DNA from: Mycobacterium kiyosense
GTDB lineage: Bacteria; Actinomycetota; Actinomycetes; Mycobacteriales; Mycobacteriaceae
Direction of reading: 5' to 3'
NCBI GenBank assembly: GCA_021654635.1
Contig: AP025179.1
Location: forward strand, 186,001 to 250,000
DNA: 64,000 nt
In this document: piece after piece, positions 1 to 64,000 of the stretch
Layout: the number at the start of each line of letters is the position of its first letter
Position numbering within the stretch: position 1 is the first letter of the stretch
Notes under the pieces: generated by a model
The model's database searches: none
The model's input: only the letters and a program-made list of their open reading frames with translations
What the model was told of the DNA's origin: nothing
Translations under genes and position numbers: made by a program

Positions 1-654
1 TTCGAACTGCGCCGCGGTCTCCGAGCGGCGAGGGTCGACCACGATCACCCGACCACCGCGCTTGACGATGTCGTGCAAGCGGTCATTGATGCGCGGCGCG
101 GTCAGGAAACTACCATGCGACACAATGGGATTCGCGCCCATCAGGACCAGCAGATCGGTGCGCGTCAAGTCGGGGATCGGCACCGACATCGGCGATCCGT
201 AGAGCAACTGGCTGGCGATGAGCCGGCTGCTGGTGTCCTGCGACGACGAGGTGAAGAAGTGGCTGTGCCGGCCGATGCCCTTGATGAACGACATCGCCCC
301 GAACAGATGCGAGTAGCTGAACGCGGCCGGATTGCCCAGGTACCACCCGAACGCCCCGGAACCATGCCGGCGGTGGATCGCTGCCACCCGGGCGGCGATG
401 TCGTCCAGCGCGGTCTCCCATGTCACCGGCTCGAAGCCGGAAGCGGTGCGGCGTAACGGGGTCTGCACGCGGTCGGGGTCGTTGACGACTTCGGTAAAGG
501 CGATGCCCTTCTGGCAGGCGAAGCCGGCGGACAACGGATGCTGTTTGTCGGGTCGCAGCGACACCAGCTTGCCGTCCTCGACCGTGGCCACCATGCCGCA
601 CAAGGGTTCGCAGATGCGGCAGAACGTGGGTTTGTGGACGCCCTGGCCAGCCAT
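1..654 (-). CDS. Molybdopterin-dependent oxidoreductase, N-terminal part (cut by window edge)
   Basis: The reading frame starts at the ATG at 654 and runs leftward without a stop to base 1, giving the first 218 residues. The start of the protein has CRICEPLCG, a Cys-x2-Cys-x3-Cys set typical of the N-terminal 4Fe-4S site of DMSO-reductase-family enzymes, followed by FACQKG, which supplies the fourth cysteine. Further on comes VVVDPRRSETA, the usual cofactor-domain segment. No signal peptide is seen, so a cytoplasmic enzyme is likely. The substrate cannot be told from this part. The flavodoxin/FAD/NADPH reductase at 1701-3323 on the same strand is a plausible electron donor, by analogy with actinobacterial fusions of such reductases to Mo enzymes (inference). 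Confidence 0.9.
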   Translation of the reverse strand, partial: MAGQGVHKPTFCRICEPLCGMVATVEDGKLVSLRPDKQHPLSAGFACQKGIAFTEVVNDPDRVQTPLRRTASGFEPVTWETALDDIAARVAAIHRRHGSGAFGWYLGNPAAFSYSHLFGAMSFIKGIGRHSHFFTSSSQDTSSRLIASQLLYGSPMSVPIPDLTRTDLLVLMGANPIVSHGSFLTAPRINDRLHDIVKRGGRVIVVDPRRSETAAQFE

Positions 655-665
655 CCTCGGAATCG

Positions 666-684
666 TACTGTATGTATTACAGTA
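666..684. promoter_or_regulatory. Perfect inverted repeat upstream of the molybdo-oxidoreductase
   Basis: TACTGTA-TGTAT-TACAGTA, a 7-5-7 perfect inverted repeat, ends 12 bases before the start codon of the molybdo-oxidoreductase and covers the stop codon of the upstream MarR gene. The position suits an operator. It looks like an E. coli LexA box, but mycobacterial LexA uses a different sequence, so a TetR or MarR protein is the more likely ligand. Confidence 0.5.
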
Positions 685-1177
685 TTTCCGCTGGTCCCGC
701 CGGGTCCAGCGCCCCGGCGGCCAGCGCGGCCGCGTTGATCTCGACGAGAACCTCACGCAGGTGGTCGAGTTCGGTGAGTTCGACGCCGAGGCGTTCGACG
801 ACGGCCGCCGGAACGTGCAGCGCCTGCCGGCGCAGCTCGCGGCCCTGACGGGTCAGCTCCACCTGGGTGGCCCGTTCGTCGGTAGCGCTGCGGGTGCGAG
901 TGATCAGGCCTTGGGCCTGCAGTCGTTTGAGCATCGGCGACAAGGTGGCCGAGTCCATCTGCAGCAGCGCCGCGATGTCTTTGACGGACAGCGGGTTTCC
1001 GTCGGACTTGGCGTTGTCCCACAGCGTGAGCATCACCAGGTACTGCGGATGCGTCAGGCCGAGCGGCTCGAGCAGCGGTCGGTACACCGCCAGGACGGCG
1101 CGGTTGGTGACCGCCAGCGCAAAGCAGACCTGACGTTCCAGCGACAGCGGGTCGATGTCGGCGACTTTCGCAGCCAT
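677..1177 (-). CDS. MarR family transcriptional regulator
   Basis: A 166-residue winged-helix protein. The core shows the MarR order: helix region LTHPQYLVMLTLWD, then VKDIAALLQMDSATLSPMLK (recognition helix), then the wing with LITRTRSATDERATQVELT, where the D-R pair of the wing is conserved. I chose the ATG at 1177 because the frame upstream overlaps the DUF5313 gene and has no MarR homology. It lies 20 bases after DUF5313 and 22 before the molybdo-oxidoreductase, so these three genes are probably co-transcribed. The likely target is the inverted repeat at 1664-1681 (autoregulation, inferred). Confidence 0.88.
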   Translation of the reverse strand: MAAKVADIDPLSLERQVCFALAVTNRAVLAVYRPLLEPLGLTHPQYLVMLTLWDNAKSDGNPLSVKDIAALLQMDSATLSPMLKRLQAQGLITRTRSATDERATQVELTRQGRELRRQALHVPAAVVERLGVELTELDHLREVLVEINAAALAAGALDPAGPAEIL

Positions 1178-1197
1178 GTGGGTGGCCCTTCTCACTG

Positions 1198-1614
1198 TCA
1201 GAACGGGCTGCTGTTCGCCTGCCACTCGGCCGACTCCGGTCGGGGTCCGTAGCGTCGCACGTAGTCCTCGTGAATACGAGCGTCCTTCTCGCGCTTGAGC
1301 ACATCGACCAGGTTGGGGTCGAGTCCGTGCTGGAGCAACCGGTGCCGCCGCCACACCTTGTTCAACGCGAATGCGATCAGCAGGGCCCAGATGTAGATCG
1401 GGACCGTCATCTCCGTGTGTACGTACAGCGACGCCGGCAGGAGCCAGAACGGGGCGAGCACGAAGAGCGGCGGAATCGCCATCCGGATCATGTGACGGCG
1501 AACGGCACCCTTGCCGGACAGGTCATTTGCCACCCAATCCCCCATGGAGTCGGGCAGCACCCGCCCGTATGAATACCCGAGGTATTGCCAGAAATTGGGG
1601 CGGGCGGAGGCCAT
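1198..1614 (-). CDS. DUF5313 family membrane protein
   Basis: About 138 residues starting MASARPNFWQYLGYSYG. The N-terminal R-P-N-x-W-Q-Y and G-R-V-L-P-D-S-M pattern, the central hydrophobic hairpin (roughly residues 42-85, two membrane segments) and the tail DPNLVDVLKREKDARIHEDYV match the mycobacterial DUF5313 family as I know it. The function of the family is unknown. I prefer the ATG at 1614 over one at 1653, because family members begin with this motif and the upstream one lies in the promoter region. It is probably the first gene of a transcript with MarR and the molybdo-oxidoreductase. Confidence 0.85.
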   Translation of the reverse strand: MASARPNFWQYLGYSYGRVLPDSMGDWVANDLSGKGAVRRHMIRMAIPPLFVLAPFWLLPASLYVHTEMTVPIYIWALLIAFALNKVWRRHRLLQHGLDPNLVDVLKREKDARIHEDYVRRYGPRPESAEWQANSSPF

Positions 1615-1663
1615 GATCGCTCCTGCGGCTCGGTGACGGTGGATACCACTCATTGTATGCCAT

Positions 1664-1681
1664 TAGTTAGGGCACTAACTA
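1664..1681 (-). promoter_or_regulatory. MarR-type operator over the DUF5313-MarR promoter
   Basis: TAGTTAG-GGCA-CTAACTA is a perfect 7-4-7 inverted repeat 50 bases upstream of the DUF5313 start. On the minus strand it is followed by a good -10 hexamer, TACAAT (within 1653-1660), so a bound repressor would sit at the -35 region. The adjacent MarR gene is the obvious candidate ligand (inference). Confidence 0.6.
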
Positions 1682-1700
1682 TATTGCTCGCGTCACATGC

Positions 1701-3323
1701 CTAGTAGACGTCGCGCAGGTAGCGGTGATCCTTGATCAATTGGTTGACATACGCATGGGCCGCGTCGGTGTCGAGATTGCCGCACCGAGCCACGATGCCG
1801 TGCAGCGCCGCGTCGACGTCCTTGGCCATCCGCTCGGCATCGCCGCACACGTAAACATGTGCGCCGTCTTGCAACCAATCGAAGAGTTCAATGGCGTTCT
1901 CCCACATACGTTGCTGCACATACATTTTCGGGCAGCCGGCACGGCCCTCGCGGGAGAACGCCAGGTCCAGGCGGGTCAGCGTGCCCGAGTCGCGGAACCC
2001 CTCCAGTTCCTCGCCGTAGAGAAAGCTGGTGGCGCGTCGACGATCCCCGAAGAACAGCCACGACCGTCCCGTCGCGCCTGCTGCTTGGCGCTCTTGCAGA
2101 AACGCGCGGAATGGGGCGACGCCCGTGCCGGGACCGATCATGATGATCGGCACGTCGCCGGCGGGCAGTCGGAATGTGTGGTTGGGGCGTAGGTGGACTT
2201 GCACCTCGCCGCCGCGGTCCGATAGAAACGTCGACGCCACCCCGCCGTACTCGCGATCGGCTAGGTGATAGCGCACGGTGGCCACCGTCAGGTGGATGTG
2301 GTCGGGGTGGACCAGTGGGCTGGAAGCGATGGAGTAGTCGCGGAATTGCAGCGGACGCAGGGTGTCGAGGACGTCGTCCACCGACAGCCCGCCGAGCCGG
2401 ATCAAGTCGAGCACATCCTTGCCGTACCACCACGAACCGGGGATGGGGACGGCATCAGCGCTGAGCGCGACCGCCGCGTCGAGGTCCGGTATGCGCGCGG
2501 CCGCCAGCGTGCGCAGCGCCCGCGACGGTGTCCGGATTTCCAGCGCCCCGCCGAGCAGCGCACCGAGCGGTTGGTCGCCGTCGAGAACCGGGTAATCGGC
2601 ACCGACCCCGAGTTCGGCGAGAATCGCTTTGACCAGGCTGGGATCGTTGGTGGCGTGCACGGCCAGCGAATCGCCTGCGGTGTAAGCGATCTCAGATCCG
2701 GTCAGGTCCAGCTCATAGTGGCGGACTTCCTTGTCCGAACCCGGCGCGGTGAGTACCCGGTTGACAACCAGGCGCGCGCTGACGGGTGCATGGCTGCGGT
2801 CGCGTCGGCTCGTCTCGACGGCTTCCGAGACTGGCGGCTCGGGTCCGGACACCACCGTGCCGGCGTCCTCGGAGGCCAGCAATTTGACCAGGTCGGCGGT
2901 CCACGCGGCGGCGGGTTGCTCGTAGGGACCGTCGATGTCGACGCGTTCGGCCAGTCGGCTTCCGCCCAGGGTCGCGAGGCGCTCGTCGAGCAATCGGCCG
3001 GCGTTGCAGAACAATTCGTAGCCGCTGTCGCCCAACGCCAGCACCGCGAACTTCAGATGCTCGAGCCGGTCGGCGTCATCGGCGCTGATGGCCTCCCAGA
3101 ATAGTGTTGCGTTGTCCGGGAATTCGCCTTCCCCGAAGGTCGAGGTGACCACCACGAAATGGGTGGCGGACTGCAGGTCGCCCACCTCGATCTGGTTGAG
3201 TTCGATCGCGGTGACGCCGGTGCCGACTGCGTCCTCGAGCGCCTCGGCGAACGACAGGGCGGCGTCCTCGGCGTTGCCCATGTCGCTGCCGTACCCGATG
3301 ACGATCGTGAAGTCTGCGGCCAT
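1701..3323 (-). CDS. Flavodoxin/FAD/NADPH diflavin reductase (sulfite reductase flavoprotein type)
   Basis: A 540-residue CysJ/diflavin-type reductase. An N-terminal flavodoxin domain (about 1-150) has the FMN loops GYGSDMGNAE, TSTFGEGEFPDN and ALGDSGYELFCNAG. After a linker comes the FAD-binding barrel with RDYSIASSP (FAD contact R-x-Y-S) and YGGVASTFL, and the NADPH domain with IGPGTGVAPFRAFLQER and a C-terminal aromatic (Tyr540) of the kind that stacks on FAD. It passes electrons from NADPH to a metalloenzyme partner. No sulfite reductase hemoprotein is in view; the same-strand molybdo-oxidoreductase is a candidate partner. An IdeR-like site overlies its promoter, so expression may rise in low iron. 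Confidence 0.9.
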   Translation of the reverse strand: MAADFTIVIGYGSDMGNAEDAALSFAEALEDAVGTGVTAIELNQIEVGDLQSATHFVVVTSTFGEGEFPDNATLFWEAISADDADRLEHLKFAVLALGDSGYELFCNAGRLLDERLATLGGSRLAERVDIDGPYEQPAAAWTADLVKLLASEDAGTVVSGPEPPVSEAVETSRRDRSHAPVSARLVVNRVLTAPGSDKEVRHYELDLTGSEIAYTAGDSLAVHATNDPSLVKAILAELGVGADYPVLDGDQPLGALLGGALEIRTPSRALRTLAAARIPDLDAAVALSADAVPIPGSWWYGKDVLDLIRLGGLSVDDVLDTLRPLQFRDYSIASSPLVHPDHIHLTVATVRYHLADREYGGVASTFLSDRGGEVQVHLRPNHTFRLPAGDVPIIMIGPGTGVAPFRAFLQERQAAGATGRSWLFFGDRRRATSFLYGEELEGFRDSGTLTRLDLAFSREGRAGCPKMYVQQRMWENAIELFDWLQDGAHVYVCGDAERMAKDVDAALHGIVARCGNLDTDAAHAYVNQLIKDHRYLRDVY

Positions 3324-3338
3324 GCCCGGTAGCCTATA

Positions 3339-3357
3339 TTAGGTAAGGCTAACCACA
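3339..3357 (-). promoter_or_regulatory. IdeR-like iron box before the diflavin reductase
   Basis: TTAGGTAAGGCTAACCACA matches 16 of 19 positions of the mycobacterial iron box consensus TTAGGTTAGGCTAACCTAA. It begins 16 bases upstream of the ATG at 3323, where it would cover the promoter or transcription start of the reductase. IdeR-Fe2+ binding would repress the gene in iron-rich cells (known role of IdeR; application here inferred). Confidence 0.6.
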
Positions 3358-3367
3358 CTAGGCCGGG

Positions 3368-4225
3368 TTACGCCAGGTCGGCGGCTACCTGCTCCAGGGC
3401 CTTCAGATGGGCGTCGACGCCGACCAAGCCGGCGCGCATGGTGTTCACCGAGACGTGCGTGGCACCCGCGGCCTGCCACGCGGCGAGGTCGGTGGCCGCC
3501 TTATCGCGGTCGCCGGACCAGCTGACCCGGCCCTCCATCCCCAGGTCCGCGGCGGTCCGGCCGGCCGCCGCTGCGGCACGCTCCACCCGTTCCCGCGCCT
3601 GGTCGAGCGATGGCCCGGGCTCCAGCATCGGGAACCAGCCGTCCGCGAGCCGCCCGGCGCGCTCGTAGGCGCGATCGCTGGCCGCACCGAACCACACCGG
3701 GATGGGTTGCTGGGTGGGCAGCGGCGCCAAGCCGGCGCCGGTGACCGTGTGATACTGACCTTCGAATGTGACCGTTCGTTGCGTCCAGAGCTGTCGCATC
3801 AATTCGACCTGCTCCTCCGAGCGCCTGCCGCGGTTGGTGAAACGCTCGCCGAGGGCCTCGTATTCTACTGTATTCCAACCTAATCCGACGCCCAGCCGAA
3901 ACCTGCCGCCGGTCAGCAAGTCAACCTCGGCCGCCTGCTTGGCCACCAGCGCCGTCTGCCGCTGCGGCAGGATTATGACGCCGGTGACGAGCTCCAGCGA
4001 AGTGATCGCGGCCAGATAACCGAAGACGACGAACGGCTCGTGAAATGTCGAGTCGATGTCGTACGGGCCCTGCCAGCCCTGGTGCACCGTTGGGTCGGCG
4101 CCCAGCACATGGTCGTAGGCGAGGATGTGGGTGAACCCCAGTTCCTCGACGCGTTGACCATAGGCACGGATAGCGGCCGGATCTCCGCCGAGTTCGGTTT
4201 GCGGTAAGACGACTCCAATACGCAT
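3368..4225 (-). CDS. LLM class F420-dependent oxidoreductase
   Basis: A 285-residue luciferase-like monooxygenase fold protein starting MRIGVVLPQTELGGDP. The segment ELVTGVIILPQRQTALVAKQAAEVDLLTGGRFRLGVGLGWN is the usual central block of TIGR03619-type F420-dependent enzymes, and the tail has LMRQLWTQRTVTFEGQYHTV. The ATG at 4225 fits the family N-terminus; the longer open frame has no homology and overlaps the next gene. The cofactor is probably F420 rather than FMN, as for most mycobacterial members (known of the family). The substrate is unknown. Leftward, 64 bases after the monooxygenase gene, possibly on the same transcript. Confidence 0.88.
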   Translation of the reverse strand: MRIGVVLPQTELGGDPAAIRAYGQRVEELGFTHILAYDHVLGADPTVHQGWQGPYDIDSTFHEPFVVFGYLAAITSLELVTGVIILPQRQTALVAKQAAEVDLLTGGRFRLGVGLGWNTVEYEALGERFTNRGRRSEEQVELMRQLWTQRTVTFEGQYHTVTGAGLAPLPTQQPIPVWFGAASDRAYERAGRLADGWFPMLEPGPSLDQARERVERAAAAAGRTAADLGMEGRVSWSGDRDKAATDLAAWQAAGATHVSVNTMRAGLVGVDAHLKALEQVAADLA

Positions 4226-4289
4226 TCCGCGTGCAACCTCGTCGCACCGCATATCCTTCCCGCGCAACCCAAGTACCCCCCGCGCAACC

Positions 4290-5525
4290 TCACTGGGGCG
4301 GCCTGCGCGCGAATTGCGGCGCACGTTCGGACCGTAGACCAACCCCGACGGCGTAGGCGGGCACCGCCGACAGCGCCGGAAACCGGCCGAACACCGCGGC
4401 GACCGCACGCTGCGCCCGCGGAGATAACTCCGGCACCTCGCCCTTGAGCACGATATTGCTCAGCGCCCGGTGCGCCAGGAGCTGGATGGACTGGGTGACG
4501 ACCGCCGGCAGGTTGCGCCGGCGCTGCACGGCGGCCAAGTCGGATTCGCGTACCCGATGGGCGGCCAGCGGCGCGGCCAGAATGCCGGCGGCGGCCACCG
4601 CGTCGGCCACGGCGAGATTGATGCCGACCCCGCCGGCCGGCGACATGGCGTGGGCTGCGTCTCCGATGCACAGCAATCCGGGCCGGTGCCAACGACGCAG
4701 CCGGTTGACCCGGACGTCGAGGATCTTGACGTCGTCCCAGGACTTCAGGGAGTCCGCCGACGCTTCGGGCACGAGCTCGGCGACCTCGGAACGGAAGGTA
4801 TCCAGTCCGCGGGCGTGCAGCTGCTGCTCCCCGCCTTTAGGTAGGAAGCAGCCCGCCTGGAAGTATCCTTCGCGCGGGATGAGGATCAATGCCCGGCCCG
4901 GCGAAACACGCGGTGTCAGTTGGTAATTGATCTCGGCGACGGCGTCGAGCCGAAACCAGCCCACATCGAACGGTACGGCGAATTCCCGGGGAACCAGGCC
5001 GGCTTCGCGGCGCACGTCGGAGGTACGGCCATCGCACGCGACCGTCAGATCGGCCCGAAGTTCGCCGTCGCCGTCGGGACCCCGGTAGCGCACACCGGTG
5101 ACCGTGTTCCCGTCTTTGAGCAGTCCGGTCACCTCGGTGCTCATCCGCAGCGTGAACGACGGCTCGGCTCGACCTGCGTCGGCCAGCAAATTGAGCAGGT
5201 CCCACTGCGGAACCAGTGCGATGTATGGATGCGGTTGCCGCAGCCGGCGGAAGTCGACGACCGTGACGGTGCGGCCACCGAAGTCGAAGGCCGCCTTTTC
5301 CAGTTTGCTGTGGCGCAGTGCGTCGAATCGGGGAAACAAGCCGAGGTCGTCGAGCAGGCGCAGGGTGACCGGGTGGACGGTGTCGCCACGGAAGTCGCGC
5401 AGGAAGTCGGCGTGCTTCTCGAACACGGTGACCTCGATGCCGGCCCGGGCCAGCAGCAGTCCCAGCACCATGCCGGCTGGTCCGCCGCCGGCGATCGCGC
5501 AGGTCGTCGTTGCAGTTGGCGTCAT
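4290..5525 (-). CDS. FAD-dependent aromatic-type monooxygenase
   Basis: About 411 residues of the PHBH/UbiH-type flavin monooxygenase family. The N-terminal dinucleotide motif is CAIAGGGPAGMVLGLLLARAG with the acidic end VFEKH. The DG motif is VACDGRTSDVRREAG, and the second FAD motif is GLLCIGDAAHAMSPAGGVGIN. The start at 5525 overlaps the stop of the TetR gene in an ATGA arrangement, so the pair is one transcript and translation is probably coupled. The TetR gene is therefore its likely regulator. The substrate is not evident. Confidence 0.88.
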   Translation of the reverse strand: MTPTATTTCAIAGGGPAGMVLGLLLARAGIEVTVFEKHADFLRDFRGDTVHPVTLRLLDDLGLFPRFDALRHSKLEKAAFDFGGRTVTVVDFRRLRQPHPYIALVPQWDLLNLLADAGRAEPSFTLRMSTEVTGLLKDGNTVTGVRYRGPDGDGELRADLTVACDGRTSDVRREAGLVPREFAVPFDVGWFRLDAVAEINYQLTPRVSPGRALILIPREGYFQAGCFLPKGGEQQLHARGLDTFRSEVAELVPEASADSLKSWDDVKILDVRVNRLRRWHRPGLLCIGDAAHAMSPAGGVGINLAVADAVAAAGILAAPLAAHRVRESDLAAVQRRRNLPAVVTQSIQLLAHRALSNIVLKGEVPELSPRAQRAVAAVFGRFPALSAVPAYAVGVGLRSERAPQFARRPPQ

Positions 5526-6361
5526 GGCTCGTTCCATTTCTCTCGGGTTGCGGCGGCACGGACGAACGCGTCGGCGAATACCTCGCACACCACGTCCAGG
5601 TTGGGCAGGTCGATGAGGTCGGTGCGCTCGGCCAGTGGGCGCATGAACAGGTGAATCATCATCGGGGCCATGAGTTGCTGAATCAGCAGCGGCAGCGGCA
5701 GATCACGAAGGCGCCCCGCGGCGACTTCGGCGGACAGCCATCCGCCGAGTAGTCCCAGCATGCGCGGAAAGGCATGGCTGGTAAGGGCTTTGACGGCGGG
5801 GCTGGACGGGCGTGCGAAGACTTCGGCGAACATGGCGGGCACCACGCGCGGGCGCCGGGCCAGCGCACGGGCCAGCACGGTGTAGAGGCCCAGTACCCTA
5901 TCGCGCAGGCCGCCTTCGGCCGGCCGGGCGAAGAATTCCTCGAGGTCCGCGACGGGACTGTGCCGCTCGAAGACCGCACGCAGCAGGCCGTCGCGGGTGC
6001 CGAAGTTGGCGTAAAGGCTGGGCACTGAGCAATGTGCGCGCAGTGCGATAGCTTCCAAAGTGGCTGCCGCCAAGCCGTTTTCCTCGATGAGCGCCGCGGC
6101 TGCGTCCGTGGCGCGAATGCGGATCGGAACGCCGCCGGGGTCCACGCCGCGGCTACGGACGGCCTCGTCCAGTGTGGCGCGCGAACCACCCAACCGGCGC
6201 AGCAAGGTGCTGCGCGACATCCCGGCGTGCCGGGCGATTACCGCGACCGGAATGTCGGCGACGCCTTTGCCGAGCTCCTCGGATGCGCGCAGCGCGGCTT
6301 CGATCGCGGCCCTGGGAATCGGCGCGGTCGGTTCGGGTTCGCCGCGCATCGTTGCACCCAC
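5522..6361 (-). CDS. TetR family regulator with two N-terminal HTH-like segments
   Basis: A 279-residue regulator, longer than the usual 190-220. The canonical TetR DNA-binding domain is at about residues 83-130 (AAAALIEENGLAAATLEAIALRAHCSVPSLYANFGTRDGLLRAVFERH, cited by its positions). Before it, residues 17-60 look like a second, degenerate unit: AAIEAALRASEELGKG, then VAVIARHAGMSRSTLLRRLGG. The rest is the all-helical ligand and dimer domain. It overlaps the FAD monooxygenase start by four bases. An alternative start is the ATG at 6349. The repeat at 6376-6390 just upstream may be its own operator. Confidence 0.85.
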   Translation of the reverse strand: MGATMRGEPEPTAPIPRAAIEAALRASEELGKGVADIPVAVIARHAGMSRSTLLRRLGGSRATLDEAVRSRGVDPGGVPIRIRATDAAAALIEENGLAAATLEAIALRAHCSVPSLYANFGTRDGLLRAVFERHSPVADLEEFFARPAEGGLRDRVLGLYTVLARALARRPRVVPAMFAEVFARPSSPAVKALTSHAFPRMLGLLGGWLSAEVAAGRLRDLPLPLLIQQLMAPMMIHLFMRPLAERTDLIDLPNLDVVCEVFADAFVRAAATREKWNEP

Positions 6362-6375
6362 TCCATCGAATGAAA

Positions 6376-6390
6376 CACAAATATATTGTG
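6376..6390. promoter_or_regulatory. Short AT-rich inverted repeat between TetR and NUDIX genes
   Basis: CACAA-ATATA-TTGTG, 5-5-5, sits 15 bases upstream of the TetR start in an unusually AT-rich divergent intergenic region. It is a candidate operator for the TetR gene. The arms are short, so support is modest. Confidence 0.4.
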
Positions 6391-6453
6391 CTCTTATTAG
6401 AGTATCAGACTTATCTGGTCGGAGGCGCGGGCGTCCGTCGGGCCTATGGTCGG

Positions 6454-7173
6454 ATGGTGACGATCAGCTACGACGATGCGCTGCGCGTGCAGATCCGAGC
6501 GCGGTTGGCTCAGCACGACCGGCGCGTGGTGACCGATCCCACCAAGCGGCATGCGGCTGTGGCGGTGGTGCTCGTCGACTCCGAGTTGGGTGAGGACCGG
6601 GTGGATCCGGCGCCGGTGGATGATTGGATCGCCGATCGGCCGATGCCCGGCGGGCTGGACGGCCATATGGTCGACGTGGCAGGAGGCGCCTCTTTTCTGT
6701 TGTGCCGCCGAACATCTCGGCTGTCGTCGCACGCGGCGCAGTGGGCTCTACCGGGCGGCCGGCTCGATCCCGGTGAGACCGCGATCGATGCGGCGTTGCG
6801 CGAATTGGACGAGGAGCTTGGAGTCAGGCTTTCCGAATCGTCGGTATTGGGCCTGCTCGACGACTACCCGACGCGGTCAGGTTACGTGATCACCCCGGTG
6901 GTGCTGTGGGGTGGCGGCCGGGTCGAACTGCATCCCGCTCCCGACGAGGTGGTGGCGGTCTACCGGGTGGGTTTGCACCAGTTGCTGCGTGAGGATTCCC
7001 CGCGTTTCATCACGATCCCGGAGAGCCCGCGGCCTGTCGTCCAAATCCCGCTCGGCAACGACTTGATCCACGCCCCCACGGGTGCGGTGCTGCTGCAGCT
7101 GCGGTGGTTGGGTCTGGAGGGTCGGCACGACCCGGTCGACGAGCTCGAGCAGCCGTTGTTCGCCTGGAAATAG
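6454..7173 (+). CDS. NUDIX hydrolase, CoA pyrophosphatase-like
   Basis: A 239-residue protein starting MVTISYDDALRVQI. The Nudix box is complete: GGRLDPGETAIDAALRELDEELGV matches G-x5-E-x7-R-E-U-x-E-E-x-G-U (described by pattern, residues about 107-130). The lead-in LLCRRTSRLSSHAAQWALPGG resembles the upstream motif of CoA diphosphatases (NudL/UPF0035), which cleave CoA and its derivatives at the diphosphate. A long insertion precedes the box. The ATG at 6454 is preferred because homology begins here; the frame remains open further upstream but overlaps the TetR gene. Confidence 0.85.
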   Translation: MVTISYDDALRVQIRARLAQHDRRVVTDPTKRHAAVAVVLVDSELGEDRVDPAPVDDWIADRPMPGGLDGHMVDVAGGASFLLCRRTSRLSSHAAQWALPGGRLDPGETAIDAALRELDEELGVRLSESSVLGLLDDYPTRSGYVITPVVLWGGGRVELHPAPDEVVAVYRVGLHQLLREDSPRFITIPESPRPVVQIPLGNDLIHAPTGAVLLQLRWLGLEGRHDPVDELEQPLFAWK

Positions 7174-7178
7174 GCGGC

Positions 7179-7547
7179 GACACCTAGTTTGTCGCTGGTG
7201 GTGGTTGGGGTTGGAAGGGTGGGTACCACCACCGGCTGGCGCGTTCGCCGGTGGTTCCGATGCAGGGTTTCACCACAGGTGGTGGAGTGGTGGGGGTCCG
7301 GGCCAGCGATCCTGCGGGCAGGGTCGGTGTGGGCGGGGCCGGTCAGGGTGATGACGCCGTGGTGGTGCAGCCGGTGGTGGTACGGGACAGACCACAGCTC
7401 CTCACGCTCGATCTCAGCCACGATCTGCACCACCCGCCCATCGATGGCATTGCGCTGCCCGGTCAGCTCCGCCAACTCCTCAAACAACCCCTCCAAACGC
7501 TGCGCAGGAGTGACCGCCACAGGCTCAACAAGGGTCGACGAAGACAT
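7179..7547 (-). pseudogene. REP13E12-family (DUF222/HNH) remnant with internal deletion
   Basis: From the ATG at 7547 the frame encodes the typical 13E12 N-terminus (QRLEGLFEELAELTGQRNAI, then a run of VAEIEREEL), and then jumps at about 7391 straight into the C-terminal HNH tail (PYHHRLHHHGVITLTGPA) and the proline/threonine-rich end. Some 300 residues of the usual protein, including most of the HNH core, are missing. Without the deletion such proteins are 400-500 residues. The frame then runs on uselessly into the antisense of the NUDIX gene. In M. tuberculosis 13E12 repeats are repeated elements and phage attachment targets (known); this copy is clearly inactive. Confidence 0.75.
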
Positions 7548-7856
7548 AACCCCATCAAAACAGGGGGCACCGACAACCAAGGCTGAGCTGCATCTGAGCC
7601 GCGCACCAGGTACGTGCCGTGGCCCTCGACGACCAGATCGCCGCTGAACCGCAGGACTTCGCTGACCAGACCGTCGTCCTGGTTCCGGTCTGGTGGCGCA
7701 ACCCGGTGAGCAATGTGTGCGGTGGGATCTTGACGAACGACCCGAGCTCCCGCGCGGTCCGCCCGGGACGCCTGACCGGGTTGCGGCGGCCCGCGGCAGC
7801 ACCGCCGACCGGGTGCTGTAGAAACACTTTGTGCAGGCCAACCCGCAGGACGGCGC
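7548..7856. other. Gene-less stretch between the 13E12 remnant and the thioesterase
   Basis: No convincing gene. Open frames exist on both strands but none shows a recognisable domain, and the thioesterase frame has a stop at 7773-7775. A minus-strand frame around 7590-7720 has ordinary-looking codon use and may be the tail of another deleted gene. It is best read as the debris of a rearrangement. Confidence 0.5.
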
Positions 7857-8021
7857 CTCGACGCGGCGTCGCCGTACTTCGTTCGCGACGAAAACAGTTA
7901 TGTACCAACGGCAATCGCACGAGGCGGCTGGGGTCCCTCGCTCAGTGGCCACGTCGTCGGTGGACTGCTCGGCTGGGCGGCCGAACGCGCCGTCGACGAT
8001 CCGCAGTTCCACCCCGCGCGC

Positions 8022-8663
8022 TTGACCGTCGACCTGCCCCGGCCCACCGTGTTCCAGCCGATCGAGGTGCACACCCGGGTGCTGCAGGATCGCCGCCGGC
8101 TGAGACTCATCGAGGCGGTGCTCACCCAGGACGGCAACACTGTGGCACAGGCGAGCGCGCTGTTCTTGAGGCGTGGCCCACAACCGGATGGCGAGGTGTG
8201 GTCGATGCCGGTGCAAATGCCGGCGCTGCCTGCCGGAAGAGACGACGTCCAGTCGTTGTTCATCCGCACCTACGGCTGGGGTAGCGAGATTCAGAATCCC
8301 GATCCCGGCTGGACGGACGAACTGGGGCCGAAATACACCTGGCTGCAGGAAACCCGACCGCTGCTCGACGCCGAACCGATGACCGCCTTCACACGGGCGG
8401 CGATGGCCGGCGACATCACCGCCTCGATCGCCAACTGGGGCAGCAGGGGTTTGCAGTTCATCAACGTCGACTACACCCTCACCTTGAGTCGGCTGCCGCG
8501 AGGATCCGAGCTCGGGCTGGCCTCGGTTACGCATTACAGCGAAGACGGCGTAGCCACCGGGTCGACGGTACTCGTCGACCGCGATGGCCCGATCGGCAAC
8601 GGCGTTTCGATCGCCATCGCCCAGTCCGGCTTTCGCCCAAGCTCCGGACCGGTCGTAGCTTGA
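8022..8663 (+). CDS. Acyl-CoA thioesterase (double hot-dog family), 5'-truncated
   Basis: 213 residues from a TTG at 8022 encode the second part of a TesB-like thioesterase family protein: ARLTVDLPRPTVFQPI, then VLTQDGNTVAQASALFLRRG, then FINVDYTLTLSRLP and HYSEDGVATGSTVLVDRDGPIG. The same frame continues upstream to about 7857 with clear family sequence (YFVRDENSYVPTAIARGGWG, then SLSGHVVGGLLGWAAERA). No ATG or GTG exists between the in-frame stop at 7773 and the TTG at 8022. The natural start appears to be lost, and the TTG lies inside the first hot-dog domain. It is likely non-functional. The adjoining 13E12 remnant suggests a deletion took the 5' end. Confidence 0.7.
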   Translation: MTVDLPRPTVFQPIEVHTRVLQDRRRLRLIEAVLTQDGNTVAQASALFLRRGPQPDGEVWSMPVQMPALPAGRDDVQSLFIRTYGWGSEIQNPDPGWTDELGPKYTWLQETRPLLDAEPMTAFTRAAMAGDITASIANWGSRGLQFINVDYTLTLSRLPRGSELGLASVTHYSEDGVATGSTVLVDRDGPIGNGVSIAIAQSGFRPSSGPVVA

Positions 8664-8690
8664 CGACGATCTTGGCAGGTAACGTCCAAA

Positions 8691-9917
8691 TCAGCTTTGG
8701 CGGTGCTGGTTTCGGCGTAGCCGCAGCGCCCGGCCGGCCGCGACGACCGTCGCCAGCACTGCCAGGACGGCAAGCACGGCCGACGCAGCAGACAACCCGA
8801 TCTCGGTCAGTAGTAGCGGCAATCCGAAGCCAATGTAGGTCACCGCGTAGAAAGCGCCCGTCAGCGCGCCCCGATTGTGTTGTGGCGCTGCGGCTTCCAA
8901 GTCGATGAGACCTTCGCGAAGACACAGTCCTGATGCACAGCCGAGCAGCACCAGCAGCGACAATCCCAGAGCCACGGGAATATTCGGCGGTGCCGCGGCC
9001 AGAGTGGCGTAGCCGAGCGCGGCAAGCAACGCACCGGCGGTCCCGGCTTGCGGACCCCACCGCCGCCCCCGGGCGACCAACTGACTGATACCGCTCACTC
9101 CGTTGGTGATCAAAGCGGCAATCCCGGCCACCATGGTGGCGGCCAGCCCGGTGTGAATCCGAGTGGGAATCGTGACGAAAGCGAGTGTCGCCGAGGCGAA
9201 CACCCACGGTGCCAGCGGCATCGCCCAGCTCAGCGCCAGGCCGGTGCTCTGGCCTTCGCCCGGTCCGGCGGGGCGGCCGCGCACCGGTCCGGGCGATGCG
9301 GAACGACGCAGCGCCAGCGCGACGACGACGATCGCCGTCCCAACCAGGCCGGCGGCCGTTGCGAACGAGACCCCGATCGCGGAGGGGCAAACAGCGGTGA
9401 TGACACCGGAGACGAAAGGCCCCACCGCGAATCCGGCAATCAACACCGCTCCGGCAACGGCCGCGCCTGGCGGACCGTTCAGATCCGAAGCCCACGCCGT
9501 GCACGAGCTCATGGCGAGGCCCACTCCGACACCGACGACGAGGCGTCCCGCCAGCAGCACGTCGGACTGCTGTGACAAGAGCATCGGGATCGTTCCGGCC
9601 AGGACGGTTGCCGCCCCCGTCAGCGCGATCGACGGGCGGCCGAACGCATCCGAGGCGCGCCCACCGAGCAGCAAGCCAGGCAGCAGACCTACCGCGTAAA
9701 TCCCGAATATCGCGTCCAGCAGGGACGCACTGAGGTGTTGCGCGTCGCTGATCGCCGGAATCAAGGCCGCAAAGTGGTTGGCGGCCCAGCCGGTTGCCAG
9801 CAGAATAGCCAGCACACCGGCGAATACCTCCGGCTTCCCGCGGGACTGCCTAGGCTGTTCGCCTTCCGGTGCTGATCGAAGCGGAGGCGCGTCGGTGCAC
9901 ACCCCGTTCGATTTCAT
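8691..9917 (-). CDS. MFS transporter
   Basis: 408 residues with about 12 hydrophobic segments. The first loop contains LLLGGRASDAFGRPSIALTG, the G-x3-D-x2-G-R signature of major facilitator superfamily carriers. The second half, after a polar linker near residue 215, is a second six-helix bundle. It has a cytoplasmic hydrophilic N-terminus of about 28 residues. The type (12-helix, sugar/drug efflux-like) suggests export of a small hydrophobic compound, but no substrate can be assigned. It is alone on its strand here, between the thioesterase (convergent) and a DUF998 gene on the same strand. Confidence 0.88.
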   Translation of the reverse strand: MKSNGVCTDAPPLRSAPEGEQPRQSRGKPEVFAGVLAILLATGWAANHFAALIPAISDAQHLSASLLDAIFGIYAVGLLPGLLLGGRASDAFGRPSIALTGAATVLAGTIPMLLSQQSDVLLAGRLVVGVGVGLAMSSCTAWASDLNGPPGAAVAGAVLIAGFAVGPFVSGVITAVCPSAIGVSFATAAGLVGTAIVVVALALRRSASPGPVRGRPAGPGEGQSTGLALSWAMPLAPWVFASATLAFVTIPTRIHTGLAATMVAGIAALITNGVSGISQLVARGRRWGPQAGTAGALLAALGYATLAAAPPNIPVALGLSLLVLLGCASGLCLREGLIDLEAAAPQHNRGALTGAFYAVTYIGFGLPLLLTEIGLSAASAVLAVLAVLATVVAAGRALRLRRNQHRQS

Positions 9918-10004
9918 CGGTCCGTTCCCTCCCTGGTGGCCCTCCGGCGTCCGCCGGTGGAAAGACAGTGCAACTCCAACCGATATTCCCGGTCGAGACC
10001 TATC

Positions 10005-10571
10005 TCACTCAGGCCGGTTGGATTGCAGGCACAACACGGTCCATAGCTGCCACAGGAAGATCGCATATACCGACCCGCGTTCCCAGACGCCGATTGCGGA
10101 TATGTGCATCGATCCGCCCGCTGCGCCGACCGCGAATACCGATAAGCAGATAAACCCGAGTACGGCAATCACTTTCGATACGACGCGGTAGCCGCCGCGC
10201 CGGCGGGCCGGGGCTATCGCGGAGGAACCTGCCAACGTGGCGGCGTTACCGGCGGTCAGGGCCAGCGCCGCGCCTATGCCATGTAAGCCTCCACCGGGGA
10301 ACGCACCCACCAGGGTGTTGCCGACGGCGTTCGCCGCGGCCAGCGCCAGGAATACGCGAGTCGTGCTGCGACGGAAAGACCCCGAAACGAGTACCGCCCC
10401 CAGCAGATAGGCCACGCCCTGCAGATAGAACCCCAGGTGCATCAGGTACGTGAGCGGCCCGTGGGCGCCGAGTTCGCTGATGTAGTTGTCGGCGTAGCTG
10501 TAGTGGGGTTGGTACCCGCGCGCGGCGGCCGCTTCGAGTAGCAGGAACCCGGCCACCCCGATCAGCCACAC
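10005..10571 (-). CDS. DUF998 family membrane protein
   Basis: About 188 residues with roughly six hydrophobic segments: VWLIGVAGFLLLEAA, YLMHLGFYLQGVAYLLGAVL, FLALAAANAVGNTLVGAF, then others. The early motif YSYADNYISELGA is the diagnostic N-x-I-S-x-L-G of DUF998 membrane proteins, whose role is unknown. No ATG is available near the first helix; I use the GTG at 10571, and a start a few codons upstream with a rarer codon is possible. It lies 50 bases after the cysteine-ladder gene and may be its co-transcribed partner. Confidence 0.7.
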   Translation of the reverse strand: MWLIGVAGFLLLEAAAARGYQPHYSYADNYISELGAHGPLTYLMHLGFYLQGVAYLLGAVLVSGSFRRSTTRVFLALAAANAVGNTLVGAFPGGGLHGIGAALALTAGNAATLAGSSAIAPARRRGGYRVVSKVIAVLGFICLSVFAVGAAGGSMHISAIGVWERGSVYAIFLWQLWTVLCLQSNRPE

Positions 10572-10621
10572 AGCGCCGCCGCAGATCCGCCTCCCGGCGG
10601 ACAGTTGCGGCGCGGGCCGGC

Positions 10622-11125
10622 TCAGTTGGCTATCTCCACATGGATGTTCCTGGCCCCCACCACATTTCGCAGTCCGGAGCAGTTCACGCACCCGATACAT
10701 CCAACACAGTCGGTGCAGCGCACGCACGCAATGCATCCGACACACCGGAGGCACGCGATGCAGCCCAGGCACGCCACGCAGTCGCGGACGGCCACACATA
10801 TCAAGGCGAGCAGACTGGTGATCACCCCGACGCTTCCCGCGGTGGCCGCCGATGCCGCGACCGCGATACTGCCGGCGGTCGCGACCGAGCCGGCGACCGC
10901 GATCGACCCGGCCGCAGTCGTCGAGCCGGCGACCGCGACGCTTCCCCCGACGGCCGCGGACCCGGCGACGGCCGCGCTGTCCTGCACGGCGATCGATCCG
11001 ACAATGGAATCAGTGTCGTGCGAATCCCAAGGCAGTGCCATGGAAGTCATCATGGCAGTTCGGCAACCGAAGCTGAAGCCCGCGCCGGCCGGTCGCTGCG
11101 ATATCGACCGTCGGAGTGGGATCAT
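10622..11125 (-). CDS. Serine/cysteine-ladder repeat protein of unknown function
   Basis: Up to 167 residues; not a family I can name. From residue 44 to 104 serine recurs at exactly every sixth position (44, 50, 56 ... 104) in units like AAVAGS and IAVAGS. The same phase continues with Cys110 and Cys116, after which cysteine recurs at every third position (116 to 149, twelve cysteines, units such as CVA, CIG, CVN). The end is SGLRNVVGARNIHV. A hydrophobic patch (SLLALICVAV) sits at the switch. Such regularity suggests a beta-solenoid with stacked Ser, then Cys, along one face (inference). The start is uncertain: ATGs at 11125 and 11053 are both possible, and the later one starts MMTSMALPW. 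Confidence 0.7.
   Translation of the reverse strand: MIPLRRSISQRPAGAGFSFGCRTAMMTSMALPWDSHDTDSIVGSIAVQDSAAVAGSAAVGGSVAVAGSTTAAGSIAVAGSVATAGSIAVAASAATAGSVGVITSLLALICVAVRDCVACLGCIACLRCVGCIACVRCTDCVGCIGCVNCSGLRNVVGARNIHVEIAN
10679..10996 (-). repeat. Hexapeptide then tripeptide coding repeat
   Basis: The repeat part of the ladder protein: eleven 18-base units giving Ser at period six, then 9-base units giving Cys at period three. On the plus strand the second half is visible as a regular GCA/ACA beat every nine bases. The DNA units have diverged while the protein period is exact, which argues for selection on the protein. Confidence 0.75.
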
Positions 11126-11241
11126 GGGTGCCGGCCCAGGACCTGCCCGGAAAGGTTAGCCACGTGGACCTCGATCGCATCACCCACCCGCTGCGACTGG
11201 CGCGCGGCTCGCATCAGCCGGGATCGGCTAAAGGCTGTGCC

Positions 11242-11916
11242 ATGAACGTCATTTCGTTCATCAACGGTGACGAGCAGATCACCGATTTCCCGGCGACCTC
11301 GGCCCGCCCGCTGGCCGCGTTCGTACACTTGTGCAACGACCAGCTCGCCGGGCCGGATGGCTACCTGGCGCCGGACGACGCCGTCATAGCCCTGGATCTG
11401 GGCTGGCTGACCGTGGGAACCGCGTGTGACGGAGCCGTCGCCGACCGCGTCGTCCGTGCCTGGGTGTCCAAGCTGTTGATGAGCCCGCCTTGGGGCGTGA
11501 TCCGCTACGCCGGAGGTGCCGCAGCCGAGGTGATCTCCGGGATCGGGGAGTTGCATCGCACGCTGGCGCCGGGTGAGCTGCCCGACATCGCCGTCTGGGA
11601 CGGCGCCGCCCGCGCCGCGCGCGAGATCAGCGCGTCGATGGCCCCGGGGGCGCAGCGCTACGCCGTTCGGGCCGCATACCAGTCGACGGCGTTGGCCGAC
11701 ACCGACAAGTGGGAGACGCTGGATGCGGTGACCGGTAACGCCTTACGCGCCCACCGGTTGGCCAACCTGGACGGGGGAGCGGACCGGATCGTGGCGGTGA
11801 CCCGGCACGCCATCCGGTCCTGGCGGCGCCTCGCCGGACTCAGCGTCGTCGGCAACGGCTCCGTCCCGGTTGCGACGGCGGCACGCCGCAAGGGTGCCGC
11901 GTGGCAGGTGGCATGA
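11242..11916 (+). CDS. Hypothetical protein
   Basis: A 224-residue protein starting MNVISFINGDEQITDFPA. I do not recognise a domain. It is soluble, mixed alpha/beta in character, with no signal peptide or membrane segment; a basic, arginine-rich C-terminal part (ITRHAIRSWRRLAG-like stretch near residue 200) ends the protein. The ATG at 11242 has the codon bias of neighbours from this point; the frame upstream overlaps the ladder protein start region. It is convergent with the acyl-CoA dehydrogenase, seven bases apart. Confidence 0.65.
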   Translation: MNVISFINGDEQITDFPATSARPLAAFVHLCNDQLAGPDGYLAPDDAVIALDLGWLTVGTACDGAVADRVVRAWVSKLLMSPPWGVIRYAGGAAAEVISGIGELHRTLAPGELPDIAVWDGAARAAREISASMAPGAQRYAVRAAYQSTALADTDKWETLDAVTGNALRAHRLANLDGGADRIVAVTRHAIRSWRRLAGLSVVGNGSVPVATAARRKGAAWQVA

Positions 11917-11922
11917 CCGCGG

Positions 11923-13131
11923 TCAGCGGATGGCCAGCCCCGTCAGCGCCCGCGAGATCACCAGACGCTGAATCTCGCTGGTGCCCTCGAAGATGGTGAA
12001 AATCTTTGCGTCGCGGTGCATCCGCTCCACGGGGTAGTCCCGGGTGTAGCCGTTGCCGCCGAGAATCTGGATGGCTTCGTCGGTGACGTAGACCGCCGTC
12101 TCACTGGCCACCAGTTTGGCCATCGAGCCCTCGGCGGAGTCGAAGTTCTGGTTGTTGCGCGCCATCCATCCTGCCCGCCACACCAGCAGCCGGGCCGCGT
12201 CGATGCGGCTCTTCATGTCGGCCAGCTTGAACGCCACGGCCTGGAACTCACCGATCTTGCGGCCGAATTGCTCACGCTGGCAGGCATAGTCGAGCGCGTA
12301 CTCGTAGGCGGCGCGGGCCACGCCGACGGCCATGGCGCCGACGGTGGGCCGGGTGCGCTCGAAGGTCTTCATGGCCGCCTGACCGCCCGCCGAGGCGCCG
12401 GATTTCACTCGCGCGATCCGCTTTTCGAACTTCTCGCGGCCACCGAGAATCGCGTCCTCGGGCAGGCGCACGTTGTCGAGCACGACCTCGGCGGTGTGCG
12501 ACGGATGCCGTGCTTTTTTGAACTTCTGCCCCTGAGCCAGGCCTTTGGTGTCCGGTCCGATGACGAAGCTGGCCTGGCCGCGGGTGCCGAGCTCCGGATA
12601 GACCGAAGCGACCACGATGTGCACGTTGGCGATGCCGCCGTTGGTGGCCCAGGTCTTGGTGCCGTTGAGCACCCACTCGTTGCTGGCCTCGTCGAAGCGG
12701 GCACGGGTGCGGATGCCGCCGACGTCGGAGCCGGCGTCAGGCTCCGACGAGCAGAATGCACCGAGCTTGGGTTCGGCCGCGGTACCGAACATCTCGGGCA
12801 GCCACTGGCCGAGTTGTTCGGGTGTCCCGTTGCCCGCCAGCGCCGCCGCCGCCAGTCCGGTGCCCATGATGGACAGCGCGATTCCGGCGTCGCCCCAGAA
12901 CATCTCCTCGAACGCGGTGAGCATGCCCAGTCCGGTCTCTTCGGCGGCCTGCTGGGCGAAGAAGTCCGGGGAATACAGCCCTACCTTGGCGGCCTCCTGG
13001 ATGACCGGCCACGGCGTTTCCTCGCGCTCGTCCCACTCGGCGGCCGCCGGGCGGATGACGTCGGCGGCGAACTTGTGCACCCAGTCGCGCACCTCGATTA
13101 CATCGTCGGAGAGCTGCATCGAGAATGTCAT
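11923..13131 (-). CDS. Acyl-CoA dehydrogenase (FadE family)
   Basis: 402 residues with the full acyl-CoA dehydrogenase layout. An N-terminal helical domain ([17 protein letters not shown]) is followed by the middle beta domain with [19 protein letters not shown] and [14 protein letters not shown], the FAD and substrate contacts. The C-terminal helical domain has [19 protein letters not shown] and [20 protein letters not shown]. The catalytic base is the Glu of [15 protein letters not shown]. It acts in alpha,beta-dehydrogenation of an acyl-CoA, with ETF as acceptor. The TetR gene overlaps its start in an ATGA, so the pair is an operon under that regulator. Confidence 0.93.
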
Positions 13132-13778
13132 CTGTTATCTCCTGAAATAGGTTGGCGTGACGTCGTTTTCGGAGTTCTATATTGTGTGAGCACACTGAGC
13201 GTCTGATTGACCCAGGCTTCGAAATAGCGGTCTTCGTCGATGTTGCCGGGTAGTCGCCCGGTGAGCGCTTGCAGCGTCGACGCATAGGACAATGACCCGA
13301 TGGCGGCGGCCGCGGCCGCTTCGGGATCGGGGATGCAGGTGCGACCGGAGCGATTGGACGCGGCCAGTTCGTCGGCGAACCGCTGGTAGGCGTTGTCGGT
13401 GATCACCTGCCAGGTTTTCTCGTCGAGATCGCCGAGCTCCTCAGGTTCGCGCAGCATGACCTTGAGCAGGTCTTCGCTCTGTTTGAGGTTGCTCCAGATC
13501 AGCTCTCCTGCGGTGCGCACCGCGTGTTCTACGCTTTCGGGTTCTCTTGCGTCGTACTGCTCGCGTGCGGCAACGACGCTGCTGATGCGGTGCTCGACCG
13601 CGGCTTCCAGCAGTTCGCGCTTGGAGCCGAAGTGCTTGTAGAGCGCGCCCGAACCCGGTGCCAGGCCGGCAGCACGTTGAATGTCGGCGACCGACGTCGC
13701 CGCATAGCCCTTGGCAGCGAACAACTTCAACGCCTCTGCCAACAGCCGGTCGCGTCCGCGGGCAGCTTCGGCAGGCAT
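13128..13778 (-). CDS. TetR family regulator of the acyl-CoA dehydrogenase
   Basis: A 216-residue TetR protein. The HTH spans about residues 9-55: [20 protein letters not shown], then [20 protein letters not shown], then [11 protein letters not shown]. The remainder is the ligand/dimer domain. The ATG at 13778 is chosen because it sits right at the start of TetR homology and abuts an operator-like palindrome. It overlaps the acyl-CoA dehydrogenase by four bases. It probably senses an acyl-CoA and represses its own operon (known behaviour of FadR/KstR-like mycobacterial TetRs; here inferred). Confidence 0.88.
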
Positions 13779-13800
13779 GGTGAGAGAGTAATCACTCACC
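13779..13800 (-). promoter_or_regulatory. Operator palindrome abutting the TetR start codon
   Basis: The outer arms GGTGAG and CTCACC enclose an inner near-palindrome GAGTAATCACTC, giving a 22-bp element that ends next to the ATG at 13778. There is no room for a Shine-Dalgarno sequence, so the transcript may be leaderless. Likely target of the adjacent TetR protein. Confidence 0.55.
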
Positions 13801-13882
13801 AACGCAGGAGGCAAATTTCGCCGATGTGGGTTGGCACACACTGCCGCGGCCGGCTGCCTACACCGTGCTGGACCGGACACCG

Positions 13883-14830
13883 CTAGATGTTCACCAGATC
13901 ACTCGATGGTTCGTCGTTCAACACCGATTGGGCTAGCAGTTCGCCCAGCAGGGGGCCGAACTTCATCAGGTTGCTGCCGACGAACGCGGTCACGGCGCCA
14001 CGGCGCGTGAGCCGCCAACCGTCACCGCCGGCGTCGAGCCATGATGCGCTCGCGGTGACGCAGTCGACCCGGCTCACCGGGGTCAACGAGGGGAACAATG
14101 TTTGCACCACCGCCGGATCCGGCACATCCTGGCCGAAGGCCCAGAGTCCAGTGCTGCCGACCGGCAGTCCGTAACCCTCGGGTGCCGAAAGGCAGGCGGC
14201 GCCAACGGCATCGGCGCCTTGATAAGTGAAACGAGTGTGGGGCGCGAACTCGATGCCGAGCGAGCCGAACAGGGCCGTCGTCTGTACCCCGGCGCAGATC
14301 AGGATGTGATCGGCACGAAGGAAAGTCCCGTCCGACAACGCCGCTGAGCCGTCGTCGGCGACCGACATGACCTCGTCGCGCCGGATGGTCACCCGCCGCG
14401 ACAAGGCCACCAAGGCCCGACGGATCCAAAGGCTGCCGCCTAGAGGGTCGAAAATCCCGGTCTGCCAGGGTGCTTGAAGGAACGGTATGCGCGCGGTGAT
14501 GCCGTCCCGATCGAGCCGGGAAAACGTGGCTCCGGCGGCGGTCATCGCTGCCGCGGTGTCGTCGCAGTCGCCCGCCGCGACGAATCCCTCGGTCCCCAAC
14601 AAGCGGCCGATGCCGAACTCGGATTCCCATCGCCGCCAGCCGACACGGGCTTCGAGGGCGAGCCGGCACAACGTCGGGCGCCGGTGGGCGATCCGGAAGA
14701 TCCGGGCCAGCCCCGCCGACTGCTCGGCGAACGGTTCGCCGCGCTCCAACACCACTACATCGACGCCACGTTGGGATAGCGCGTAAGCCGTTGCAAGCCC
14801 GCATATTCCGGCACCGACGATAACGATCAT
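13883..14830 (-). CDS. FAD-dependent oxidoreductase, DAO (amine/amino acid oxidase) family
   Basis: A 315-residue flavoprotein starting at the dinucleotide-binding motif MIVIVGAGICGLATAYALSQRG with VVLERG. Next comes AEQSAGLARIFRIAH, the S-x-x-x-x-x-x-R substrate-side segment seen in sarcosine and N-methylamino acid oxidases. The C-terminal FAD segment is present as RRGAVTAFVGSNLMKFGPLLGELLA, where the N-L-M-K-F-G-P pattern matches the family. It is somewhat shorter than sarcosine oxidase (about 390). It follows the Eis-like gene by two bases, so they are translationally close and may share a substrate such as an amine. Confidence 0.82.
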   Translation of the reverse strand: MIVIVGAGICGLATAYALSQRGVDVVVLERGEPFAEQSAGLARIFRIAHRRPTLCRLALEARVGWRRWESEFGIGRLLGTEGFVAAGDCDDTAAAMTAAGATFSRLDRDGITARIPFLQAPWQTGIFDPLGGSLWIRRALVALSRRVTIRRDEVMSVADDGSAALSDGTFLRADHILICAGVQTTALFGSLGIEFAPHTRFTYQGADAVGAACLSAPEGYGLPVGSTGLWAFGQDVPDPAVVQTLFPSLTPVSRVDCVTASASWLDAGGDGWRLTRRGAVTAFVGSNLMKFGPLLGELLAQSVLNDEPSSDLVNI

Positions 14831-14832
14831 CG

Positions 14833-16047
14833 TTAGAAGAAAAACCCGGCATGCGGTGCGCGGGGCACCGCGAAGAGCCGATCGGCGGCCACCAGTGCCG
14901 CGGGTTCGCCGACGTGGGCCAGCCCGGCGACGGCGAGCGCCTGCCAGGGCGTGCCGCCCAGTAGCACCGCGGCGAGCCCGGCCGCGTCGACGTGCAGCTG
15001 GGGGCGCTGGTCGGTCGGTTCCGCGCCGTCGGGCGTGACGGCGTAGGTCGCCGAATTATGCTGCAAGATCGGGTCATTGACCGCGATGGTGATCCGGTCG
15101 CCGTCGGCGTACCGGCGAGCGGCCAGTGCCGCACGGACATCGACCACGCGCAGCCAGGTTTCGTCGTAGACTGCGGTCACCTTCGCGGCGCGCCGATCGA
15201 GCAGCAGCAAGGGCAGCGGATCGTCGAGCGGCAGCATCCAGAACACCACTCGGTCAATAAGATCCAGGCCGAACAGAAACCGCAGCAGGCCCAGGTACGC
15301 ATCGGCGGTGGGGGCAAAGAAGTCCTCGACCACGATGGTGCGCTGGTCGCTGACGAACCACCTCTCGGTGTTGATCGGGCGGTACCGGGCGAAGCCGGAT
15401 TCGGCCCCGGGTTCGCCGTGCACCGCCACATACGCAGGCCCCGGAGCCGCCTGGTGGCGCAGGCGCAGGCTGCGCCACCACACGGGTGACCGGTCGACGG
15501 TGCCGGGCCGCGACGGACGATTCTGAGAGTAGATGCGCGGCAACACTTCCCAAGCCTCGGCGGGATCGAGCAGTCGCACCGGTCCGCCGGATCCGACGCC
15601 GGCACGCAGCGCCGCCCGTGCCGTCACCACCTCCACGCTCTGGGTCGAACTGGCCACGCCGTAGCCGTAGCGCTCGTAGATCGTCGCTTCCGAGGCCCGT
15701 AGCGACGCGACCACCTCACCGCGGGCGGCGAAGTCCCGCAGTTGATGCTGCACCAGCTCGGAGGCGATGCCCTGGCGGGTGAACGACGGCAACACCCCGA
15801 TGTGGGTCACCGCGGCGTGCTCTACGACGGCGCCACCGGGCAGGGTCAGCCCTCCGGAAACGGCGTCGGCGGTGCCGACGAGCCGTCCGTCGACGAACGC
15901 GCCGATGGTACGGCCGGGTTCGAGCAGGGTGGTGATCTGGCCGGGCTGCAGGCTCAGCGGCGGGAAGCCGATCATGGCGGTGCGAAACACGTTCGACGCG
16001 GCGATCAGATCTTCCTCGGCGTCGAGCACGCGGATGTCGGTGGTCAC
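14833..16047 (-). CDS. Eis-family GNAT N-acetyltransferase
   Basis: 404 residues, the length of mycobacterial Eis (about 400-408). The GNAT core carries VTHIGVLPSFTRQGIASELV, with the acetyl-CoA loop R-Q-G-I-A, and ASEATIYERYGYGVAS, which holds the catalytic tyrosine of Eis in ATIYERYGYG. A second degenerate GNAT region and a sterol-carrier-like C-terminal domain follow. The protein ends in Phe (HAGFFF), as needed in Eis where the C-terminal carboxylate is the general base (known). Eis proteins acetylate amines such as aminoglycosides or lysine side chains. First gene of a pair with the DAO flavoprotein. Confidence 0.88.
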   Translation of the reverse strand: MTTDIRVLDAEEDLIAASNVFRTAMIGFPPLSLQPGQITTLLEPGRTIGAFVDGRLVGTADAVSGGLTLPGGAVVEHAAVTHIGVLPSFTRQGIASELVQHQLRDFAARGEVVASLRASEATIYERYGYGVASSTQSVEVVTARAALRAGVGSGGPVRLLDPAEAWEVLPRIYSQNRPSRPGTVDRSPVWWRSLRLRHQAAPGPAYVAVHGEPGAESGFARYRPINTERWFVSDQRTIVVEDFFAPTADAYLGLLRFLFGLDLIDRVVFWMLPLDDPLPLLLLDRRAAKVTAVYDETWLRVVDVRAALAARRYADGDRITIAVNDPILQHNSATYAVTPDGAEPTDQRPQLHVDAAGLAAVLLGGTPWQALAVAGLAHVGEPAALVAADRLFAVPRAPHAGFFF

Positions 16048-16135
16048 CCCGCCATCATGACCTGCGTTGCCGGCGGCGCCGGGTCGCGGGGGGACCGCGG
16101 TCCGGGCGATTCCGGGCGGGCCTTACGTTGGGAAA

Positions 16136-17614
16136 GTGGTCGACGGTGTTGATGCTCGCGCGGATCCGGTGTCGGCCGGACGTGTGGGTCGTCCGGCGCC
16201 GCTGATCGCCGCGATGTGCCTGGCGGTGCTCACCGTCGCGGTGCTGCAGACCGCGGTGGTTCCCGTGCTCGGCGTGATCGCCCACCAACTGCAGGCCACG
16301 CCGACGGCGGTGAGCTGGGTTGTCACCGCCAATCTGCTCAGCGCCGCCGCCGCCACCCCGCTGGTGGGCCGGTTGGCGGACCGCTACAGCAAGAGAGCCG
16401 TGCTGCTGGCGGTTCTGGGCGTCGTTCTGGCCGGGTCGTTGCTGGCCGCGGCGACGACCTCGCTTGCGCTGCTGGTGGCCGGCCGGGTGTTGCAGGGCGC
16501 CTCGTTTGCGCTCTACCCGGTTGGTGTAGCGATTCTGCGCGCCGAGTTCCCCGAGCCGGTGGTGGTGCGAGCGCTCGCGGTGCTTTCGGCGACGCTCGGG
16601 TTCGGCGGCGGGATGGGGCTGGTGGTGACGGGGCTGCTGATGTCCGGCAACGCGGGCTACCACCGGGTGTTCTGGCTGGCAACGGTGTTCGTCGTGGTGG
16701 TCATCGGTGCGGTGGCCGCATTGGTTCCCGGCCGGCCGGGTGCGGGGGACGGCTCCATCGACTGGCTGGGCGCGGCGGGCCTGGCCGCTGGACTCACCGG
16801 CGTGATCCTGGTGGTGACACAGGGCAGTCACTGGGGGTGGTTCGCCCCGCGCACGATCGTGGTGGCATCGGCGGGACTCGCCATCCTGGTGGCGTGGTGG
16901 CAGTGGGAACGCCGTCGGCGCCACCCGCTGGTGTCCACCGCGATGCTGACCCGACGGACGATGCTGCTGACGAACTTGTCGACCGTTCTTGTCGGAGTCG
17001 GCCTGTACATTTCGTTCCTGGGCTTGACGCAGTTCGTTCAGATGTCGCGCGCGGCGGCGGGTTACGGCTTCTCGGCGACGGTGCTGTACTCCAGCGTCGT
17101 GTTCCTGCTGCCCGGAGCGCTGGCCGGGATGGTGATGGCCACCGCCAGCGGCCGCTTCATCGACCGCTTCGGTGCGCAGTCGGTCCTGGTCGCGGGGGCG
17201 GTGGTCGGTGCGCTCGGGTTCGCGTTGCTGGCCATTGCCCACGACGCGAGGTGGCAGGTGATCGTGGCGGGGGTGTGTATGAACGTCTACGTCAGCCTGG
17301 CCTACGGTGCGTTGCCTGCCGTCGTCGTCAGCGAGGCAGGACCCGACGAGACCGGGGTTGCCACCGGCATCAACGCGATCGCCCGCACGATCGGCAGTTC
17401 GATTGCGGCGGCAATGGTCGCGGGGGTGCTCGCGGCGTCTCACGGACGGCAAGGAATGCCCACCGAGTCGGCGTTCGTGTCGCTGTTCGTCCTGGGGGCG
17501 GTGACGGCCGCGGCGGTGGCCGTGCTGATCGCGGTGTCGGGGGTGCGAAGCCGTACGGGTGGGTCTTCGGCCGGTCGCGTGGACGCCCAGGCGCTCAATC
17601 ACGAGTGGGGCTGA
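16136..17614 (+). CDS. MFS transporter, DHA2 (EmrB/QacA) type
   Basis: About 492 residues with roughly 14 membrane segments. Motif A is PLVGRLADRYSKRAVLLAVL, and motif C-like sequence appears in helix 5 (FGGGMGLVVTGLLM). The extra two helices mid-protein place it in the 14-helix DHA2 family of drug/proton antiporters. The GTG at 16136 is preferred; a TTG at 16067 in the same frame would add 23 residues without homology. It is divergent from the Eis-family gene, 88 bases apart, so a link between acetyl transfer and efflux is possible but unproven. Confidence 0.87.
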   Translation: MVDGVDARADPVSAGRVGRPAPLIAAMCLAVLTVAVLQTAVVPVLGVIAHQLQATPTAVSWVVTANLLSAAAATPLVGRLADRYSKRAVLLAVLGVVLAGSLLAAATTSLALLVAGRVLQGASFALYPVGVAILRAEFPEPVVVRALAVLSATLGFGGGMGLVVTGLLMSGNAGYHRVFWLATVFVVVVIGAVAALVPGRPGAGDGSIDWLGAAGLAAGLTGVILVVTQGSHWGWFAPRTIVVASAGLAILVAWWQWERRRRHPLVSTAMLTRRTMLLTNLSTVLVGVGLYISFLGLTQFVQMSRAAAGYGFSATVLYSSVVFLLPGALAGMVMATASGRFIDRFGAQSVLVAGAVVGALGFALLAIAHDARWQVIVAGVCMNVYVSLAYGALPAVVVSEAGPDETGVATGINAIARTIGSSIAAAMVAGVLAASHGRQGMPTESAFVSLFVLGAVTAAAVAVLIAVSGVRSRTGGSSAGRVDAQALNHEWG

Positions 17615-17801
17615 TGGCGCGCCTGGTGAGCTTGGTGCCCGGCCTGTACCGATCCGGTCCACCGGGTGAGCGCGGCCGCCCATCCGGGTCACGCGGGTCG
17701 CCGGCCGATGCGATGTAGCCGTCCGGCCGGATCGAGATGGACGACGCGACGCTGACCGAATGGTTGCGGCCGGTGCTCGCGCACTACCTGGCCGGCAGCA
17801 T
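17615..17801. other. Short intergenic stretch, possible monooxygenase tail remnant
   Basis: Nothing firmly assignable. On the minus strand around 17700-17745 a frame reads SISIRPDGYIAS, like the C-terminal end of phenol-type flavin monooxygenases, but it has no upstream domain. It may be a decayed fragment, or chance. Confidence 0.25.
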
Positions 17802-19256
17802 TCAGCGGAGCTCGAAGTGGGCCGGCTCCGGTTCGGCCAGCATGGCCGTCAGCGTCTTGCGGTCATACGGCCAGAGGTCGACGGTGTTGTTCTCGGTCAG
17901 GTACCACGAGTTGCAGCCGGTGCTCCAGACGGTCGGCGTCATCGCTTCTGCCACAGCGGCATTGAACTCGTCGGTGGCATCCTCGGTCACCTCGATCGAG
18001 GTCGCCGCGCCGTCGCGCAGCATCTCCAGGAACTGCGCGATGTAGTGGGCGGTTCGTTCCGCCGAATACTGCAGCGAGATCGATCCGGTGGGAGAGTTGG
18101 GACCCAGTACCGTGAACAGGTTGGGAAAGCCCGGAATCGCCGTCATCCGGTAGGCCCGCGGGCCGCCGGACCAGGCCTTGTCGATGGTGAGGCCGTCGCG
18201 GCCGGTGATTTGAATCGGCCGCATGTAGTTGTGCGTCTGGAATCCGGTGGCCAGTACGATGACGTCGGCCGGCCGCTGACGTCCGTCCGCGGTGCGGATC
18301 CCGCTGGGGGTCACCTCGACGATGCGGTCGGTCACCAGCTCGGCATTCTCGGATTGGATTGCACGGTAATAGGTTCCGGACACCACCTGCCGCTTGCACA
18401 GTGGCTGGTAGTCGGGGGTTAGCTTGTCCCGCAGCTGCCGGTCGCGGACCTGCAGCCGCAGGGACAGCCGGGCGTAGGCCTGCACCGCGCGGCGCCGCCA
18501 GGACGGACGGGTGGTGACGTCGGCGAGGATTCCCGAAACCCAGAGCAGCGCCTGATACATCCGGTCGTGCGCAGTGGGATGACGTTTGAGTGCGGCAGCC
18601 AGTAATGCGCTCTGCCGCAACGTCATCGGCGCCCAGAGGATCCATTGTGGCGACCGGACGTAATGCGCGATGGACCGCGCGTCGGGCTGCAGAGCGGACA
18701 CGATCTGTACGCCGGTGGATCCGGTTCCGATGACGGCGATGCGCTTGCCGTCGGTGTCGATCTCGGGGTCCCACCGTGCGGTGTGCACCACCGGCCCGGC
18801 GAATTCGTCGAGACCGGGGATGTCGGGCAAGGCGGGATGGTGCAGCACACCGGTCGCACACACCACGACGTGGGCGTCGATCTGCTCACCGCCAGCCGTG
18901 GTCAGGACCCATTGGGCGGTGGGCTCGTTCCATTGCGCGGCAACGACTTCGGTATTCAGCCGGATCCGGTCACCCAGCCCGAGGGTGTCCACCACGTCGC
19001 GGTGGTAACGCTGGATGTCGGCGCCGTCCGCCCAGATGTGAGACCAGTCCGGCTTGGGGGCGAAACCGAATTGGTAGATCTGGGAAGGTACGTCGCAGGT
19101 CAGGCCCGGGTATCGGTTCCAGTGCCAGACGCCCCCGACGTCGGAGGCCTTCTCCAGCACCGTGACGTCGGTGAAGCTGCGTTGGGTGAACACGTGCAGC
19201 GCGGTGATGCCGGCGAGCCCGGCGCCGATGATCACCACCCGCGGCATGTTTGTCAT
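17802..19256 (-). CDS. Flavin-containing (Baeyer-Villiger type) monooxygenase
   Basis: 484 residues. The N-terminal FAD motif is PRVVIIGAGLAGITALHVF, followed by the family segment GVWHWNRYPGLTCDVPSQIY. The Baeyer-Villiger/FMO fingerprint F-x-G-x3-H-x3-W is present as FAGPVVHTARW, and the NADPH motif is IAVIGTGSTGVQIV. The second ATG-rich class features LATGFQTHNYMRP and VLGPNSPTGSISL follow. It inserts oxygen into a ketone or oxidises a soft nucleophile using NADPH and O2. It starts in an ATGA overlap with the upstream PadR gene, so the two form an operon. The start at 19256 fits this overlap; homology begins at once. Confidence 0.9.
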   Translation of the reverse strand: MTNMPRVVIIGAGLAGITALHVFTQRSFTDVTVLEKASDVGGVWHWNRYPGLTCDVPSQIYQFGFAPKPDWSHIWADGADIQRYHRDVVDTLGLGDRIRLNTEVVAAQWNEPTAQWVLTTAGGEQIDAHVVVCATGVLHHPALPDIPGLDEFAGPVVHTARWDPEIDTDGKRIAVIGTGSTGVQIVSALQPDARSIAHYVRSPQWILWAPMTLRQSALLAAALKRHPTAHDRMYQALLWVSGILADVTTRPSWRRRAVQAYARLSLRLQVRDRQLRDKLTPDYQPLCKRQVVSGTYYRAIQSENAELVTDRIVEVTPSGIRTADGRQRPADVIVLATGFQTHNYMRPIQITGRDGLTIDKAWSGGPRAYRMTAIPGFPNLFTVLGPNSPTGSISLQYSAERTAHYIAQFLEMLRDGAATSIEVTEDATDEFNAAVAEAMTPTVWSTGCNSWYLTENNTVDLWPYDRKTLTAMLAEPEPAHFELR

Positions 19257-19819
19257 TGTCGCAGTGTTGACACGCGCCGATCCAAGATGGTCAACGCGCG
19301 CTCGGCCCAGCGCACGTTTTCCTGCTCGAACGATATTCCGCGCAGCAACGTCAGATAGGGGCCGATTCGCTCGGCGTGCTGCAGGTGGTCCTCTTCGGTG
19401 CGGTCGCCCAAGATGCGGGTGCGTAACCGCTCGTAGCGTTCGAGCTTGGCGGTGGACCACGCCAGGCGTTCGGCGATGAACTCGCGCACGGCCATGGTGC
19501 TGCCCGCGTCGGCGGCCTGCACCTTGACCAGCAGCTCGTCACGCATCACCAGGGGTTTGGGCGGGCGCGCGGTGAACTCGTCGATTGCGCGGTGGCCGGC
19601 GTCGGTCAGGGAGTACATCCGCTTGTTCGGGCGACGATCCTGCTGGACGAGGCGGGCTCGGATCAAACCCTGCTCGGCGAGCCGATCGAGCTCGCGGTAG
19701 AGCTGCTGCGGAGTGGCCATCCAGAAGTTGGCGACCGAGGCACCGAAGTCCTTGGCCAGGTCGTATCCCGAGGACTCACCCTCCAGGAGTGCGGCCAGCA
19801 CGGCATCGCGCAACGACAT
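19253..19819 (-). CDS. PadR family transcriptional regulator
   Basis: About 188 residues starting MSLRDAVLAALLEGESSGYD, the conserved opening of PadR proteins. The winged-helix domain includes FWMATPQQLYRELDRLAEQGLI and the wing KRMYSLTDAGHRAIDEF. A C-terminal helical (Vir_reg) dimer domain follows, with REFIAERLAWSTAKLERYERL. I prefer the ATG at 19819 to a TTG at 19834. It overlaps the Baeyer-Villiger monooxygenase by four bases and probably controls it in response to a substrate-like ligand (inference from operon structure). Confidence 0.88.
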   Translation of the reverse strand: MSLRDAVLAALLEGESSGYDLAKDFGASVANFWMATPQQLYRELDRLAEQGLIRARLVQQDRRPNKRMYSLTDAGHRAIDEFTARPPKPLVMRDELLVKVQAADAGSTMAVREFIAERLAWSTAKLERYERLRTRILGDRTEEDHLQHAERIGPYLTLLRGISFEQENVRWAERALTILDRRVSTLRQ

Positions 19820-19939
19820 CCAGGGATCGTACAACGAAGCACCTATTCAAAAAAGTGATTATTACCGCATGGACATATGGACCGTCGGCCTCTAGCGTCT
19901 GAGCTTGTTATTCATTGAGTTGACTACGCGAGGTTTCTT

Positions 19940-20368
19940 GTGACTTCTGAGCACCCATTCCGCAAGGCGGTCGAGTCCGGCGAATCGGCGGCCATCGAGG
20001 CGTTGCTGGCCGACGACATCGTTTTCACCAGCCCCGTGGCTTTCAAGCCGTATGTCGGCAAGCCGATCACTGCGGCGCTGCTGCGCGGCGTGGTGCGGGT
20101 CTTCGAGGACTTCCACTACGTGCGTGAAATCGGCGACGGCAACGGACGCGACCACGCCCTGATCTTCGAGACCGGGTTGGTTGGAGTGCCGGGCGTGCGC
20201 GTCACCGGCTGCGACTTCCTGCACTTCAACGACGACGGCCTCATCGACGACCTGATGGTGATGGTTCGCCCGCTGTCCGGCGCGAAGGCGCTTGCCGAAG
20301 CGATGGGCGCGCAGTTCGGACGGATCGAGCAGGAGGCGATCGAGATCGCCGCCACCCTGGGAGCCTGA
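19940..20368 (+). CDS. NTF2-like (SnoaL) fold protein
   Basis: A 142-residue protein with a cone-shaped NTF2/SnoaL-like fold: the opening FRKAVESGESAAIEALLADDIVFTSP is the standard first helix and strand (given by its pattern A-V-x-S-G-x3-A-I-x3-L), and the end CDFLHFNDDGLIDDLMVMVRP matches the last two strands. Members include isomerases and binding proteins; catalysis is not evident. The start is a GTG at 19940. It is two bases from the LLM oxidoreductase gene, so both are co-transcribed and may act on one substrate. Confidence 0.8.
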   Translation: MTSEHPFRKAVESGESAAIEALLADDIVFTSPVAFKPYVGKPITAALLRGVVRVFEDFHYVREIGDGNGRDHALIFETGLVGVPGVRVTGCDFLHFNDDGLIDDLMVMVRPLSGAKALAEAMGAQFGRIEQEAIEIAATLGA

Positions 20369-20370
20369 TC

Positions 20371-21411
20371 ATGCGAATCGGACTGGCCATCAACTACGCG
20401 GGTGGCTTCAAGGAGGTGGCCGCCGAAGTGGCCGACCTCGAGCGGGCCGGCCTGGACATCGTATTCGTCCCGGAGGCCTATTCGTTCGACGCGGTGAGCG
20501 CGCTCGGTTACCTCGCCGCAAGTACCGAACGGGTCGGCTTGGCGTCGGGCATCTTGCAGCTCTTCACCCGCACGCCCACCCTGACCGCCATGACTGCGGC
20601 GGGCATCGACTACGTCTCCGGTGGCCGATTCACCCTGGGGCTGGGCGCTTCCGGGCCGCAGGTCATCGAGGGCTTCCACGGCGTGCCGTACGACGCGCCG
20701 ATCGCCCGGACTCGCGAGGTCGTCGAGATCTGCCGTCAGGTCTGGCGGCGCGACACCGTGCAATATCAGGGCGACCACTACACGATTCCGCTACCCGCCG
20801 AGCGGGGAACCGGCCTCGGAAAGCCGCTCAAGTTGATCAATCACCCTGTCCGGGAACGTATTCCGGTGCTGATCGCCGCGCTGGAACCCAAGAACGTCGA
20901 GCTGGCCGCCGAGATTGCCGAGGGCTGGCAACCGATCTTCTTCCTGCCGGAGAAGGCGCAAGACGTGTGGGGCGACGCGCTCGCCGCCGGTCAAGCCAAG
21001 CGTGACCCCGCCCTGGGCCAGCTTGAGGTGTTCGCCGGGCCGGCGCTGGCGATCGGCGAAAACGTCGAGTCGCTACGCGAATTCGTCAAGCCACACCTGG
21101 CCCTCTATATCGGGGGCATGGGCGCCAAGGGCAAGAACTTCTATCACACCCTGGCCACCAGGTACGGCTACGCGGCGCAGGCCGACCGGATCCAGGAGCT
21201 GTACCTGGCCGGTGACAAGGAGGCTGCTGCCAAGGCGGTGCCAGACGAGCTGGTGCGCGACGTGAACCTGATCGGCACAAGGGAATTCGTCAAGGATCGG
21301 GTGGCGGCGTACCGCGCGGCCGGCGTGACCACGCTCAACGTCATGCCGATGGCCGCAACCTCGGGTGAGCGGGTGAAGCTGATCGAGACGTTGCGCGAGT
21401 TGGTCGACTGA
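20371..21411 (+). CDS. LLM class F420-dependent oxidoreductase
   Basis: 346 residues beginning MRIGLAINYAGGFKEV. Characteristic LLM segments are FVPEAYSFDAVSALGYLAAST, then SGILQLFTRTPTLTAMTAAGID, then GGRFTLGLGASGPQVIEGFHG, which is close to F420-dependent enzymes of the methylene-H4MPT reductase-like type. It also has the later ERIPVLIAALEPKNVELAAEIAEGW (cited by its E-P-K-N-V-x-L core). The cofactor is probably F420 (family knowledge). It follows the SnoaL-like gene by two bases. Substrate unknown. Confidence 0.9.
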   Translation: MRIGLAINYAGGFKEVAAEVADLERAGLDIVFVPEAYSFDAVSALGYLAASTERVGLASGILQLFTRTPTLTAMTAAGIDYVSGGRFTLGLGASGPQVIEGFHGVPYDAPIARTREVVEICRQVWRRDTVQYQGDHYTIPLPAERGTGLGKPLKLINHPVRERIPVLIAALEPKNVELAAEIAEGWQPIFFLPEKAQDVWGDALAAGQAKRDPALGQLEVFAGPALAIGENVESLREFVKPHLALYIGGMGAKGKNFYHTLATRYGYAAQADRIQELYLAGDKEAAAKAVPDELVRDVNLIGTREFVKDRVAAYRAAGVTTLNVMPMAATSGERVKLIETLRELVD

Positions 21412-21424
21412 CCGACCGCGGCGG

Positions 21425-21985
21425 CTAACCCAGCTCGTTGTAGGACTGCCCGAGAAAACGTTCCACCATCGCGCGTTCGGCCGCCGGATCCTTCAGCGGC
21501 CAGTACCACAGCGACATGAAGACGTGGATGAGCCACTGGGTGGCCAGCGGGTCGGGGTCCTGTTCGCCGAGCATCTCGGCGGCGAACGCAGCGATCACCG
21601 GCGACGTGGTGATCCATTCACTGCCGACCGGCAGCTGGGTCGAGGGAAGCTGCACCAGCGGATAGGACCTCAGCCGTTGCAGCGCAACAATAGTGGCGGT
21701 TACCACGCGATCGCGGCCGGTGCGGCCGTCGATGGCTTCGCGCACGGTCTCCAGGACGCGGTTGGCTTGCATGCTGATGACGCCCTCGCGAATCGCCGCC
21801 TTACCGCCGGCCCGGCGGTAGATCGTTGCCGGTGAGCAATGGACCTTGGCAGCCAACGCCTCGATGGTGAACGCTTCATAACCCATCCGGCCGATGAGGT
21901 CAGCGGCCGCGGCGAGAATCCGTTCGGAACCCGCGTCGTGCCGGTTGCGTCCCAGCAGCCAATCCGCACCCGCCATCACGGACAC
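21425..21985 (-). CDS. TetR family transcriptional regulator
   Basis: A 186-residue TetR protein. The HTH lies at about residues 19-65: RILAAAADLIGRMGYEAFTI, then EALAAKVHCSPATIYRRAGG, then KAAIREGVISMQ. The C-terminal domain is a standard helical bundle (WLIHVFMSLWYWPLKDPAAER). It converges with the LLM gene and diverges from the CYP144 gene, with about 190 bases between, so CYP144 is a reasonable target, as a TetR-type gene next to a P450 often controls it (inference). The start may be the second ATG at 21976. Confidence 0.85.
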   Translation of the reverse strand: MSVMAGADWLLGRNRHDAGSERILAAAADLIGRMGYEAFTIEALAAKVHCSPATIYRRAGGKAAIREGVISMQANRVLETVREAIDGRTGRDRVVTATIVALQRLRSYPLVQLPSTQLPVGSEWITTSPVIAAFAAEMLGEQDPDPLATQWLIHVFMSLWYWPLKDPAAERAMVERFLGQSYNELG

Positions 21986-22178
21986 TCGGCGGCGGTTGGG
22001 CGGGGCAACAGAAAGCGTCCAATTTTTCGCACCATGAGAATTTTATACGAGCTTTTCTCGCCGAAACGGCTGTTGGGGATGATCGGGTGAGGAGCCGTAT
22101 CCGGACCGTCCTGCCGGTCAGTTTTCAACTTCGCGCGCCACTATTGCTGCCGGCGCCGACCTCACTCAACCTGTACGG

Positions 22179-23393
22179 ATGACTGTTCTGGCTGACCCGG
22201 GCGCGTTCTTCGGCCCGGCGGCGTTGCAGAATCCCTACCCCCTCTACGAGCGGATGCGCGCCGAAGCCCCGGTGCACCAAATCGGTGACTCCGCCTTCTA
22301 CGCGGTGTGCGGCTGGGAGGCACTGATCGATGCGGTCAATCGCGTCGAGGACTTCTCCTCCAACCTCTCCGCCACCATGGTGTTCCAAAAAGACGGAACC
22401 GTGACCCCGTTTCCGATGATCGAGGCGGGTAGCCCCAGCCACGCGCTGGCCACCGCCGACGATCCGGCGCACGCGATGCACCGCAAAATCCTGCTGCCAC
22501 ACTTGACCGCCAAACGCGTCCGCGTCATCGAGGGATTCACCGACCAGCTTGCCGATCGCTTGTGGGACCGGAATTTTCACGACGGGCGTATCGAATGGAT
22601 GAGCGCGATGGCCAATCGGCTTCCCATGTTCGTGGTCGCCAACCTGCTCGGCCTGCCCGATGCCGATGTCGACGACCTCATCCGGCTGGGCTTCGCCACC
22701 ACCACGCTGCTGGATGGTGTCGTGACGCAGGAGCAGCTTGCCGCGGCCGGCGCCGCGGCCTTCGAGCTCTCCCGCTACGTGATGGACCACTTCGAAAAAG
22801 CCTGCGACACAAATGAACCCGGTCTGATCCCGGATCTGGCGGCACGTCACGCCGCCGGCGAGCTGGACCAGACGGTGGCGATGGGCATCATGCTCACCCT
22901 GTTCAGCGCGGCAGGCGAGTCCACCGCTGCCTTGCTCGGCAGCGCGGTGTGGATTCTCGCCGAACGCCCTGACATCCAGCGGCAGGTCCGCGAGCACCCA
23001 GAGCTGCTGAACGCCTTCATCGAGGAGGTGTTGCGCTACGAGCCACCGTTCCGGGGCCACTACCGGCACGTGTGGCGCGACACGACCCTCGGCGGTGTGG
23101 CCGTGCCGGCAAACTCACACCTGCTGCTGATGTGGGGTGCGGCCAACCGGGACGCCGCGCAGTTCGATGCGCCGGACGAATTCCGGCTCGACCGCGCCGG
23201 CGGCAAGGGCCATGTGTCGTTCGGCAGAGGGACGCACTTTTGCGTCGGCGCGGCACTGGCGCGGATGGAGGCTCGGGTTGTGCTGCGAATGCTGTTGAGT
23301 CGCACCGAATTCTTAAACGCAATCGATGTCGGAAACTGGTTGCCCAGCATCCTGGCCCGGCGGCTGGATCGGTTGGAGCTCGCTGTCCGCTGA
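22179..23393 (+). CDS. cyp144: Cytochrome P450, CYP144 family
   Basis: 404 residues. The heme loop FGRGTHFCVGAALARMEA carries the cysteine thiolate ligand; the I-helix has SAAGESTAALLGSAVWILA with the acid-alcohol pair E-S-T; the K-helix is EEVLRYEPPFRGHYRH with E-x-x-R. The whole sequence closely follows what I know of M. tuberculosis CYP144A1 (Rv1777), including DFYAVCGW-like and LATADDPAHA segments. The length equals the short form of that enzyme, lacking about 30 N-terminal residues; the frame upstream shows no similar extension. Physiological substrate unknown. It converges with the sulfotransferase operon. Confidence 0.9.
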   Translation: MTVLADPGAFFGPAALQNPYPLYERMRAEAPVHQIGDSAFYAVCGWEALIDAVNRVEDFSSNLSATMVFQKDGTVTPFPMIEAGSPSHALATADDPAHAMHRKILLPHLTAKRVRVIEGFTDQLADRLWDRNFHDGRIEWMSAMANRLPMFVVANLLGLPDADVDDLIRLGFATTTLLDGVVTQEQLAAAGAAAFELSRYVMDHFEKACDTNEPGLIPDLAARHAAGELDQTVAMGIMLTLFSAAGESTAALLGSAVWILAERPDIQRQVREHPELLNAFIEEVLRYEPPFRGHYRHVWRDTTLGGVAVPANSHLLLMWGAANRDAAQFDAPDEFRLDRAGGKGHVSFGRGTHFCVGAALARMEARVVLRMLLSRTEFLNAIDVGNWLPSILARRLDRLELAVR

Positions 23394-23395
23394 CG

Positions 23396-24610
23396 TCAGC
23401 GACCGGCCAGCTCGGACAGGAATGCGAATCGCTCCCGTAATTCGTTCTCGTCGATCCCGAAGTCGGCCGGTTCGTAGCGGTGGCGGGCCACCTCGGCGCG
23501 GTCTGCCGCACGATAGGCGTTGACGAACCCGGCCAGGTCGGCCGGCGGTTCCATGCCGGCGGCGTGATAGATCACTCTGAGGGCTGCCGCCGGATCGCCG
23601 ATGAACGCGCGGTAGTCGAAGTCGACGAACGTTGCCGCCCGGGCATCGGGGGAGGCGCGGAAATCCGTGGCCCGGCGGAACCACAGTTCGCTCTGGTCGA
23701 TCTGCTGACGGGCGACGTCGACGGCATCGACATCGTCGCTGTAGGTCGAGCGGTACACCGCGAACAAGCTCGATCCGGACGTCAGCGTCTCGACGATGTC
23801 GCGGTGTACCTGCACCACCACCGCCCCCGGGAATGCGGCCACCAGGTGCCGCAGTTCGGCGGTGTGCGCCGGCGCTTTGAGGACGAAGCGACGACTGTCG
23901 TGGGTCGCGTTGAGCTGCAGCACTTCCCGATAACGCAGGTAGCTCTGCCCGAGGTTCTGTCCGGCCAGCCAAGCCGCGTAGCTCGGCAGCCGCAACATCG
24001 AGGTGAAACCCCAGTTGCGCAGGTCGGTGCCCATTCCCAGCACGCACTCCTCCGGCAGGTCAGGACCCGACGGATGCACGAACGCCATGTCCGGGTTGAG
24101 CGTGTGCAGCAGCTGGCTGGCCCCGGCGGTGGGGTAGGGATCGGCGGGCCGTTCGGCGCCGGCGAACAACCACGGCGAGACGAGTTCGGCGGGCAGCGGC
24201 GCATGCAGGCGGGGGTCGCTGCCCAGCAGCCGGAACAGAAACGTCGTCCCGGTTCGCCAGCCGCCGACGATGACGATCGGCGGAAGAAGTTGCGTGGCAA
24301 CCACTTCGGGGTGATCTGCGCGGTACCGGGCGATCGTGGCGCCCGCCACCAGCCGTCCGACGGCCATCTGCTGCACCATGCGGACGCCGACCGCATTGAG
24401 ACGGGCTTCGTGCTCGGCCGATCCCAGCAACGTCTCCAATCCTGCCTGCCATCCGTCGGCGAACGCGTTGGCATCGCAACGTCGACTGGCCTTTTCGACC
24501 ACCGTTGCCACCTCGAGGCGGTACCGCTCGGGCTGCGCCGCCCGGTCCTGTTCGGCGGCGGCGTAGATGGCGAGTGCCTCCGGCGTCCGCGGCGTCGGCC
24601 GCCAGGTCAT
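23396..24610 (-). CDS. PAPS-dependent sulfotransferase family protein
   Basis: 404 residues. The 5'-phosphosulfate loop is IVIVGGWRTGTTFLFRLLGS (GG-x-R-T-G-T-T-x-L), and the 3'-phosphate region is VVVQVHRDIVETLTSGSSLF, with the R-D-x4-x-x-S pattern of the family. FVLKAPAHTAELRHLVAAFP is the usual K-x-P strand-helix between them. An N-terminal helical extension of about 110 residues precedes the fold, as in mycobacterial Stf-type proteins. It transfers sulfate from PAPS to a lipid or other hydroxyl acceptor. It is the last gene of a three-gene operon and overlaps the DUF1214 gene by four bases. Confidence 0.88.
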   Translation of the reverse strand: MTWRPTPRTPEALAIYAAAEQDRAAQPERYRLEVATVVEKASRRCDANAFADGWQAGLETLLGSAEHEARLNAVGVRMVQQMAVGRLVAGATIARYRADHPEVVATQLLPPIVIVGGWRTGTTFLFRLLGSDPRLHAPLPAELVSPWLFAGAERPADPYPTAGASQLLHTLNPDMAFVHPSGPDLPEECVLGMGTDLRNWGFTSMLRLPSYAAWLAGQNLGQSYLRYREVLQLNATHDSRRFVLKAPAHTAELRHLVAAFPGAVVVQVHRDIVETLTSGSSLFAVYRSTYSDDVDAVDVARQQIDQSELWFRRATDFRASPDARAATFVDFDYRAFIGDPAAALRVIYHAAGMEPPADLAGFVNAYRAADRAEVARHRYEPADFGIDENELRERFAFLSELAGR

Positions 24611-25680
24611 TGCCCGGCTCCGAGCTCGTCGATCCGCACCCGGCGGAGCGTGGGAAGCCCCGGCTCGGCGTCGGGCTGCAGGAATCGCAGGACGAACAAA
24701 CCGAATCGTCGACCTCCGGTGTCGAGCCAGTCATAACCGGCGGCGCGTGGGTCACGGCCGGCGATCGCAAAGCGATACGTGCCGCCGGTGACCGAGCTGG
24801 TGGCCGCGGTGCGGGTCACCACCGAGTGGCGGTAGTCCAGCGAATTCAGGAAACGGTTGTACAGCACGATGTTCCAGTGCCGGCAGGTCACCAACGGGCC
24901 CTCCGCCACCAGTGCCTCATCCGGCTCCAACTGCCAGGCCCCGCGCAGGTAGTGAATGCCCGGTTCGGTGAACGCCGCCCCGCCCGCCATCGCCGACCAG
25001 TGCCGCACACTGTTGGGCTCCTTGAGGTCGGCGTCGACCGCGAAACCGAGCAGCTGTGGTAGTTGGGTGACAAACGCACCGAGCCGCGACAGATCGCGGC
25101 CTAAACGGTCTGAAGCAGGTTGCGGCCCTGCCGGTCCGGATCCCAGGGCGGAGATCCGGCACCATCCCGGGTGCACCGGGTCCACGCGATCGTGGATGTA
25201 ACGCACCCACACCGACGTCGAGCCCTCCGGCAGTGCCAGCCACGCACCGGCCCCGGTGTCGTTGCGGCACAAGGTGATATCGAAGTTGCCGTCCGGGTCC
25301 ACTTCCAGACCGTCGGTGTCCACCCGCGCTACCGCGGTCGTCTTAGCGATGTCAGTTCCGGCGTAGACGGTGATCGACTGGTACACCGAGTCCGCGACGT
25401 TGCCGGTGATCCGGTAGCGACCGTCGTCGCGGAGATCGGTGATCCAGTAGCGGTAGTCCGGGTTGTCCATGAAGAACTTCTGGCGCCAACCGTTGAACGG
25501 CATGAGTTCGGGTGCGTCGCGATCGGATTCGATGCGGCCCAGCAGATTGTTCGCCGCCCGCAGCAACGCAAGCCGGGCGTCGGTGCGATCGATGTCGTCG
25601 AGCCCGGCGGTGGCCTCGTCGAGTGCCCGCCCCGCCGCGGCCAGCCCGGCCGCCAGGTCTTGCCAGCCGTCGTCGGTCAC
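24607..25680 (-). CDS. DUF1214 domain-containing protein
   Basis: 357 residues. The C-terminal third carries the DUF1214 pattern, with FTEPGIHYLRGAWQLEPDEALVAEG (positions about 228-255), HWNIVLYNRFLNSLDYRHS and the final FVLRFLQPDAEPGLPTLRRV. The N-terminal region has FFMDNPDYRYWITDLRDDGRYRI, seen in DUF1254/1214-type proteins. Function unknown. The fold is thought to be all-beta and members often sit beside steroid or sulfotransferase genes. It overlaps its neighbours on both sides by four bases, so the three genes are translationally coupled. Confidence 0.85.
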   Translation of the reverse strand: MTDDGWQDLAAGLAAAGRALDEATAGLDDIDRTDARLALLRAANNLLGRIESDRDAPELMPFNGWRQKFFMDNPDYRYWITDLRDDGRYRITGNVADSVYQSITVYAGTDIAKTTAVARVDTDGLEVDPDGNFDITLCRNDTGAGAWLALPEGSTSVWVRYIHDRVDPVHPGWCRISALGSGPAGPQPASDRLGRDLSRLGAFVTQLPQLLGFAVDADLKEPNSVRHWSAMAGGAAFTEPGIHYLRGAWQLEPDEALVAEGPLVTCRHWNIVLYNRFLNSLDYRHSVVTRTAATSSVTGGTYRFAIAGRDPRAAGYDWLDTGGRRFGLFVLRFLQPDAEPGLPTLRRVRIDELGAGQ

Positions 25681-26672
25681 GAGCGGCCCCGGGCCAGTGC
25701 GAAGCGCTTCATCATGAAGTCGAGGAGCTCCGGGGAGAGCAGGTCACCGGCATTCTCGACCCAGCACCAGCTACGTGCCACCTGCTTGCCCGACGAGCTT
25801 GCGGTCAGGCGCCCGAAGAAGTGGATGTAGCTGCCCGCGGTGTCGAAGGTGAACGTGTAGGAGTCCGAGCCGATCGAGGCCGCCAATACGGTCAACTTGC
25901 CGTCGGCGGTGAAGGACGGTGTTGCGACGATGTCGTCGTGGACCGTCGTCACATCGGCCTTGAATTGATAGCCGGGCCCGAATGCCCGCCCGCTGCGACC
26001 TTGCCAGAAGCAGCCCCCACCCCACTCGCCGTCGTCGTACTCATGTAGCCACGACACCCACATGCCCTGCAGCTTTCGCGCGATCGGCAGTTCCGGATAC
26101 ACCAAACCCGTTGGGCCGTAAGCGTAGTCCTGGTGCAGGTAGCCCGATACCTCGACACCGTCGACGATCCCGTCGGCGACCAGCAGCTCGTGGCGATACC
26201 AGGCCTGGTGTTCGATGCCGTCCTGGGACGGCACCCCAACGGTGAAGATGTCGGACACCGGTCGACCGTGCATCTCCCAGCGCCCGCTGGCGTCATACCA
26301 GTGAAAGCCGTTGCTATCACGCTCGATTCGGCCGCTGTAGAAGCCCAGGGTCGTCTTGTCTCCGCTGTCCTGGTACTCCAGCGGCTCGAACCAGTCGATC
26401 GTCGAGTACTCATCGAACAGGTGCGGCGGATCCCCCTCGAACGACGTCACCAGCTTCTTGAAGCCGGTGATGGGCGACACCACGTGGGTCATCCCGGCCA
26501 GAAAGTCGTCGGTGCCGCGCAGACCCCAGTACTGCTGTCCGGACGCGTCGCTGACCACCGCCCCGATCCACATCCCGGCCAAGCCCACGTCGGGGGCCGG
26601 CACCCACCCACGCCGGTAATGGTCCAGGGTGGGCGCTTGGGCGCGCACAGTGAAGTCGATTGGATCAGCCAT
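25677..26672 (-). CDS. Protein of unknown function, probably an all-beta lipocalin-like domain
   Basis: 331 residues; I do not recognise the family with certainty. It is rich in aromatic residues and short beta-like stretches (MWIGAVVSDASGQQYWGLRG, then TTLGFYSGRIERDSNGFHWY, then ISYTFTFDTAGSYIHFFGRL-like strands), has no signal peptide or membrane segment, and resembles in style the two-domain lipocalin fold of CrtC/AttH-type proteins (a guess). It leads the operon with DUF1214 and sulfotransferase, overlapping DUF1214 by four bases. The shared operon suggests a joint role in modifying a hydrophobic substrate. Confidence 0.65.
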   Translation of the reverse strand: MADPIDFTVRAQAPTLDHYRRGWVPAPDVGLAGMWIGAVVSDASGQQYWGLRGTDDFLAGMTHVVSPITGFKKLVTSFEGDPPHLFDEYSTIDWFEPLEYQDSGDKTTLGFYSGRIERDSNGFHWYDASGRWEMHGRPVSDIFTVGVPSQDGIEHQAWYRHELLVADGIVDGVEVSGYLHQDYAYGPTGLVYPELPIARKLQGMWVSWLHEYDDGEWGGGCFWQGRSGRAFGPGYQFKADVTTVHDDIVATPSFTADGKLTVLAASIGSDSYTFTFDTAGSYIHFFGRLTASSSGKQVARSWCWVENAGDLLSPELLDFMMKRFALARGRS

Positions 26673-26761
26673 GCGAATCGTCCTTTAGGTGCCCGGTCCC
26701 GCTGGATTCACGTCACGGCGACACTAGCGCCGAAGCCGGGCGGGCGCACTAGTCTTCTCAT

Positions 26762-29700
26762 ATGGCTCCCAAGAACCGCGTCTCGCGTCTATTTCTGGAA
26801 TGGCCCGTCGTCCGGCAGTTTCGCTCGGGGGATGTGTTCGGCCGCGGCCCGGCGGTGACCTCCAAGGACACCCGTTCCATCACCCCGCGCACCAGCACCG
26901 CCGATCGGGTAGTGCAGAGCGTCTGCCCGTACTGCGCGGTCGGCTGCGGGCAGCGGGTGTACGTCAAGGACGAGCGGGTGGTGCAGATCGAGGGTGACCC
27001 CGATTCGCCGATCTCGCGGGGCCGGCTGTGCCCGAAGGGGTCGGCCAGCGAACAGCTGGTCAACTCGCCGGGCCGGCAGATCAAGATGCTCTACCGGGCG
27101 CCGCGCGCCACCGAATGGCAGTCGCTGGATGTCGACACCGCCATCGACATGGTGGCCGACCGCTTCGTCGAAGCCCGCCGGCACGCCTGGCAGGACATCG
27201 ACAAAAAGGGGCACCCGTTGCGGCGCACCATGAAGATCGCCGCACTCGGCGGGGCAACGCTGGACAACGAAGAGAACTACGTCATCAAGAAGCTGTTCAC
27301 CGCCGCCGGCGCCATCCAGATCGAGAACCAAGCCCGTATTTGACACTCCGCCACAGTTCCCGGTCTGGGAACTTCCTTCGGGCGCGGCGGCGCCACCCAG
27401 TCACTGCAGGACATGGCCAATGCGGACTGCATCGTCATCCAGGGCTCGAACATGGCCGAATGCCACCCGGTGGGCTTCCAATGGGTGGAGGAGGCCAAAG
27501 CCCGCGGCTGCAAGCTGATTCATGTCGACCCGCGCTTCACCCGGACGTCGGCGTTGTCCGACAAGCACATCCCGATCCGGGCCGGCTCCGACGTGGTGTT
27601 GCTGGGCGCCCTGATCAACCATGTGATCAGCAACGACCTGTGGTTCCGGGAGTACGTGCTGGCCTACACCAACGCATCCACACTGATCAACGAAAACTAC
27701 CGGGACACCGAGGATCTGGGCGGCCTGTTCTCCGGCTTCGACCCCGAGACCGGGCAGTATGACCAGTCCTCCTGGGCCTATGCCAAGCACGAGGACGCCG
27801 ACCACGAGCACGGCGCCAGCGCCTCCGATCGGGCCGCCGGAGACGCCTACGGCATGGGCGGGCCGCCACTGGCACACGCGCGGGTGATACGCGACGAGAC
27901 ACTGCAGCACCCGCGCACGGTGTTCCAGATTCTCAAACGGCACTACGCCCGCTACACCCCCGAGATGGTGCGCGACGTCTGCGGCATCGGCATCGAGGAC
28001 TTCGGTTACCTCGCGCGAGCCATCACCGAAAACTCCGGACGTGAGCGCACCACCTGTTTCGCCTACGCCGTGGGCTGGACCCAGCACACGCTCGGAGCCC
28101 AATTCATCCGCACCGCAACGATTCTGCAGTTGCTACTGGGTAACGTGGGACGGCCCGGCGGCGGCATCATGGCGTTGCGCGGGCACGCCACCATCCAGGG
28201 CTCGACCGACATCCCGACGCTGTTCAACCTGCTGCCGGGCTACCTGCCGATGCCAAAAGCCGGTATTCACAACACGTTGCGCGACTACATCGAGGCCACC
28301 GGACCGAAGACGCAGAAGGGCTACTGGGCCAACGCCGACACCTATATCGTGAGCCTGCTCAAGGCGTGGTGGGGCGATGCCGCCACCGAAGACAACGACT
28401 GGGCGTTCGACTACCTGCCCCGCCTCGATGGCCCGCACGGCACCTATCAGACGGTCATGTCGATGCTCGAGGACGAGGTGGACGGCTACTTCATCCTGGG
28501 CCAGAATCCGGCCGTCGGGTCGGCGCACGGCCGGATGCAGCGCCTGGGCATGTCACACCTCAAGTGGCTGGTGGTGCGCGACCTCAACCTCATCGAATCC
28601 GCCACCTGGTGGAAGGACGGACCGGAGATCGCCTCCGGGGAACTGAAGACCGAGGACATCGAGACCGAGGTGTTCTTCTTCCCCGCCGCCACCCATGTCG
28701 AGAAGTCCGGGACATTCACCCAGACCCAGCGGGTGGTGCAGTGGCGCCACCAGGCGGTCGAACCGCCCGGCGACTGCCAGAGCGAACTGCAGTTCTTCGT
28801 CGAACTCGGAAACCGGATCCGGCAGCGCCTGGCCGGGTCCACCGACGAACGCGACCGCCCGCTGCTAGACCTGACCTGGAACTACCCCGTCGACGAGCAC
28901 GGCGAACCCGACCCCGAGTCGGTGCTCGCCGAGATCAACGGGTTTCGCGCGGACGGTACCCCGCTGTCGGGATTCACCGAATTGCGTGCCGACGGATCGA
29001 CGGCCTGCGGCTGCTGGATCTACTCCGGGGTCTATGCCGGCGGCGTCAACAAGGCCGCCCGCCGGGTGCCGCTCGGCGGCCCGAGCCCGATGCAATCCGA
29101 ATGGGGTTGGGCCTGGCCGGCCGATCGGCGCATCCTCTACAACCGCGCCTCGGCCGACCCGGACGGCAAACCGTGGAGCGAACGCAAGAAGCTGGTGTGG
29201 TGGGACGCCGAGCACAGCCGGTGGGTCGGACACGACGTCCCGGACTTCCCCGTCGACCGCGCTCCCGGTTCGCGGCCCGATCCCGACGTCGGCGGACCCG
29301 ACGGGCTGGCCGGCGACGACCCGTTCATCATGCAAGCCGACGGCAAGGGTTGGCTGTTCGCCCCGAAGGGCATGGTCGACGGCCCGCTGCCCACCCACTA
29401 CGAACCGCAGGAATCGCCGATCGCCAACGCGCTCTATCCCCAGCAGCAGAGCCCGTCACGAATCCTGTTCCCGCGCAAGGACAATCTGTGGGCTCCGAGT
29501 GGCGGCGAACCAGGCTCGCAGGTGTATCCGTACGTGTTCACCACCTACCGGCTCACCGAACATCACACCGCGGGCGGCATGAGCCGCTGGCTGCCCTACC
29601 TGTCCGAGCTGCAACCCGAGATGTTCTGCGAGGTCTCCCCGGAGCTGGCCGCCGACCGCGGTTTGCAGCCCTACGGCTGGGCCACCATCATCTCACCGCG

Positions 29701-30031
29701 CGGCGCGATCGAGGCCAAAGTTCTTGTGACAGAACGAATGACACCCCTGACGATCGGCGGACGCACCATCCACCAGATCGGGTTGCCGTATCACTGGGGC
29801 GTGGGCAGCGACGCCGTGGTGAGTGGCGACGGGGCGAACGACCTGCTGGGCGTGACGCTGGATCCGAACGTGCAGATCCAGGAGTCCAAGGCCGGATCCT
29901 GCGACATCCGTCCGGGCCGCCGACCCCAGGGCGAGGAACTGCTGCGCCTGATCGAGGAGTACCAGTCGCGTGCGGGCGTGACCGTGGAGACCGATAACGT
30001 TCGACTCACCGAGCGCAACCGGGAGGGCTGA
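26762..30031 (+). CDS. fdh: Formate dehydrogenase alpha subunit, selenoprotein (Sec194 encoded by UGA)
   Basis: 1089 residues when the UGA at 27341-27343 is read as selenocysteine. The N-terminal 4Fe-4S ligands are C55, C58, C62 and C90 (CPYCAVGC and LCPKG). The sequence around the UGA, ENQARI-Sec-HSATV, is the molybdenum-ligand site of FdnG-type formate dehydrogenases, where E. coli has NQARV-Sec-HGPTV. A SECIS hairpin follows at the right distance. Downstream are SNMAECHPVGFQW and the long Mo-bis-MGD domains to the end. It oxidises formate to CO2. No Tat signal is visible (the start MAPKNRVSRLFLEW lacks RR and an h-region). Its stop overlaps the beta-subunit ATG. All Sec machinery lies just downstream. 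Confidence 0.95.
27341..27373 (+). promoter_or_regulatory. Selenocysteine UGA codon and bacterial SECIS hairpin
   Basis: The UGA at 27341-27343 is followed after 11 bases by a perfect stem-loop: AGTTCCC (27355-27361), loop GGTCT, GGGAACT (27367-27373). The loop sequence GGUCU and the spacing match the E. coli fdhF SECIS, where SelB contacts the loop guanine and uracil (known). The stem is coding sequence and open in the FDH frame. Confidence 0.9.
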
Positions 30032-31008
30032 TGGGTCAACTGGCCGGACCAACCGACCCCACCGGCGATGCTCGATGGCCGGATCCCAAGCCGCGCAAAG
30101 GATTCTTCACCGACACCTCGATCTGCATCGGCTGCAAGGCGTGCGAGGTGGCCTGCAAGGAGTGGAATCGCAACCCCCTCGACGGCGACCTGGAGCTGCT
30201 CGGCTCCTCCTACGACAACACCGGCCAACTGGGCGCCAGCACCTGGCGGCACGTCGCGTTCATCGAGCAGGGCCGCGAGCGCATCGAGCAGGCGCGCGAA
30301 TCCGGCCGGGCCCTGGTGGGTCTGGGTATGCCGGCCATGCCGGGCAAGCCGGACCTCACGCCGCCGGACACCCCGGAGTTCCGCTGGCTGATGGCCTCCG
30401 ACGTCTGTAAGCACTGCACCCATGCCGGGTGTTTGGACGTCTGCCCGACCGGCGCGTTGTTCCGCACCGAGTTCGGCACCGTCGTCGTGCAGCACGACGT
30501 CTGCAACGGATGCGGAACGTGCGTGGCAGGGTGCCCGTTCGGGGTGGTCGAGCGCCGCAGCGACGGCACCTACCGAACCCCTGCGCAACGGTCCGGGCAA
30601 CGCTCGGATCGACCGGCGGAGGAGTTCGTCACGGGCGTCGCGCAGAAATGCACCCTGTGCTACGACCGGCTCCTCGACGATCAGGAACCCGCCTGCGCCA
30701 AGACCTGCCCGACGACGTCGATCAAGTTCGGTGACCACGACGGCCTGGTGCAGCAGGCCCGGGAGCGGGTCGCGGCGCTGCACGCCCGCGGGATGACCGA
30801 AGCCCGGTTGTACGGCGCCAACGAAAACGACGGCGTCGGCGGCACCGGATCGGTGTTCCTGCTGCTCGACGAGCCCGAGGTGTACGGCCTGCCGCCGGAC
30901 CCGAGGGTGTGCACCGCCGATCTGCCGCGCATGTTCAACCGGGCCGGTCTGGCCGGGGTCGGGATGGTTGCCGCGGCGGTGCTGCTTGCGTTCTGGAGGG
31001 CCCGGTGA
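30031..31008 (+). CDS. Formate dehydrogenase beta subunit, four 4Fe-4S clusters
   Basis: 325 residues of the FdnH/HybA type. Four cysteine groups are visible: CIGCKACEVACKEW (residues 32-45), CKHCTHAGCLDVCPTGA, CNGCGTCVAGCPFG and CTLCYDRLLDDQEPACAKTCP (its C-x2-C ... C-x3-C pattern). They form the wire from the Mo/Se site to the membrane partner. A single hydrophobic C-terminal segment at about 303-322 (GMVAAAVLLAFW) anchors it. The start ATG overlaps the alpha-subunit stop (TGATG), and its own stop overlaps the GTG that probably starts the NrfD gene, so the three are translationally coupled. Confidence 0.93.
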   Translation: MGQLAGPTDPTGDARWPDPKPRKGFFTDTSICIGCKACEVACKEWNRNPLDGDLELLGSSYDNTGQLGASTWRHVAFIEQGRERIEQARESGRALVGLGMPAMPGKPDLTPPDTPEFRWLMASDVCKHCTHAGCLDVCPTGALFRTEFGTVVVQHDVCNGCGTCVAGCPFGVVERRSDGTYRTPAQRSGQRSDRPAEEFVTGVAQKCTLCYDRLLDDQEPACAKTCPTTSIKFGDHDGLVQQARERVAALHARGMTEARLYGANENDGVGGTGSVFLLLDEPEVYGLPPDPRVCTADLPRMFNRAGLAGVGMVAAAVLLAFWRAR

Positions 31009-31104
31009 GTACGTCTGAGTTCGACAGTCTGCGGCCTCCGGAACCGACCGGCGGGAAACGGCGCCGGCGGGGGCAGGGGAAAGCGGCGCCGCGACGAGTC
31101 GCTG

Positions 31105-32076
31105 ATGGTCCCCGAGGCAGAGTTCACCTCGTACTACGGGCGCCCGGTGGTCAAGCCCGCGCCGTGGGAACACGAGGTCGCGGCGTACCTGTTCCTGGGC
31201 GGAGTGGCCGGTGGGTCCGGCCTGCTGGCGGCCGGCGCCCAACTGACCGGGCGCGCTACGCTGCGCCGCAACGCCCGGCTGTCGGCGCTGGCGGCGGCGG
31301 GAATCGGGGCGGCTGCGCTGGTCAAGGACCTCGGCCGGCCCGAACGGTTCGTCAACATGATGCGCACCATCAAGCTCACCTCGCCGATGAGCGTCGGCTC
31401 CTGGATTCTGGCTGCCTTCAGTGCCGGCGCCGGTGTGGCCGCCGCCGCCGAGATCGACCGCCTGACGGGCGAGCGCCTGCCGCTGGGTCCGCTGCGGCCA
31501 GTGCTGCGGGCGGTCGAAGGCCCTGCCGGGTTGGAAGCAGGATTGTTCGCGCCACCGCTGGCGGCCTACACCGCGGTGTTGCTCGCCGACACCGCGACTC
31601 CGACCTGGAACGCCATGCACGAGGACTTGGCGTTTGTGTTCGTCAGCTCGGCCAGCCTGGCCGCGTCCGGACTGGCGATGATCACCACCCCGGTCGCCGA
31701 GACCGGCCCGGTGCGCCGGTTGGCCGTGCTCGGCGTGCTCGGCGATGTGGTGGCGATGAGACTGATGGAACGCCGGATGGACCCGGTGGCCGCCGAACCG
31801 CTACATCACGGTGGCCCGGGGGCGATGCTGCGGTGGAGCGAGCGCCTAGCCGTTGCGGGTGCCGCGGGCACCCTGCTCGGCGGCCGGAATCGCCTACTCG
31901 CGGCTATGTCCGGCGCGGCGCTGATGGCGGCGTCGGCGCTCACCAGATTTGGTGTGTTCGAAGCGGGCAAAGAGTCGGCCCGCGATCCCCGCTACACGAT
32001 CGAGCCGCAGAAGCGCAGGCTCGCGGCCCGCCGCGCGGCCGGCATCACCGGCGACTCGATCACCACCTCCGGCTGA
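31105..32076 (+). CDS. nrfD: NrfD/PsrC-type membrane anchor of formate dehydrogenase
   Basis: 323 residues from the ATG at 31105, with about eight to nine membrane segments. The opening FTSYYGRPVVKPAPWEHEVAAYLFLGGVAGGSG is typical of NrfD quinone-site subunits (cited by its Y-Y-G-R-P and W-x-x-x-x-x-A-Y-x-F parts). LVKDLGRPERFVNMMRTIKL is the conserved D-L-G-R-P-x-R-F loop, and SPMSVGSWIL follows. It passes electrons to menaquinone. A better natural start is the GTG at 31005, coupled to the beta subunit; that frame (VSTSEFDSLRPPEP ... Arg/Gly-rich) is one base out of register, and removing one G from the G5 run at 31069-31073 restores it. Confidence 0.85.
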   Translation: MVPEAEFTSYYGRPVVKPAPWEHEVAAYLFLGGVAGGSGLLAAGAQLTGRATLRRNARLSALAAAGIGAAALVKDLGRPERFVNMMRTIKLTSPMSVGSWILAAFSAGAGVAAAAEIDRLTGERLPLGPLRPVLRAVEGPAGLEAGLFAPPLAAYTAVLLADTATPTWNAMHEDLAFVFVSSASLAASGLAMITTPVAETGPVRRLAVLGVLGDVVAMRLMERRMDPVAAEPLHHGGPGAMLRWSERLAVAGAAGTLLGGRNRLLAAMSGAALMAASALTRFGVFEAGKESARDPRYTIEPQKRRLAARRAAGITGDSITTSG

Positions 32077-32093
32077 GTTCCCGAGCGCGGCGG

Positions 32094-33066
32094 CTAGCGG
32101 ATCTCGATGCCCTGTCCGCTCGCCGTGTGGCCGATGACCGGATGTCCCGGTAACTCGCCGACCACCAGCAGCCCGCCCGAGGTCTGGGCGTCGGCCAGCA
32201 ACAGCAGATCGTCCTCGGTGACGCCGGGCGCCGCGCGCAGGTGCGGCCGCACCCAGTCCAGGTTGCGCCTAGTCCCTCCCGAGACGAAGCCGTCGCGCAG
32301 CGCGTCGGTGGCGCTGTCGAGCACCGGAACCGCGGCGCGCTCGATGACCGCCCCGACCCGGGAGGCCCGGCACAGCTTGTGCAGATGCCCCAGCAGGCCG
32401 AAGCCGGTCACGTCGGTGGCGGCTTTCAACCCCGCCGCCACCGCTGCCTCGGCTGCGTCGCGGTTGAGCCGGGTCATGGTCGCGATGGCTTCGGCGAAGG
32501 CTTCGCCGGTTTGCTTGTGCCGGTTGTTGAGCAGCCCGACGCCGATCGGCTTGGTGAGAGTAAGCGGCAGTCCCGGCTCGGCGGCATCGTTGCGCAGCAG
32601 CTTGCCGGGATCGGCGACGCCGGTGACGGCCATGCCGTACTTGGGTTCCGGATCCGTCGATGGAATGTCCGCCGATCACCGGGCAGCCGGCCTCGGATGC
32701 CACCGCCAGTCCGCCGCGCAGCACCTCGGTCATCAGCTGCAGCGGCAGCAGGTCCCGCGGCCAGCCGACCAGGTTGATCGCGACCACCGGGCGGCCGCCC
32801 ATCGCATAGATGTCCGACAGCGCGTTGGCCGCGGCGATCCTGCCCCAGTCGTAGGCGTCGTCGACGACGGGCGTGAAGAAGTCGGCGGTGGACAGCACGG
32901 CAAGATCGCCAACCAGGACGGCGGCCGCGTCGTCTCCGTCGTCCAGCCCGACGAGCACGTCGGGGCCGGCCTGACCGGTCAGGCCCCGGACCGCCTCTTC
33001 GAGTTCGCCCGGAGGGATCTTGCAGGCGCAGCCGCCGCCGTGCGCGTAGCCGGTGAGTCGCCTCAT
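32094..33066 (-). pseudogene. selD: selD, selenide-water dikinase (selenophosphate synthase), +1 frameshift
   Basis: The start MRRLTGYAHGGGCACKIPPG carries the catalytic G-C-x-C-K and matches SelD, here with Cys rather than Sec. GLDDGDDAAAVLVGDLAVLSTADFF and GRIAAANALSDIYAMGG follow (ATP and metal sites). At 32654-32655 an extra C (CC where one C would do) shifts the frame; deleting it reads VIGGHSIDDPEPKYGMAVTGV without a break to the end (DAQTSGGLLVVGELP). The total length, 973 bases, is 3n+1. The enzyme makes selenophosphate for Sec-tRNA. Since the locus needs it and the shift is a single base in a C/G-rich context, a sequencing error is the best explanation. Divergent from tRNA-Sec. Confidence 0.88.
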
Positions 33067-33182
33067 CAGCCCGACATTACGGCCACGCCGGCCGGCAGTT
33101 GACTCTGCGTCTGCGGCACAAAAGTGCGAGAAGAACCCGCCTTGAGCGCTGAGTCGACGGCGGCCCGGCTAGGTTGGACCCT

Positions 33183-33275
33183 GGAGGCGTTTGGGTTCCT
33201 GGTGGTCCCCCCGGTCTTCAAAACCGGTGAGGCCGAGTATCTCGGTCTGGCGGGTTCGATTCCCGTCCGCCTCCG
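33183..33275 (+). tRNA. selC: tRNA-Sec (anticodon UCA)
   Basis: Folds as a long selenocysteine tRNA of about 93 bases. The acceptor stem GGAGGCG (33183-33189) pairs with CGCCTCC (33268-33274), discriminator G. The anticodon stem CCGGT/ACCGG holds loop CTTCAAA with anticodon UCA at 33218-33220. A long variable arm (around GAGGCCGAGTATCTCGGTCT) and a T-arm with GGGTTCGATTCCC complete it. CCA is not encoded. It lies between selD (divergent) and selA. Confidence 0.95.
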
Positions 33276-33306
33276 CGACATTGCCCCGAGGAGGTCGAGA
33301 CATCAA

Positions 33307-34614
33307 GTGACACAGCTCGACCCGCGCCGCCTGATTCCCCGCACGGATCAGCTGATGGAACTACCAGCGGTGCAACAAGCGCGAAAACGGCTGGGCGACA
33401 CCGTCGTACGAACACTTATCCGAGACATCCAGGACCGCGCCCGCCGCGGTGACCTGCCACCGGACCGGGTGCAGGACGCGGTGCTGCAGTCCCTGACCAC
33501 GCGGGCCACCACCTCGTTGACGCCCGTCCTGAACGCCACCGGCGTCATCGTGCACACCAACCTGGGCCGGGCCCCACTGTCCGTCGGCGCCCTCGAGGCA
33601 CTCGTCGCGGCCAGCGCCTACGTCGACGTCGAACTCGACCTCGCCACCGGCGCCCGGTCCAAACGCGGCACCGCGACCCGCGAGGCATTGCTCGTCGCCT
33701 GCCCGGCCGCCGAGGACGCACTGGTGGTCAACAACGGTGCGGCCGCGCTGGTGCTGGCAACCACCGCCCTGGCTGCGGGTAAAGAGGTGGTGGTCAGTCG
33801 CGGGGAGCTGATCGAGATCGGCGCCGGCTTCCGATTGCCCGACCTGATCGCCTCGACCGGGGCCCGGCTGCGCGAAGTCGGTACCACCAATCGCACGCAC
33901 CTCCCGGACTATGCCGACGCGATCGGCCCGCAGACCGGATGCGTACTCAAGGTGCACCAGAGCAACTTTCGCGTGGCGGGGTTCACCGCCGCAGTGTCCC
34001 TCGCTGAACTCCGCACCGTGACCACCGCCCGCCAGGTTCCGTTGATCAGCGACCTGGGCAGCGGTCTGTTGGCGCCGGACCCGGTGCTGCCCGACGAGCC
34101 CGACGCCGCCACGGCACTGACCGACGGCGCCGACATCGTCACTGCCAGCGGCGACAAGCTGCTGGGCGGCCCGCAGGCCGGCATCCTGCTGGGCCGGGCC
34201 GACGTGGTGGCCCGCCTGGCCCGTCACCCACTGGCCCGGGCCGTCCGCGCCGACAAACTCACCCTGGCCGCGCTCGAGGCGACGGTAAGAGCCGGCACTT
34301 CGCCGGTGACCCAGGCTTTGCATGCCGACCCCGCGGCCCTGCGCGCCCGCGCCGAACGATTGGCCGCGGCGGTCGCAGCCCCGGTGGTTCCGCACGACGG
34401 CCGGGTCGGCGGCGGCGGCGCGCCGGGTGTGCCGCTGCCGGGCTGGGCGGTCCGGCTGCCCGAGTCGGCGGCCGCAGCGCTGCGCACGGGTCGCCCAGCG
34501 GTATTGCCGCGGGTGCACGACGGCGCGTGCCTGCTCGACCTGCGCTGCATACCGGAGTCCGACGACGATCGCCTGTTGGCCGCCGTCCGCGCAGCCCTGG
34601 GTGCGGCCCCCTGA
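33307..34614 (+). CDS. selA: L-seryl-tRNA(Sec) selenium transferase
   Basis: 435 residues from the GTG at 33307 (VTQLDPRRLIPRTDQLMELPAVQQ). It is a fold-type I PLP enzyme that turns Ser-tRNA(Sec) into Sec-tRNA(Sec) using selenophosphate. Family blocks seen are LNATGVIVHTNLGRAPLS, VVNNGAAALVLATTALAAGKEVVVSRGELIEIGAGFRLPDL (by its N-N-x-A-A-A and S-R-G-x-x-x-E-I-G parts) and ASGDKLLGGPQAGILLG, where the Lys is the PLP Schiff base. The upstream frame is open but overlaps tRNA-Sec, so the GTG is preferred. selB begins nine bases after its stop. Confidence 0.94.
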   Translation: MTQLDPRRLIPRTDQLMELPAVQQARKRLGDTVVRTLIRDIQDRARRGDLPPDRVQDAVLQSLTTRATTSLTPVLNATGVIVHTNLGRAPLSVGALEALVAASAYVDVELDLATGARSKRGTATREALLVACPAAEDALVVNNGAAALVLATTALAAGKEVVVSRGELIEIGAGFRLPDLIASTGARLREVGTTNRTHLPDYADAIGPQTGCVLKVHQSNFRVAGFTAAVSLAELRTVTTARQVPLISDLGSGLLAPDPVLPDEPDAATALTDGADIVTASGDKLLGGPQAGILLGRADVVARLARHPLARAVRADKLTLAALEATVRAGTSPVTQALHADPAALRARAERLAAAVAAPVVPHDGRVGGGGAPGVPLPGWAVRLPESAAAALRTGRPAVLPRVHDGACLLDLRCIPESDDDRLLAAVRAALGAAP

Positions 34615-34622
34615 CCGCGCAC

Positions 34623-36401
34623 GTGGTTGCCACCGCCGGCCATGTGGATCACGGCAAGAGCACCCTGATCCGCGCCCTGACCGGCATGGAACCGGACCGC
34701 TGGGAAGAGGAGCGGCGTCGCGGGCTGACCATCGACCTCGGCTTCGCCTGGACCACCCTGCCGTCCGGCCGGGAGGTCGCTTTCGTCGACGTGCCGGGCC
34801 ACCAGCGATTCCTGGCCAATACGCTGGCTGGCCTCGGGCCGGCACCGGTGGTGTGTTTCGTCGTTGCCGCCGACGAGGGCTGGCAGCAGCAGTCCAGCGA
34901 CCATCGCGACGCCATCGCTGCCCTGGACATCCGCTACGGCCTGATCGTGGTCACTCGTGCCGACCGGGCGCCCGAGCGCGCCGACGGGGTGCTGGCCCGG
35001 ACCCGCGAGGAGCTGGCCGAGACAGGATTGCGCGACGCTTCGGGCGTCGTGGTGTCGGCAGTGGACGGTACCGGCCTGGCGGACCTGCGCGTCGCGCTCG
35101 ACCGGGTGCTCAGCGAAGTCCCTCCACCGGATGCCGCGGCGCGGGTGCGACTGTGGGTGGACCGGGCCTTCACCATCGCCGGTGCCGGAACCGTTGTCAC
35201 CGGAACGCTCGCCGCCGGGACGCTCACCAGCGGTGAGCGACTGGAAATGCTTGGGATACAACGGAAAACGAGTGTCGCCGTGCGGGGATTGCAGAGCTGC
35301 GGGAAACCGTACCCGGTGCTGGAACCGGTGTCCCGGGCCGCCGTGAACCTACGCGGCGTTCCCCGCGACGTGGTTCGGCGCGGGGACGTGCTGCTCACCT
35401 CGGATGCCTGGCCGATCACCCGCGCCGTGGACGCGCGACGCACCACCGGCTGCCCGTGGACCGAAGCCCCGACGCAACTCGTGGTCCACGTCGGCACCGC
35501 GGCGGTGCCGGGCCGGCTGCGCCCGTTCGGCGACGACCACGGCCGGCTCGCCCTCGACCGGCGACTGCCACTGGTCCTGGGCGACCGGCTGGTATTGCGC
35601 GACCCCGGTACCCGTCGGGTACTCGGCGGGGCTTTGGTGCTCGACGCCGATCCGCCGGCACTGCGGCGTCGCGGTGACAGCGCGCGCCGGCAGCAGGCGC
35701 TGGCCTTGATGAGCGACAGTGGGGATCTCGCCGCCGAGGTGGCCCGCCGTGGTGTGGTGGCCGTAGCCCATCTGAGCCGGCTGGGACTGCGGACCGATGC
35801 GGTGCCGGACGGGGTGACGGTACTGGACGGCTGGTGGGTGGACACCGGCACGTACCAGGCTTGGCAGCAGCGACTGGCTGTCGCCGTCAAGGCGTTGCAT
35901 GCACGGGATCCGTTGGCGGACGGTCTTTCTCGTGGCGCTGCTCGTGTTTCGCTCGGCCTGCCGGATGAGGCGCTGCTCGACGCGCTGGTACGCGACGCGG
36001 GACTCGAACAACGGGCGGGCCACATCCGGGTGCCCGGCGCCGGGGCGGATCTCGGCAACGCCGAGGCGGCGGTGCGCGAGCTGGAGACTCGGCTGCGGGC
36101 CGAGCCGTTCCGGGCGCCCGAGGCCTACGAATTGCGGGCGCTCGGCCTGGGTGCCCGTGCGCTGGCCGTCGCCGAGCGAACCGGTCGGATATTACGGTTG
36201 CGAGATGGCGTGGTGCTGTTGCCGACGGCGCCCGCGCTGGCGATGCGCGAACTGGCCCGCCTCGAGCAGCCGTTCACCACCAGCCAGGCGCGCCAAGCGT
36301 TGGGCACCACCCGTCGGGTGGCGATACCGCTGCTGGAACACCTCGACGCCCGCGGCTGGACACGTCGCCTCGACGCCGGACATCGCGAGGTGGTGCGATA
36401 G
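34623..36401 (+). CDS. selB: Selenocysteine-specific elongation factor SelB
   Basis: 592 residues from the GTG at 34623. The GTPase domain opens VVATAGHVDHGKSTLIRALTG, with RRRGLTIDLGFAW, FVDVPGHQRF, the base-binding VTRAD (N-K-x-D equivalent) and SAVDGTG. EF-Tu-like domains 2 and 3 follow (AGAGTVVTGTLAAGTLTSGE). The C-terminal part is the winged-helix array that binds the SECIS hairpin, ending LEQPFTTSQARQALGTTRRVAIPLLEHLDARGW (by its last wing). It delivers Sec-tRNA to UGA codons marked by a SECIS element. Nine bases after selA, so selA-selB are one operon. Confidence 0.94.
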   Translation: MVATAGHVDHGKSTLIRALTGMEPDRWEEERRRGLTIDLGFAWTTLPSGREVAFVDVPGHQRFLANTLAGLGPAPVVCFVVAADEGWQQQSSDHRDAIAALDIRYGLIVVTRADRAPERADGVLARTREELAETGLRDASGVVVSAVDGTGLADLRVALDRVLSEVPPPDAAARVRLWVDRAFTIAGAGTVVTGTLAAGTLTSGERLEMLGIQRKTSVAVRGLQSCGKPYPVLEPVSRAAVNLRGVPRDVVRRGDVLLTSDAWPITRAVDARRTTGCPWTEAPTQLVVHVGTAAVPGRLRPFGDDHGRLALDRRLPLVLGDRLVLRDPGTRRVLGGALVLDADPPALRRRGDSARRQQALALMSDSGDLAAEVARRGVVAVAHLSRLGLRTDAVPDGVTVLDGWWVDTGTYQAWQQRLAVAVKALHARDPLADGLSRGAARVSLGLPDEALLDALVRDAGLEQRAGHIRVPGAGADLGNAEAAVRELETRLRAEPFRAPEAYELRALGLGARALAVAERTGRILRLRDGVVLLPTAPALAMRELARLEQPFTTSQARQALGTTRRVAIPLLEHLDARGWTRRLDAGHREVVR

Positions 36402-36440
36402 CCGCGTGCGGGTTTCACCGCAAGGATTATGGTTGGCCTC

Positions 36441-36602
36441 ATGTGTTATGCGGTGCGGTGCCGTGTCTGCGGCAAAACGACGTGGGAAGGCTGCGGCGAG
36501 CACGTCGCTGAGGTGCGACGCTCGGTGCCGGCCGACCAGTGGTGCGACGGGCACCCCCCGGCCGAAGATCAGCGGGTGGCTGGCGGCAACACCGCGCGCT
36601 AA
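36441..36602 (+). CDS. Small cysteine-rich (zinc-ribbon-like) protein
   Basis: A 53-residue frame, MCYAVRCRVCGKTTWEGCG..., ending at a TAA at 36600-36602. Cysteines at 2, 7, 10, 18 and 35, with His21 and His38, form a compact metal-binding pattern, the C-R-V-C-G-K-T-T-W-x-G-C-G core being one I associate with small conserved mycobacterial proteins of unknown role. It follows selB by 39 bases on the same strand and overlaps the end of the phosphotransferase gene by four bases. Confidence 0.7.
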   Translation: MCYAVRCRVCGKTTWEGCGEHVAEVRRSVPADQWCDGHPPAEDQRVAGGNTAR

Positions 36603-37639
36603 GAATCGGAAATCCCTGCACTGTCCGCGATTTTGCAGGCCATCCGCACGATGGCATCGATTCGCGTGGTAGTGGGCGTCCCAGCGGCGGCCTTGTTCAG
36701 CGGTTCGTCCATGGCGCGACGCATCACACCCTCGGCGATGATCGCCAGCTTCCACAGCCCCAGGACGTGCCAGAACTGTACAGCGGCCGGATCGCGGCCG
36801 GTCTCGTCCAGGTACCGGCGGGTCATCTCGGCGCGGTCCGGAAAACCGGGCAGCGTGGTCGGCTCGTAGTCGGCGCTCGTCGTCTCGCCGGGCTCCAACC
36901 AGTAGGTGAGCAGGCTGCCCATGTCGGCCAGCGGGTCGCCCAGGGTGGACAGTTCCCAGTCCAGCGTCGCCACCACCTCCCCGGCCACCCGGGAGGTGAT
37001 CAGATTGCGCAGGTGAAAGTCGCCGTGCACCAGGCTGATTTCACGCTGCTGGGGAACACAGGCCCGTAGCCGGCGGGTGAGATCGTCGAGTTCGGGAACC
37101 TCCCGGGTCTTGGAGAGCTCCCACTGACCGGCCCACCGTTTGAGCTGACGCAGGGCGTAGGGCTTGTGGCTGGCCAGATCCTGCAGACCGACCGCCGCGA
37201 GGTCCACGGCGTGGATCTTGGCCAGGGTGTGCGGCAGCGACAGCGCGGTCCGCCGCCGCTGCTCGGGGGTCAGCGCTTCGGCGATCTCCTGGGTGTCGAT
37301 CACCAGCCCGTCGACGAATTCCATCAGCACCAGTGGCACGTCGGTGAACTCCGAATCCGTTGTGACACCGAGTATCCGGGGAACCGGGACGTCCGTCCCG
37401 GCCAGTGCGGCGATGATGCGTGCCTCCCGGACCACGTCGTGGGCCGAGGCCAACAGCTGCCCCAGCGGCGGGCGCCGCAACACCCACGACTGACTGGCGT
37501 CGTCACTCACCCGGTACGTCAGATTGGACTGGCCCAGTCCGATCCGTTGGAAAGAGAGTCCGCCGGTGACATCGAGATCTAGGGTGTCCAGCCACCGCCG
37601 CAGGGCCTCGGCGTCGACACCGGGAACCTGCTCAGGCAT
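36599..37639 (-). CDS. Phosphotransferase family protein (ACAD10/11-kinase-like)
   Basis: 346 residues with the aminoglycoside phosphotransferase/choline kinase fold. It has [18 protein letters not shown] (nucleotide loop), [10 protein letters not shown] with the ATP-site Lys/Arg region, the catalytic loop [13 protein letters not shown] (H-G-D-x-H-x-x-N) and the metal loop [19 protein letters not shown]. This subgroup matches the kinase half of ACAD10/ACAD11 and bacterial LvaA, which phosphorylate 4-hydroxyacyl-CoA (known for that family). The acyl-CoA dehydrogenase just upstream overlaps by eight bases and would be the partner half. The ATG at 37639 fits this overlap. Confidence 0.88.
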
Positions 37640-38849
37640 GCGGCGTGCGGTACTTGCGTAACTCCTGGCTGGCGATGGTCCGTTTGTGCACCTCGTCGGG
37701 GCCGTCCGCGAGCCGCAACGTGCGCAGGTGCGCCCACGCCATCGCCAGCGGGAAGTCGTCGGTGACGCCACCGCCGCCATGCACCTGGATGGCACGGTCG
37801 ACGATCTTGAGCGCGATGTTCGGGGCAGCCACCTTGATCGCCGCGATCTCGGTGCGGGCCTCCTTGTTGCCGACGGTGTCCATGAGGTACGCGGCTTTGA
37901 GGGTGAGTAGCCGGATCATTTCGATGTCGATGCGCGCCTCGGCGATCCAGTCGCGGATGTTGGCGTTGTCGGCGATCGGCTTTCCGAACGTGACTCGCGA
38001 CTGGGCCCGCCGGCACATCAGTTCCAGTGCGCGTTCGGCCAATCCGATTGCACGCATGCAGTGATGTATGCGTCCCGGACCCAGCCGGGCCTGGCTTATC
38101 GCGAAGCCCTCGCCCTCGCCTTTGAGCACGTCCTTGCTGGGCACGCGGACGTCTTCGAAGTCGATTTCGGCGTGCCCCTCGCGGTCCTGGTACCCGAAGA
38201 CCGACAGGTTGCGCCGCACCGTGACACCGGGTGCGTCGATCGGCACCACCAGCATCGATTGTTGTCGGTGCGGTGCGGCGTCCGGATCGGTCTTGCCCAT
38301 CACGATAAGCACCTTGCAATTGCGATGCATACCGTTGGACGCGAACCATTTTCGCCCGTTCAGCACAAAGTCGTCACCGTCTCGGACCATCGACATCTCG
38401 ACGTTGGTGGCGTCCGAACTCGCCACGGCGGGCTCGGTCATGGCGAACGCCGAGCGGATCGTGCCGTCCAGTAACGGCTTGAGGTACTTCTCCTTGTGCT
38501 CGTCGCTGCCGAACAGCGTGAACACCTCCATGTTGCCGGTGTCCGGTGCGCTGCAATTGCACGCCTCCGAAGCCAGGTGGCTGCGCCCCATGATCTCGGC
38601 CAGCGGGGCGTACTCGAGGTTCGTCAGTCCCGGCCCCCACTCGGGATGTGGGTGAAACAGGTTCCACAGCCCCCGCTTTCGCGCCTCGGCCTTCAATTTC
38701 TCCAAAATCGGCGGGTGGTAGTGCGGGTCGCCCGCATCCCGCATCTGCTCGTCGTACACGGCTTCGGCCGGGTACACATGCGAGTCCATGAACTCGCGCA
38801 GATCCGACTGATACTTCTGGGCCCGATCGGAGATGTCGAACAGTGACAT
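37632..38849 (-). CDS. Acyl-CoA dehydrogenase (ACAD10/11-like)
   Basis: 405 residues from the ATG at 38849. The family opening [14 protein letters not shown] and [29 protein letters not shown] (by its G-L-T-N-L-E-Y core) place it with the ACAD10/11 and LvaC-type dehydrogenases. [20 protein letters not shown] and [16 protein letters not shown] form the flavin domain; the C-terminal helices include [20 protein letters not shown] and [15 protein letters not shown]. The Glu of the usual base is not in the ordinary FEGT place, as in this subgroup. It probably completes removal of phosphate and dehydrogenation after the kinase acts. First gene of the pair. Confidence 0.9.
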
Positions 38850-38991
38850 GAGAACCTCTGCCATCGATAGAAGGTGTCCAGCGCCGCCGGGGTGCAAAGC
38901 CGGGTGATCCCTTCCTACACCGACGCGATAATGCGGATACGGGGACCCTGGTGCGCTCAAGTGGTGCCAATGCACACCTGGTACCTCGGCC

Positions 38992-40098
38992 CTAGTGGAT
39001 GATCACCCCACGGATGTTCTTGCCGTCACGCAGATCCTGGTAGCCCTGGTTGACATCCTCGAGGGTGTACTTGGTGGTGACGAGCTCGTCGAGCTTGAGC
39101 TGCCCGGCATCGTAGAGCCGCAGCAGCCGGACGATGTCGTACTGCGGATTGGCCGATCCGAAAAGCGTTCCCTTGATTGTCTTTTCGGTGAGCGTCAGCA
39201 TGGCGCCGGAGACGTGAATGGTCGCCTTGGCGGGATCGGCGAGTCCGGTGACGACCACCGCGCCGCCCTTGCCCACCACGTCGAACGCCGCGGAGACGAC
39301 GTCTTCGTCGACCGTTCCGACCGTGACGATCGCCTGGTCCGCGCCCTGCCCCCAGGACAGTTCGACGACCTTCTCGGCCGCGGCGGCCGCGCTGTCGAAG
39401 GCATGGGTGGCACCGAACTTCAGTGCGGTCTCGCGTTTGAAGGCGACCGGGTCGACGACGACGATGTACTTGGCCCCGGCGTGCACCGCACCTTGCACCG
39501 CGTTGATGCCGATGCCGCCGATACCGTAGATGACGGTGATGTCGCCGGGGCGAACGTTGCCGGCGTAGGTGGCGCTACCCCAGCCGGTCGGCACCCCGCA
39601 GCCCACCAGCACGGCGGTCTCCAAGGGCAGCCAGTCATCGATTTTGACCACCGAGTGCTGCGAGATCGTGGCCTTCTTGGCGAATGTCCCGAGCATGCAC
39701 ATGGCGCCGAATTCCGTTCCACCACTGCGGAATCGGAAGCTGCCGTCCGGCATGCTGCCGTGCAGGATGGTGGCGCCCAGGTCGCAGAGGCTCTGCCTGC
39801 CGGTCGAACAGTACCGGCAGGTCCCGCAGCTGGGGATGAAGCTGCACACCACATGATCGCCCGGCTTCACCTTGGTGACGCCCGGGCCGACGTCCTCGAT
39901 GATGCCGGCTCCTTCGTGCCCACCGACGATGGGGAAACGAGGTGGCAGGTCACCGTCGGTCAGATGCAGGTCCGAATGACACAGTCCGGCCGCGGTGTAG
40001 TTGATGAGTACCTCGCCGTCGCGTGGCCCCGCCAAGTCGAGTTCGACGATCTCGAAGGGCTTGCCTGCCTCGAAAAGCACTGCGGCGGTGGTCTTCAC
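38992..40098 (-). CDS. NDMA-type zinc alcohol dehydrogenase (MDR family)
   Basis: 368 residues. The catalytic zinc ligands are in [13 protein letters not shown] and [16 protein letters not shown]; the structural zinc motif is [15 protein letters not shown] with four cysteines; the cofactor fold is [21 protein letters not shown]. The length and the [22 protein letters not shown] segment match actinobacterial NDMA-dependent alcohol dehydrogenases, which hold NAD(H) tightly and need an in vivo electron acceptor, in mycobacteria usually the mycofactocin system (family knowledge). The GTG at 40098 has AGGAGG seven bases upstream and is preferred to a TTG at 40116. Confidence 0.9.
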
Positions 40099-40131
40099 TG
40101 GAGCCTCCTGCGGCAAGCCGACACAATCAAG

Positions 40132-40146
40132 TCGACCTGGAGTCGA
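40132..40146. promoter_or_regulatory. Small inverted repeat upstream of the alcohol dehydrogenase
   Basis: TCGAC-CTGGA-GTCGA, 5-5-5, lies 34 bases upstream of the start at 40098. It could be an operator, but short arms made of the TCGA core arise easily in this GC-rich DNA. Confidence 0.25.
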
Positions 40147-40316
40147 GTCTGATGCTAGGGCGGCTGGTCGGCCGCTGTCAACGCTTTTGCCGTGTCCGAC
40201 CCAGTGGACCTACCTCGACCGGCGGGCCGCCCCGACGACGCCCAATCGCGTTGCAAGGCCGTACCTTCCAGGTCGATGCCGGATGAGCATTGACAGTCGC
40301 ACGCCGCCACGCCTAA

Positions 40317-40341
40317 CTTCGAACGCGAATCGTATTCGAAG
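40317..40341. promoter_or_regulatory. Nested inverted repeat in the ADH-RidA divergent region
   Basis: CTTCGAA and TTCGAAG are perfect arms around an 11-base centre that itself contains CGAAT-CGT-ATTCG. It lies in the 360-base region between the leftward alcohol dehydrogenase and the rightward RidA gene, 118 bases before RidA, where otherwise nothing is seen. A regulator site is likely; its owner is unknown. It does not fit the mycobacterial SOS box spacing. Confidence 0.4.
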
Positions 40342-40458
40342 CAACAGGAATTCGGCGGTGCGGGTCGCCGAACGGGTGAGGCGCGAGGTGGCTACCCGTC
40401 GCCGATGGCAGACGAACCATGGTGTTACTGCGCCGATGGCGGTGGGTGGGAGCAGACG

Positions 40459-40845
40459 ATGAGAGAAGTCATTCCGGCGTGGATGCAGCCGATCTACGAC
40501 GAGTACCACTTCGCCCCCGCGGTGATCGACGGCGGGCTGCTGCGCTGCTCGGGGATGATCGGCTTCCACCCCGATCTGAGCGTTCCGGACGATCCGACAG
40601 TGCAATTCACCCTGGCCTTCGAGAATCTGCGCGGCCTGCTGGCCGAGGCGGGGCTGACGCTTGCCGACGTGACGGAGATGACGACCTACCACGTCGGTCT
40701 GCGGGCGCACCTGCATGCTTTCGCCGCGGTCAAGGACACGTTCGTATCCGCACCGTATTCGGCGTGGACAGCGGTCGGCGTCACCGAACTCGCCTCCCCG
40801 GGGGCTCTGGTCGAAATTCAGGTCACTGCACGGATGCGCCGCTGA
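40459..40845 (+). CDS. RidA family protein
   Basis: A 128-residue trimeric RidA/YjgF/UK114-type protein starting MREVIPAWMQPIYDEYHFA. Family segments include LRCSGMIGFHPDLSVPDD, FTLAFENLRGLLAEAGLTLADVTEMTTYHV (by its F-x-N-L-x-x-L-L-x-x-A-G core) and WTAVGVTELASPGALVEIQVTARM, with E near the end as in imine-deaminating members, although the canonical Arg before the C-x-E is replaced by an Ile-Gln-Val arrangement. It may hydrolyse reactive imines or act on an aminoacrylate-like product. It converges with the TetR gene. Confidence 0.85.
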   Translation: MREVIPAWMQPIYDEYHFAPAVIDGGLLRCSGMIGFHPDLSVPDDPTVQFTLAFENLRGLLAEAGLTLADVTEMTTYHVGLRAHLHAFAAVKDTFVSAPYSAWTAVGVTELASPGALVEIQVTARMRR

Positions 40846-40856
40846 CGCAGGCGAAG

Positions 40857-41507
40857 TCAGCGCTGCGCGTAGTCCTGCAGGTAATTCGTCAGCGCCCGTT
40901 CGCCTTCGGCGAGCACAGCGCGGTCGCGACCCGGCCCGGCACGATGTGACAACTCCAGGACGTGGTCCCCGAGTTCGACGGCGATCGTCGTGACCAGCGG
41001 ATCGGTGCCGGGTTGCAGCAGGCCCCACTCGATCAACGCCGCGTGCAACGCCGACGCGAATTGAGCCCGGCGCTGTTGCGGATCGGCGATCAGGCCGCTG
41101 GACCGACTAAGGTAGAACAGCCTGGCCAGCTGCGGATGGGTCTCCAAATACTCGCGGTGGAACTCGAACAGCGCGTGGATCACCTCGCCCAGGCTGCGCG
41201 GTGCCAGCGTGGCCAGCACCAGGGCGCCCTCGGCGTCCCGGCGATCGAGTAAGTCGGCCAGGATCTCTTGCAGCATGGCGTCCCGGTTCGGGAAGAACTG
41301 GTAGACGGTGGCGACCGGGATACCGGCGCGCTCGGCGATCGCGCGGGTGGTCACCGCCTCCTCACCGCCGGTCTCGAGCAACTCCAAGGCGGCCGACAGC
41401 ATCCGCGCCACCCGCTGTCGGCTGCGTTCCTGCACCGGCTGGCGGCGGCGGAGGTCGTTGTGGGTCGCCACCAGCTCATCGTCGCATACGTCGAACATGA
41501 ACATCAT
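40857..41507 (-). CDS. TetR family regulator divergent from the DUF998-PPE operon
   Basis: Up to 216 residues. The HTH is at about 30-78: RVARMLSAALELLETGGEEA, VTTRAIAERAGIPVATVYQF and FPNRDAMLQEILADLLDRR. The C-terminal bundle is typical. The ATG at 41507 lies inside a perfect palindrome, so either the message is leaderless or translation starts a few codons later (GTG or ATG at 41504/41498). Its head-to-head position with the DUF998-PPE operon across that palindrome suggests it represses both itself and the operon. Confidence 0.86.
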   Translation of the reverse strand: MMFMFDVCDDELVATHNDLRRRQPVQERSRQRVARMLSAALELLETGGEEAVTTRAIAERAGIPVATVYQFFPNRDAMLQEILADLLDRRDAEGALVLATLAPRSLGEVIHALFEFHREYLETHPQLARLFYLSRSSGLIADPQQRRAQFASALHAALIEWGLLQPGTDPLVTTIAVELGDHVLELSHRAGPGRDRAVLAEGERALTNYLQDYAQR

Positions 41508-41514
41508 TCATGTT
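41494..41514. promoter_or_regulatory. Perfect TetR-type operator
   Basis: AACATGAA-CATCA-TTCATGTT, an 8-5-8 perfect inverted repeat, covers the TetR start codon and lies ten bases upstream of the iron box for the rightward operon. It is the best candidate site for the TetR protein. Confidence 0.6.
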
Positions 41515-41523
41515 AATGTTCCG

Positions 41524-41542
41524 TTAGGTTTGGCTAACCAAT
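41524..41542 (+). promoter_or_regulatory. IdeR-like iron box before the DUF998-PPE37-like operon
   Basis: TTAGGTTTGGCTAACCAAT matches 16 of 19 positions of the consensus TTAGGTTAGGCTAACCTAA. It ends 18 bases before the ATG at 41561, with GGAAGG (41545-41550) as the ribosome site. In M. tuberculosis ppe37 is an IdeR-controlled gene (known), which supports the assignment. Confidence 0.7.
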
Positions 41543-41560
41543 CCGGAAGGGCGTCCGATC

Positions 41561-42250
41561 ATGCTGACCGTCGACCCGCGGCACCGGCACATGACGACGG
41601 CCGCAATGCTGGGCGCGGGCGTGCCGGCCGGCATCCTGGTGACGGCCACCTCGTGTCTGTTGGCCGCGCTACGCCCCGGCTTCGATGTCAGGCACCATGC
41701 GAACAGCCTTCTGGTGCTTGGTGATTGGGGCTGGGTGCAAACGCTGGACTTCATCGTCTACGGCGTCTTGCTGGTGGCGTTCGGTATAGGTATCGGACGA
41801 GCGGTGTGGCCGCAGCGCTCCGGCATCATCGCCGCCGCCGGAATCGCCGTTTACGGCCTGGGTGCCGGTGTCGTCGTCGGATTCAACGCGCCCACGCCCG
41901 CTTTCGGGTTCCCACCGGGAAGTACGACCGGCTACCCGGGCTACGACACGGTCGACACGTCCACCAAGATCCACGGCATCGGCGGGATGATCGGATTCCT
42001 CGCGGTGACGGTCGCCTGCTTCGCGTTCGCCCGCTACTTCGCCCGAACCGGCCGGCCCGGTTGGTCGGTGTTGTCAGGGTTGGTTGCAACCGCGGTGCTG
42101 GCCGTCTGCGCTTACCTCGGCGCCAGTGCGTCCGCAGCTACCGACACGTTCAACTATCTACCGACCTGGGTGGTCAGCGTCATGCTGTGGCTCTACGTGT
42201 CGGCGGTTGCGGGCAGATTACTCGCCGACTTCCGCGGTGGTAGGCGATGA
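41561..42250 (+). CDS. DUF998 family membrane protein
   Basis: 229 residues with six probable membrane segments ([19 protein letters not shown], then [20 protein letters not shown], then [20 protein letters not shown], then two more pairs). The DRWWIQTLDF-like [16 protein letters not shown] and [27 protein letters not shown] loops (by their positions near 60 and 120) match DUF998-type proteins of actinobacteria. It overlaps the PPE gene by four bases (ATGA), so it is translationally coupled to it and shares its iron-box and TetR-type control. Function unknown. Confidence 0.85.
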
Positions 42251-43722
42251 CAGCGCCGGTCTGGATGGCCTCGCCGCCGGAGGTCCATTCGGCGTTGCTG
42301 TACAGCGGGCCCGGGGCCGGTGCGCTGCTCGCCGCGGCGAGCGCATGGACGATGCTCGCTGAGGAATACGCCGGTGCCGCAGCCGACTTGGGTGCGCTAC
42401 TGGGTTCCGTGCCGGGCTCGGTGTGGCAGGGTTCGACCGCCGAACGGTATCTGGCCGCTCATGTGCCGTATCTGGTCTGGTTGACCGCCCAGAGCCGCGA
42501 CAGCGCCGAGACCGCCCTCCAGCATGAGGTTGCCGCCGGTGCGTACACGATGGCGTTGGCCGCGATGCCGACTCTGGCCGAGCTGGCCGCCAACCACGTA
42601 GTGCACGGAATTCTCTTGGCCACCAACTTCTTCGGCGTCAACACCATTCCGATCGCGCTCAACGAGGCCGACTATGCGCGGATGTGGATTCAGGCCGCGA
42701 CCGTGATGAGCACGTACCAGGCGGTCACCGAGTCCGCGCTGGCGTCGGTACCGGCCCGGACTCCGGCACCGCAGGTGCTCAGCAACCCAGCGGCCGCGAC
42801 CAACCCGCTGGCACAGATCTGGAACACCATCGTCGACTTGCTCGAACCCACCTTCCTGACTTTCCCGGCGGGACAGGAGACGATCGAGTTCCTGCGCAAC
42901 CCGGCCCTGTTCCTTCAGGGGTTCCTGCTCGACTTCGCCGCCAATCCCGTTGTCGCGCTGACCACCTGGGGTCCGACGCTGTTCCTGATCAGCTACAACT
43001 TCTGGGGCTGGCCGCTCTGGTGGACGCTGTACGGCATGATTCTGTCCTCGCCGTTGTGGATGGCCGCCGCCGTCGGCCTGGCCGGTCTCAGTGGGTTGGC
43101 GGGGTTGGCCGCACTGGGCACCGATCCAGTCCCGGCTGAGGCCGACATCGGCGCCTTGCCTGCAGAAGCCGCGACACAGACCTATCCCGCCGTGGTGAGT
43201 GCTGCGGCGGCCCCCGGGCCGGCAACGGGCTCGGGTACCAGCACGGCTCCAGCGTCAGGCGGTGCCGGCACCATCGCCGCCCTCGTAGCGCCCGCCCCAG
43301 CGGTGCCGTATGCCGTCGCCGGCATCGATCCCGACGACGGTGTCGGGCCGACCCTGACCGACCGCACGGGCGTGCTGGCACCGGCTCCGCAGCTGGCGGC
43401 GGTCACGCCCGCGGCGGCGTCATCGAGCGCGGCGCAGCGGCGCAAGGCCCGTCGTCGCCGCGGCGCGGACGTCAAGGACCGCGGGTACGTCTACGAATTC
43501 ATGGAGTCCGACGAGCCGACGCACTCCGACCCGCCCGAAGTCGGGATTCGACCCAGCGGACAGGGGGCGGGCACTCCGTTCGGATTCACCGGCACGCAGC
43601 CCAGCACCCGAAGCGCCGCGGCAGCCGGAATGGCCTCGCTTGCCGACGACGCTTTCGGAAACGGCCCCACCGAGCCGCTGCTGCCCACGACGTGGCACGG
43701 CGAGGCCGAACCGCCGGATTAA
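42247..43722 (+). CDS. PPE family protein, PPE37-like
   Basis: 491 residues. The Pro-Pro-Glu motif is at residues 10-12 and the W-x-G turn is WQG at 60-62. The stretch [20 protein letters not shown], then [20 protein letters not shown], is the shared PPE signature, and together with the C-terminal PLLPTTWHG it matches PPE37 (Rv2123) as I know it. A long Ala/Pro/Gly-rich linker (about 300-390) and a basic [10 protein letters not shown] patch precede the end. PPE37 is linked to heme/siderophore iron use in M. tuberculosis (known). No PE or ESX genes lie nearby, so its export partner is elsewhere. Coupled to the DUF998 gene. Confidence 0.9.
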
Positions 43723-43758
43723 CGATCCGGTCCCATCACGCGGTGCACGATCCTGACT

Positions 43759-44766
43759 TCATCGTGTGGTCAGGTCCAGGGCGATGTCGACCAGCATGTC
43801 CTCCTGCCCGCCGATCATGCCGCGCCGCCCGGCTTCTTCGAGCAGAGTACGGGCATCGATGTCGTAACGCGCAGCGGCGATTTCGGCGTGCCGAAGGAAG
43901 CTGGAGTACACCCCTGCGTACCCGAGGGTGAGTGTCTCGCGGTCGACGCGCACCGGCCGCTCCTGCAACGGGCGGACCAGGTCGTCGGCAGCGTCCTGCA
44001 AGGCATGCAGATCACAGTGGTGGTCCCAGCCCATCTTGTCCGCGGCGGCGACGAACACTTCCAGTGGTGCATTGCCGGCGCCGGCCCCCATCCCGGTCAA
44101 CGAGGCGTCGACGCGGGTGGCGCCGTGCTCAACTGCGACCATCGAATTGGCCACCCCCAGCGATAGATTGTGGTGCGCATGGATGCCGATTTCGGTTGTG
44201 GTGGCGATTTTTTGGCGCAGCGCGTCGACGCGCTCGGCGATGCCGCGCATGGTCATGGCCCCGCCGGAGTCGACGACGTAGACGCAGCCGGCACCGTAGC
44301 TCTCCATCAGCTTGGCTTGTTCGGCCAGTGCGCTCGGGGTGGTCTGGTGGCTCATCATCAGGAAGCCCGCGGTATCCATACCCAGTTCGCGGGCGGCGCC
44401 GATGTGTGGCGCCGAAATGTCGGCCTCGGTGCAGTGCGTGGCGATCCGCACCACGCTGGCACCCGCGCGGTGGGCGTCCCGAAGATCGCGCACGCTACCG
44501 ATGCCGGGCAGCAGCAGGGTCGCGACCCTCGCGCGCCGCACCACCGACGCCACTGCCTGGATCCATTCCAGGTCGGTGTGCGCGCCGAAGCCGTAGACGC
44601 AGCTCGATCCCGCCAGTCCGTCGCCGTGGGCGACCTCGATGGAGTCGACACCGCTCGCGTCGAGGGCAGCGGCGATGGCCACCGCCTGATCGAGGCTGTA
44701 TTGATGCCGGACGGCGTGCATGCCGTCGCGCAGCGTCACGTCGCTGAGGTAGAGCTGTCCAATCAT
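43759..44766 (-). CDS. dmpG: 4-hydroxy-2-oxovalerate aldolase
   Basis: 335 residues. An HMG-CoA lyase-like TIM barrel starting [21 protein letters not shown], where the D-x-T-L-R-D-G binds the metal and substrate. [20 protein letters not shown] has the metal-binding His-x-His, and [17 protein letters not shown] the G-x-G-x-G-x-A-N-x-P loop. The C-terminal communication domain ([19 protein letters not shown]) contacts the dehydrogenase. It cleaves 4-hydroxy-2-oxovalerate to pyruvate and acetaldehyde, channelled to the acylating dehydrogenase, whose gene overlaps by four bases. Confidence 0.94.
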
Positions 44767-45716
44767 ATTGTGGCTCCGACTGTTCGAGTGTCGTAGCTGG
44801 CGAGGCGCTCGGCGGTGGCTTTGGCTGCCGAGGTCATGATGTCCAGGTTGCCGGCGTAGCCGGGCAGATAGTCGCCCGCTCCGGTGACTTGCAGTAGAAC
44901 CGTCACCCGGGTTCCGACGAACTTGCCGGTCTCGGGAATGCATAGCGGGTGATCGGCGGTGAACGTCTCGAACTGCACGCCCTGGGCCAGCCGGTATCCG
45001 GGTACGTAGGCGTTGACGCGTGCCACCGTTTCTACGATCGACGCTTCGATGGCCGCGTTGTCGGTGTCGCCGTCGACCAGGCAGTACACCGTGTTGCGCA
45101 TCGGGACCGGCGGCTCGGCCGGGTTGAGGATCATGACGGACTTGCCGCGTTGCGCGCCGCCGATGGATTGCAAAGCCGCCGAGGTGGTTTCGATGAATTC
45201 GTCCAGGCTGGCCCGGGTGCCGGGTCCGGCGGATCTCGAGGAGATGGACGATACGACCTCGGCATAGGACACGATGCCGTGTCGCGCGATCCCGGCGACG
45301 ATCGGCACTGTCGCCTGACCACCGCAGGTGACCATGTTCAGGTTGAGTACGTCCAGGTGGTCGTCGAGGTTGACCACCGGCACGCAGTAGGGACCGACGG
45401 CTGCCGGGGTGAGGTCGAGCACGCGTACACCGGTCGGTTGCAGCGCGGCCCAGTTGACGCGGTGGCCAGCCGCGGAGGTGGCGTCAAAGACCAATCGGAC
45501 ATCGCCGAACTGAGGCATGGCCAGCAGGCCGTCGATGCCGTCGGAAGTGACCGGCACACCGAGACTTCGGGCGTGGGCCAGCCCGTCGGAATAGGGGTCG
45601 ATGCCAGCCAGGGCGGCAACCCTCAGGGGCCCGGCGCCTTGCTGGATCTTGAGCAGCAGGTCGGTTCCGATGTTGCCCGATCCGATGATCGCAACCGGCC
45701 AGGTGAGGTCATTCAT
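44763..45716 (-). CDS. Acetaldehyde dehydrogenase (acylating)
   Basis: 317 residues of the DmpF/MhpF/HsaG family. The NAD fold starts [19 protein letters not shown]; the catalytic cysteine is in [41 protein letters not shown] follows (by its S-R-S-x-G-P-G-T-R core) and [10 protein letters not shown] ends the catalytic domain. It converts acetaldehyde with CoA and NAD to acetyl-CoA, completing the meta-cleavage pathway. The ATG at 45716 begins the family sequence; the upstream frame crosses the divergent promoter. First gene of the leftward aldolase pair. Confidence 0.94.
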
Positions 45717-45744
45717 GGCTGCTCCGCATTCGCCTATTGACTCC

Positions 45745-45780
45745 GTAATGATCGTTACATTACCGTAGGGATCACTACGG
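45745..45780. promoter_or_regulatory. Two overlapping inverted repeats in the divergent meta-cleavage promoter
   Basis: GTAATG-ATCGTTA-CATTAC (45745-45763) and CCGTA-GGGATCAC-TACGG (45763-45780) share one base and fill the middle of the 103-base gap between the leftward and rightward catabolic genes. They look like binding sites for one regulator acting on both promoters. No regulator gene is next to them. Confidence 0.5.
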
Positions 45781-45819
45781 AACAAGTGTCCTCGATGACA
45801 CCGGCGGAGGGGGTCAGCA

Positions 45820-47403
45820 GTGCGCGATGACGGATCACCGATCACCACGGGAACGGATTGCGACGTGGCGATCGTCGGGTATGGGCCGGTCGGCGCCACC
45901 GCCGCCAACCTGCTGGGTCAGCTCGGACTCAAAGTCGTTGTGATCGAACGTGATCCAGACATCTACAACCGGGCCCGCGCCATCTCGACCGACGAAGAAG
46001 TGATGCGCGTCTGGCAATCGGTGGGACTCGCCGACCGCTTGCAACAGGACATGCTCGGCAACCGGCCGTTGGCCTTCGTCGATGCGACGGGCGCGCCGTT
46101 CTACGAAACCACCATCACCGGTCGCGGATGTGGGCATCCGCCCCAGCAGTTCATCTACCAGCCGGCCGTCGACGAGGTGCTGCGTACGGGCGTGGCACGG
46201 TTCGCCGGTGTGCAGGTGCTGCTCGAGCACGAGTGTCTGCGGGTGGCGAACAAGGACGATCACGTCGAGTTGATGCTCGCCGACCTGCGCCGGGATGCCT
46301 TCAAGCGGATCCGCGCCACGTATGTGATCGCCGCCGACGGTGGTTCCTCACCCACCCGCGGGCAGCTCGGCGTCGGATACTCCGGAAAGACTTACAGCGA
46401 GCGGTGGGTGGTTATCGACACCGAAGTCATCAAGAAGTGGGATGCCCACGACCGCTTGCGGTTTCACTGCAATCCGGCCCGGCCGACCGTGGACTGCCCC
46501 ACCCCGCTGGGCCACCACCGATGGGAGTACCCCGCCCGAGGCGGTGCAGACGACAAGCAGCTCACCAGCGACGAGGCCGTCTGGCGGGTGCTCAACGAGC
46601 AGGGCATCACCGAAGAGCACGTCAAGATCCTGCGCGCGGTGATCTACCGGCACCATGTTCGGGTCGCCGACCGCTGGCGGGTGGGACGGATTTTCCTCGC
46701 CGGAGACGCCGCGCATGCGATGCCGCCGTGGATCGGCCAAGGCATGGCCGCGGGAGTGCGGGACGTGGCGAATTTGTGCTGGAAACTCGCGGCGGTACTC
46801 CGGGGCCAGGCGTCCGATTCCCTGCTCGATTCCTATGAGACAGAACGCAAACCGCACGTTACCGAGGTGACCCGCCGCGCGGTGCTGATTGGCCGGATCA
46901 TCACCGAGCGCAACCCGGTGCTGGCCACGATCCGCAACCACCTACTGCGCATCCTCACCAAGTCGGCGGCGATCAGCCGGCAGGGCCAGAAGCTCTACTG
47001 GATCCCCGAAGCACACTATGCGGACGGGTTCTTCGCCGGCGCCGGGCACCGGGCGGAGGGCCGCCAGATCATCCAGCCGTGGGTCATCGACGACGCCGGC
47101 ATGAAGTGTCGCCTCGACGACGTGTTGCAGCGCCGCTGGACGCTGCTGCACGTCGGGGCAGTGCCGACGGGCGCGCAGGCCTGGTTGCAACGCGGTGTGA
47201 CCGCGATCCCGGTCCGCGACACCACCCTGACGGCCTGGTTTCATCGGCACCGGGCCAGCGCGGCAATCCTGCGTCCGGACGGATTCGTCTACACCGCAGC
47301 AGGTTCCGGCACGGCGTTGGCGTCGCCGCCCCCGCGCCTGAACTGTGCCCCACCAGCCGCCGTCGCTACGGCGGCGCCGATCCGCAGGGAGGTTCCCGCG
47401 TGA
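45820..47403 (+). CDS. mhpA: 3-(3-hydroxyphenyl)propionate hydroxylase-like flavin monooxygenase
   Basis: 527 residues, the length of MhpA-type hydroxylases. The FAD motif is [22 protein letters not shown] with VVIERD and the substrate-side [23 protein letters not shown] (by its A-I-S-x-D-E-E core). The DG motif is [16 protein letters not shown]; the second FAD motif is [25 protein letters not shown] thioredoxin-like C-terminal domain follows ([11 protein letters not shown]). It hydroxylates a phenol ring ortho to the hydroxyl with NAD(P)H. The start is a GTG at 45820. It overlaps the hydrolase start by four bases. Confidence 0.85.
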
Positions 47404-48277
47404 GCACCAACCAGCTCTCCGAACAGACCGTCACCGTCAGCGGCAAGCCGATCTTCTTCGCCGAATCCGGTAGCGGCCCAGTCGTCGTCGCGCTACACGG
47501 TGGCGGCCCCGGTGCCTCCGGCGTCTCGAACTATTCCCGCAATATCGACGCGCTCGCCCAGCGGTTCCGGGTGATCGTGCCCGACATGCCCGGCTACGGC
47601 CGATCCACCAAGACGCTGGACCAAGGCGATCCGTTCGGCTACCTCGCCGACATGATCCGGGGCCTGCTCGATGAACTCCGACTCCCCACAGCGCATCTGA
47701 TCGGCAACTCCTACGGGGGGCGCGGCCGCGCTGCGGCTCACGCTGGACACCCCGGAGCGGGTCGACAAGCTGGTGCTGATGGGTCCCGGCGGTATCGGAA
47801 CCACCCCGGGGTCTGCCCACCGCGGGATTGAACAGCCTGATGTCGTACTACGGCGGCGAGGGCCCCAGCCGCGAGAAGCTCGCCACCTTCATCCGCACCT
47901 ACCTTGTCTACCAGGGTGATTCGGTGCCCGAGGAGTTGATCGACCTGCGGTATCAGGCGTCGATCGACCCGGAGGTGGTGGCCAACCCGCCGCTGCGCCG
48001 CCCGTCCGGGCCGTTCGCGCTACGCACGCTGTGGCGGATGGATCTGACCCGCGACTCCCGGTTGAAGAACTTGCAGACACCCACGCTGGTGCTGTGGGGC
48101 CGCGACGACAAGGTCAACAAACCCGCGGGAGGTCCAATGCTGCTCAACGCCATGCCAAATGCCGAACTGGTGATGACCTCGCACACCGGTCACTGGATGC
48201 AATGGGAACGCGCGGAGCTGTTCAACGAGCTGGTTTCCGATTTCCTGCAACCGGATTCGAGGCTCGCCCATGCCTAG
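47400..48277 (+). pseudogene. mhpC: MhpC/HsaD-type meta-cleavage product hydrolase with two +1 frameshifts
   Basis: An alpha/beta hydrolase of carbon-carbon bonds in ring-fission products. It starts [16 protein letters not shown] and has VVALHGGGPGASGVSNYSRN (oxyanion), HLIGNSYGG (nucleophile Ser), WGRDDKVNKPAGG (Asp) and SHTGHWMQWE (His). Two extra G's break it: one in the G6 run at 47715-47720 and one in the G4 run at 47808-47811. Removing both gives a continuous 291-residue protein (GNSYGGAAALRL ... GTTPGLPTAGLNSLM), and the total length is 3n+2. Both shifts in G runs within 100 bases suggest sequencing error. Coupled to mhpA and to the dioxygenase by overlaps. Confidence 0.85.
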
Positions 48278-49262
48278 CGTATTCGGCTGGGTACGTCTGG
48301 GCTACCTCGTAGTGGAAACCGAGAAGTTCGCCGACTGGCGACGGTTCGGCCGTGACGCCATCGGCATGCACCTTGACGAAGTATCTTCCGAAGCAATACT
48401 TTTCCGGCTCGACGAGCACCAATGCCGCTTCCTGCTGCAACGCGGACCAGCCGAGGACGTCGTCGTCCTCGGCTGGGAACTCGACGACCACGCCACCTTC
48501 GACGAGATCCGCTCGCGCGTGAGTGGGCACGGGGTGCCCGTCACCGACGGCAGCGCGGACGAGGCGGCAGTGCGGGGGGCCGAGCGGCTGGCCCGGTTTC
48601 CCGGGCCCAACGGACTGACCCAGGAGATCTTCACCCGCGCCACCGCAGGGCGGACCCCGCCGCAACTGCGTGCGCAATTCGTCACCGGCGCTTCAGGATT
48701 GGGCCACGTCGCGCTGACCAGCAAGAAGCCGCACCTGGTCCGAGGCTACTACGACACGGTGTTCGACGCCCGACTCACCGACTTCATCGACGAGACCATC
48801 AGCGGGTTGAAGTTCAAGATCCGGTTCCTTCGGGTCAACGAACGTCATCACTCGGTGGCCATCGCGGCGGTGAACCGGTTGCCGCTCAACCCGATCCGCA
48901 CCCGAGTCCAGCACTGCAACATCCAGGTCGCCGAGCTCGACGACATGCTCGGCTCCTACCAGCGGGTCAAGGAACTCGGCTTCGGTATGGCGCTGGGCGT
49001 CGGCCAGCACACCAACGACAAAGAACTGTCCTTCTACGCGCTGACCCCGTCGGGATTCGAATGGGAGGTCGGCTGGAATCCGATCGTCGTCGACGAATCC
49101 AGTTGGGAGCCAACCACACATCAAGGCATCAGCATCTGGGGCCACACCCCGGAAGCGCAGACCATCGTGGACCGGCTCGCGCAGTTCAAGGTCGGGGCGC
49201 AGTCGTTGCTGCACCGGGAGGACACCGTGCCTGCACTGGCCGGGGCCGGGATACCCGACTGA
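48270..49262 (+). CDS. Type I extradiol dioxygenase (VOC family)
   Basis: 330 residues in two vicinal-oxygen-chelate domains. The C-terminal domain carries the iron ligands: His in SGLGHVALTSKKP (about residue 146), His in TRVQHCNIQVAEL (about 210) and Glu in SGFEWEVGWNP (about 260). SFYALTPSGFEWEVG is the classical P-x-G-x-x-x-E-x-G fingerprint of BphC/HsaC-type enzymes. It opens a catechol next to the hydroxyls; with MhpA-like and MhpC-like neighbours the substrate is probably a 2,3-dihydroxyphenyl acid or similar catechol. It overlaps the hydrolase by eight bases. Confidence 0.9.
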   Translation: MPSVFGWVRLGYLVVETEKFADWRRFGRDAIGMHLDEVSSEAILFRLDEHQCRFLLQRGPAEDVVVLGWELDDHATFDEIRSRVSGHGVPVTDGSADEAAVRGAERLARFPGPNGLTQEIFTRATAGRTPPQLRAQFVTGASGLGHVALTSKKPHLVRGYYDTVFDARLTDFIDETISGLKFKIRFLRVNERHHSVAIAAVNRLPLNPIRTRVQHCNIQVAELDDMLGSYQRVKELGFGMALGVGQHTNDKELSFYALTPSGFEWEVGWNPIVVDESSWEPTTHQGISIWGHTPEAQTIVDRLAQFKVGAQSLLHREDTVPALAGAGIPD

Positions 49263-49302
49263 GTGACGCTGCTACCCGCGAGCGCAAACCCCGCTGCTCG
49301 GG

Positions 49303-51543
49303 TTAGGACCCGAAATCAGCGGCCAGCGTCTTGTTGAGCGTCTCGCTGGGCCGCATCACCGCTGCGGTCTTTTCCGCGTCCGGGTAGTAGTAGCCGCCGA
49401 TGTCGACCTCGTCGCCCTGGGCTGCGTTGAGTTCGGCGACGATCTTCTCCTCGTTCTCGGCCAGCGCTTCGGCGAGGGGTCCGAAGTGTTTCTTGAGTTC
49501 CGGGTCGTCGTCCTGCGCGGCCAGTTCCTGCGCCCAGTACATGGCCAGGTAGAACTGGCTGCCCCGGTTGTCCAGTTCGCCGGTCTTGCGCGACGGGCTC
49601 TTGTTCTCATCCAGCAGCTTGCCGATCGCCGCATCGAGCGTCTTGCCCAGGATCTTGGCCCGCTCGTTCTTGGTCTTGATGCCCACGTCCTCGAAACAGG
49701 CTCCCAGCGCCAGGAATTCGCCGAGCGAATCCCAGCGCAGGTGGTTCTCCTCGACCAGTTGGTGGACATGTTTGGGCGCCGAACCACCGGCACCCGTCTC
49801 GTACATGCCGCCGCCGGCCATCAGCGGAACGATCGACAGCATCTTCGCGCTGGTGCCCAGTTCCAGGATGGGGAACAGGTCCGTGAGGTAGTCACGAAGG
49901 ATGTTGCCGGTGACCGCGATGGTGTCCTGACCGCGGACCACCCGTTCCATCGTGTACCGCATCGCCCACACCTGGGGCAGGATCTGGATCTCAAGACCCT
50001 CGGTGTCGTGGTCCTTGAGGTACTTCTTGACCTTCTTGCGCAACTCGGCCTCGTGCGGCCGCTCGGTGTCCAGCCAAAAGACCGCTGTCATACCGGAGTT
50101 GCGGGCGCGGGTGACGGCCAGCTTCACCCAGTCCTGGATCGCCGCGTCGGTGACGATGGGCATCCGCCAGATGTCACCCTCCTCGACGTCCTGGCTCAGC
50201 AGCACCTCACCGCTGTCGATGTCGACGATGTTCGCCACCCCGGCTTCCGGGATCTCGAACGTCTTGTCGTGGCTGCCGTACTCCTCGGCCTGCTGCGCCA
50301 TCAAGCCCACGTTGGGCACGGTGCCCATGGTGGTCGGGTCGAACTGGCCGTGGGTTTTACAGAAGTTGATCATCTCCTGGTAGATCCGGGAGAAGGTGGA
50401 TTCCGGGTTGACGGCCTTGGTGTCCTTGGTCCGTCCGTCCGCGCCGTACATCTTGCCGCCGAGCCGGATCATGGCGGGCATCGACGCGTCGACGATCACA
50501 TCGCTGGGTGAGTGGAAGTTCGAGATGCCCTTTGCCGAATCGACCATGGCCAACTCCGGACGATGTTCGTGGCAGGCGTGCAGGTCCCGGATGATCTCGT
50601 CGTGCTGCGAGGCGGGCAGCGACTCGATCTTGTTGTAGAGGTCCACCAGGCCGTTGTTCACGTTAACGCCCAGTTCGTCGAACAGTGCCTGGTGCTTTGC
50701 GAAGGCGTCCTTGTAGAAGACCTTCACCGCGTGTCCGAACACGATGGGGTGGCTGACCTTCATCATGGTCGCCTTGACGTGCAGTGAGAACATCACGCCG
50801 GTCTTGTGCGCGTCCTCGATCTGCTCTTCGTAGAAGTCGCACAGCGCCTTCTTGCTCATGAACATGCTGTCGATGATGTCGCCGTCCCGCAGCGACACCT
50901 TCGGCTTGAGCACGATCGTCTGGCCGCTCTTGGTGACCAGTTCCATCCGGACGTCGCGATCCTTGTCCAGCGTCATCGACTTCTCGCCGTGATAGAAGTC
51001 GCCGTGCTTCATGGTGGCGACATGGGTGCGCGACGCCATCGACCACTCGCCCATGCTGTGCGGGTGCTTGCGCGCGTACTCTTTGACCGCCTTGGGCGCG
51101 CGTCGGTCCGAATTACCTTCCCGCAGAACCGGGTTGACCGCGCTGCCCAGGCAATTGGCGTAGCGCTGCCGGATTTCCTTTTCCTCGTCGGTCTTGGGGT
51201 TGCCGGGGAAGTCCGGAATCTTGTAACCCTTGCCCTGCAGCTCCTTGATCGCCGCGAGCAACTGCGGGACCGAGGCGCTGATGTTGGGCAGCTTGATGAT
51301 GTTGGTGTCGGGTTCCTGGGTCAGCTTGCCCAGTTCGGCCAGGTTGTCCGGGACGCGCTGGTCTTCGTCTAGGTAGTCGGGGAACTGGGCCAGGATGCGG
51401 GCCGCGACGGAGATGTCGCTGGTCTTGATCTTGATGCCGGCCGGCTCGGCGAAGGCACGCACGATCGGCAGGAAGGCGTAGGTCGCCAGCAGCGGCGCCT
51501 CGTCGGTCAGCGTGTAGATGATGGTCGGCTGCTCGGCGCTCAT
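49303..51543 (-). CDS. icd2: NADP-dependent isocitrate dehydrogenase, monomeric type
   Basis: 746 residues, the size of the monomeric 80-kDa IDH (M. tuberculosis Icd2 is 745). Recognisable blocks include [20 protein letters not shown] at the start, [20 protein letters not shown] with the substrate-binding [65 protein letters not shown] and [20 protein letters not shown]. It makes 2-oxoglutarate and NADPH. The ATG at 51543 has GGGAGA upstream at good spacing and gives the family start, so it is preferred to one ten codons further. Confidence 0.96.
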
Positions 51544-51865
51544 GCGTGTTCTCCCGGCGTCAGTGTCGGTCAAAATGTGCGGGGCTCAGTTCATCGCCAG
51601 CCACACCAGCGACCCTAACGTACGGCGTCGATCGGGGTCCGAGTCAGACGCAGTATTCAAACGCTGTATGCCAAGCTGCCCGTGCGGTAGTTGACTCGAC
51701 TACCAGCTGGTCGCGCTGACCAGGCCATTCGGCGCGCGGCGTGTGTCCAACCTCACTTCCGGCGACCAGCCGGATATGCGGCGGCCGAGCGAATGGCTCA
51801 CCGCCGTCGGCGCTGGGCTGCCGGCGCTGTCCCGTCGCGCCGGGCGCACCAGAGAGAATGGGCCG
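51544..51865. other. Divergent intergenic region of icd2 and the lipoprotein hydrolase
   Basis: No gene seen in 322 bases. The frame of the hydrolase stays open back to 51743 but lacks homology there. One inverted repeat, GGTAGT-TGACTCG-ACTACC at 51686-51704, is present and could be an operator. Confidence 0.4.
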
Positions 51866-52810
51866 ATGCGGTCACCGAACCAACGGGTTGTCATCGGGCG
51901 TGTGCTGTTGATCGTGGCGCTGTTGGTGGCGGGGTGCGGCGCGAGGCCCACCACCCCAACGACCGCCCCGGCCGCGCCGGGCGACTTCATCGGCCCGGTC
52001 GAGATCGGCAACGGACGGCACCTCTTCCTGGAGTGCCGTGGGCAGGGCACGCCGACCGTCATCCTGGAATCTGGCTACCACAACTCCTCGGATCCGTGGA
52101 GTCAGTCCGACGCCGCCGCCCCGGCGACCGGGCCCGCCGTGCTGACCGCGCTGGCCCGCGAACATCGGGTCTGCGCCTATGACCGGCCCGGCACGTTACG
52201 CAACACCAGCCCGCTCGCCATCACCGACCGCAGTTCACCGGTACCGATGCCGCGCACCGCGAACGACGTGGTCAGCGACTTGCATACGCTGCTCGACGCG
52301 GCGCACGTGCCCGGCCCCTACATTCTGGTCGGCCACTCGCTGGGCGGCCTGTTCGTCCGGCTGTACGCGCAGACCCACCCGGAACAGGTGCGGGCGGTGG
52401 TCTTCGTCGACGCGTTCGGCGTAGAGATACCGAGCTTGATGGGGCCCGACTGGCCGGCCTATCGCCAGGACCTGGACCAACCACCGGCCGAACTCACCGA
52501 TACCAAGTCGTTCGAGACCGTTGACATCGATGCCAGCCTCGCGCAGGTCGCAGCGGCGGCGCCGTTTCCGGCCGTCGCGACAGCCGTACTGACCCGGACC
52601 GAGCCGTTCCGGATCCCATCGGACGTCGCACCGGACAAGAGCGAGAAGCTCGAACGGGCCTGGCGTGATGCCGCCGCACGCCTGGTCGAGCTCCGGCCGC
52701 AGACCCCACATATCGTGGCGACCGGCAGCGACCACTTCATCCAGGTCCAACAACCCGACCTGGTGGCCGCCGCCGTGGGTCTGGTGATTCAGCGCTCGGC
52801 CAGTCGCTGA
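51866..52810 (+). CDS. Secreted lipoprotein alpha/beta hydrolase
   Basis: 314 residues from the ATG at 51866. A lipoprotein signal is clear: basic start MRSPNQR, hydrophobic VVIGRVLLIVALLVAGC, with the lipobox LVAGC and Cys24 as the lipid site. The hydrolase domain has ILESGYHNSS (oxyanion), ACAYDRPG-like VCAYDRPGTLRN, the nucleophile GHSLGGLFVRLYA, and the His in TGSDHFIQVQQP. It should sit on the outer face of the membrane and hydrolyse an ester; substrate unknown. Its 3' end overlaps the KstD-like gene by 22 bases on the other strand. Confidence 0.85.
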   Translation: MRSPNQRVVIGRVLLIVALLVAGCGARPTTPTTAPAAPGDFIGPVEIGNGRHLFLECRGQGTPTVILESGYHNSSDPWSQSDAAAPATGPAVLTALAREHRVCAYDRPGTLRNTSPLAITDRSSPVPMPRTANDVVSDLHTLLDAAHVPGPYILVGHSLGGLFVRLYAQTHPEQVRAVVFVDAFGVEIPSLMGPDWPAYRQDLDQPPAELTDTKSFETVDIDASLAQVAAAAPFPAVATAVLTRTEPFRIPSDVAPDKSEKLERAWRDAAARLVELRPQTPHIVATGSDHFIQVQQPDLVAAAVGLVIQRSASR

Positions 52811-54402
52811 GCCGCCGCATGCGTGCCGGCGCGGCGGCCGGCGAACACGCAGTCGGCCAGCGACAGCCCGCTGACGTAGGAGTTCGAACAGATCCCGGTC
52901 GCGGTACGCCCCGCGCTGAACAGGCCGGGGATCGCCGCACCTGACTCGTCGAGCACCGCTCCGGTGCCTTCATCGACGCGGATTCCCCCCAAGGTCAGCA
53001 TCGGGGTGGGGTTGAGCAGGTTGGGCCGGATCGAGATGTTCAGCAGGGTGTAGGGCGGTTTGCTGACGCGGCGCACGAAGTCTGCGGGTTTCCCGGCCGG
53101 GTCCGCGGCCCCGGTGTCGATGGCGTGGTTGTGCGCTTCGACGGTGGCCACCAGGCCGTCGGGGTCCACACCGGCGCGCTCGGCGACTTCCCGCAGTGAC
53201 GCGCCCCTGGTCGAGTCGAGCAGCATCATCGCCGCGGACTGGGCCCGCTGAAACCACAAGGGCTGCTTGATCATTTGCCGCCGTGCTTCTTTCAGCAGGG
53301 CGGCGTCCACCAGGATCCAGCCCTTCCCGCCGTGGTGTCGCACCATGGCGTGGCCGACGGCCGCGCCGTAACGGCTTTCGTCGATGATGCGCCGCCCACG
53401 CTCGTCGACGATGACCGCGCTGATGAAAGCGCTTGGGGGCGTGATGAATCGCCACGCGGAGACGTTGTCCATCCGCTCGGTGACGGCACCGACGCTCTGT
53501 GCCAGGGCGATGCCGCTGCCGTCGTCGCCACTGGTGCCCAGCTGCAGGCCGCCGGTGTACTGTGGCGCGAACTGCTGGATCCACTCGGTATTGCCCATAT
53601 ATCCTCCGGCGCAAAGGATCACACCTCGGCGCGCCTCGATGCGCAGCGGCCGCGCGTAGCGGTGCTCCAGCTCCCGGAGTCGCCGCTCGGTCATGTTGCG
53701 CAGCGGTGGATAGTAGATACCGGGCTTGGTCGACACCGCCGCCAGTTGTGCATACAACTTCTGGATACGCGGGGGCGCGTCGCGCATCGTCGTGGCGGCC
53801 ACCCCCACCACCCTGCCGGACGGATCGCGCAGCAGCTCGGTGACCTTGGTGTGCGGGTGGAACCGGACACCAAGGGCAAGTGCGGTTTTCGCCAGCGGTG
53901 CATACATCAGTTTGCCGGAGGTGCCGTTGCCCTTCACCCGGTGCCCGCGCTGGACGGGTGGGGTCTTGCTGCGAAAGGCCCCGGCGTTCTCGCTGCCCGA
54001 GTGATACAGGTAATAGTGGTTATTCGGATACGACGTCTTGTACGGGCACAGCGTGGAGTCGAACGGTACGCCTCGGTCGCTGAGCCAGCGGATCATGTCG
54101 GGGCTGCCGGTTACGAACGACTCCAGCGTCTGCGGGCTGACGGCGTCGCCGACTTCCAGGCGCAGGTAGTCGTGCATCTGCTCGTAGCTGTCGCTGACGC
54201 CGGCCTGCTGCTGCACCCAGGTGCCTGCCCCGGCATAGATGATGCCGCCCGAAATCGCAGTCGAGCCACCGCCGTTGGCGCGATCCAGTGCGACCACTTC
54301 GGCGCCGGCCTCCCTGGCCGCGATCGCCGCGCAGGTGCCCGCGGCGCCGAAGCCGACCACCACCACATCGGTGGACTCGGCAGATGGCGAATAGCCGGCC
54401 AT
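52789..54402 (-). CDS. FAD-dependent dehydrogenase, KstD/fumarate reductase-like
   Basis: 537 residues. The FAD motif is DVVVVGFGAAGTCAAIAAREAG with VVALDRANGGGSTAISGG, the flavin-contact segment seen in 3-ketosteroid dehydrogenases and fumarate-type flavoproteins. RGVILCAGGYMGNTEW and the end GLFSAGRTATGICSNSYVSGLSLADCVFAGRRAG (by its S-G-x-S-L-A-D core) close the FAD site. Tyr-rich substrate-domain segments (PNNHYYLYHSGSE) suggest a steroid or other alicyclic ketone substrate, but the exact reaction cannot be read. ATG at 54402; a longer frame upstream has no homology. Confidence 0.85.
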   Translation of the reverse strand: MAGYSPSAESTDVVVVGFGAAGTCAAIAAREAGAEVVALDRANGGGSTAISGGIIYAGAGTWVQQQAGVSDSYEQMHDYLRLEVGDAVSPQTLESFVTGSPDMIRWLSDRGVPFDSTLCPYKTSYPNNHYYLYHSGSENAGAFRSKTPPVQRGHRVKGNGTSGKLMYAPLAKTALALGVRFHPHTKVTELLRDPSGRVVGVAATTMRDAPPRIQKLYAQLAAVSTKPGIYYPPLRNMTERRLRELEHRYARPLRIEARRGVILCAGGYMGNTEWIQQFAPQYTGGLQLGTSGDDGSGIALAQSVGAVTERMDNVSAWRFITPPSAFISAVIVDERGRRIIDESRYGAAVGHAMVRHHGGKGWILVDAALLKEARRQMIKQPLWFQRAQSAAMMLLDSTRGASLREVAERAGVDPDGLVATVEAHNHAIDTGAADPAGKPADFVRRVSKPPYTLLNISIRPNLLNPTPMLTLGGIRVDEGTGAVLDESGAAIPGLFSAGRTATGICSNSYVSGLSLADCVFAGRRAGTHAAAQRLAER

Positions 54403-54436
54403 AGCTGTGCCCCAATCGTGTTTGCGGGTAACGACT

Positions 54437-55213
54437 TTAGCGGCCCGCGGTCTCGCACACGTCGACCACCACCGCGGTGACGTTGTCGGGCCCGCCGGCC
54501 GCATTGGCGGCTTCGATCAGCGCCGCGCACGCTTCGGCAGGGTCGGGATGAGTGTCCAGTAGCTGCGCCAGGGAATCGTCGTCGAGAACACCGTGCAAGC
54601 CGTCGGTAGACAGCAGGATCCGGTCGCCGGGCGACAGCTCCACCGCGGTGGCGTCGGGTAGTGGCCGCGGATACATCGCCACGTGCCGGGTCACGATGGC
54701 ACGGGCCGGGTGGCGTTCGGCCTCTTCGGCCGACACCTCACCCGCGTCGATGAGGTCCTGGATCACGCTGTGGTCGCGCGTCAACTGCTGTACCCGCTGG
54801 TCGCGGAACAGGTAGGCGCGGCTGTCACCGAGGTGGGCGACCAACGCGCGGGAGCCGGTCACGACCACGGCCACCACCGTGGTGTTGGATCCGGCGGCGC
54901 GCGGATCGGTGGCGGCGAAGGCGCGAAAGTCGTCGCAGTATTCGACGAGCGCGCGGCCCAGTGCCTCCGGTTCGGCTCCGTCGTCGGCTGGCTTGAGGTG
55001 GCGGGCGACGTACGTCGGCAGCAGCTCGACCACCAGGCGCGCGGCCAGCGCACCGTCGGTGCTGCAGGCGACCCCGTCGGCAACCATGAACAACCCCAGC
55101 TCGGGGTCGGCGCCCCAGTGATCCTGGTTGTTGGCGCGCAACCGGCCGACGTCACTGAGGCCGGCGAACCGGACCGTTTCACTCACGGGTACATACTGTC
55201 CGCGAACAGACAC
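54437..55213 (-). CDS. PP2C-family serine/threonine protein phosphatase
   Basis: Up to 258 residues. The metal-site motifs are GRLRANNQDHWG (motif 1, with N-Q-D in place of N-E-D), FMVADGVACSTDGALAA (motif 2, D-G kept but G-M-G-G replaced), VAHLGDSRAYLFRDQ (motif 8), LSTDGLHGVLDDDSL and GGPDNVTAVVVDV (last Asp). Thus all aspartates needed for the two metals are present. It is soluble and lacks the PstP-type membrane segment. It would reverse Ser/Thr phosphorylation. The start may be the ATG at 55213 or the GTG at 55186. Confidence 0.88.
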   Translation of the reverse strand: MSVRGQYVPVSETVRFAGLSDVGRLRANNQDHWGADPELGLFMVADGVACSTDGALAARLVVELLPTYVARHLKPADDGAEPEALGRALVEYCDDFRAFAATDPRAAGSNTTVVAVVVTGSRALVAHLGDSRAYLFRDQRVQQLTRDHSVIQDLIDAGEVSAEEAERHPARAIVTRHVAMYPRPLPDATAVELSPGDRILLSTDGLHGVLDDDSLAQLLDTHPDPAEACAALIEAANAAGGPDNVTAVVVDVCETAGR

Positions 55214-55358
55214 AAAAGCACCTCATTTCGGCAGGAAGTGGGACTAATCGCCGGCGCCGGACGCGTCGACTCTGCGGGCAGGGCACGGAAGTGCGAGTGC
55301 GGACCGCCGCCAGCGCAGTGTCAACCCAGCGGCCCCACGCCCGTGGACTGATGGGACG

Positions 55359-56681
55359 CTATCCGCCGGTCATCCGCTGCGACTCGGGCAGGTCGAGGTA
55401 GCGTTCCAGGTTGCGGTGCATGTTGATCACCCGGCGCTCCTCGTTCGACAGCACCAAGTGGGTCAAGCCGGGCTGGTGCAGACCACGCTGTAGGCCCGGC
55501 AGCACCTTGATGTCCTGGGTCAGCACGATGCCGGGTTCGGCTTCGTCGGCCGACATCCGCATGTCGGTCGGCTTGTTGTACCCGGCGCCAGGCGCCATCC
55601 GGGTCATCAGGAACATGGTCAACTCACCGTGATCGGGGTCCGGTCCGGGTCGTGAGGTCATGATCGTCAGGTGGTCGGCGTTGACCAGGAACGTCATGTT
55701 CGGGAAGACGTTGTACTGGTGCAGCCGGGTGACCCGGTCGGTGTCGGCCCAGTCCAGGTCGACCCCGCGGCCCGCCGCGAACTGCCGGGTGCGTTCGGCG
55801 ATCAGGTCAGGCACCGTCTGACCCGGCCGACGGTCCGGGGGAAGCGGCGTGCCCTCGGCCGCGCCCATCAGCATGCCCTGGGTGTAAACGTAAGCGTCCC
55901 AGACCTCCTCGTCGCTCAACGTGCCTTCGAAGCGCGGACTCGGCACGCCGTAGGGTTGGTCGGATTTGCCGGTGTGCACCCAAATCTGTTGGGGCGCATG
56001 AATATCGTCGACACAGCGCAACAACTCGGGATGCAGCGTCTGAATGTGGTAGGTCTCGCTGTAGCCGTCGGCGATGGTCTTCCAGTTCGCTGCGACGTCC
56101 ACGGTCAACGTCGCATAGCAGCGGAAGTCCTCGATGTGGCACCATGCGATGTCGTCGGGAATCGCGTCCAGGTAGTCGCGCAACGGCATCGCGTCGAGGT
56201 CGAGGTTGACGAAGACCATCCCGGCAAAGGTATCCACCTGCGTCGGCAGCAACGGGAATTCGGACAGGTGCAGCGAGCCGAAGCCCTTGCGGTTGGGCAC
56301 CCGCTTGAGTGTGCCGGCCAGGTCCCAGGTCCAGCCGTGATAGCCGCACTTGAGTTCGCGCAGCCCCGAACCCGAGCCCGCGCACAGCGAGTTGCCGCGA
56401 TGGCGGCAGGCGTTCTGGAAGGCGCGCAGCTCCCCGTCGTCGCCACGGACTATCAGGACTCCGATTGGGCCGCAACGGTATTCGAAGTAATCGCCGGCGT
56501 GCGCGACGTGGTCGACCATGCAGGCCACCTGCCACACCTTGGGCCACATCCGCTCGAACTCGAGGGCAGCGAATGCCGGGGAGTAGTACCGCTCGGCGGG
56601 CACCAGGGTCGGTGATGCGGGTGGGGTGCCGATCGCGTCCTTGTGGACGTGGGCGCGGGACGGGTTTCCGGCGAGCGTCAT
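55359..56681 (-). CDS. Rieske-type aromatic/steroid ring-hydroxylating oxygenase, alpha subunit
   Basis: 440 residues. The Rieske cluster ligands are CRHRGNSL and CGYHGW with 17 residues between (C-x-H-x17-C-x2-H). The catalytic domain has the mononuclear iron motif ADGYSETYHIQTLHPEL, with the two His of E-T-Y-H-x4-H, and WADTDRVTRLHQYNVFPNMT; the bridging Asp is in the WCHIEDF region. It hydroxylates its substrate with electrons from a separate ferredoxin and reductase, not in view. The amidohydrolase gene is four bases upstream on the same strand, so they form an operon. Confidence 0.93.
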   Translation of the reverse strand: MTLAGNPSRAHVHKDAIGTPPASPTLVPAERYYSPAFAALEFERMWPKVWQVACMVDHVAHAGDYFEYRCGPIGVLIVRGDDGELRAFQNACRHRGNSLCAGSGSGLRELKCGYHGWTWDLAGTLKRVPNRKGFGSLHLSEFPLLPTQVDTFAGMVFVNLDLDAMPLRDYLDAIPDDIAWCHIEDFRCYATLTVDVAANWKTIADGYSETYHIQTLHPELLRCVDDIHAPQQIWVHTGKSDQPYGVPSPRFEGTLSDEEVWDAYVYTQGMLMGAAEGTPLPPDRRPGQTVPDLIAERTRQFAAGRGVDLDWADTDRVTRLHQYNVFPNMTFLVNADHLTIMTSRPGPDPDHGELTMFLMTRMAPGAGYNKPTDMRMSADEAEPGIVLTQDIKVLPGLQRGLHQPGLTHLVLSNEERRVINMHRNLERYLDLPESQRMTGG

Positions 56682-56685
56682 GGCG

Positions 56686-58446
56686 CTAGCGCGCTCCGCG
56701 CACCAACCGGCCCGGACGCGCTCCGGTGTCGACGTCCTTGCGCCTGGTGACGGTGCCGCTGACGATCGTCGCCTCGTAACCGCTGGCCCCCTGCAGGATC
56801 CGGCGTCCGCCGGCGGGCAGGTCCCAGGCCATCGCCGCGGGGTGCAGCCTCAGCGCGTTCATGTCGATCACGTTCAGGTCGGCCTTCTTGCCGACCTCGA
56901 TGGTGCCGCGGTCGGTGAGGCCGAACAGGTGCGCGGTGTCGCGGGACTGCTTGCGGATCACGTACTCCAGCGACAGCTTCTCGCCCCGGCTCCGGTCGCG
57001 CGCCCAGTGCGTCAACAGGAAGGTGGGGTAGGAGGCGTCGCAGATCATGCCGCAGTGGGCGCCGCCATCGGACAGGCCGAGCACCCCGGCCGGGTGCAGC
57101 ATCATCTCGCGGATTGCGTCGTGGTTTCCGTCGGCATAGTTGAACAGCGGCAGCATCAGCATCGCCGTCGCGTCGGACTCCAGCATCAGGTCATACAACG
57201 TCGACATCGGGTCCTCGCCGCGGGCGGCGGCGATCGCAGCGACGGTGCGATCGGGAGTGGGCTCGTAGTCCGGCGGGTTGCCCAGCGCGTAGAGCCGCCC
57301 CAACGAGTACTGCACCATCGCGAACATGCCGTCGAACAACACCGTCGAGTCGATGGGCAGGTCGTCCTCGGCCAGGATCGCGGCCTTCACCGCGGGTTCG
57401 GCCAGCCGCTGGGCCAGCTCCTCCCGGCTGCACTCGGCCTTCAGACGACGGTAGGTGGGCCGGTGCGTGAAGCCGTGGTGGCCCTGGAAGCCGATCATCA
57501 TGCCGAACGGGCGCGCCGCGATCTGCGGGTACAGCCGGCTGCCCTCGGCATGCGCGGCCGCCGACACGTCCAGCTGCTCGCGCCACAGGTTCGGGTCGGC
57601 ATCGACCTGGATCAACGCGAACGACACCGGCCGGTCGATTTCGCGGCTGAGCCGCCGCATCCACTCCAGCTCCTTCTTCGGCCCGACGATGTCCTCACCC
57701 GCCGCGCCCTGCGGCGCCAGCTCGAACACCGCCTGGCCGCCGGCCGCCATGGCGCGACCCAGCCCGAACAGCTCCTCCTCGGCGGCGAAGGTTCCGGGCA
57801 CCGGCTCACCGTCCATCGCGGTGTGGGCGATGGTCCGCGACGTGGAGAAGCCGAGCGCCCCCGCTTCGACAGCTTCGCGGACCAGCCGGCTCATCGCCTC
57901 GATGTCGTCGGGCGTGGCGGGTTCGTTGCGAGCGCCCCGCTCGCCCATGGCGTAGGCCCGGATTGCGCCGTGGGCCACCTGGCTGCCCACGTCGATGGCG
58001 AACTGCTGCTTGCCGATCGTGTCGAGGTACTCGGGGTAGGTCTCCCAGCCCCAGGTGATGCCTTCGGTCAGGGCGGTGCCCGGGATGTCCTCGACACCCT
58101 CCATCAGCTTGATCAGCCAGTCCTCGGTGCCGGGCCGGACCGGGGCGAAGCCGACGCCGCAGTTGCCGGTGACCACCGTGGTGACCCCGTGACCGCTGGA
58201 CGGCTCCAGCAGGCTGTCCCAGCTGACCTGACCGTCGTAGTGGGTATGGATGTCGACGAAACCGGGGGCCACCACCCGGCCGGTCGCGTCGATGGTCTCG
58301 GCCGCTGCACCGGCCAACTCCGCAGAGTCCGCGCCCCGGCGCAGGACTTCCACGATCTTGCCGTCCTTGATGCCGAGGTCGGCGCGGAAGCGTTGCGCGC
58401 CGGTGCCGTCGACCACGGTGCCACCGACGATTTTCAGGTCGAACAT
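56686..58446 (-). CDS. N-acyl-D-amino-acid deacylase-like amidohydrolase
   Basis: 586 residues of the amidohydrolase superfamily (D-aminoacylase/dihydroorotase-like). The metal motif is [15 protein letters not shown] (H-x-H), followed by [20 protein letters not shown] with the bridging Cys of D-aminoacylases. Later motifs are [10 protein letters not shown] and [18 protein letters not shown], containing the last metal Asp. [24 protein letters not shown] at the start is the small beta domain. It hydrolyses an amide or related bond, substrate unknown. First gene of an operon with the Rieske oxygenase. Confidence 0.92.
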
Positions 58447-58493
58447 GAATGCCTCCAGGGCAGCAGAGCAGCGGATCAGGGCTGAATGGTTAT

Positions 58494-58514
58494 TACGCTA
58501 CGGGCGGTAGCGTA
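58494..58514 (-). promoter_or_regulatory. Inverted repeat upstream of the amidohydrolase-Rieske operon
   Basis: TACGCTA-CGGGCGG-TAGCGTA, a perfect 7-7-7 inverted repeat, starts 48 bases upstream of the amidohydrolase ATG. On the minus strand an AT-rich TAATAA follows it as a possible -10. It looks like an operator, though a hairpin end for the upstream remnant is an alternative. Confidence 0.45.
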
Positions 58515-58571
58515 TGTGTTGACGGTAAGCGCCCGGCTCCGCGTAGTCAATGACGCGCTCAGACCCGCAGG

Positions 58572-58858
58572 TCACGACACAGTCAGGTGATTCCAGGTCA
58601 GGCTTACCCGGGTGCCGTGCGGTGTGCCGTCGATGCGTCCATGGTCCCGTCGACGCCCACCTCGGAGTAGGCGAATTCGGCGGCGTTGGCCAGCGCTTCG
58701 CTGACCGCCAGCACCAGATCGCTGAACCGCTCGGCGCCGAGCGTGAAGTGCCGATCCAGCCAATTGCGGAATTCGGTCCGCAACCGGGCCGCGCTGGACG
58801 CGTCGGCGGCGACCTGTGCCCGTACGAATCGACACCGGTCATCGTCCGGTGTCGTCAC
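58572..58858 (-). pseudogene. RsbW-like anti-sigma factor kinase, internally deleted
   Basis: From a GTG at 58858 the frame encodes the N-terminal half of an HATPase anti-sigma factor: the substrate helix LRTEFRNWLDRHFT and the N box LVLAVSEALANAAEFAYSEVG. After that the frame ends early (a stop near 58604). A neighbouring frame then gives DGTPHGTRVSLTW, which is the usual last strand of such kinases, to a stop at 58572. The G1 and G2 ATP-lid motifs are gone. So an internal deletion has removed the nucleotide lid, and the kinase is likely dead. It is next to the STAS gene, its natural partner. Confidence 0.65.
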
Positions 58859-58905
58859 AGCGACGCGCCGATCAACGCGTCCGGCCAGCCTCCATTCGCA
58901 CCTGG

Positions 58906-59283
58906 TCAGGCACCCGTGATCCAGTTGAGTGCGCTGTCCAGCGTGCGGTGCAGGGGAAGCACGCTGTCGATTCCCATCAGCTTCAGCGGCCGGCTGGTTG
59001 CCGGGCCGTCGGCGACCACCGCCATTCGGGTGGGCGGCTCGAGTTCGGCCTGACCGTTCACCAGCACGCTCATCCCCGCGGACGCCAGGAACTCCACCTT
59101 GGTGAGGTCCACGATGAGCGCCGCCGGTTTGGTGCTCAGTGCGGCACGCATCGCCTCGGCCAACTGGGGCGCGCTGAGCATGTCCACTTCGCCCGAGACG
59201 GCCAGCACGACAGCACCGTCTGTCTCGCGTTGCTCGACACCGAAGGTCGTTCGGTTGATTGGATCGCCGGGTTGATCGACCAT
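58906..59283 (-). CDS. STAS-domain anti-anti-sigma factor
   Basis: 125 residues. The STAS fold shows VVLAVSGEVDMLSAPQLAEAM (first strands and helix) and LIVDLTKVEFLASAGMSVLV, where the Ser of L-A-S-A-G-M is in place of the conserved D-S/T-x-G phosphorylation site. In the unphosphorylated state such proteins bind the RsbW-like kinase and free the sigma factor (known). Its neighbour kinase gene is a remnant, so this protein must act with a kinase elsewhere, or is a relic. It lies 47 bases upstream of that remnant. Confidence 0.88.
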   Translation of the reverse strand: MVDQPGDPINRTTFGVEQRETDGAVVLAVSGEVDMLSAPQLAEAMRAALSTKPAALIVDLTKVEFLASAGMSVLVNGQAELEPPTRMAVVADGPATSRPLKLMGIDSVLPLHRTLDSALNWITGA

Positions 59284-59576
59284 AGCTCTATCTCAAATCC
59301 GTCCTTGCGGGGACAACAATAAGTTTTCAGACAACCACGCCAAGTCCGGGGCTGTTGATTCAACCCGCCGAAAACCGCCTGGATCTTGCGCTGCCGGTGC
59401 AGCGCTGCGGCAGCCAACAGAAACCAATCCTAGGCCACGCGCGAAAAAACCCCGACGGGCGCCATTCCGGCAGGTAAACATTCTGCCATCAGTTCGCAGC
59501 CGCCGCCTTCCGGCCAGGGTGAACCCTTGGCGGTCCTTTCGCTGGTGCGGTTTGTGGGCGTTGGTAGCGTCTACGA

Positions 59577-60626
59577 ATGCTCTTTGCTGCCCTGCGCGAT
59601 ATGCAATGGCGGAAGCGTCGCCTGGTTATCGCCATCGCCAGCACCGGACTGATCTTCGGCATGACGCTCGTATTGACCGGACTCGCGAATGGTTTCCGGG
59701 TCGAGGCGCGTCACACCGTCGACTCGCTGGGAGTCGACGCCTTCGTGGTCAGGGAAGGATCGGCCGGACCGTTTCTCGGTTCGACCCCCTTTCCCGACGT
59801 CGACCTGGCCCGGGTGCGGTCCGATCCCGGCGTTTCGGCCGCGGCCCCGTTGGGCTGCGTCGGAACGATCATGCGGGAGGGCTCGTCGACGCGGAACGTC
59901 ACCGCCTTCGGAGCGCCCGAACACGGGCCCGGCATGCCGCAGGTTGCTCAGGGACGGGCGCCGTCGAAGCCGGATGAGGTTGCCGCGTCGAGCACCCTGG
60001 GCCGGCATCTAGGCGACACCCTGCAGGTCGGCGCCCACGTCTTGAAGATCGTCGGCATCGTGCCCAATTCGACGGCACTGGCCAAAATCGCGAACATCTT
60101 CCTGACCACCGAGGGGCTACAGCAGGTCGCTTACAACGGACTGCCGATGGTCACCTCGATCGGCATCAACGGCACCCCCCGCGCACTGCCGGAGGGGTAC
60201 CGGACCTACGACCGTGACGGCGCCGTCAACGACCTGATCCGCCCGCTGAAGGTGGCGGTGAACTCGATCACGATCGTGGCGGTCCTGCTCTGGATCGTGG
60301 CGGTGCTCATCGTGGGATCGGTGGTGTACCTGTCCGCCCTCGAACGGGTGCGCGATTTCGCGGTGTTCAAGGCGATCGGCACCCCCACCCGGTCGATACT
60401 CGCCGGGTTGGCGCTGCAGGCGCTCATCGTGTCGCTGCTCGCGGCGGCAGTCGGCGTCGTGCTGTCGAAGCTGCTGGCGCCGCTGTTCCCGATGGTGGTG
60501 GCGGTCCCGGCGCTCGCTTACCTGTTGCTGCCGGTGGTCGCGATCGCGATCGGGCTGCTGGCCAGCCTGGCCGGACTGCGGCGGGTGGTCGCCATCGACC
60601 CTGCGCTCGCGTTCGGGGGAGCCTGA
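59577..60626 (+). CDS. ABC transporter permease, MacB/FtsX type (Rv0072-like)
   Basis: 349 residues, the same as M. tuberculosis Rv0072. One N-terminal membrane segment (RRLVIAIASTGLIFGMTLVLTG) is followed by a large outer domain of about 190 residues and then three membrane helices (SITIVAVLLWIVAVLIVGSVVYL, ALIVSLLAAAVGVVL, LLPVVAIAIGLLASLAGL, cited by position). The cytoplasmic loop ALERVRDFAVFKAIGTPTRSIL is the FtsX coupling motif (R-x-x-x-x-x-x-K-A-x-G). It pairs with the ATPase three bases downstream. The transported substrate or mechanical role is not known. Confidence 0.9.
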   Translation: MLFAALRDMQWRKRRLVIAIASTGLIFGMTLVLTGLANGFRVEARHTVDSLGVDAFVVREGSAGPFLGSTPFPDVDLARVRSDPGVSAAAPLGCVGTIMREGSSTRNVTAFGAPEHGPGMPQVAQGRAPSKPDEVAASSTLGRHLGDTLQVGAHVLKIVGIVPNSTALAKIANIFLTTEGLQQVAYNGLPMVTSIGINGTPRALPEGYRTYDRDGAVNDLIRPLKVAVNSITIVAVLLWIVAVLIVGSVVYLSALERVRDFAVFKAIGTPTRSILAGLALQALIVSLLAAAVGVVLSKLLAPLFPMVVAVPALAYLLLPVVAIAIGLLASLAGLRRVVAIDPALAFGGA

Positions 60627-60629
60627 CTC

Positions 60630-61622
60630 TTGGCCGACCTCAGCATTCAGAACCTGGTCGTCGAGTACTACCGCGGCGGCTACGCCCTGCGGCCGATCAA
60701 CGGCTTGAATCTCGACGTGGCATCCGGGTCGCTGGTGATCCTGCTGGGGCCCAGCGGCTGCGGGAAGACGACGCTGTTGTCCTGCCTCGGCGGCATCCTG
60801 CGGCCCAAGGCCGGGGCCATCAAATTCGACGGCGTCGACATCACCACTCTCGAGGGCGCGGCGCTGGCGGAGTATCGGCGCGACAAAGTGGGCATCGTCT
60901 TCCAGGCGTTCAACCTGGTGCCCAGTCTCACCGCGCTGGAGAACGTGATGGTGCCGTTGCGGGCGGCCGGGATGTCGCGAGCCGCGTCGCGCAAGCGGGC
61001 CGTGGAACTGCTGGAACGCGTCAACCTCGGCGACCGGATGAAGCATCGACCGGGCAACCTCAGTGGCGGGCAGCAGCAACGCGTCGCGGTCGCGCGGGCG
61101 ATCGCACTGGACCCGCCGCTGATCCTGGCCGATGAACCGACTGCGCACCTGGACTTCATCCAGGTCGAGGAAGTCCTGCGACTTATCCGTGAACTCGCCG
61201 ACGGCGACCGCATTGTGGTGGTCGCTACCCACGACTCCCGGATACTGCCGATGGCCGACCGGGTCATCGAGCTGACTCCGGAGTTCGCCCATTCGAACCG
61301 GCCACCGGAGACGTTCGAGCTGAAGGCCGGGGTGGTGCTGTTCGAGCAGAGCACCATGGGTGAGCTGATCTACGTGGTGGCCGAGGGTGAGATCGAGTTG
61401 GTGCGCGAATTGGCCGACGGCGGTGAAGAATTCATCAAAGTCGCCGGACCCGGCGAGTACTTCGGTGAAATGGGTGTGCTGTTCCACTTGCCGCGGTCGG
61501 CGACCGCGCGTGCCCGTACCGACGCCAAGGTCGTCGGATACACGGTGACAGCGTTCCGGGAGCGTCTGGGTGCGGGCGGCCTGCGTGACCTGATCCAGCA
61601 CCGCGAACTCGACAGCGACTGA
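60630..61622 (+). CDS. ABC transporter ATPase with C-terminal cyclic-nucleotide-binding domain (Rv0073-like)
   Basis: 330 residues, the same as Rv0073. ABC motifs: Walker A GPSGCGKTTL, Q-loop VFQAFNLVPSL, signature NLSGGQQQRVAVARAI, Walker B LILADEPTAHLD and the H-loop VVVATHDSRIL. From about residue 235 a cNMP-binding domain follows (FEQSTMGELIYVVAEGEIELV, then GEYFGEMGVLFHLPRSATARARTD with the phosphate-binding pocket G-E-x-x-x-x-x-x-x-R-S-A-T). The fusion suggests that the MacB-like complex is gated by a small ligand. The start is a TTG at 60630. With the permease it forms an operon. Confidence 0.9.
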   Translation: MADLSIQNLVVEYYRGGYALRPINGLNLDVASGSLVILLGPSGCGKTTLLSCLGGILRPKAGAIKFDGVDITTLEGAALAEYRRDKVGIVFQAFNLVPSLTALENVMVPLRAAGMSRAASRKRAVELLERVNLGDRMKHRPGNLSGGQQQRVAVARAIALDPPLILADEPTAHLDFIQVEEVLRLIRELADGDRIVVVATHDSRILPMADRVIELTPEFAHSNRPPETFELKAGVVLFEQSTMGELIYVVAEGEIELVRELADGGEEFIKVAGPGEYFGEMGVLFHLPRSATARARTDAKVVGYTVTAFRERLGAGGLRDLIQHRELDSD

Positions 61623-61662
61623 ACTCGCGCGGAAACTGCGACGACTCCGAGTTCGTCGCCGC

Positions 61663-62520
61663 GGACGCGGCTCTCGTACTCCCTTGTGGCTTAGACAATT
61701 TGGCTTCGAAGCGCCCGTCGAACAGCAGGTGGACATCGACTTGATGTACGCCAGCCAGCTGTTGTGGCTGCCGCCGGGCAGCATTCATGAAACCGGCCTC
61801 ATCGTTTCGCCGATACCGGGGCGTCCGACCGGCGCCGCGATGGCGCGGGTCGAGAACGACGCGGTCTTTCTCACTGCCTTCGGCATGTGTGGCAACCATC
61901 CGCCGGCTGATCTCGATGGGGTGTACCGGTTCATCGAGGGGATGGTGCCGCCACACCTGCTGGCGGCGCTACGCTGCGGCAAGCCCGTCGGCCCGGTCGC
62001 ACGCTACCGGTTTCCCTGCAGTCGCTGGCGGCGTTACGACAGGCTGCGCCAGCTGCCCGACGGCCTGCTGGTTGTCGGCGACGCGGTGTGCAGTTTCAAC
62101 CCGATCTACGCACAGGGCATGACGGTCGCGGCATTGGAGGCATTGGCGCTGCGCGACTGCCTGTCCCAGGGTGAAAACGACCTGCCGCGCAGGTTCTTCC
62201 GGGCGGCTGTCAAGCCCATCGGCCAGGCCTGGCAGCTCGCCGTGGGCGGTGACCTCAACCTTCCCGAAGTCCAGGGCAGGCCGCCGGTGATGACGCGGTT
62301 GCTCAACGGTTACGTCGACCGCGTCCTGGGTGCGGCGGAAGTCGACGCCGAGGCCTTGCTGCAATTCGTTCGGGTGGCTTGGCTGGTCGACTCACCGGTT
62401 AAGCTGTTGCGGCCCAGTATGATTCGTCGATTAGTCAATACAGGCCGGCGGGCTGCGCGGTCAGCGGTGGTGTTGGGCGAAGAACTGCCAGATGGTGTCG
62501 GTGGCGTCCAAGGCCGTTGA
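61663..62520 (+). pseudogene. C-terminal half of a FAD monooxygenase, N-terminus deleted
   Basis: The family sequence starts abruptly at 61663 with GRGSRTPLWLRQFGFE, which normally follows V-D-A-T in these squalene-epoxidase-like monooxygenases, so the whole N-terminal FAD-binding half (about 160 residues) is missing. What remains has LLVVGDAVCSFNPIYAQGMTVAALEA (second FAD motif, cited by its G-D-A-V-C core) and VGGDLNLPEVQGRPPVM. A TTG at 61684 could begin translation but would not give a working flavoprotein. The tail overlaps the esterase gene on the other strand. It directly follows the ABC operon. Confidence 0.7.
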
Positions 62521-63402
62521 GGGTTCGGGGAGGCCGAGCCGTTCCAGGCCGCGACCGCGGACACCGCCGGGCCACTGGTGGCCGGCGTCGGCCAACGAGA
62601 TCAGTTCCACCGTACGGTCTTCGGGGCACTGCGCCGTTTCGGTGGTCACCTCTGCGCTGGTGGTAGAAGTGGGAGCGCCGCAGTTGTCGATGGCGCGCCA
62701 GGTGGCGGTCACCGAGGGCACCGGCGGTCCGTCGACGCGGGGAGTCCCGTCGGGCTTCGATGACTTACCCGGCCCGCCCTGGTACGGCACGCTCTGGTCG
62801 GCGGTGCCGTGGATCTGCAGCACCGAGGTGGGCCGCGCCTGAGAGCAGTCGGTCATCAAAGTGCCCGCCACGGGTGCGATGGCGGCGAATAAGTCTGTGT
62901 CGCAAGCCAATCGGAGATCCATCATGGCGCCATTCGACATGCCGGTGGCATAGATGCGGGTCGCGTCGATGGGCATCTGACGTTGGATCGCCCCGACCAC
63001 CGCGGTGAGGAAACCCACGTCGTCGAGGTTGTCGCGGGACGGTCCGCCGCAACAGGATCCGGCATTCCATGCCCGGCCCTGACCGTCGGGATAGGCGACC
63101 ACAAAGTGGCCTTTGTCGGCTTCGGCGTCCCAGTGGTACGCGCGCTCGGCCTGGGCGCCGTTGCCGAACCCGCCGTGCAGCATCAGTACCAACGGCGCCG
63201 GACCGGTCAGTCCCGGGGGCCGGTAGAGATTGAACGTTCTGGTGGCGCCGCCGACGTCGATGTTCTGCGAGGACTGCCCGACCGGGATCGTGCCGGACTC
63301 CGGTGCCCCGACCGCGTGGCCGCCGTCGAAACACCCGCCCAGTACGAGCACCAGGACGGCAAGAACGACGACATTGAAGACTTTCGTGCACCGCGACGCC
63401 AT
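62461..63402 (-). CDS. Secreted lipoprotein esterase, PHB-depolymerase/LpqC-like
   Basis: 313 residues. A lipoprotein signal is present: MASRCTKVFNVVVLAVLVLVLGGC, lipobox LGGC with Cys24. The domain is the feruloyl/PHB-depolymerase type: APLVLMLHGGFGNG (oxyanion), AYPDGQGRAWNAGSCCG with the paired cysteines, the nucleophile TGMSNGAMMDLRLACD (G-x-S-x-G), HGTADQSVPYQGG (Asp region) and DAGHQWPGG (His). It resembles mycobacterial LpqC-like lipoproteins. It acts outside the membrane on an ester polymer or ester-linked compound. It is divergent from the MarR gene across a perfect palindrome. Confidence 0.88.
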   Translation of the reverse strand: MASRCTKVFNVVVLAVLVLVLGGCFDGGHAVGAPESGTIPVGQSSQNIDVGGATRTFNLYRPPGLTGPAPLVLMLHGGFGNGAQAERAYHWDAEADKGHFVVAYPDGQGRAWNAGSCCGGPSRDNLDDVGFLTAVVGAIQRQMPIDATRIYATGMSNGAMMDLRLACDTDLFAAIAPVAGTLMTDCSQARPTSVLQIHGTADQSVPYQGGPGKSSKPDGTPRVDGPPVPSVTATWRAIDNCGAPTSTTSAEVTTETAQCPEDRTVELISLADAGHQWPGGVRGRGLERLGLPEPSTALDATDTIWQFFAQHHR

Positions 63403-63429
63403 CCGCCCATGGTGGCACCGCGCCCAGAG

Positions 63430-63450
63430 TTTGACAAGTTACTTGTCAAA
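63430..63450. promoter_or_regulatory. Perfect 21-bp palindromic operator between esterase and MarR genes
   Basis: Arms TTTGACAAGT and ACTTGTCAAA are perfect with a single T between (63440). It is 28 bases upstream of both the esterase start (63402) and the MarR start (63479), and includes TTGACA, the -35 consensus. This symmetry suggests that one MarR dimer controls both promoters. Confidence 0.7.
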
Positions 63451-63478
63451 ATATGGCTGAGTGGCACACTCTTCAGCC

Positions 63479-64000
63479 ATGCGACGTCTTGTGGATGCTC
63501 CATGGCAACCGACAGTGCCCGCCCTGGTGCAGCGGCTTGCCGCGGCGGGCGGCCCACGGTTGAGGGCGGCATTTGCGGCCGCTGGACTGGACGGAATCCG
63601 ACCGGCTCAAGCCGTCGCGCTCGTGCCGCTGGCCGCCGGCGGAATGCATGCCTCCGATCTGGCGGACCGGCTCGGGGTGAGCCGCCAGGCCGTGGCGCAG
63701 GCGGTCACCGCGCTTGAGCAGCATGACTACGTCACCCGACTGGCCAACCCGGACGACGCGCGCACCCGCGTCATCGAACTGCGCCCGCGCGGCCGGCAGG
63801 CGCTGCGCGTAATGCGTTCCAACGCAATCGAATTGGAGCGGCGCTGGGAGCAGATACTGGGACGGCGCCGACTCGACGAACTGCGCGAGACGATCGAAAT
63901 GCTGCTGGCCGCGCCGGACTCCGAGGAGCGACGCGGCCGCGTCGCCAACCTAGACCTCAGCGGGTGCGCCCGCCCCGGCCAACGCCCGGGCGGCGACCAG
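63479..64000 (+). CDS. MarR family transcriptional regulator (runs off the window)
   Basis: 174 residues are visible from the ATG at 63479 and no stop is met before base 64000. The winged helix has MHASDLADRLGVSRQAVAQAVTALEQHDYV (its H-T-H, cited by A-D-R-L-G-V-S-R-Q) and the wing DDARTRVIELRPRGRQALR with the conserved Asp-Arg region. The C-terminal helix LRETIEMLLA ends near residue 150, so little of the protein should be missing. Its position opposite the esterase and the palindrome suggests it regulates both. Confidence 0.85.
   Translation, partial: MRRLVDAPWQPTVPALVQRLAAAGGPRLRAAFAAAGLDGIRPAQAVALVPLAAGGMHASDLADRLGVSRQAVAQAVTALEQHDYVTRLANPDDARTRVIELRPRGRQALRVMRSNAIELERRWEQILGRRRLDELRETIEMLLAAPDSEERRGRVANLDLSGCARPGQRPGGDQ

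What the first reader, a model, noticed from the sequence alone, without database searches (positions are those of the whole stretch)
26762..30031. Selenoprotein formate dehydrogenase with in-frame UGA in a mycobacterial genome
Two adjacent open frames (26762-27343 and 27413-30031) are one gene. The UGA at 27341 falls exactly at the Mo-ligand position (NQARI-UGA-HSATV), and a SECIS-like hairpin AGTTCCC/GGTCT/GGGAACT begins 11 bases after it. Standard callers would annotate a truncated fragment plus a headless protein and so miss the selenoenzyme.
Basis: partly seen in the sequence, partly recalled or inferred. Interest (0 to 1): 0.88.

Follow-up and report, generated by a model that had tools for sequence, protein, structure and literature searches.

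The report
Mycobacterial selenocysteine formate dehydrogenase gene
A mycobacterial gene for an enzyme that oxidises formate carries a stop codon that the cell is built to read as the rare amino acid selenocysteine, a known arrangement in related soil bacteria, but in this particular genome sequence one gene needed to make selenocysteine looks broken.

Summary
Observation right, interpretation supported. TGA 27341-27343 lies in frame between two halves of one FdhA. Aligned apart to solved FDHs, the halves leave out exactly one residue, recalled as selenocysteine in them. A 7-bp hairpin with loop GGTCT begins after 11 more bases. The best 80 relatives all have TGA there and keep the hairpin. Nine stop-less copies read have Cys. 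In one sister family the codon is TAG, with a CTA-anticodon Sec tRNA in 6 of 6 genomes checked. The window holds fdhA-fdhB-nrfD, selD, tRNA-Sec, selA, selB. Of 198 genus genomes, selD is found in 84 of 85 with TGA-fdhA and 0 of 113 others. This is a new member of a known kind. Other genes nearby change frame too, so assembly error is likelier than real loss, but unproven. If real, this isolate should not make the enzyme.

The parts
26762..30031 (+). fdhA: catalytic (metallopterin, 4Fe-4S) subunit of formate dehydrogenase, with in-frame Sec codon; no twin-arginine pair in its first 50 residues
   Evidence: NF041513 1931.3 bits over positions 3-1067, 1 TGA inside, cut-off 1400; pieces match 1kqf, 1h0h, 6sdr; Pfam PF04879, PF00384, PF01568
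27341..27343 (+). TGA read as selenocysteine
27355..27373 (+). bacterial SECIS hairpin, 7-bp stem, loop GGTCT
   Evidence: 81 of 81 sequences keep at least 6 of 7 pairs; pair counts with controls; low synonymous diversity
30031..31008 (+). fdhB: 4Fe-4S electron-transfer subunit
   Evidence: best NCBIfam hit TIGR01582, 165.5 bits, under its cut-off of 334.7; Fer4 domains
31105..32076 (+). fdhC: NrfD-type membrane subunit
   Evidence: PF03916 NrfD 56.4 bits, cut-off 25.8; only NCBIfam hit an NrfD model far under its cut-off
32094..33066 (-). selD (selenide, water dikinase), split between two reading frames in this assembly
   Evidence: TIGR00476 positions 1-141 and 147-305 in two ORFs; own-genome scan; frame comparison
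33183..33276 (+). tRNA-Sec, anticodon TCA
   Evidence: ARAGORN; Rfam RF01852 75.2 bits
33277..34614 (+). selA (Sec synthase), start codon uncertain
   Evidence: TIGR00474 433.8 bits, cut-off 267.9
34617..36401 (+). selB (Sec-specific elongation factor), start codon uncertain
   Evidence: TIGR00475 266.1 bits, cut-off 242.25; SelB winged-helix domain PF09107

Best explanation
The two frames are one gene for FdhA, the catalytic subunit of an actinobacterial formate dehydrogenase FdhABC (FdhB iron-sulfur, FdhC NrfD-type membrane subunit). SelB binds the hairpin just after the UGA and delivers Sec-tRNA-Sec, made by SelA from selenophosphate supplied by SelD. Sec then ligates the Mo or W, formate is oxidised to CO2, and electrons pass through FdhB to FdhC and probably to menaquinone. 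Shown by comparison: codon position, hairpin conservation, linked sel genes, co-occurrence with selD. Inferred: the chemistry, the quinone, and the cytoplasmic side (no twin-arginine pair). In this assembly selD is split in frame. If that is a sequencing error the enzyme is made in the ordinary way; if it is real, translation should stop at the UGA in this isolate.
For: Pieces given apart leave exactly one residue unmatched in each solved relative: 1h0h 158, 1kqf 196, D. vulgaris FdhA 192. TGA in 80 of 80 relatives, the best 80 of 592 confirmed. The stem keeps 7 of 7 pairs in 76 and 6 in 5 of 81 sequences. On 27 of these, 97.9% of cells pair; covariation 0.182 against 0.141 shuffled, 0 of 500 as high. 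Synonymous diversity is low there: Val GTT in 78 of 81 at codon +5 although GTT is 3 of this gene's 69 Val codons; Pro CCC in 81 of 81. Stop-less copies: 9 of 9 read are Cys. selD at E <= 1e-40 in 84 of 85 TGA-fdhA genomes and 0 of 113 others. In family f16, 17 of 17 matched genomes have TAG in the frame; 6 of 6 checked carry a Sec-type tRNA with anticodon CTA. FdhD is in the genome. In an actinobacterium with three predicted Sec-FDHs formate removal needs selenite (PMC7176365, section 7).
Against: The only selD over cut-off in this genome is in two frames, so the pathway is incomplete as sequenced. Hairpin energy is not below shuffles. Only 2 of 7 pairs change on both sides and 3 never vary; 37 of 500 shuffles reach 2 such pairs. 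One Cys copy (L105) still has 6 of 7 stem pairs. I saw no protein or selenium measurement for this species. FdhB is under the cut-off of the E. coli-type FDH beta model.
Confidence: 0.95

Rival explanations
1. The gene is a Sec-FDH by design, but this isolate has really lost selenocysteine synthesis because its sole selD is frameshifted; the UGA then acts as a stop and FdhA is a 193-residue fragment.
For: selD split and no other selD over cut-off in the 6.35-Mb one-contig genome. The lone C part is listed from this contig only (P0241). The fdhA cluster P0121 stands for 17 contigs, the whole near-identical SelD P0003 for one; the selD state of the other contigs could not be seen. At least one other database SelD (P0001) matches the query's out-of-frame tail, so such splits are not unique.
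Against: fdhA, fdhB, fdhC, selA, selB and tRNA-Sec are intact. A near-identical SelD (C part 179 of 179 identical, N part 136 of 137 aligned) is whole on a 6.22-Mb contig (P0003). In 144 kb of this genome other genes change frame against one relative, among them a hydrolase and a solute-binding protein whose pieces match parts of one domain in order, which points to assembly indels.
Confidence: 0.3
2. The UGA is a genuine stop: a pseudogene, or two separate proteins.
For: Conventional ORF calling gives two frames.
Against: Same codon in 80 of 80 fetched relatives including Arthrobacter and Kocuria; conserved hairpin; co-occurrence with selD; TAG with a CTA-anticodon tRNA in a sister family. 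The second half would lack the 4Fe-4S domain.
Confidence: 0.02
3. The selD frame change is bridged by programmed ribosomal frameshifting, as a control on Sec synthesis.
For: Both halves are conserved in sequence.
Against: 74 of 74 fetched loci with both pieces have them in one frame, and so do 83 of 84 genus genomes with selD, this one being the exception.
Confidence: 0.02

Closest known systems
Actinomycetospora chiangmaiensis FDH1 (PMC7176365; passages and section 7 read)
   Same: Sec-containing membrane-bound FdhA1-FdhB1-FdhC1 listed with SelA and SelB in one cluster; the strain's formate removal needs selenite
   Different: a permease is listed in that cluster and its SelD bears no FDH1 label; that strain has three Sec-FDH systems, so the selenium effect is not tied to FDH1 alone; here one NF041513 gene was found
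NCBIfam NF041513 formate_DH_Act
   Same: window gene 1931.3 bits over positions 3-1067, cut-off 1400
   Different: no difference seen; the six best-scoring genus copies have no stop, and all six are Cys
E. coli FdnG (1kqf) and Desulfovibrio FDHs (1h0h, 6sdr)
   Same: a one-residue gap at the position recalled as Sec
   Different: no twin-arginine pair here; membrane subunit of NrfD type, not cytochrome b (recalled for FdnI)
Geodermatophilaceae UAG-Sec (PMC5330540, passages read)
   Same: Sec formate dehydrogenases; if family f16 is that family (recall, not shown), the same loop GGTCT
   Different: TAG and CTA there, TGA and TCA here

Membership tests
Bacterial selenoprotein gene | in-frame UGA at a position that is Sec or Cys in homologues | tested here: met
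Bacterial selenoprotein gene | conserved SECIS hairpin just downstream | tested here: met
   energy alone not significant
Bacterial selenoprotein gene | tRNA-Sec, SelA, SelB in the genome | tested here: met
Bacterial selenoprotein gene | intact SelD in the genome | tested here: inconclusive
   present but in two frames; whole in a near-identical genome
Bacterial selenoprotein gene | Sec found in the protein | not testable with these tools
   needs mass spectrometry or selenium labelling
Actinobacterial formate dehydrogenase NF041513 | score over curated cut-off, full length | tested here: met
FDH-N alpha, TIGR01553 | score over curated cut-off of 814.2 bits | tested here: inconclusive
   pieces score 127.3 and 737.8 bits apart; the whole was not scored against this model
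E. coli-type FdnGHI | beta subunit over the TIGR01582 cut-off | tested here: not met
   165.5 against 334.7 bits

The most novel reading that the evidence does not exclude
Within one bacterial genus, Sec decoding behaves as an exchangeable module around a single fixed client: some mycobacteria kept fdhABC and its SECIS but replaced the whole selB-selA-tRNA-selD block by a foreign one, others lack selD and keep only a Cys enzyme, and the window isolate stands at the first step of loss with its only selD truly broken.
Probability: 0.2. Interest if true: 0.45.

Novelty: new member of a known kind. Interest (0 to 1): 0.3.

Why it matters
It suggests that Sec-dependent formate oxidation is common in Mycobacterium (TGA-fdhA in 85 of 198 genomes sampled), while the 120 best database proteins are all of headless length. 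It also warns that in this genome the pathway looks complete at first sight but has a split selD, so claims about the strain need resequencing.

Tried and rejected
Fold energy of the hairpin as evidence: rejected, z -0.39. A second selD elsewhere: four further places match TIGR00476 with 20.7-52.6 bits against a cut-off of 125. Programmed frameshift in selD: rejected, not shared by relatives. At gathering scores Rfam reports only tRNA-Sec in the window. Structure prediction was not run: matches to solved FDHs sufficed. Other selenoproteins of this genome were not sought.

Papers: five searches, listing 16 of 16, 20 of 177, 20 of 121, 20 of 86 and 15 of 3,562 papers. No title so listed treats selenoproteins of mycobacteria; this covers only those listings of an open library. 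Passages only were seen of PMC1242214, PMC1794560, PMC5029168, PMC13188914 and PMC5330540; of PMC7176365 passages and section 7. All other papers were seen as listings.

Limits: the 80 relatives are the best-scoring 80, so close kin are over-represented. One search used 27 of 81 hairpin sequences; one search used 67 rows (window included), those with both proteins. The genus and order samples (198, 150, 200 genomes) are drawn from larger unnamed groups. G101 (about 300 contigs) is the one TGA-fdhA genome without a selD match. In one search, 14 frame changes were listed in one direction and 6 in the other; many are shadow ORFs, and picking the real genes is my judgement. Of the 120 SelD proteins listed, 119 match both window pieces, but P0002 and P0028 match only the first 54 and 50 residues of the C piece and P0001 matches the N piece alone. 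G299, with a TGA and a TAG, was fetched; its codon was not resolved.

Full report
What is there. The hairpin is where it was said to be, 11 bases after the TGA. On its own it is not energetically remarkable in this GC-rich DNA. Its position is: perfect hairpins of this shape start at 15 of 63,981 positions of the window.

Why the codon is Sec. The pieces on either side of the TGA were aligned apart to solved structures. Against Desulfovibrio gigas FDH (1h0h; species recalled) the first ends at residue 157 and the second begins at 159; against E. coli FdnG (1kqf) 195 and 197; against the FDH that its depositors call selenocysteine-containing (6sdr and others, recalled as D. vulgaris) 191 and 193. 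The missing residue is the one I recall as the Sec metal ligand in all three. In 80 of 80 fetched relatives, the best 80 of 592 confirmed (Mycobacterium, Arthrobacter, Sinomonas, Kocuria and others), the codon is TGA.

Why the hairpin matters. Among 81 sequences, 76 keep all 7 pairs and 5 keep 6; the loop is GGTCT in 52, AGTTT in 15, AGTCT in 14. On 27 of them 97.9% of cells pair, the covariation score is 0.182 against 0.141 in shuffles (0 of 500 as high), and sliding the partner by one column drops pairing to 70-72%. Only 2 of 7 pairs show changes on both sides (reached by 37 of 500 shuffles) and 3 never vary. Synonymous diversity is low inside it: Val is GTT in 78 of 81 though this gene uses GTT for 3 of 69 Val codons, and Pro is CCC in 81 of 81. 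Stop-less copies are the contrast: all 7 full-length ones of the genus sample are Cys with 3 to 6 of 7 stem pairs, and 2 more of the order sample are Cys with 4 of 7.

The stop codon and the tRNA change together. In one family of the same order (f16), 17 of 17 genomes with a match have TAG in the frame instead of TGA. The six that I fetched have it at exactly this codon, with loop GGTCT and all 7 stem pairs. All six carry an RF01852 match whose anticodon is CTA (labelled tRNA-Pyl by ARAGORN); one of them, G278, has a TCA one as well. This fits the UAG-Sec system reported for Geodermatophilaceae (PMC5330540, passages); that f16 is that family is recall. One genome of another family, G299, shows both a TGA and a TAG and was not resolved.

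The neighbourhood. Downstream come fdhB, an NrfD-type membrane subunit, selD on the other strand, tRNA-Sec, selA and selB, all within 10 kb. Of 80 relatives, 74 hold both selD pieces within the fetched stretch; of 31 loci scanned for tRNAs (of 80), 30 hold tRNA-Sec. FdhD, needed by FDHs by general knowledge, is elsewhere in the genome. The first 50 residues of FdhA have no twin-arginine pair, so a cytoplasmic-side active site is inferred.

Distribution. Of 198 genomes of the genus, 90 match NF041513 at E <= 1e-100: 85 with a TGA form, 5 with a Cys form only; two of the 85 have both. selD at E <= 1e-40 is in 84 of the 85 and in none of the other 113. So the Sec machinery tracks this client in the sample.

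The split selD. In the window the two halves of selD lie in two frames. No other selD passes the cut-off in this genome. In relatives with both pieces 74 of 74 are in one frame; in the genus 83 of 84, the window's genome being the exception. A database SelD on a 6.22-Mb contig is whole and identical over all 179 residues of the C part and 136 of 137 aligned of the N part (P0003); the lone C part is listed from this genome only (P0241). Against a simple artefact: the fdhA cluster P0121 stands for 17 contigs, P0003 for one, and I could not see selD in the others; and another record, P0001, looks split in a like way. For an artefact: a comparison of 144 kb of this genome with one relative listed 14 frame changes against 6 the other way. 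Besides selD I judge a hydrolase (window 47.1-48.3 kb), a solute-binding protein and a short-chain dehydrogenase in the next 80 kb to be affected; for the first two the pieces match parts of one Pfam domain in order. Assembly indels are therefore the likelier cause. I do not say which change would restore any of them.

Two kinds of Sec machinery in Mycobacterium. In 23 of 80 relatives, all named Mycobacterium or Mycolicibacterium (M. colombiense, M. interjectum, M. europaeum and others), selD and the other sel genes lie upstream of fdhA in inverted order. Their proteins are far from the window's: selD pieces 65-71%, selB 46-49% identical where it was in the locus, one partial hit apart. In a SelB tree of 67 rows the 17 of this kind form one side of a branch; in the FdhA tree of the same rows they need two changes and 3 of them fall in the window's supported group of 14. 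The SelB of one of them, searched in 200 genomes of the order, is 81% identical to one in family f14 and 52% to the window's own. The simplest reading is replacement of the decoding block by a foreign one while the client gene stayed. The trees are quick ones and the donor is not identified.

Verdict. The finding is real and correctly read. It is a new member of a known kind: NCBI has a model for this enzyme family, and in Actinomycetospora, with three predicted Sec-FDHs, formate removal needs selenium (PMC7176365). I score it low to middling. Its value lies in the corrected annotation, the tracking of selD with the Sec client, and the warning about selD in this assembly.

Noticed in passing
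L021, L024, L031 and 20 other loci; e.g. L031:5183-9242: Some mycobacteria carry a diverged, inverted selB-selA-tRNA-selD block upstream of an fdhA close to the window's; it looks like replacement of the Sec machinery by a foreign one.
   Followed up: partly
L122-L127; tRNA loci L128, L132-L137: In one family of the same order the Sec codon of fdhA is TAG with a tRNA anticodon CTA; one genome (G278) also has a TCA tRNA-Sec. Reported for Geodermatophilaceae.
   Followed up: partly
window 32094-33066 (-): The only selD over cut-off in the genome is in two reading frames.
   Followed up: yes
window 47091-48274; L110:7086-8146; L111:12487-13351: Three more genes whose pieces lie in different frames against a relative's single ORF: hydrolase, solute-binding protein, short-chain dehydrogenase.
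   Followed up: partly
codon 27338-27340 and its equivalents: The Ile codon just before the Sec codon is ATT (72) or ATA (9) in 81 sequences, never ATC, in GC-rich genomes; cause unknown.
   Followed up: no
G299:C295:3935-7123 (L142): An fdhA match with both a TGA and a TAG in frame; fetched, not resolved.
   Followed up: partly
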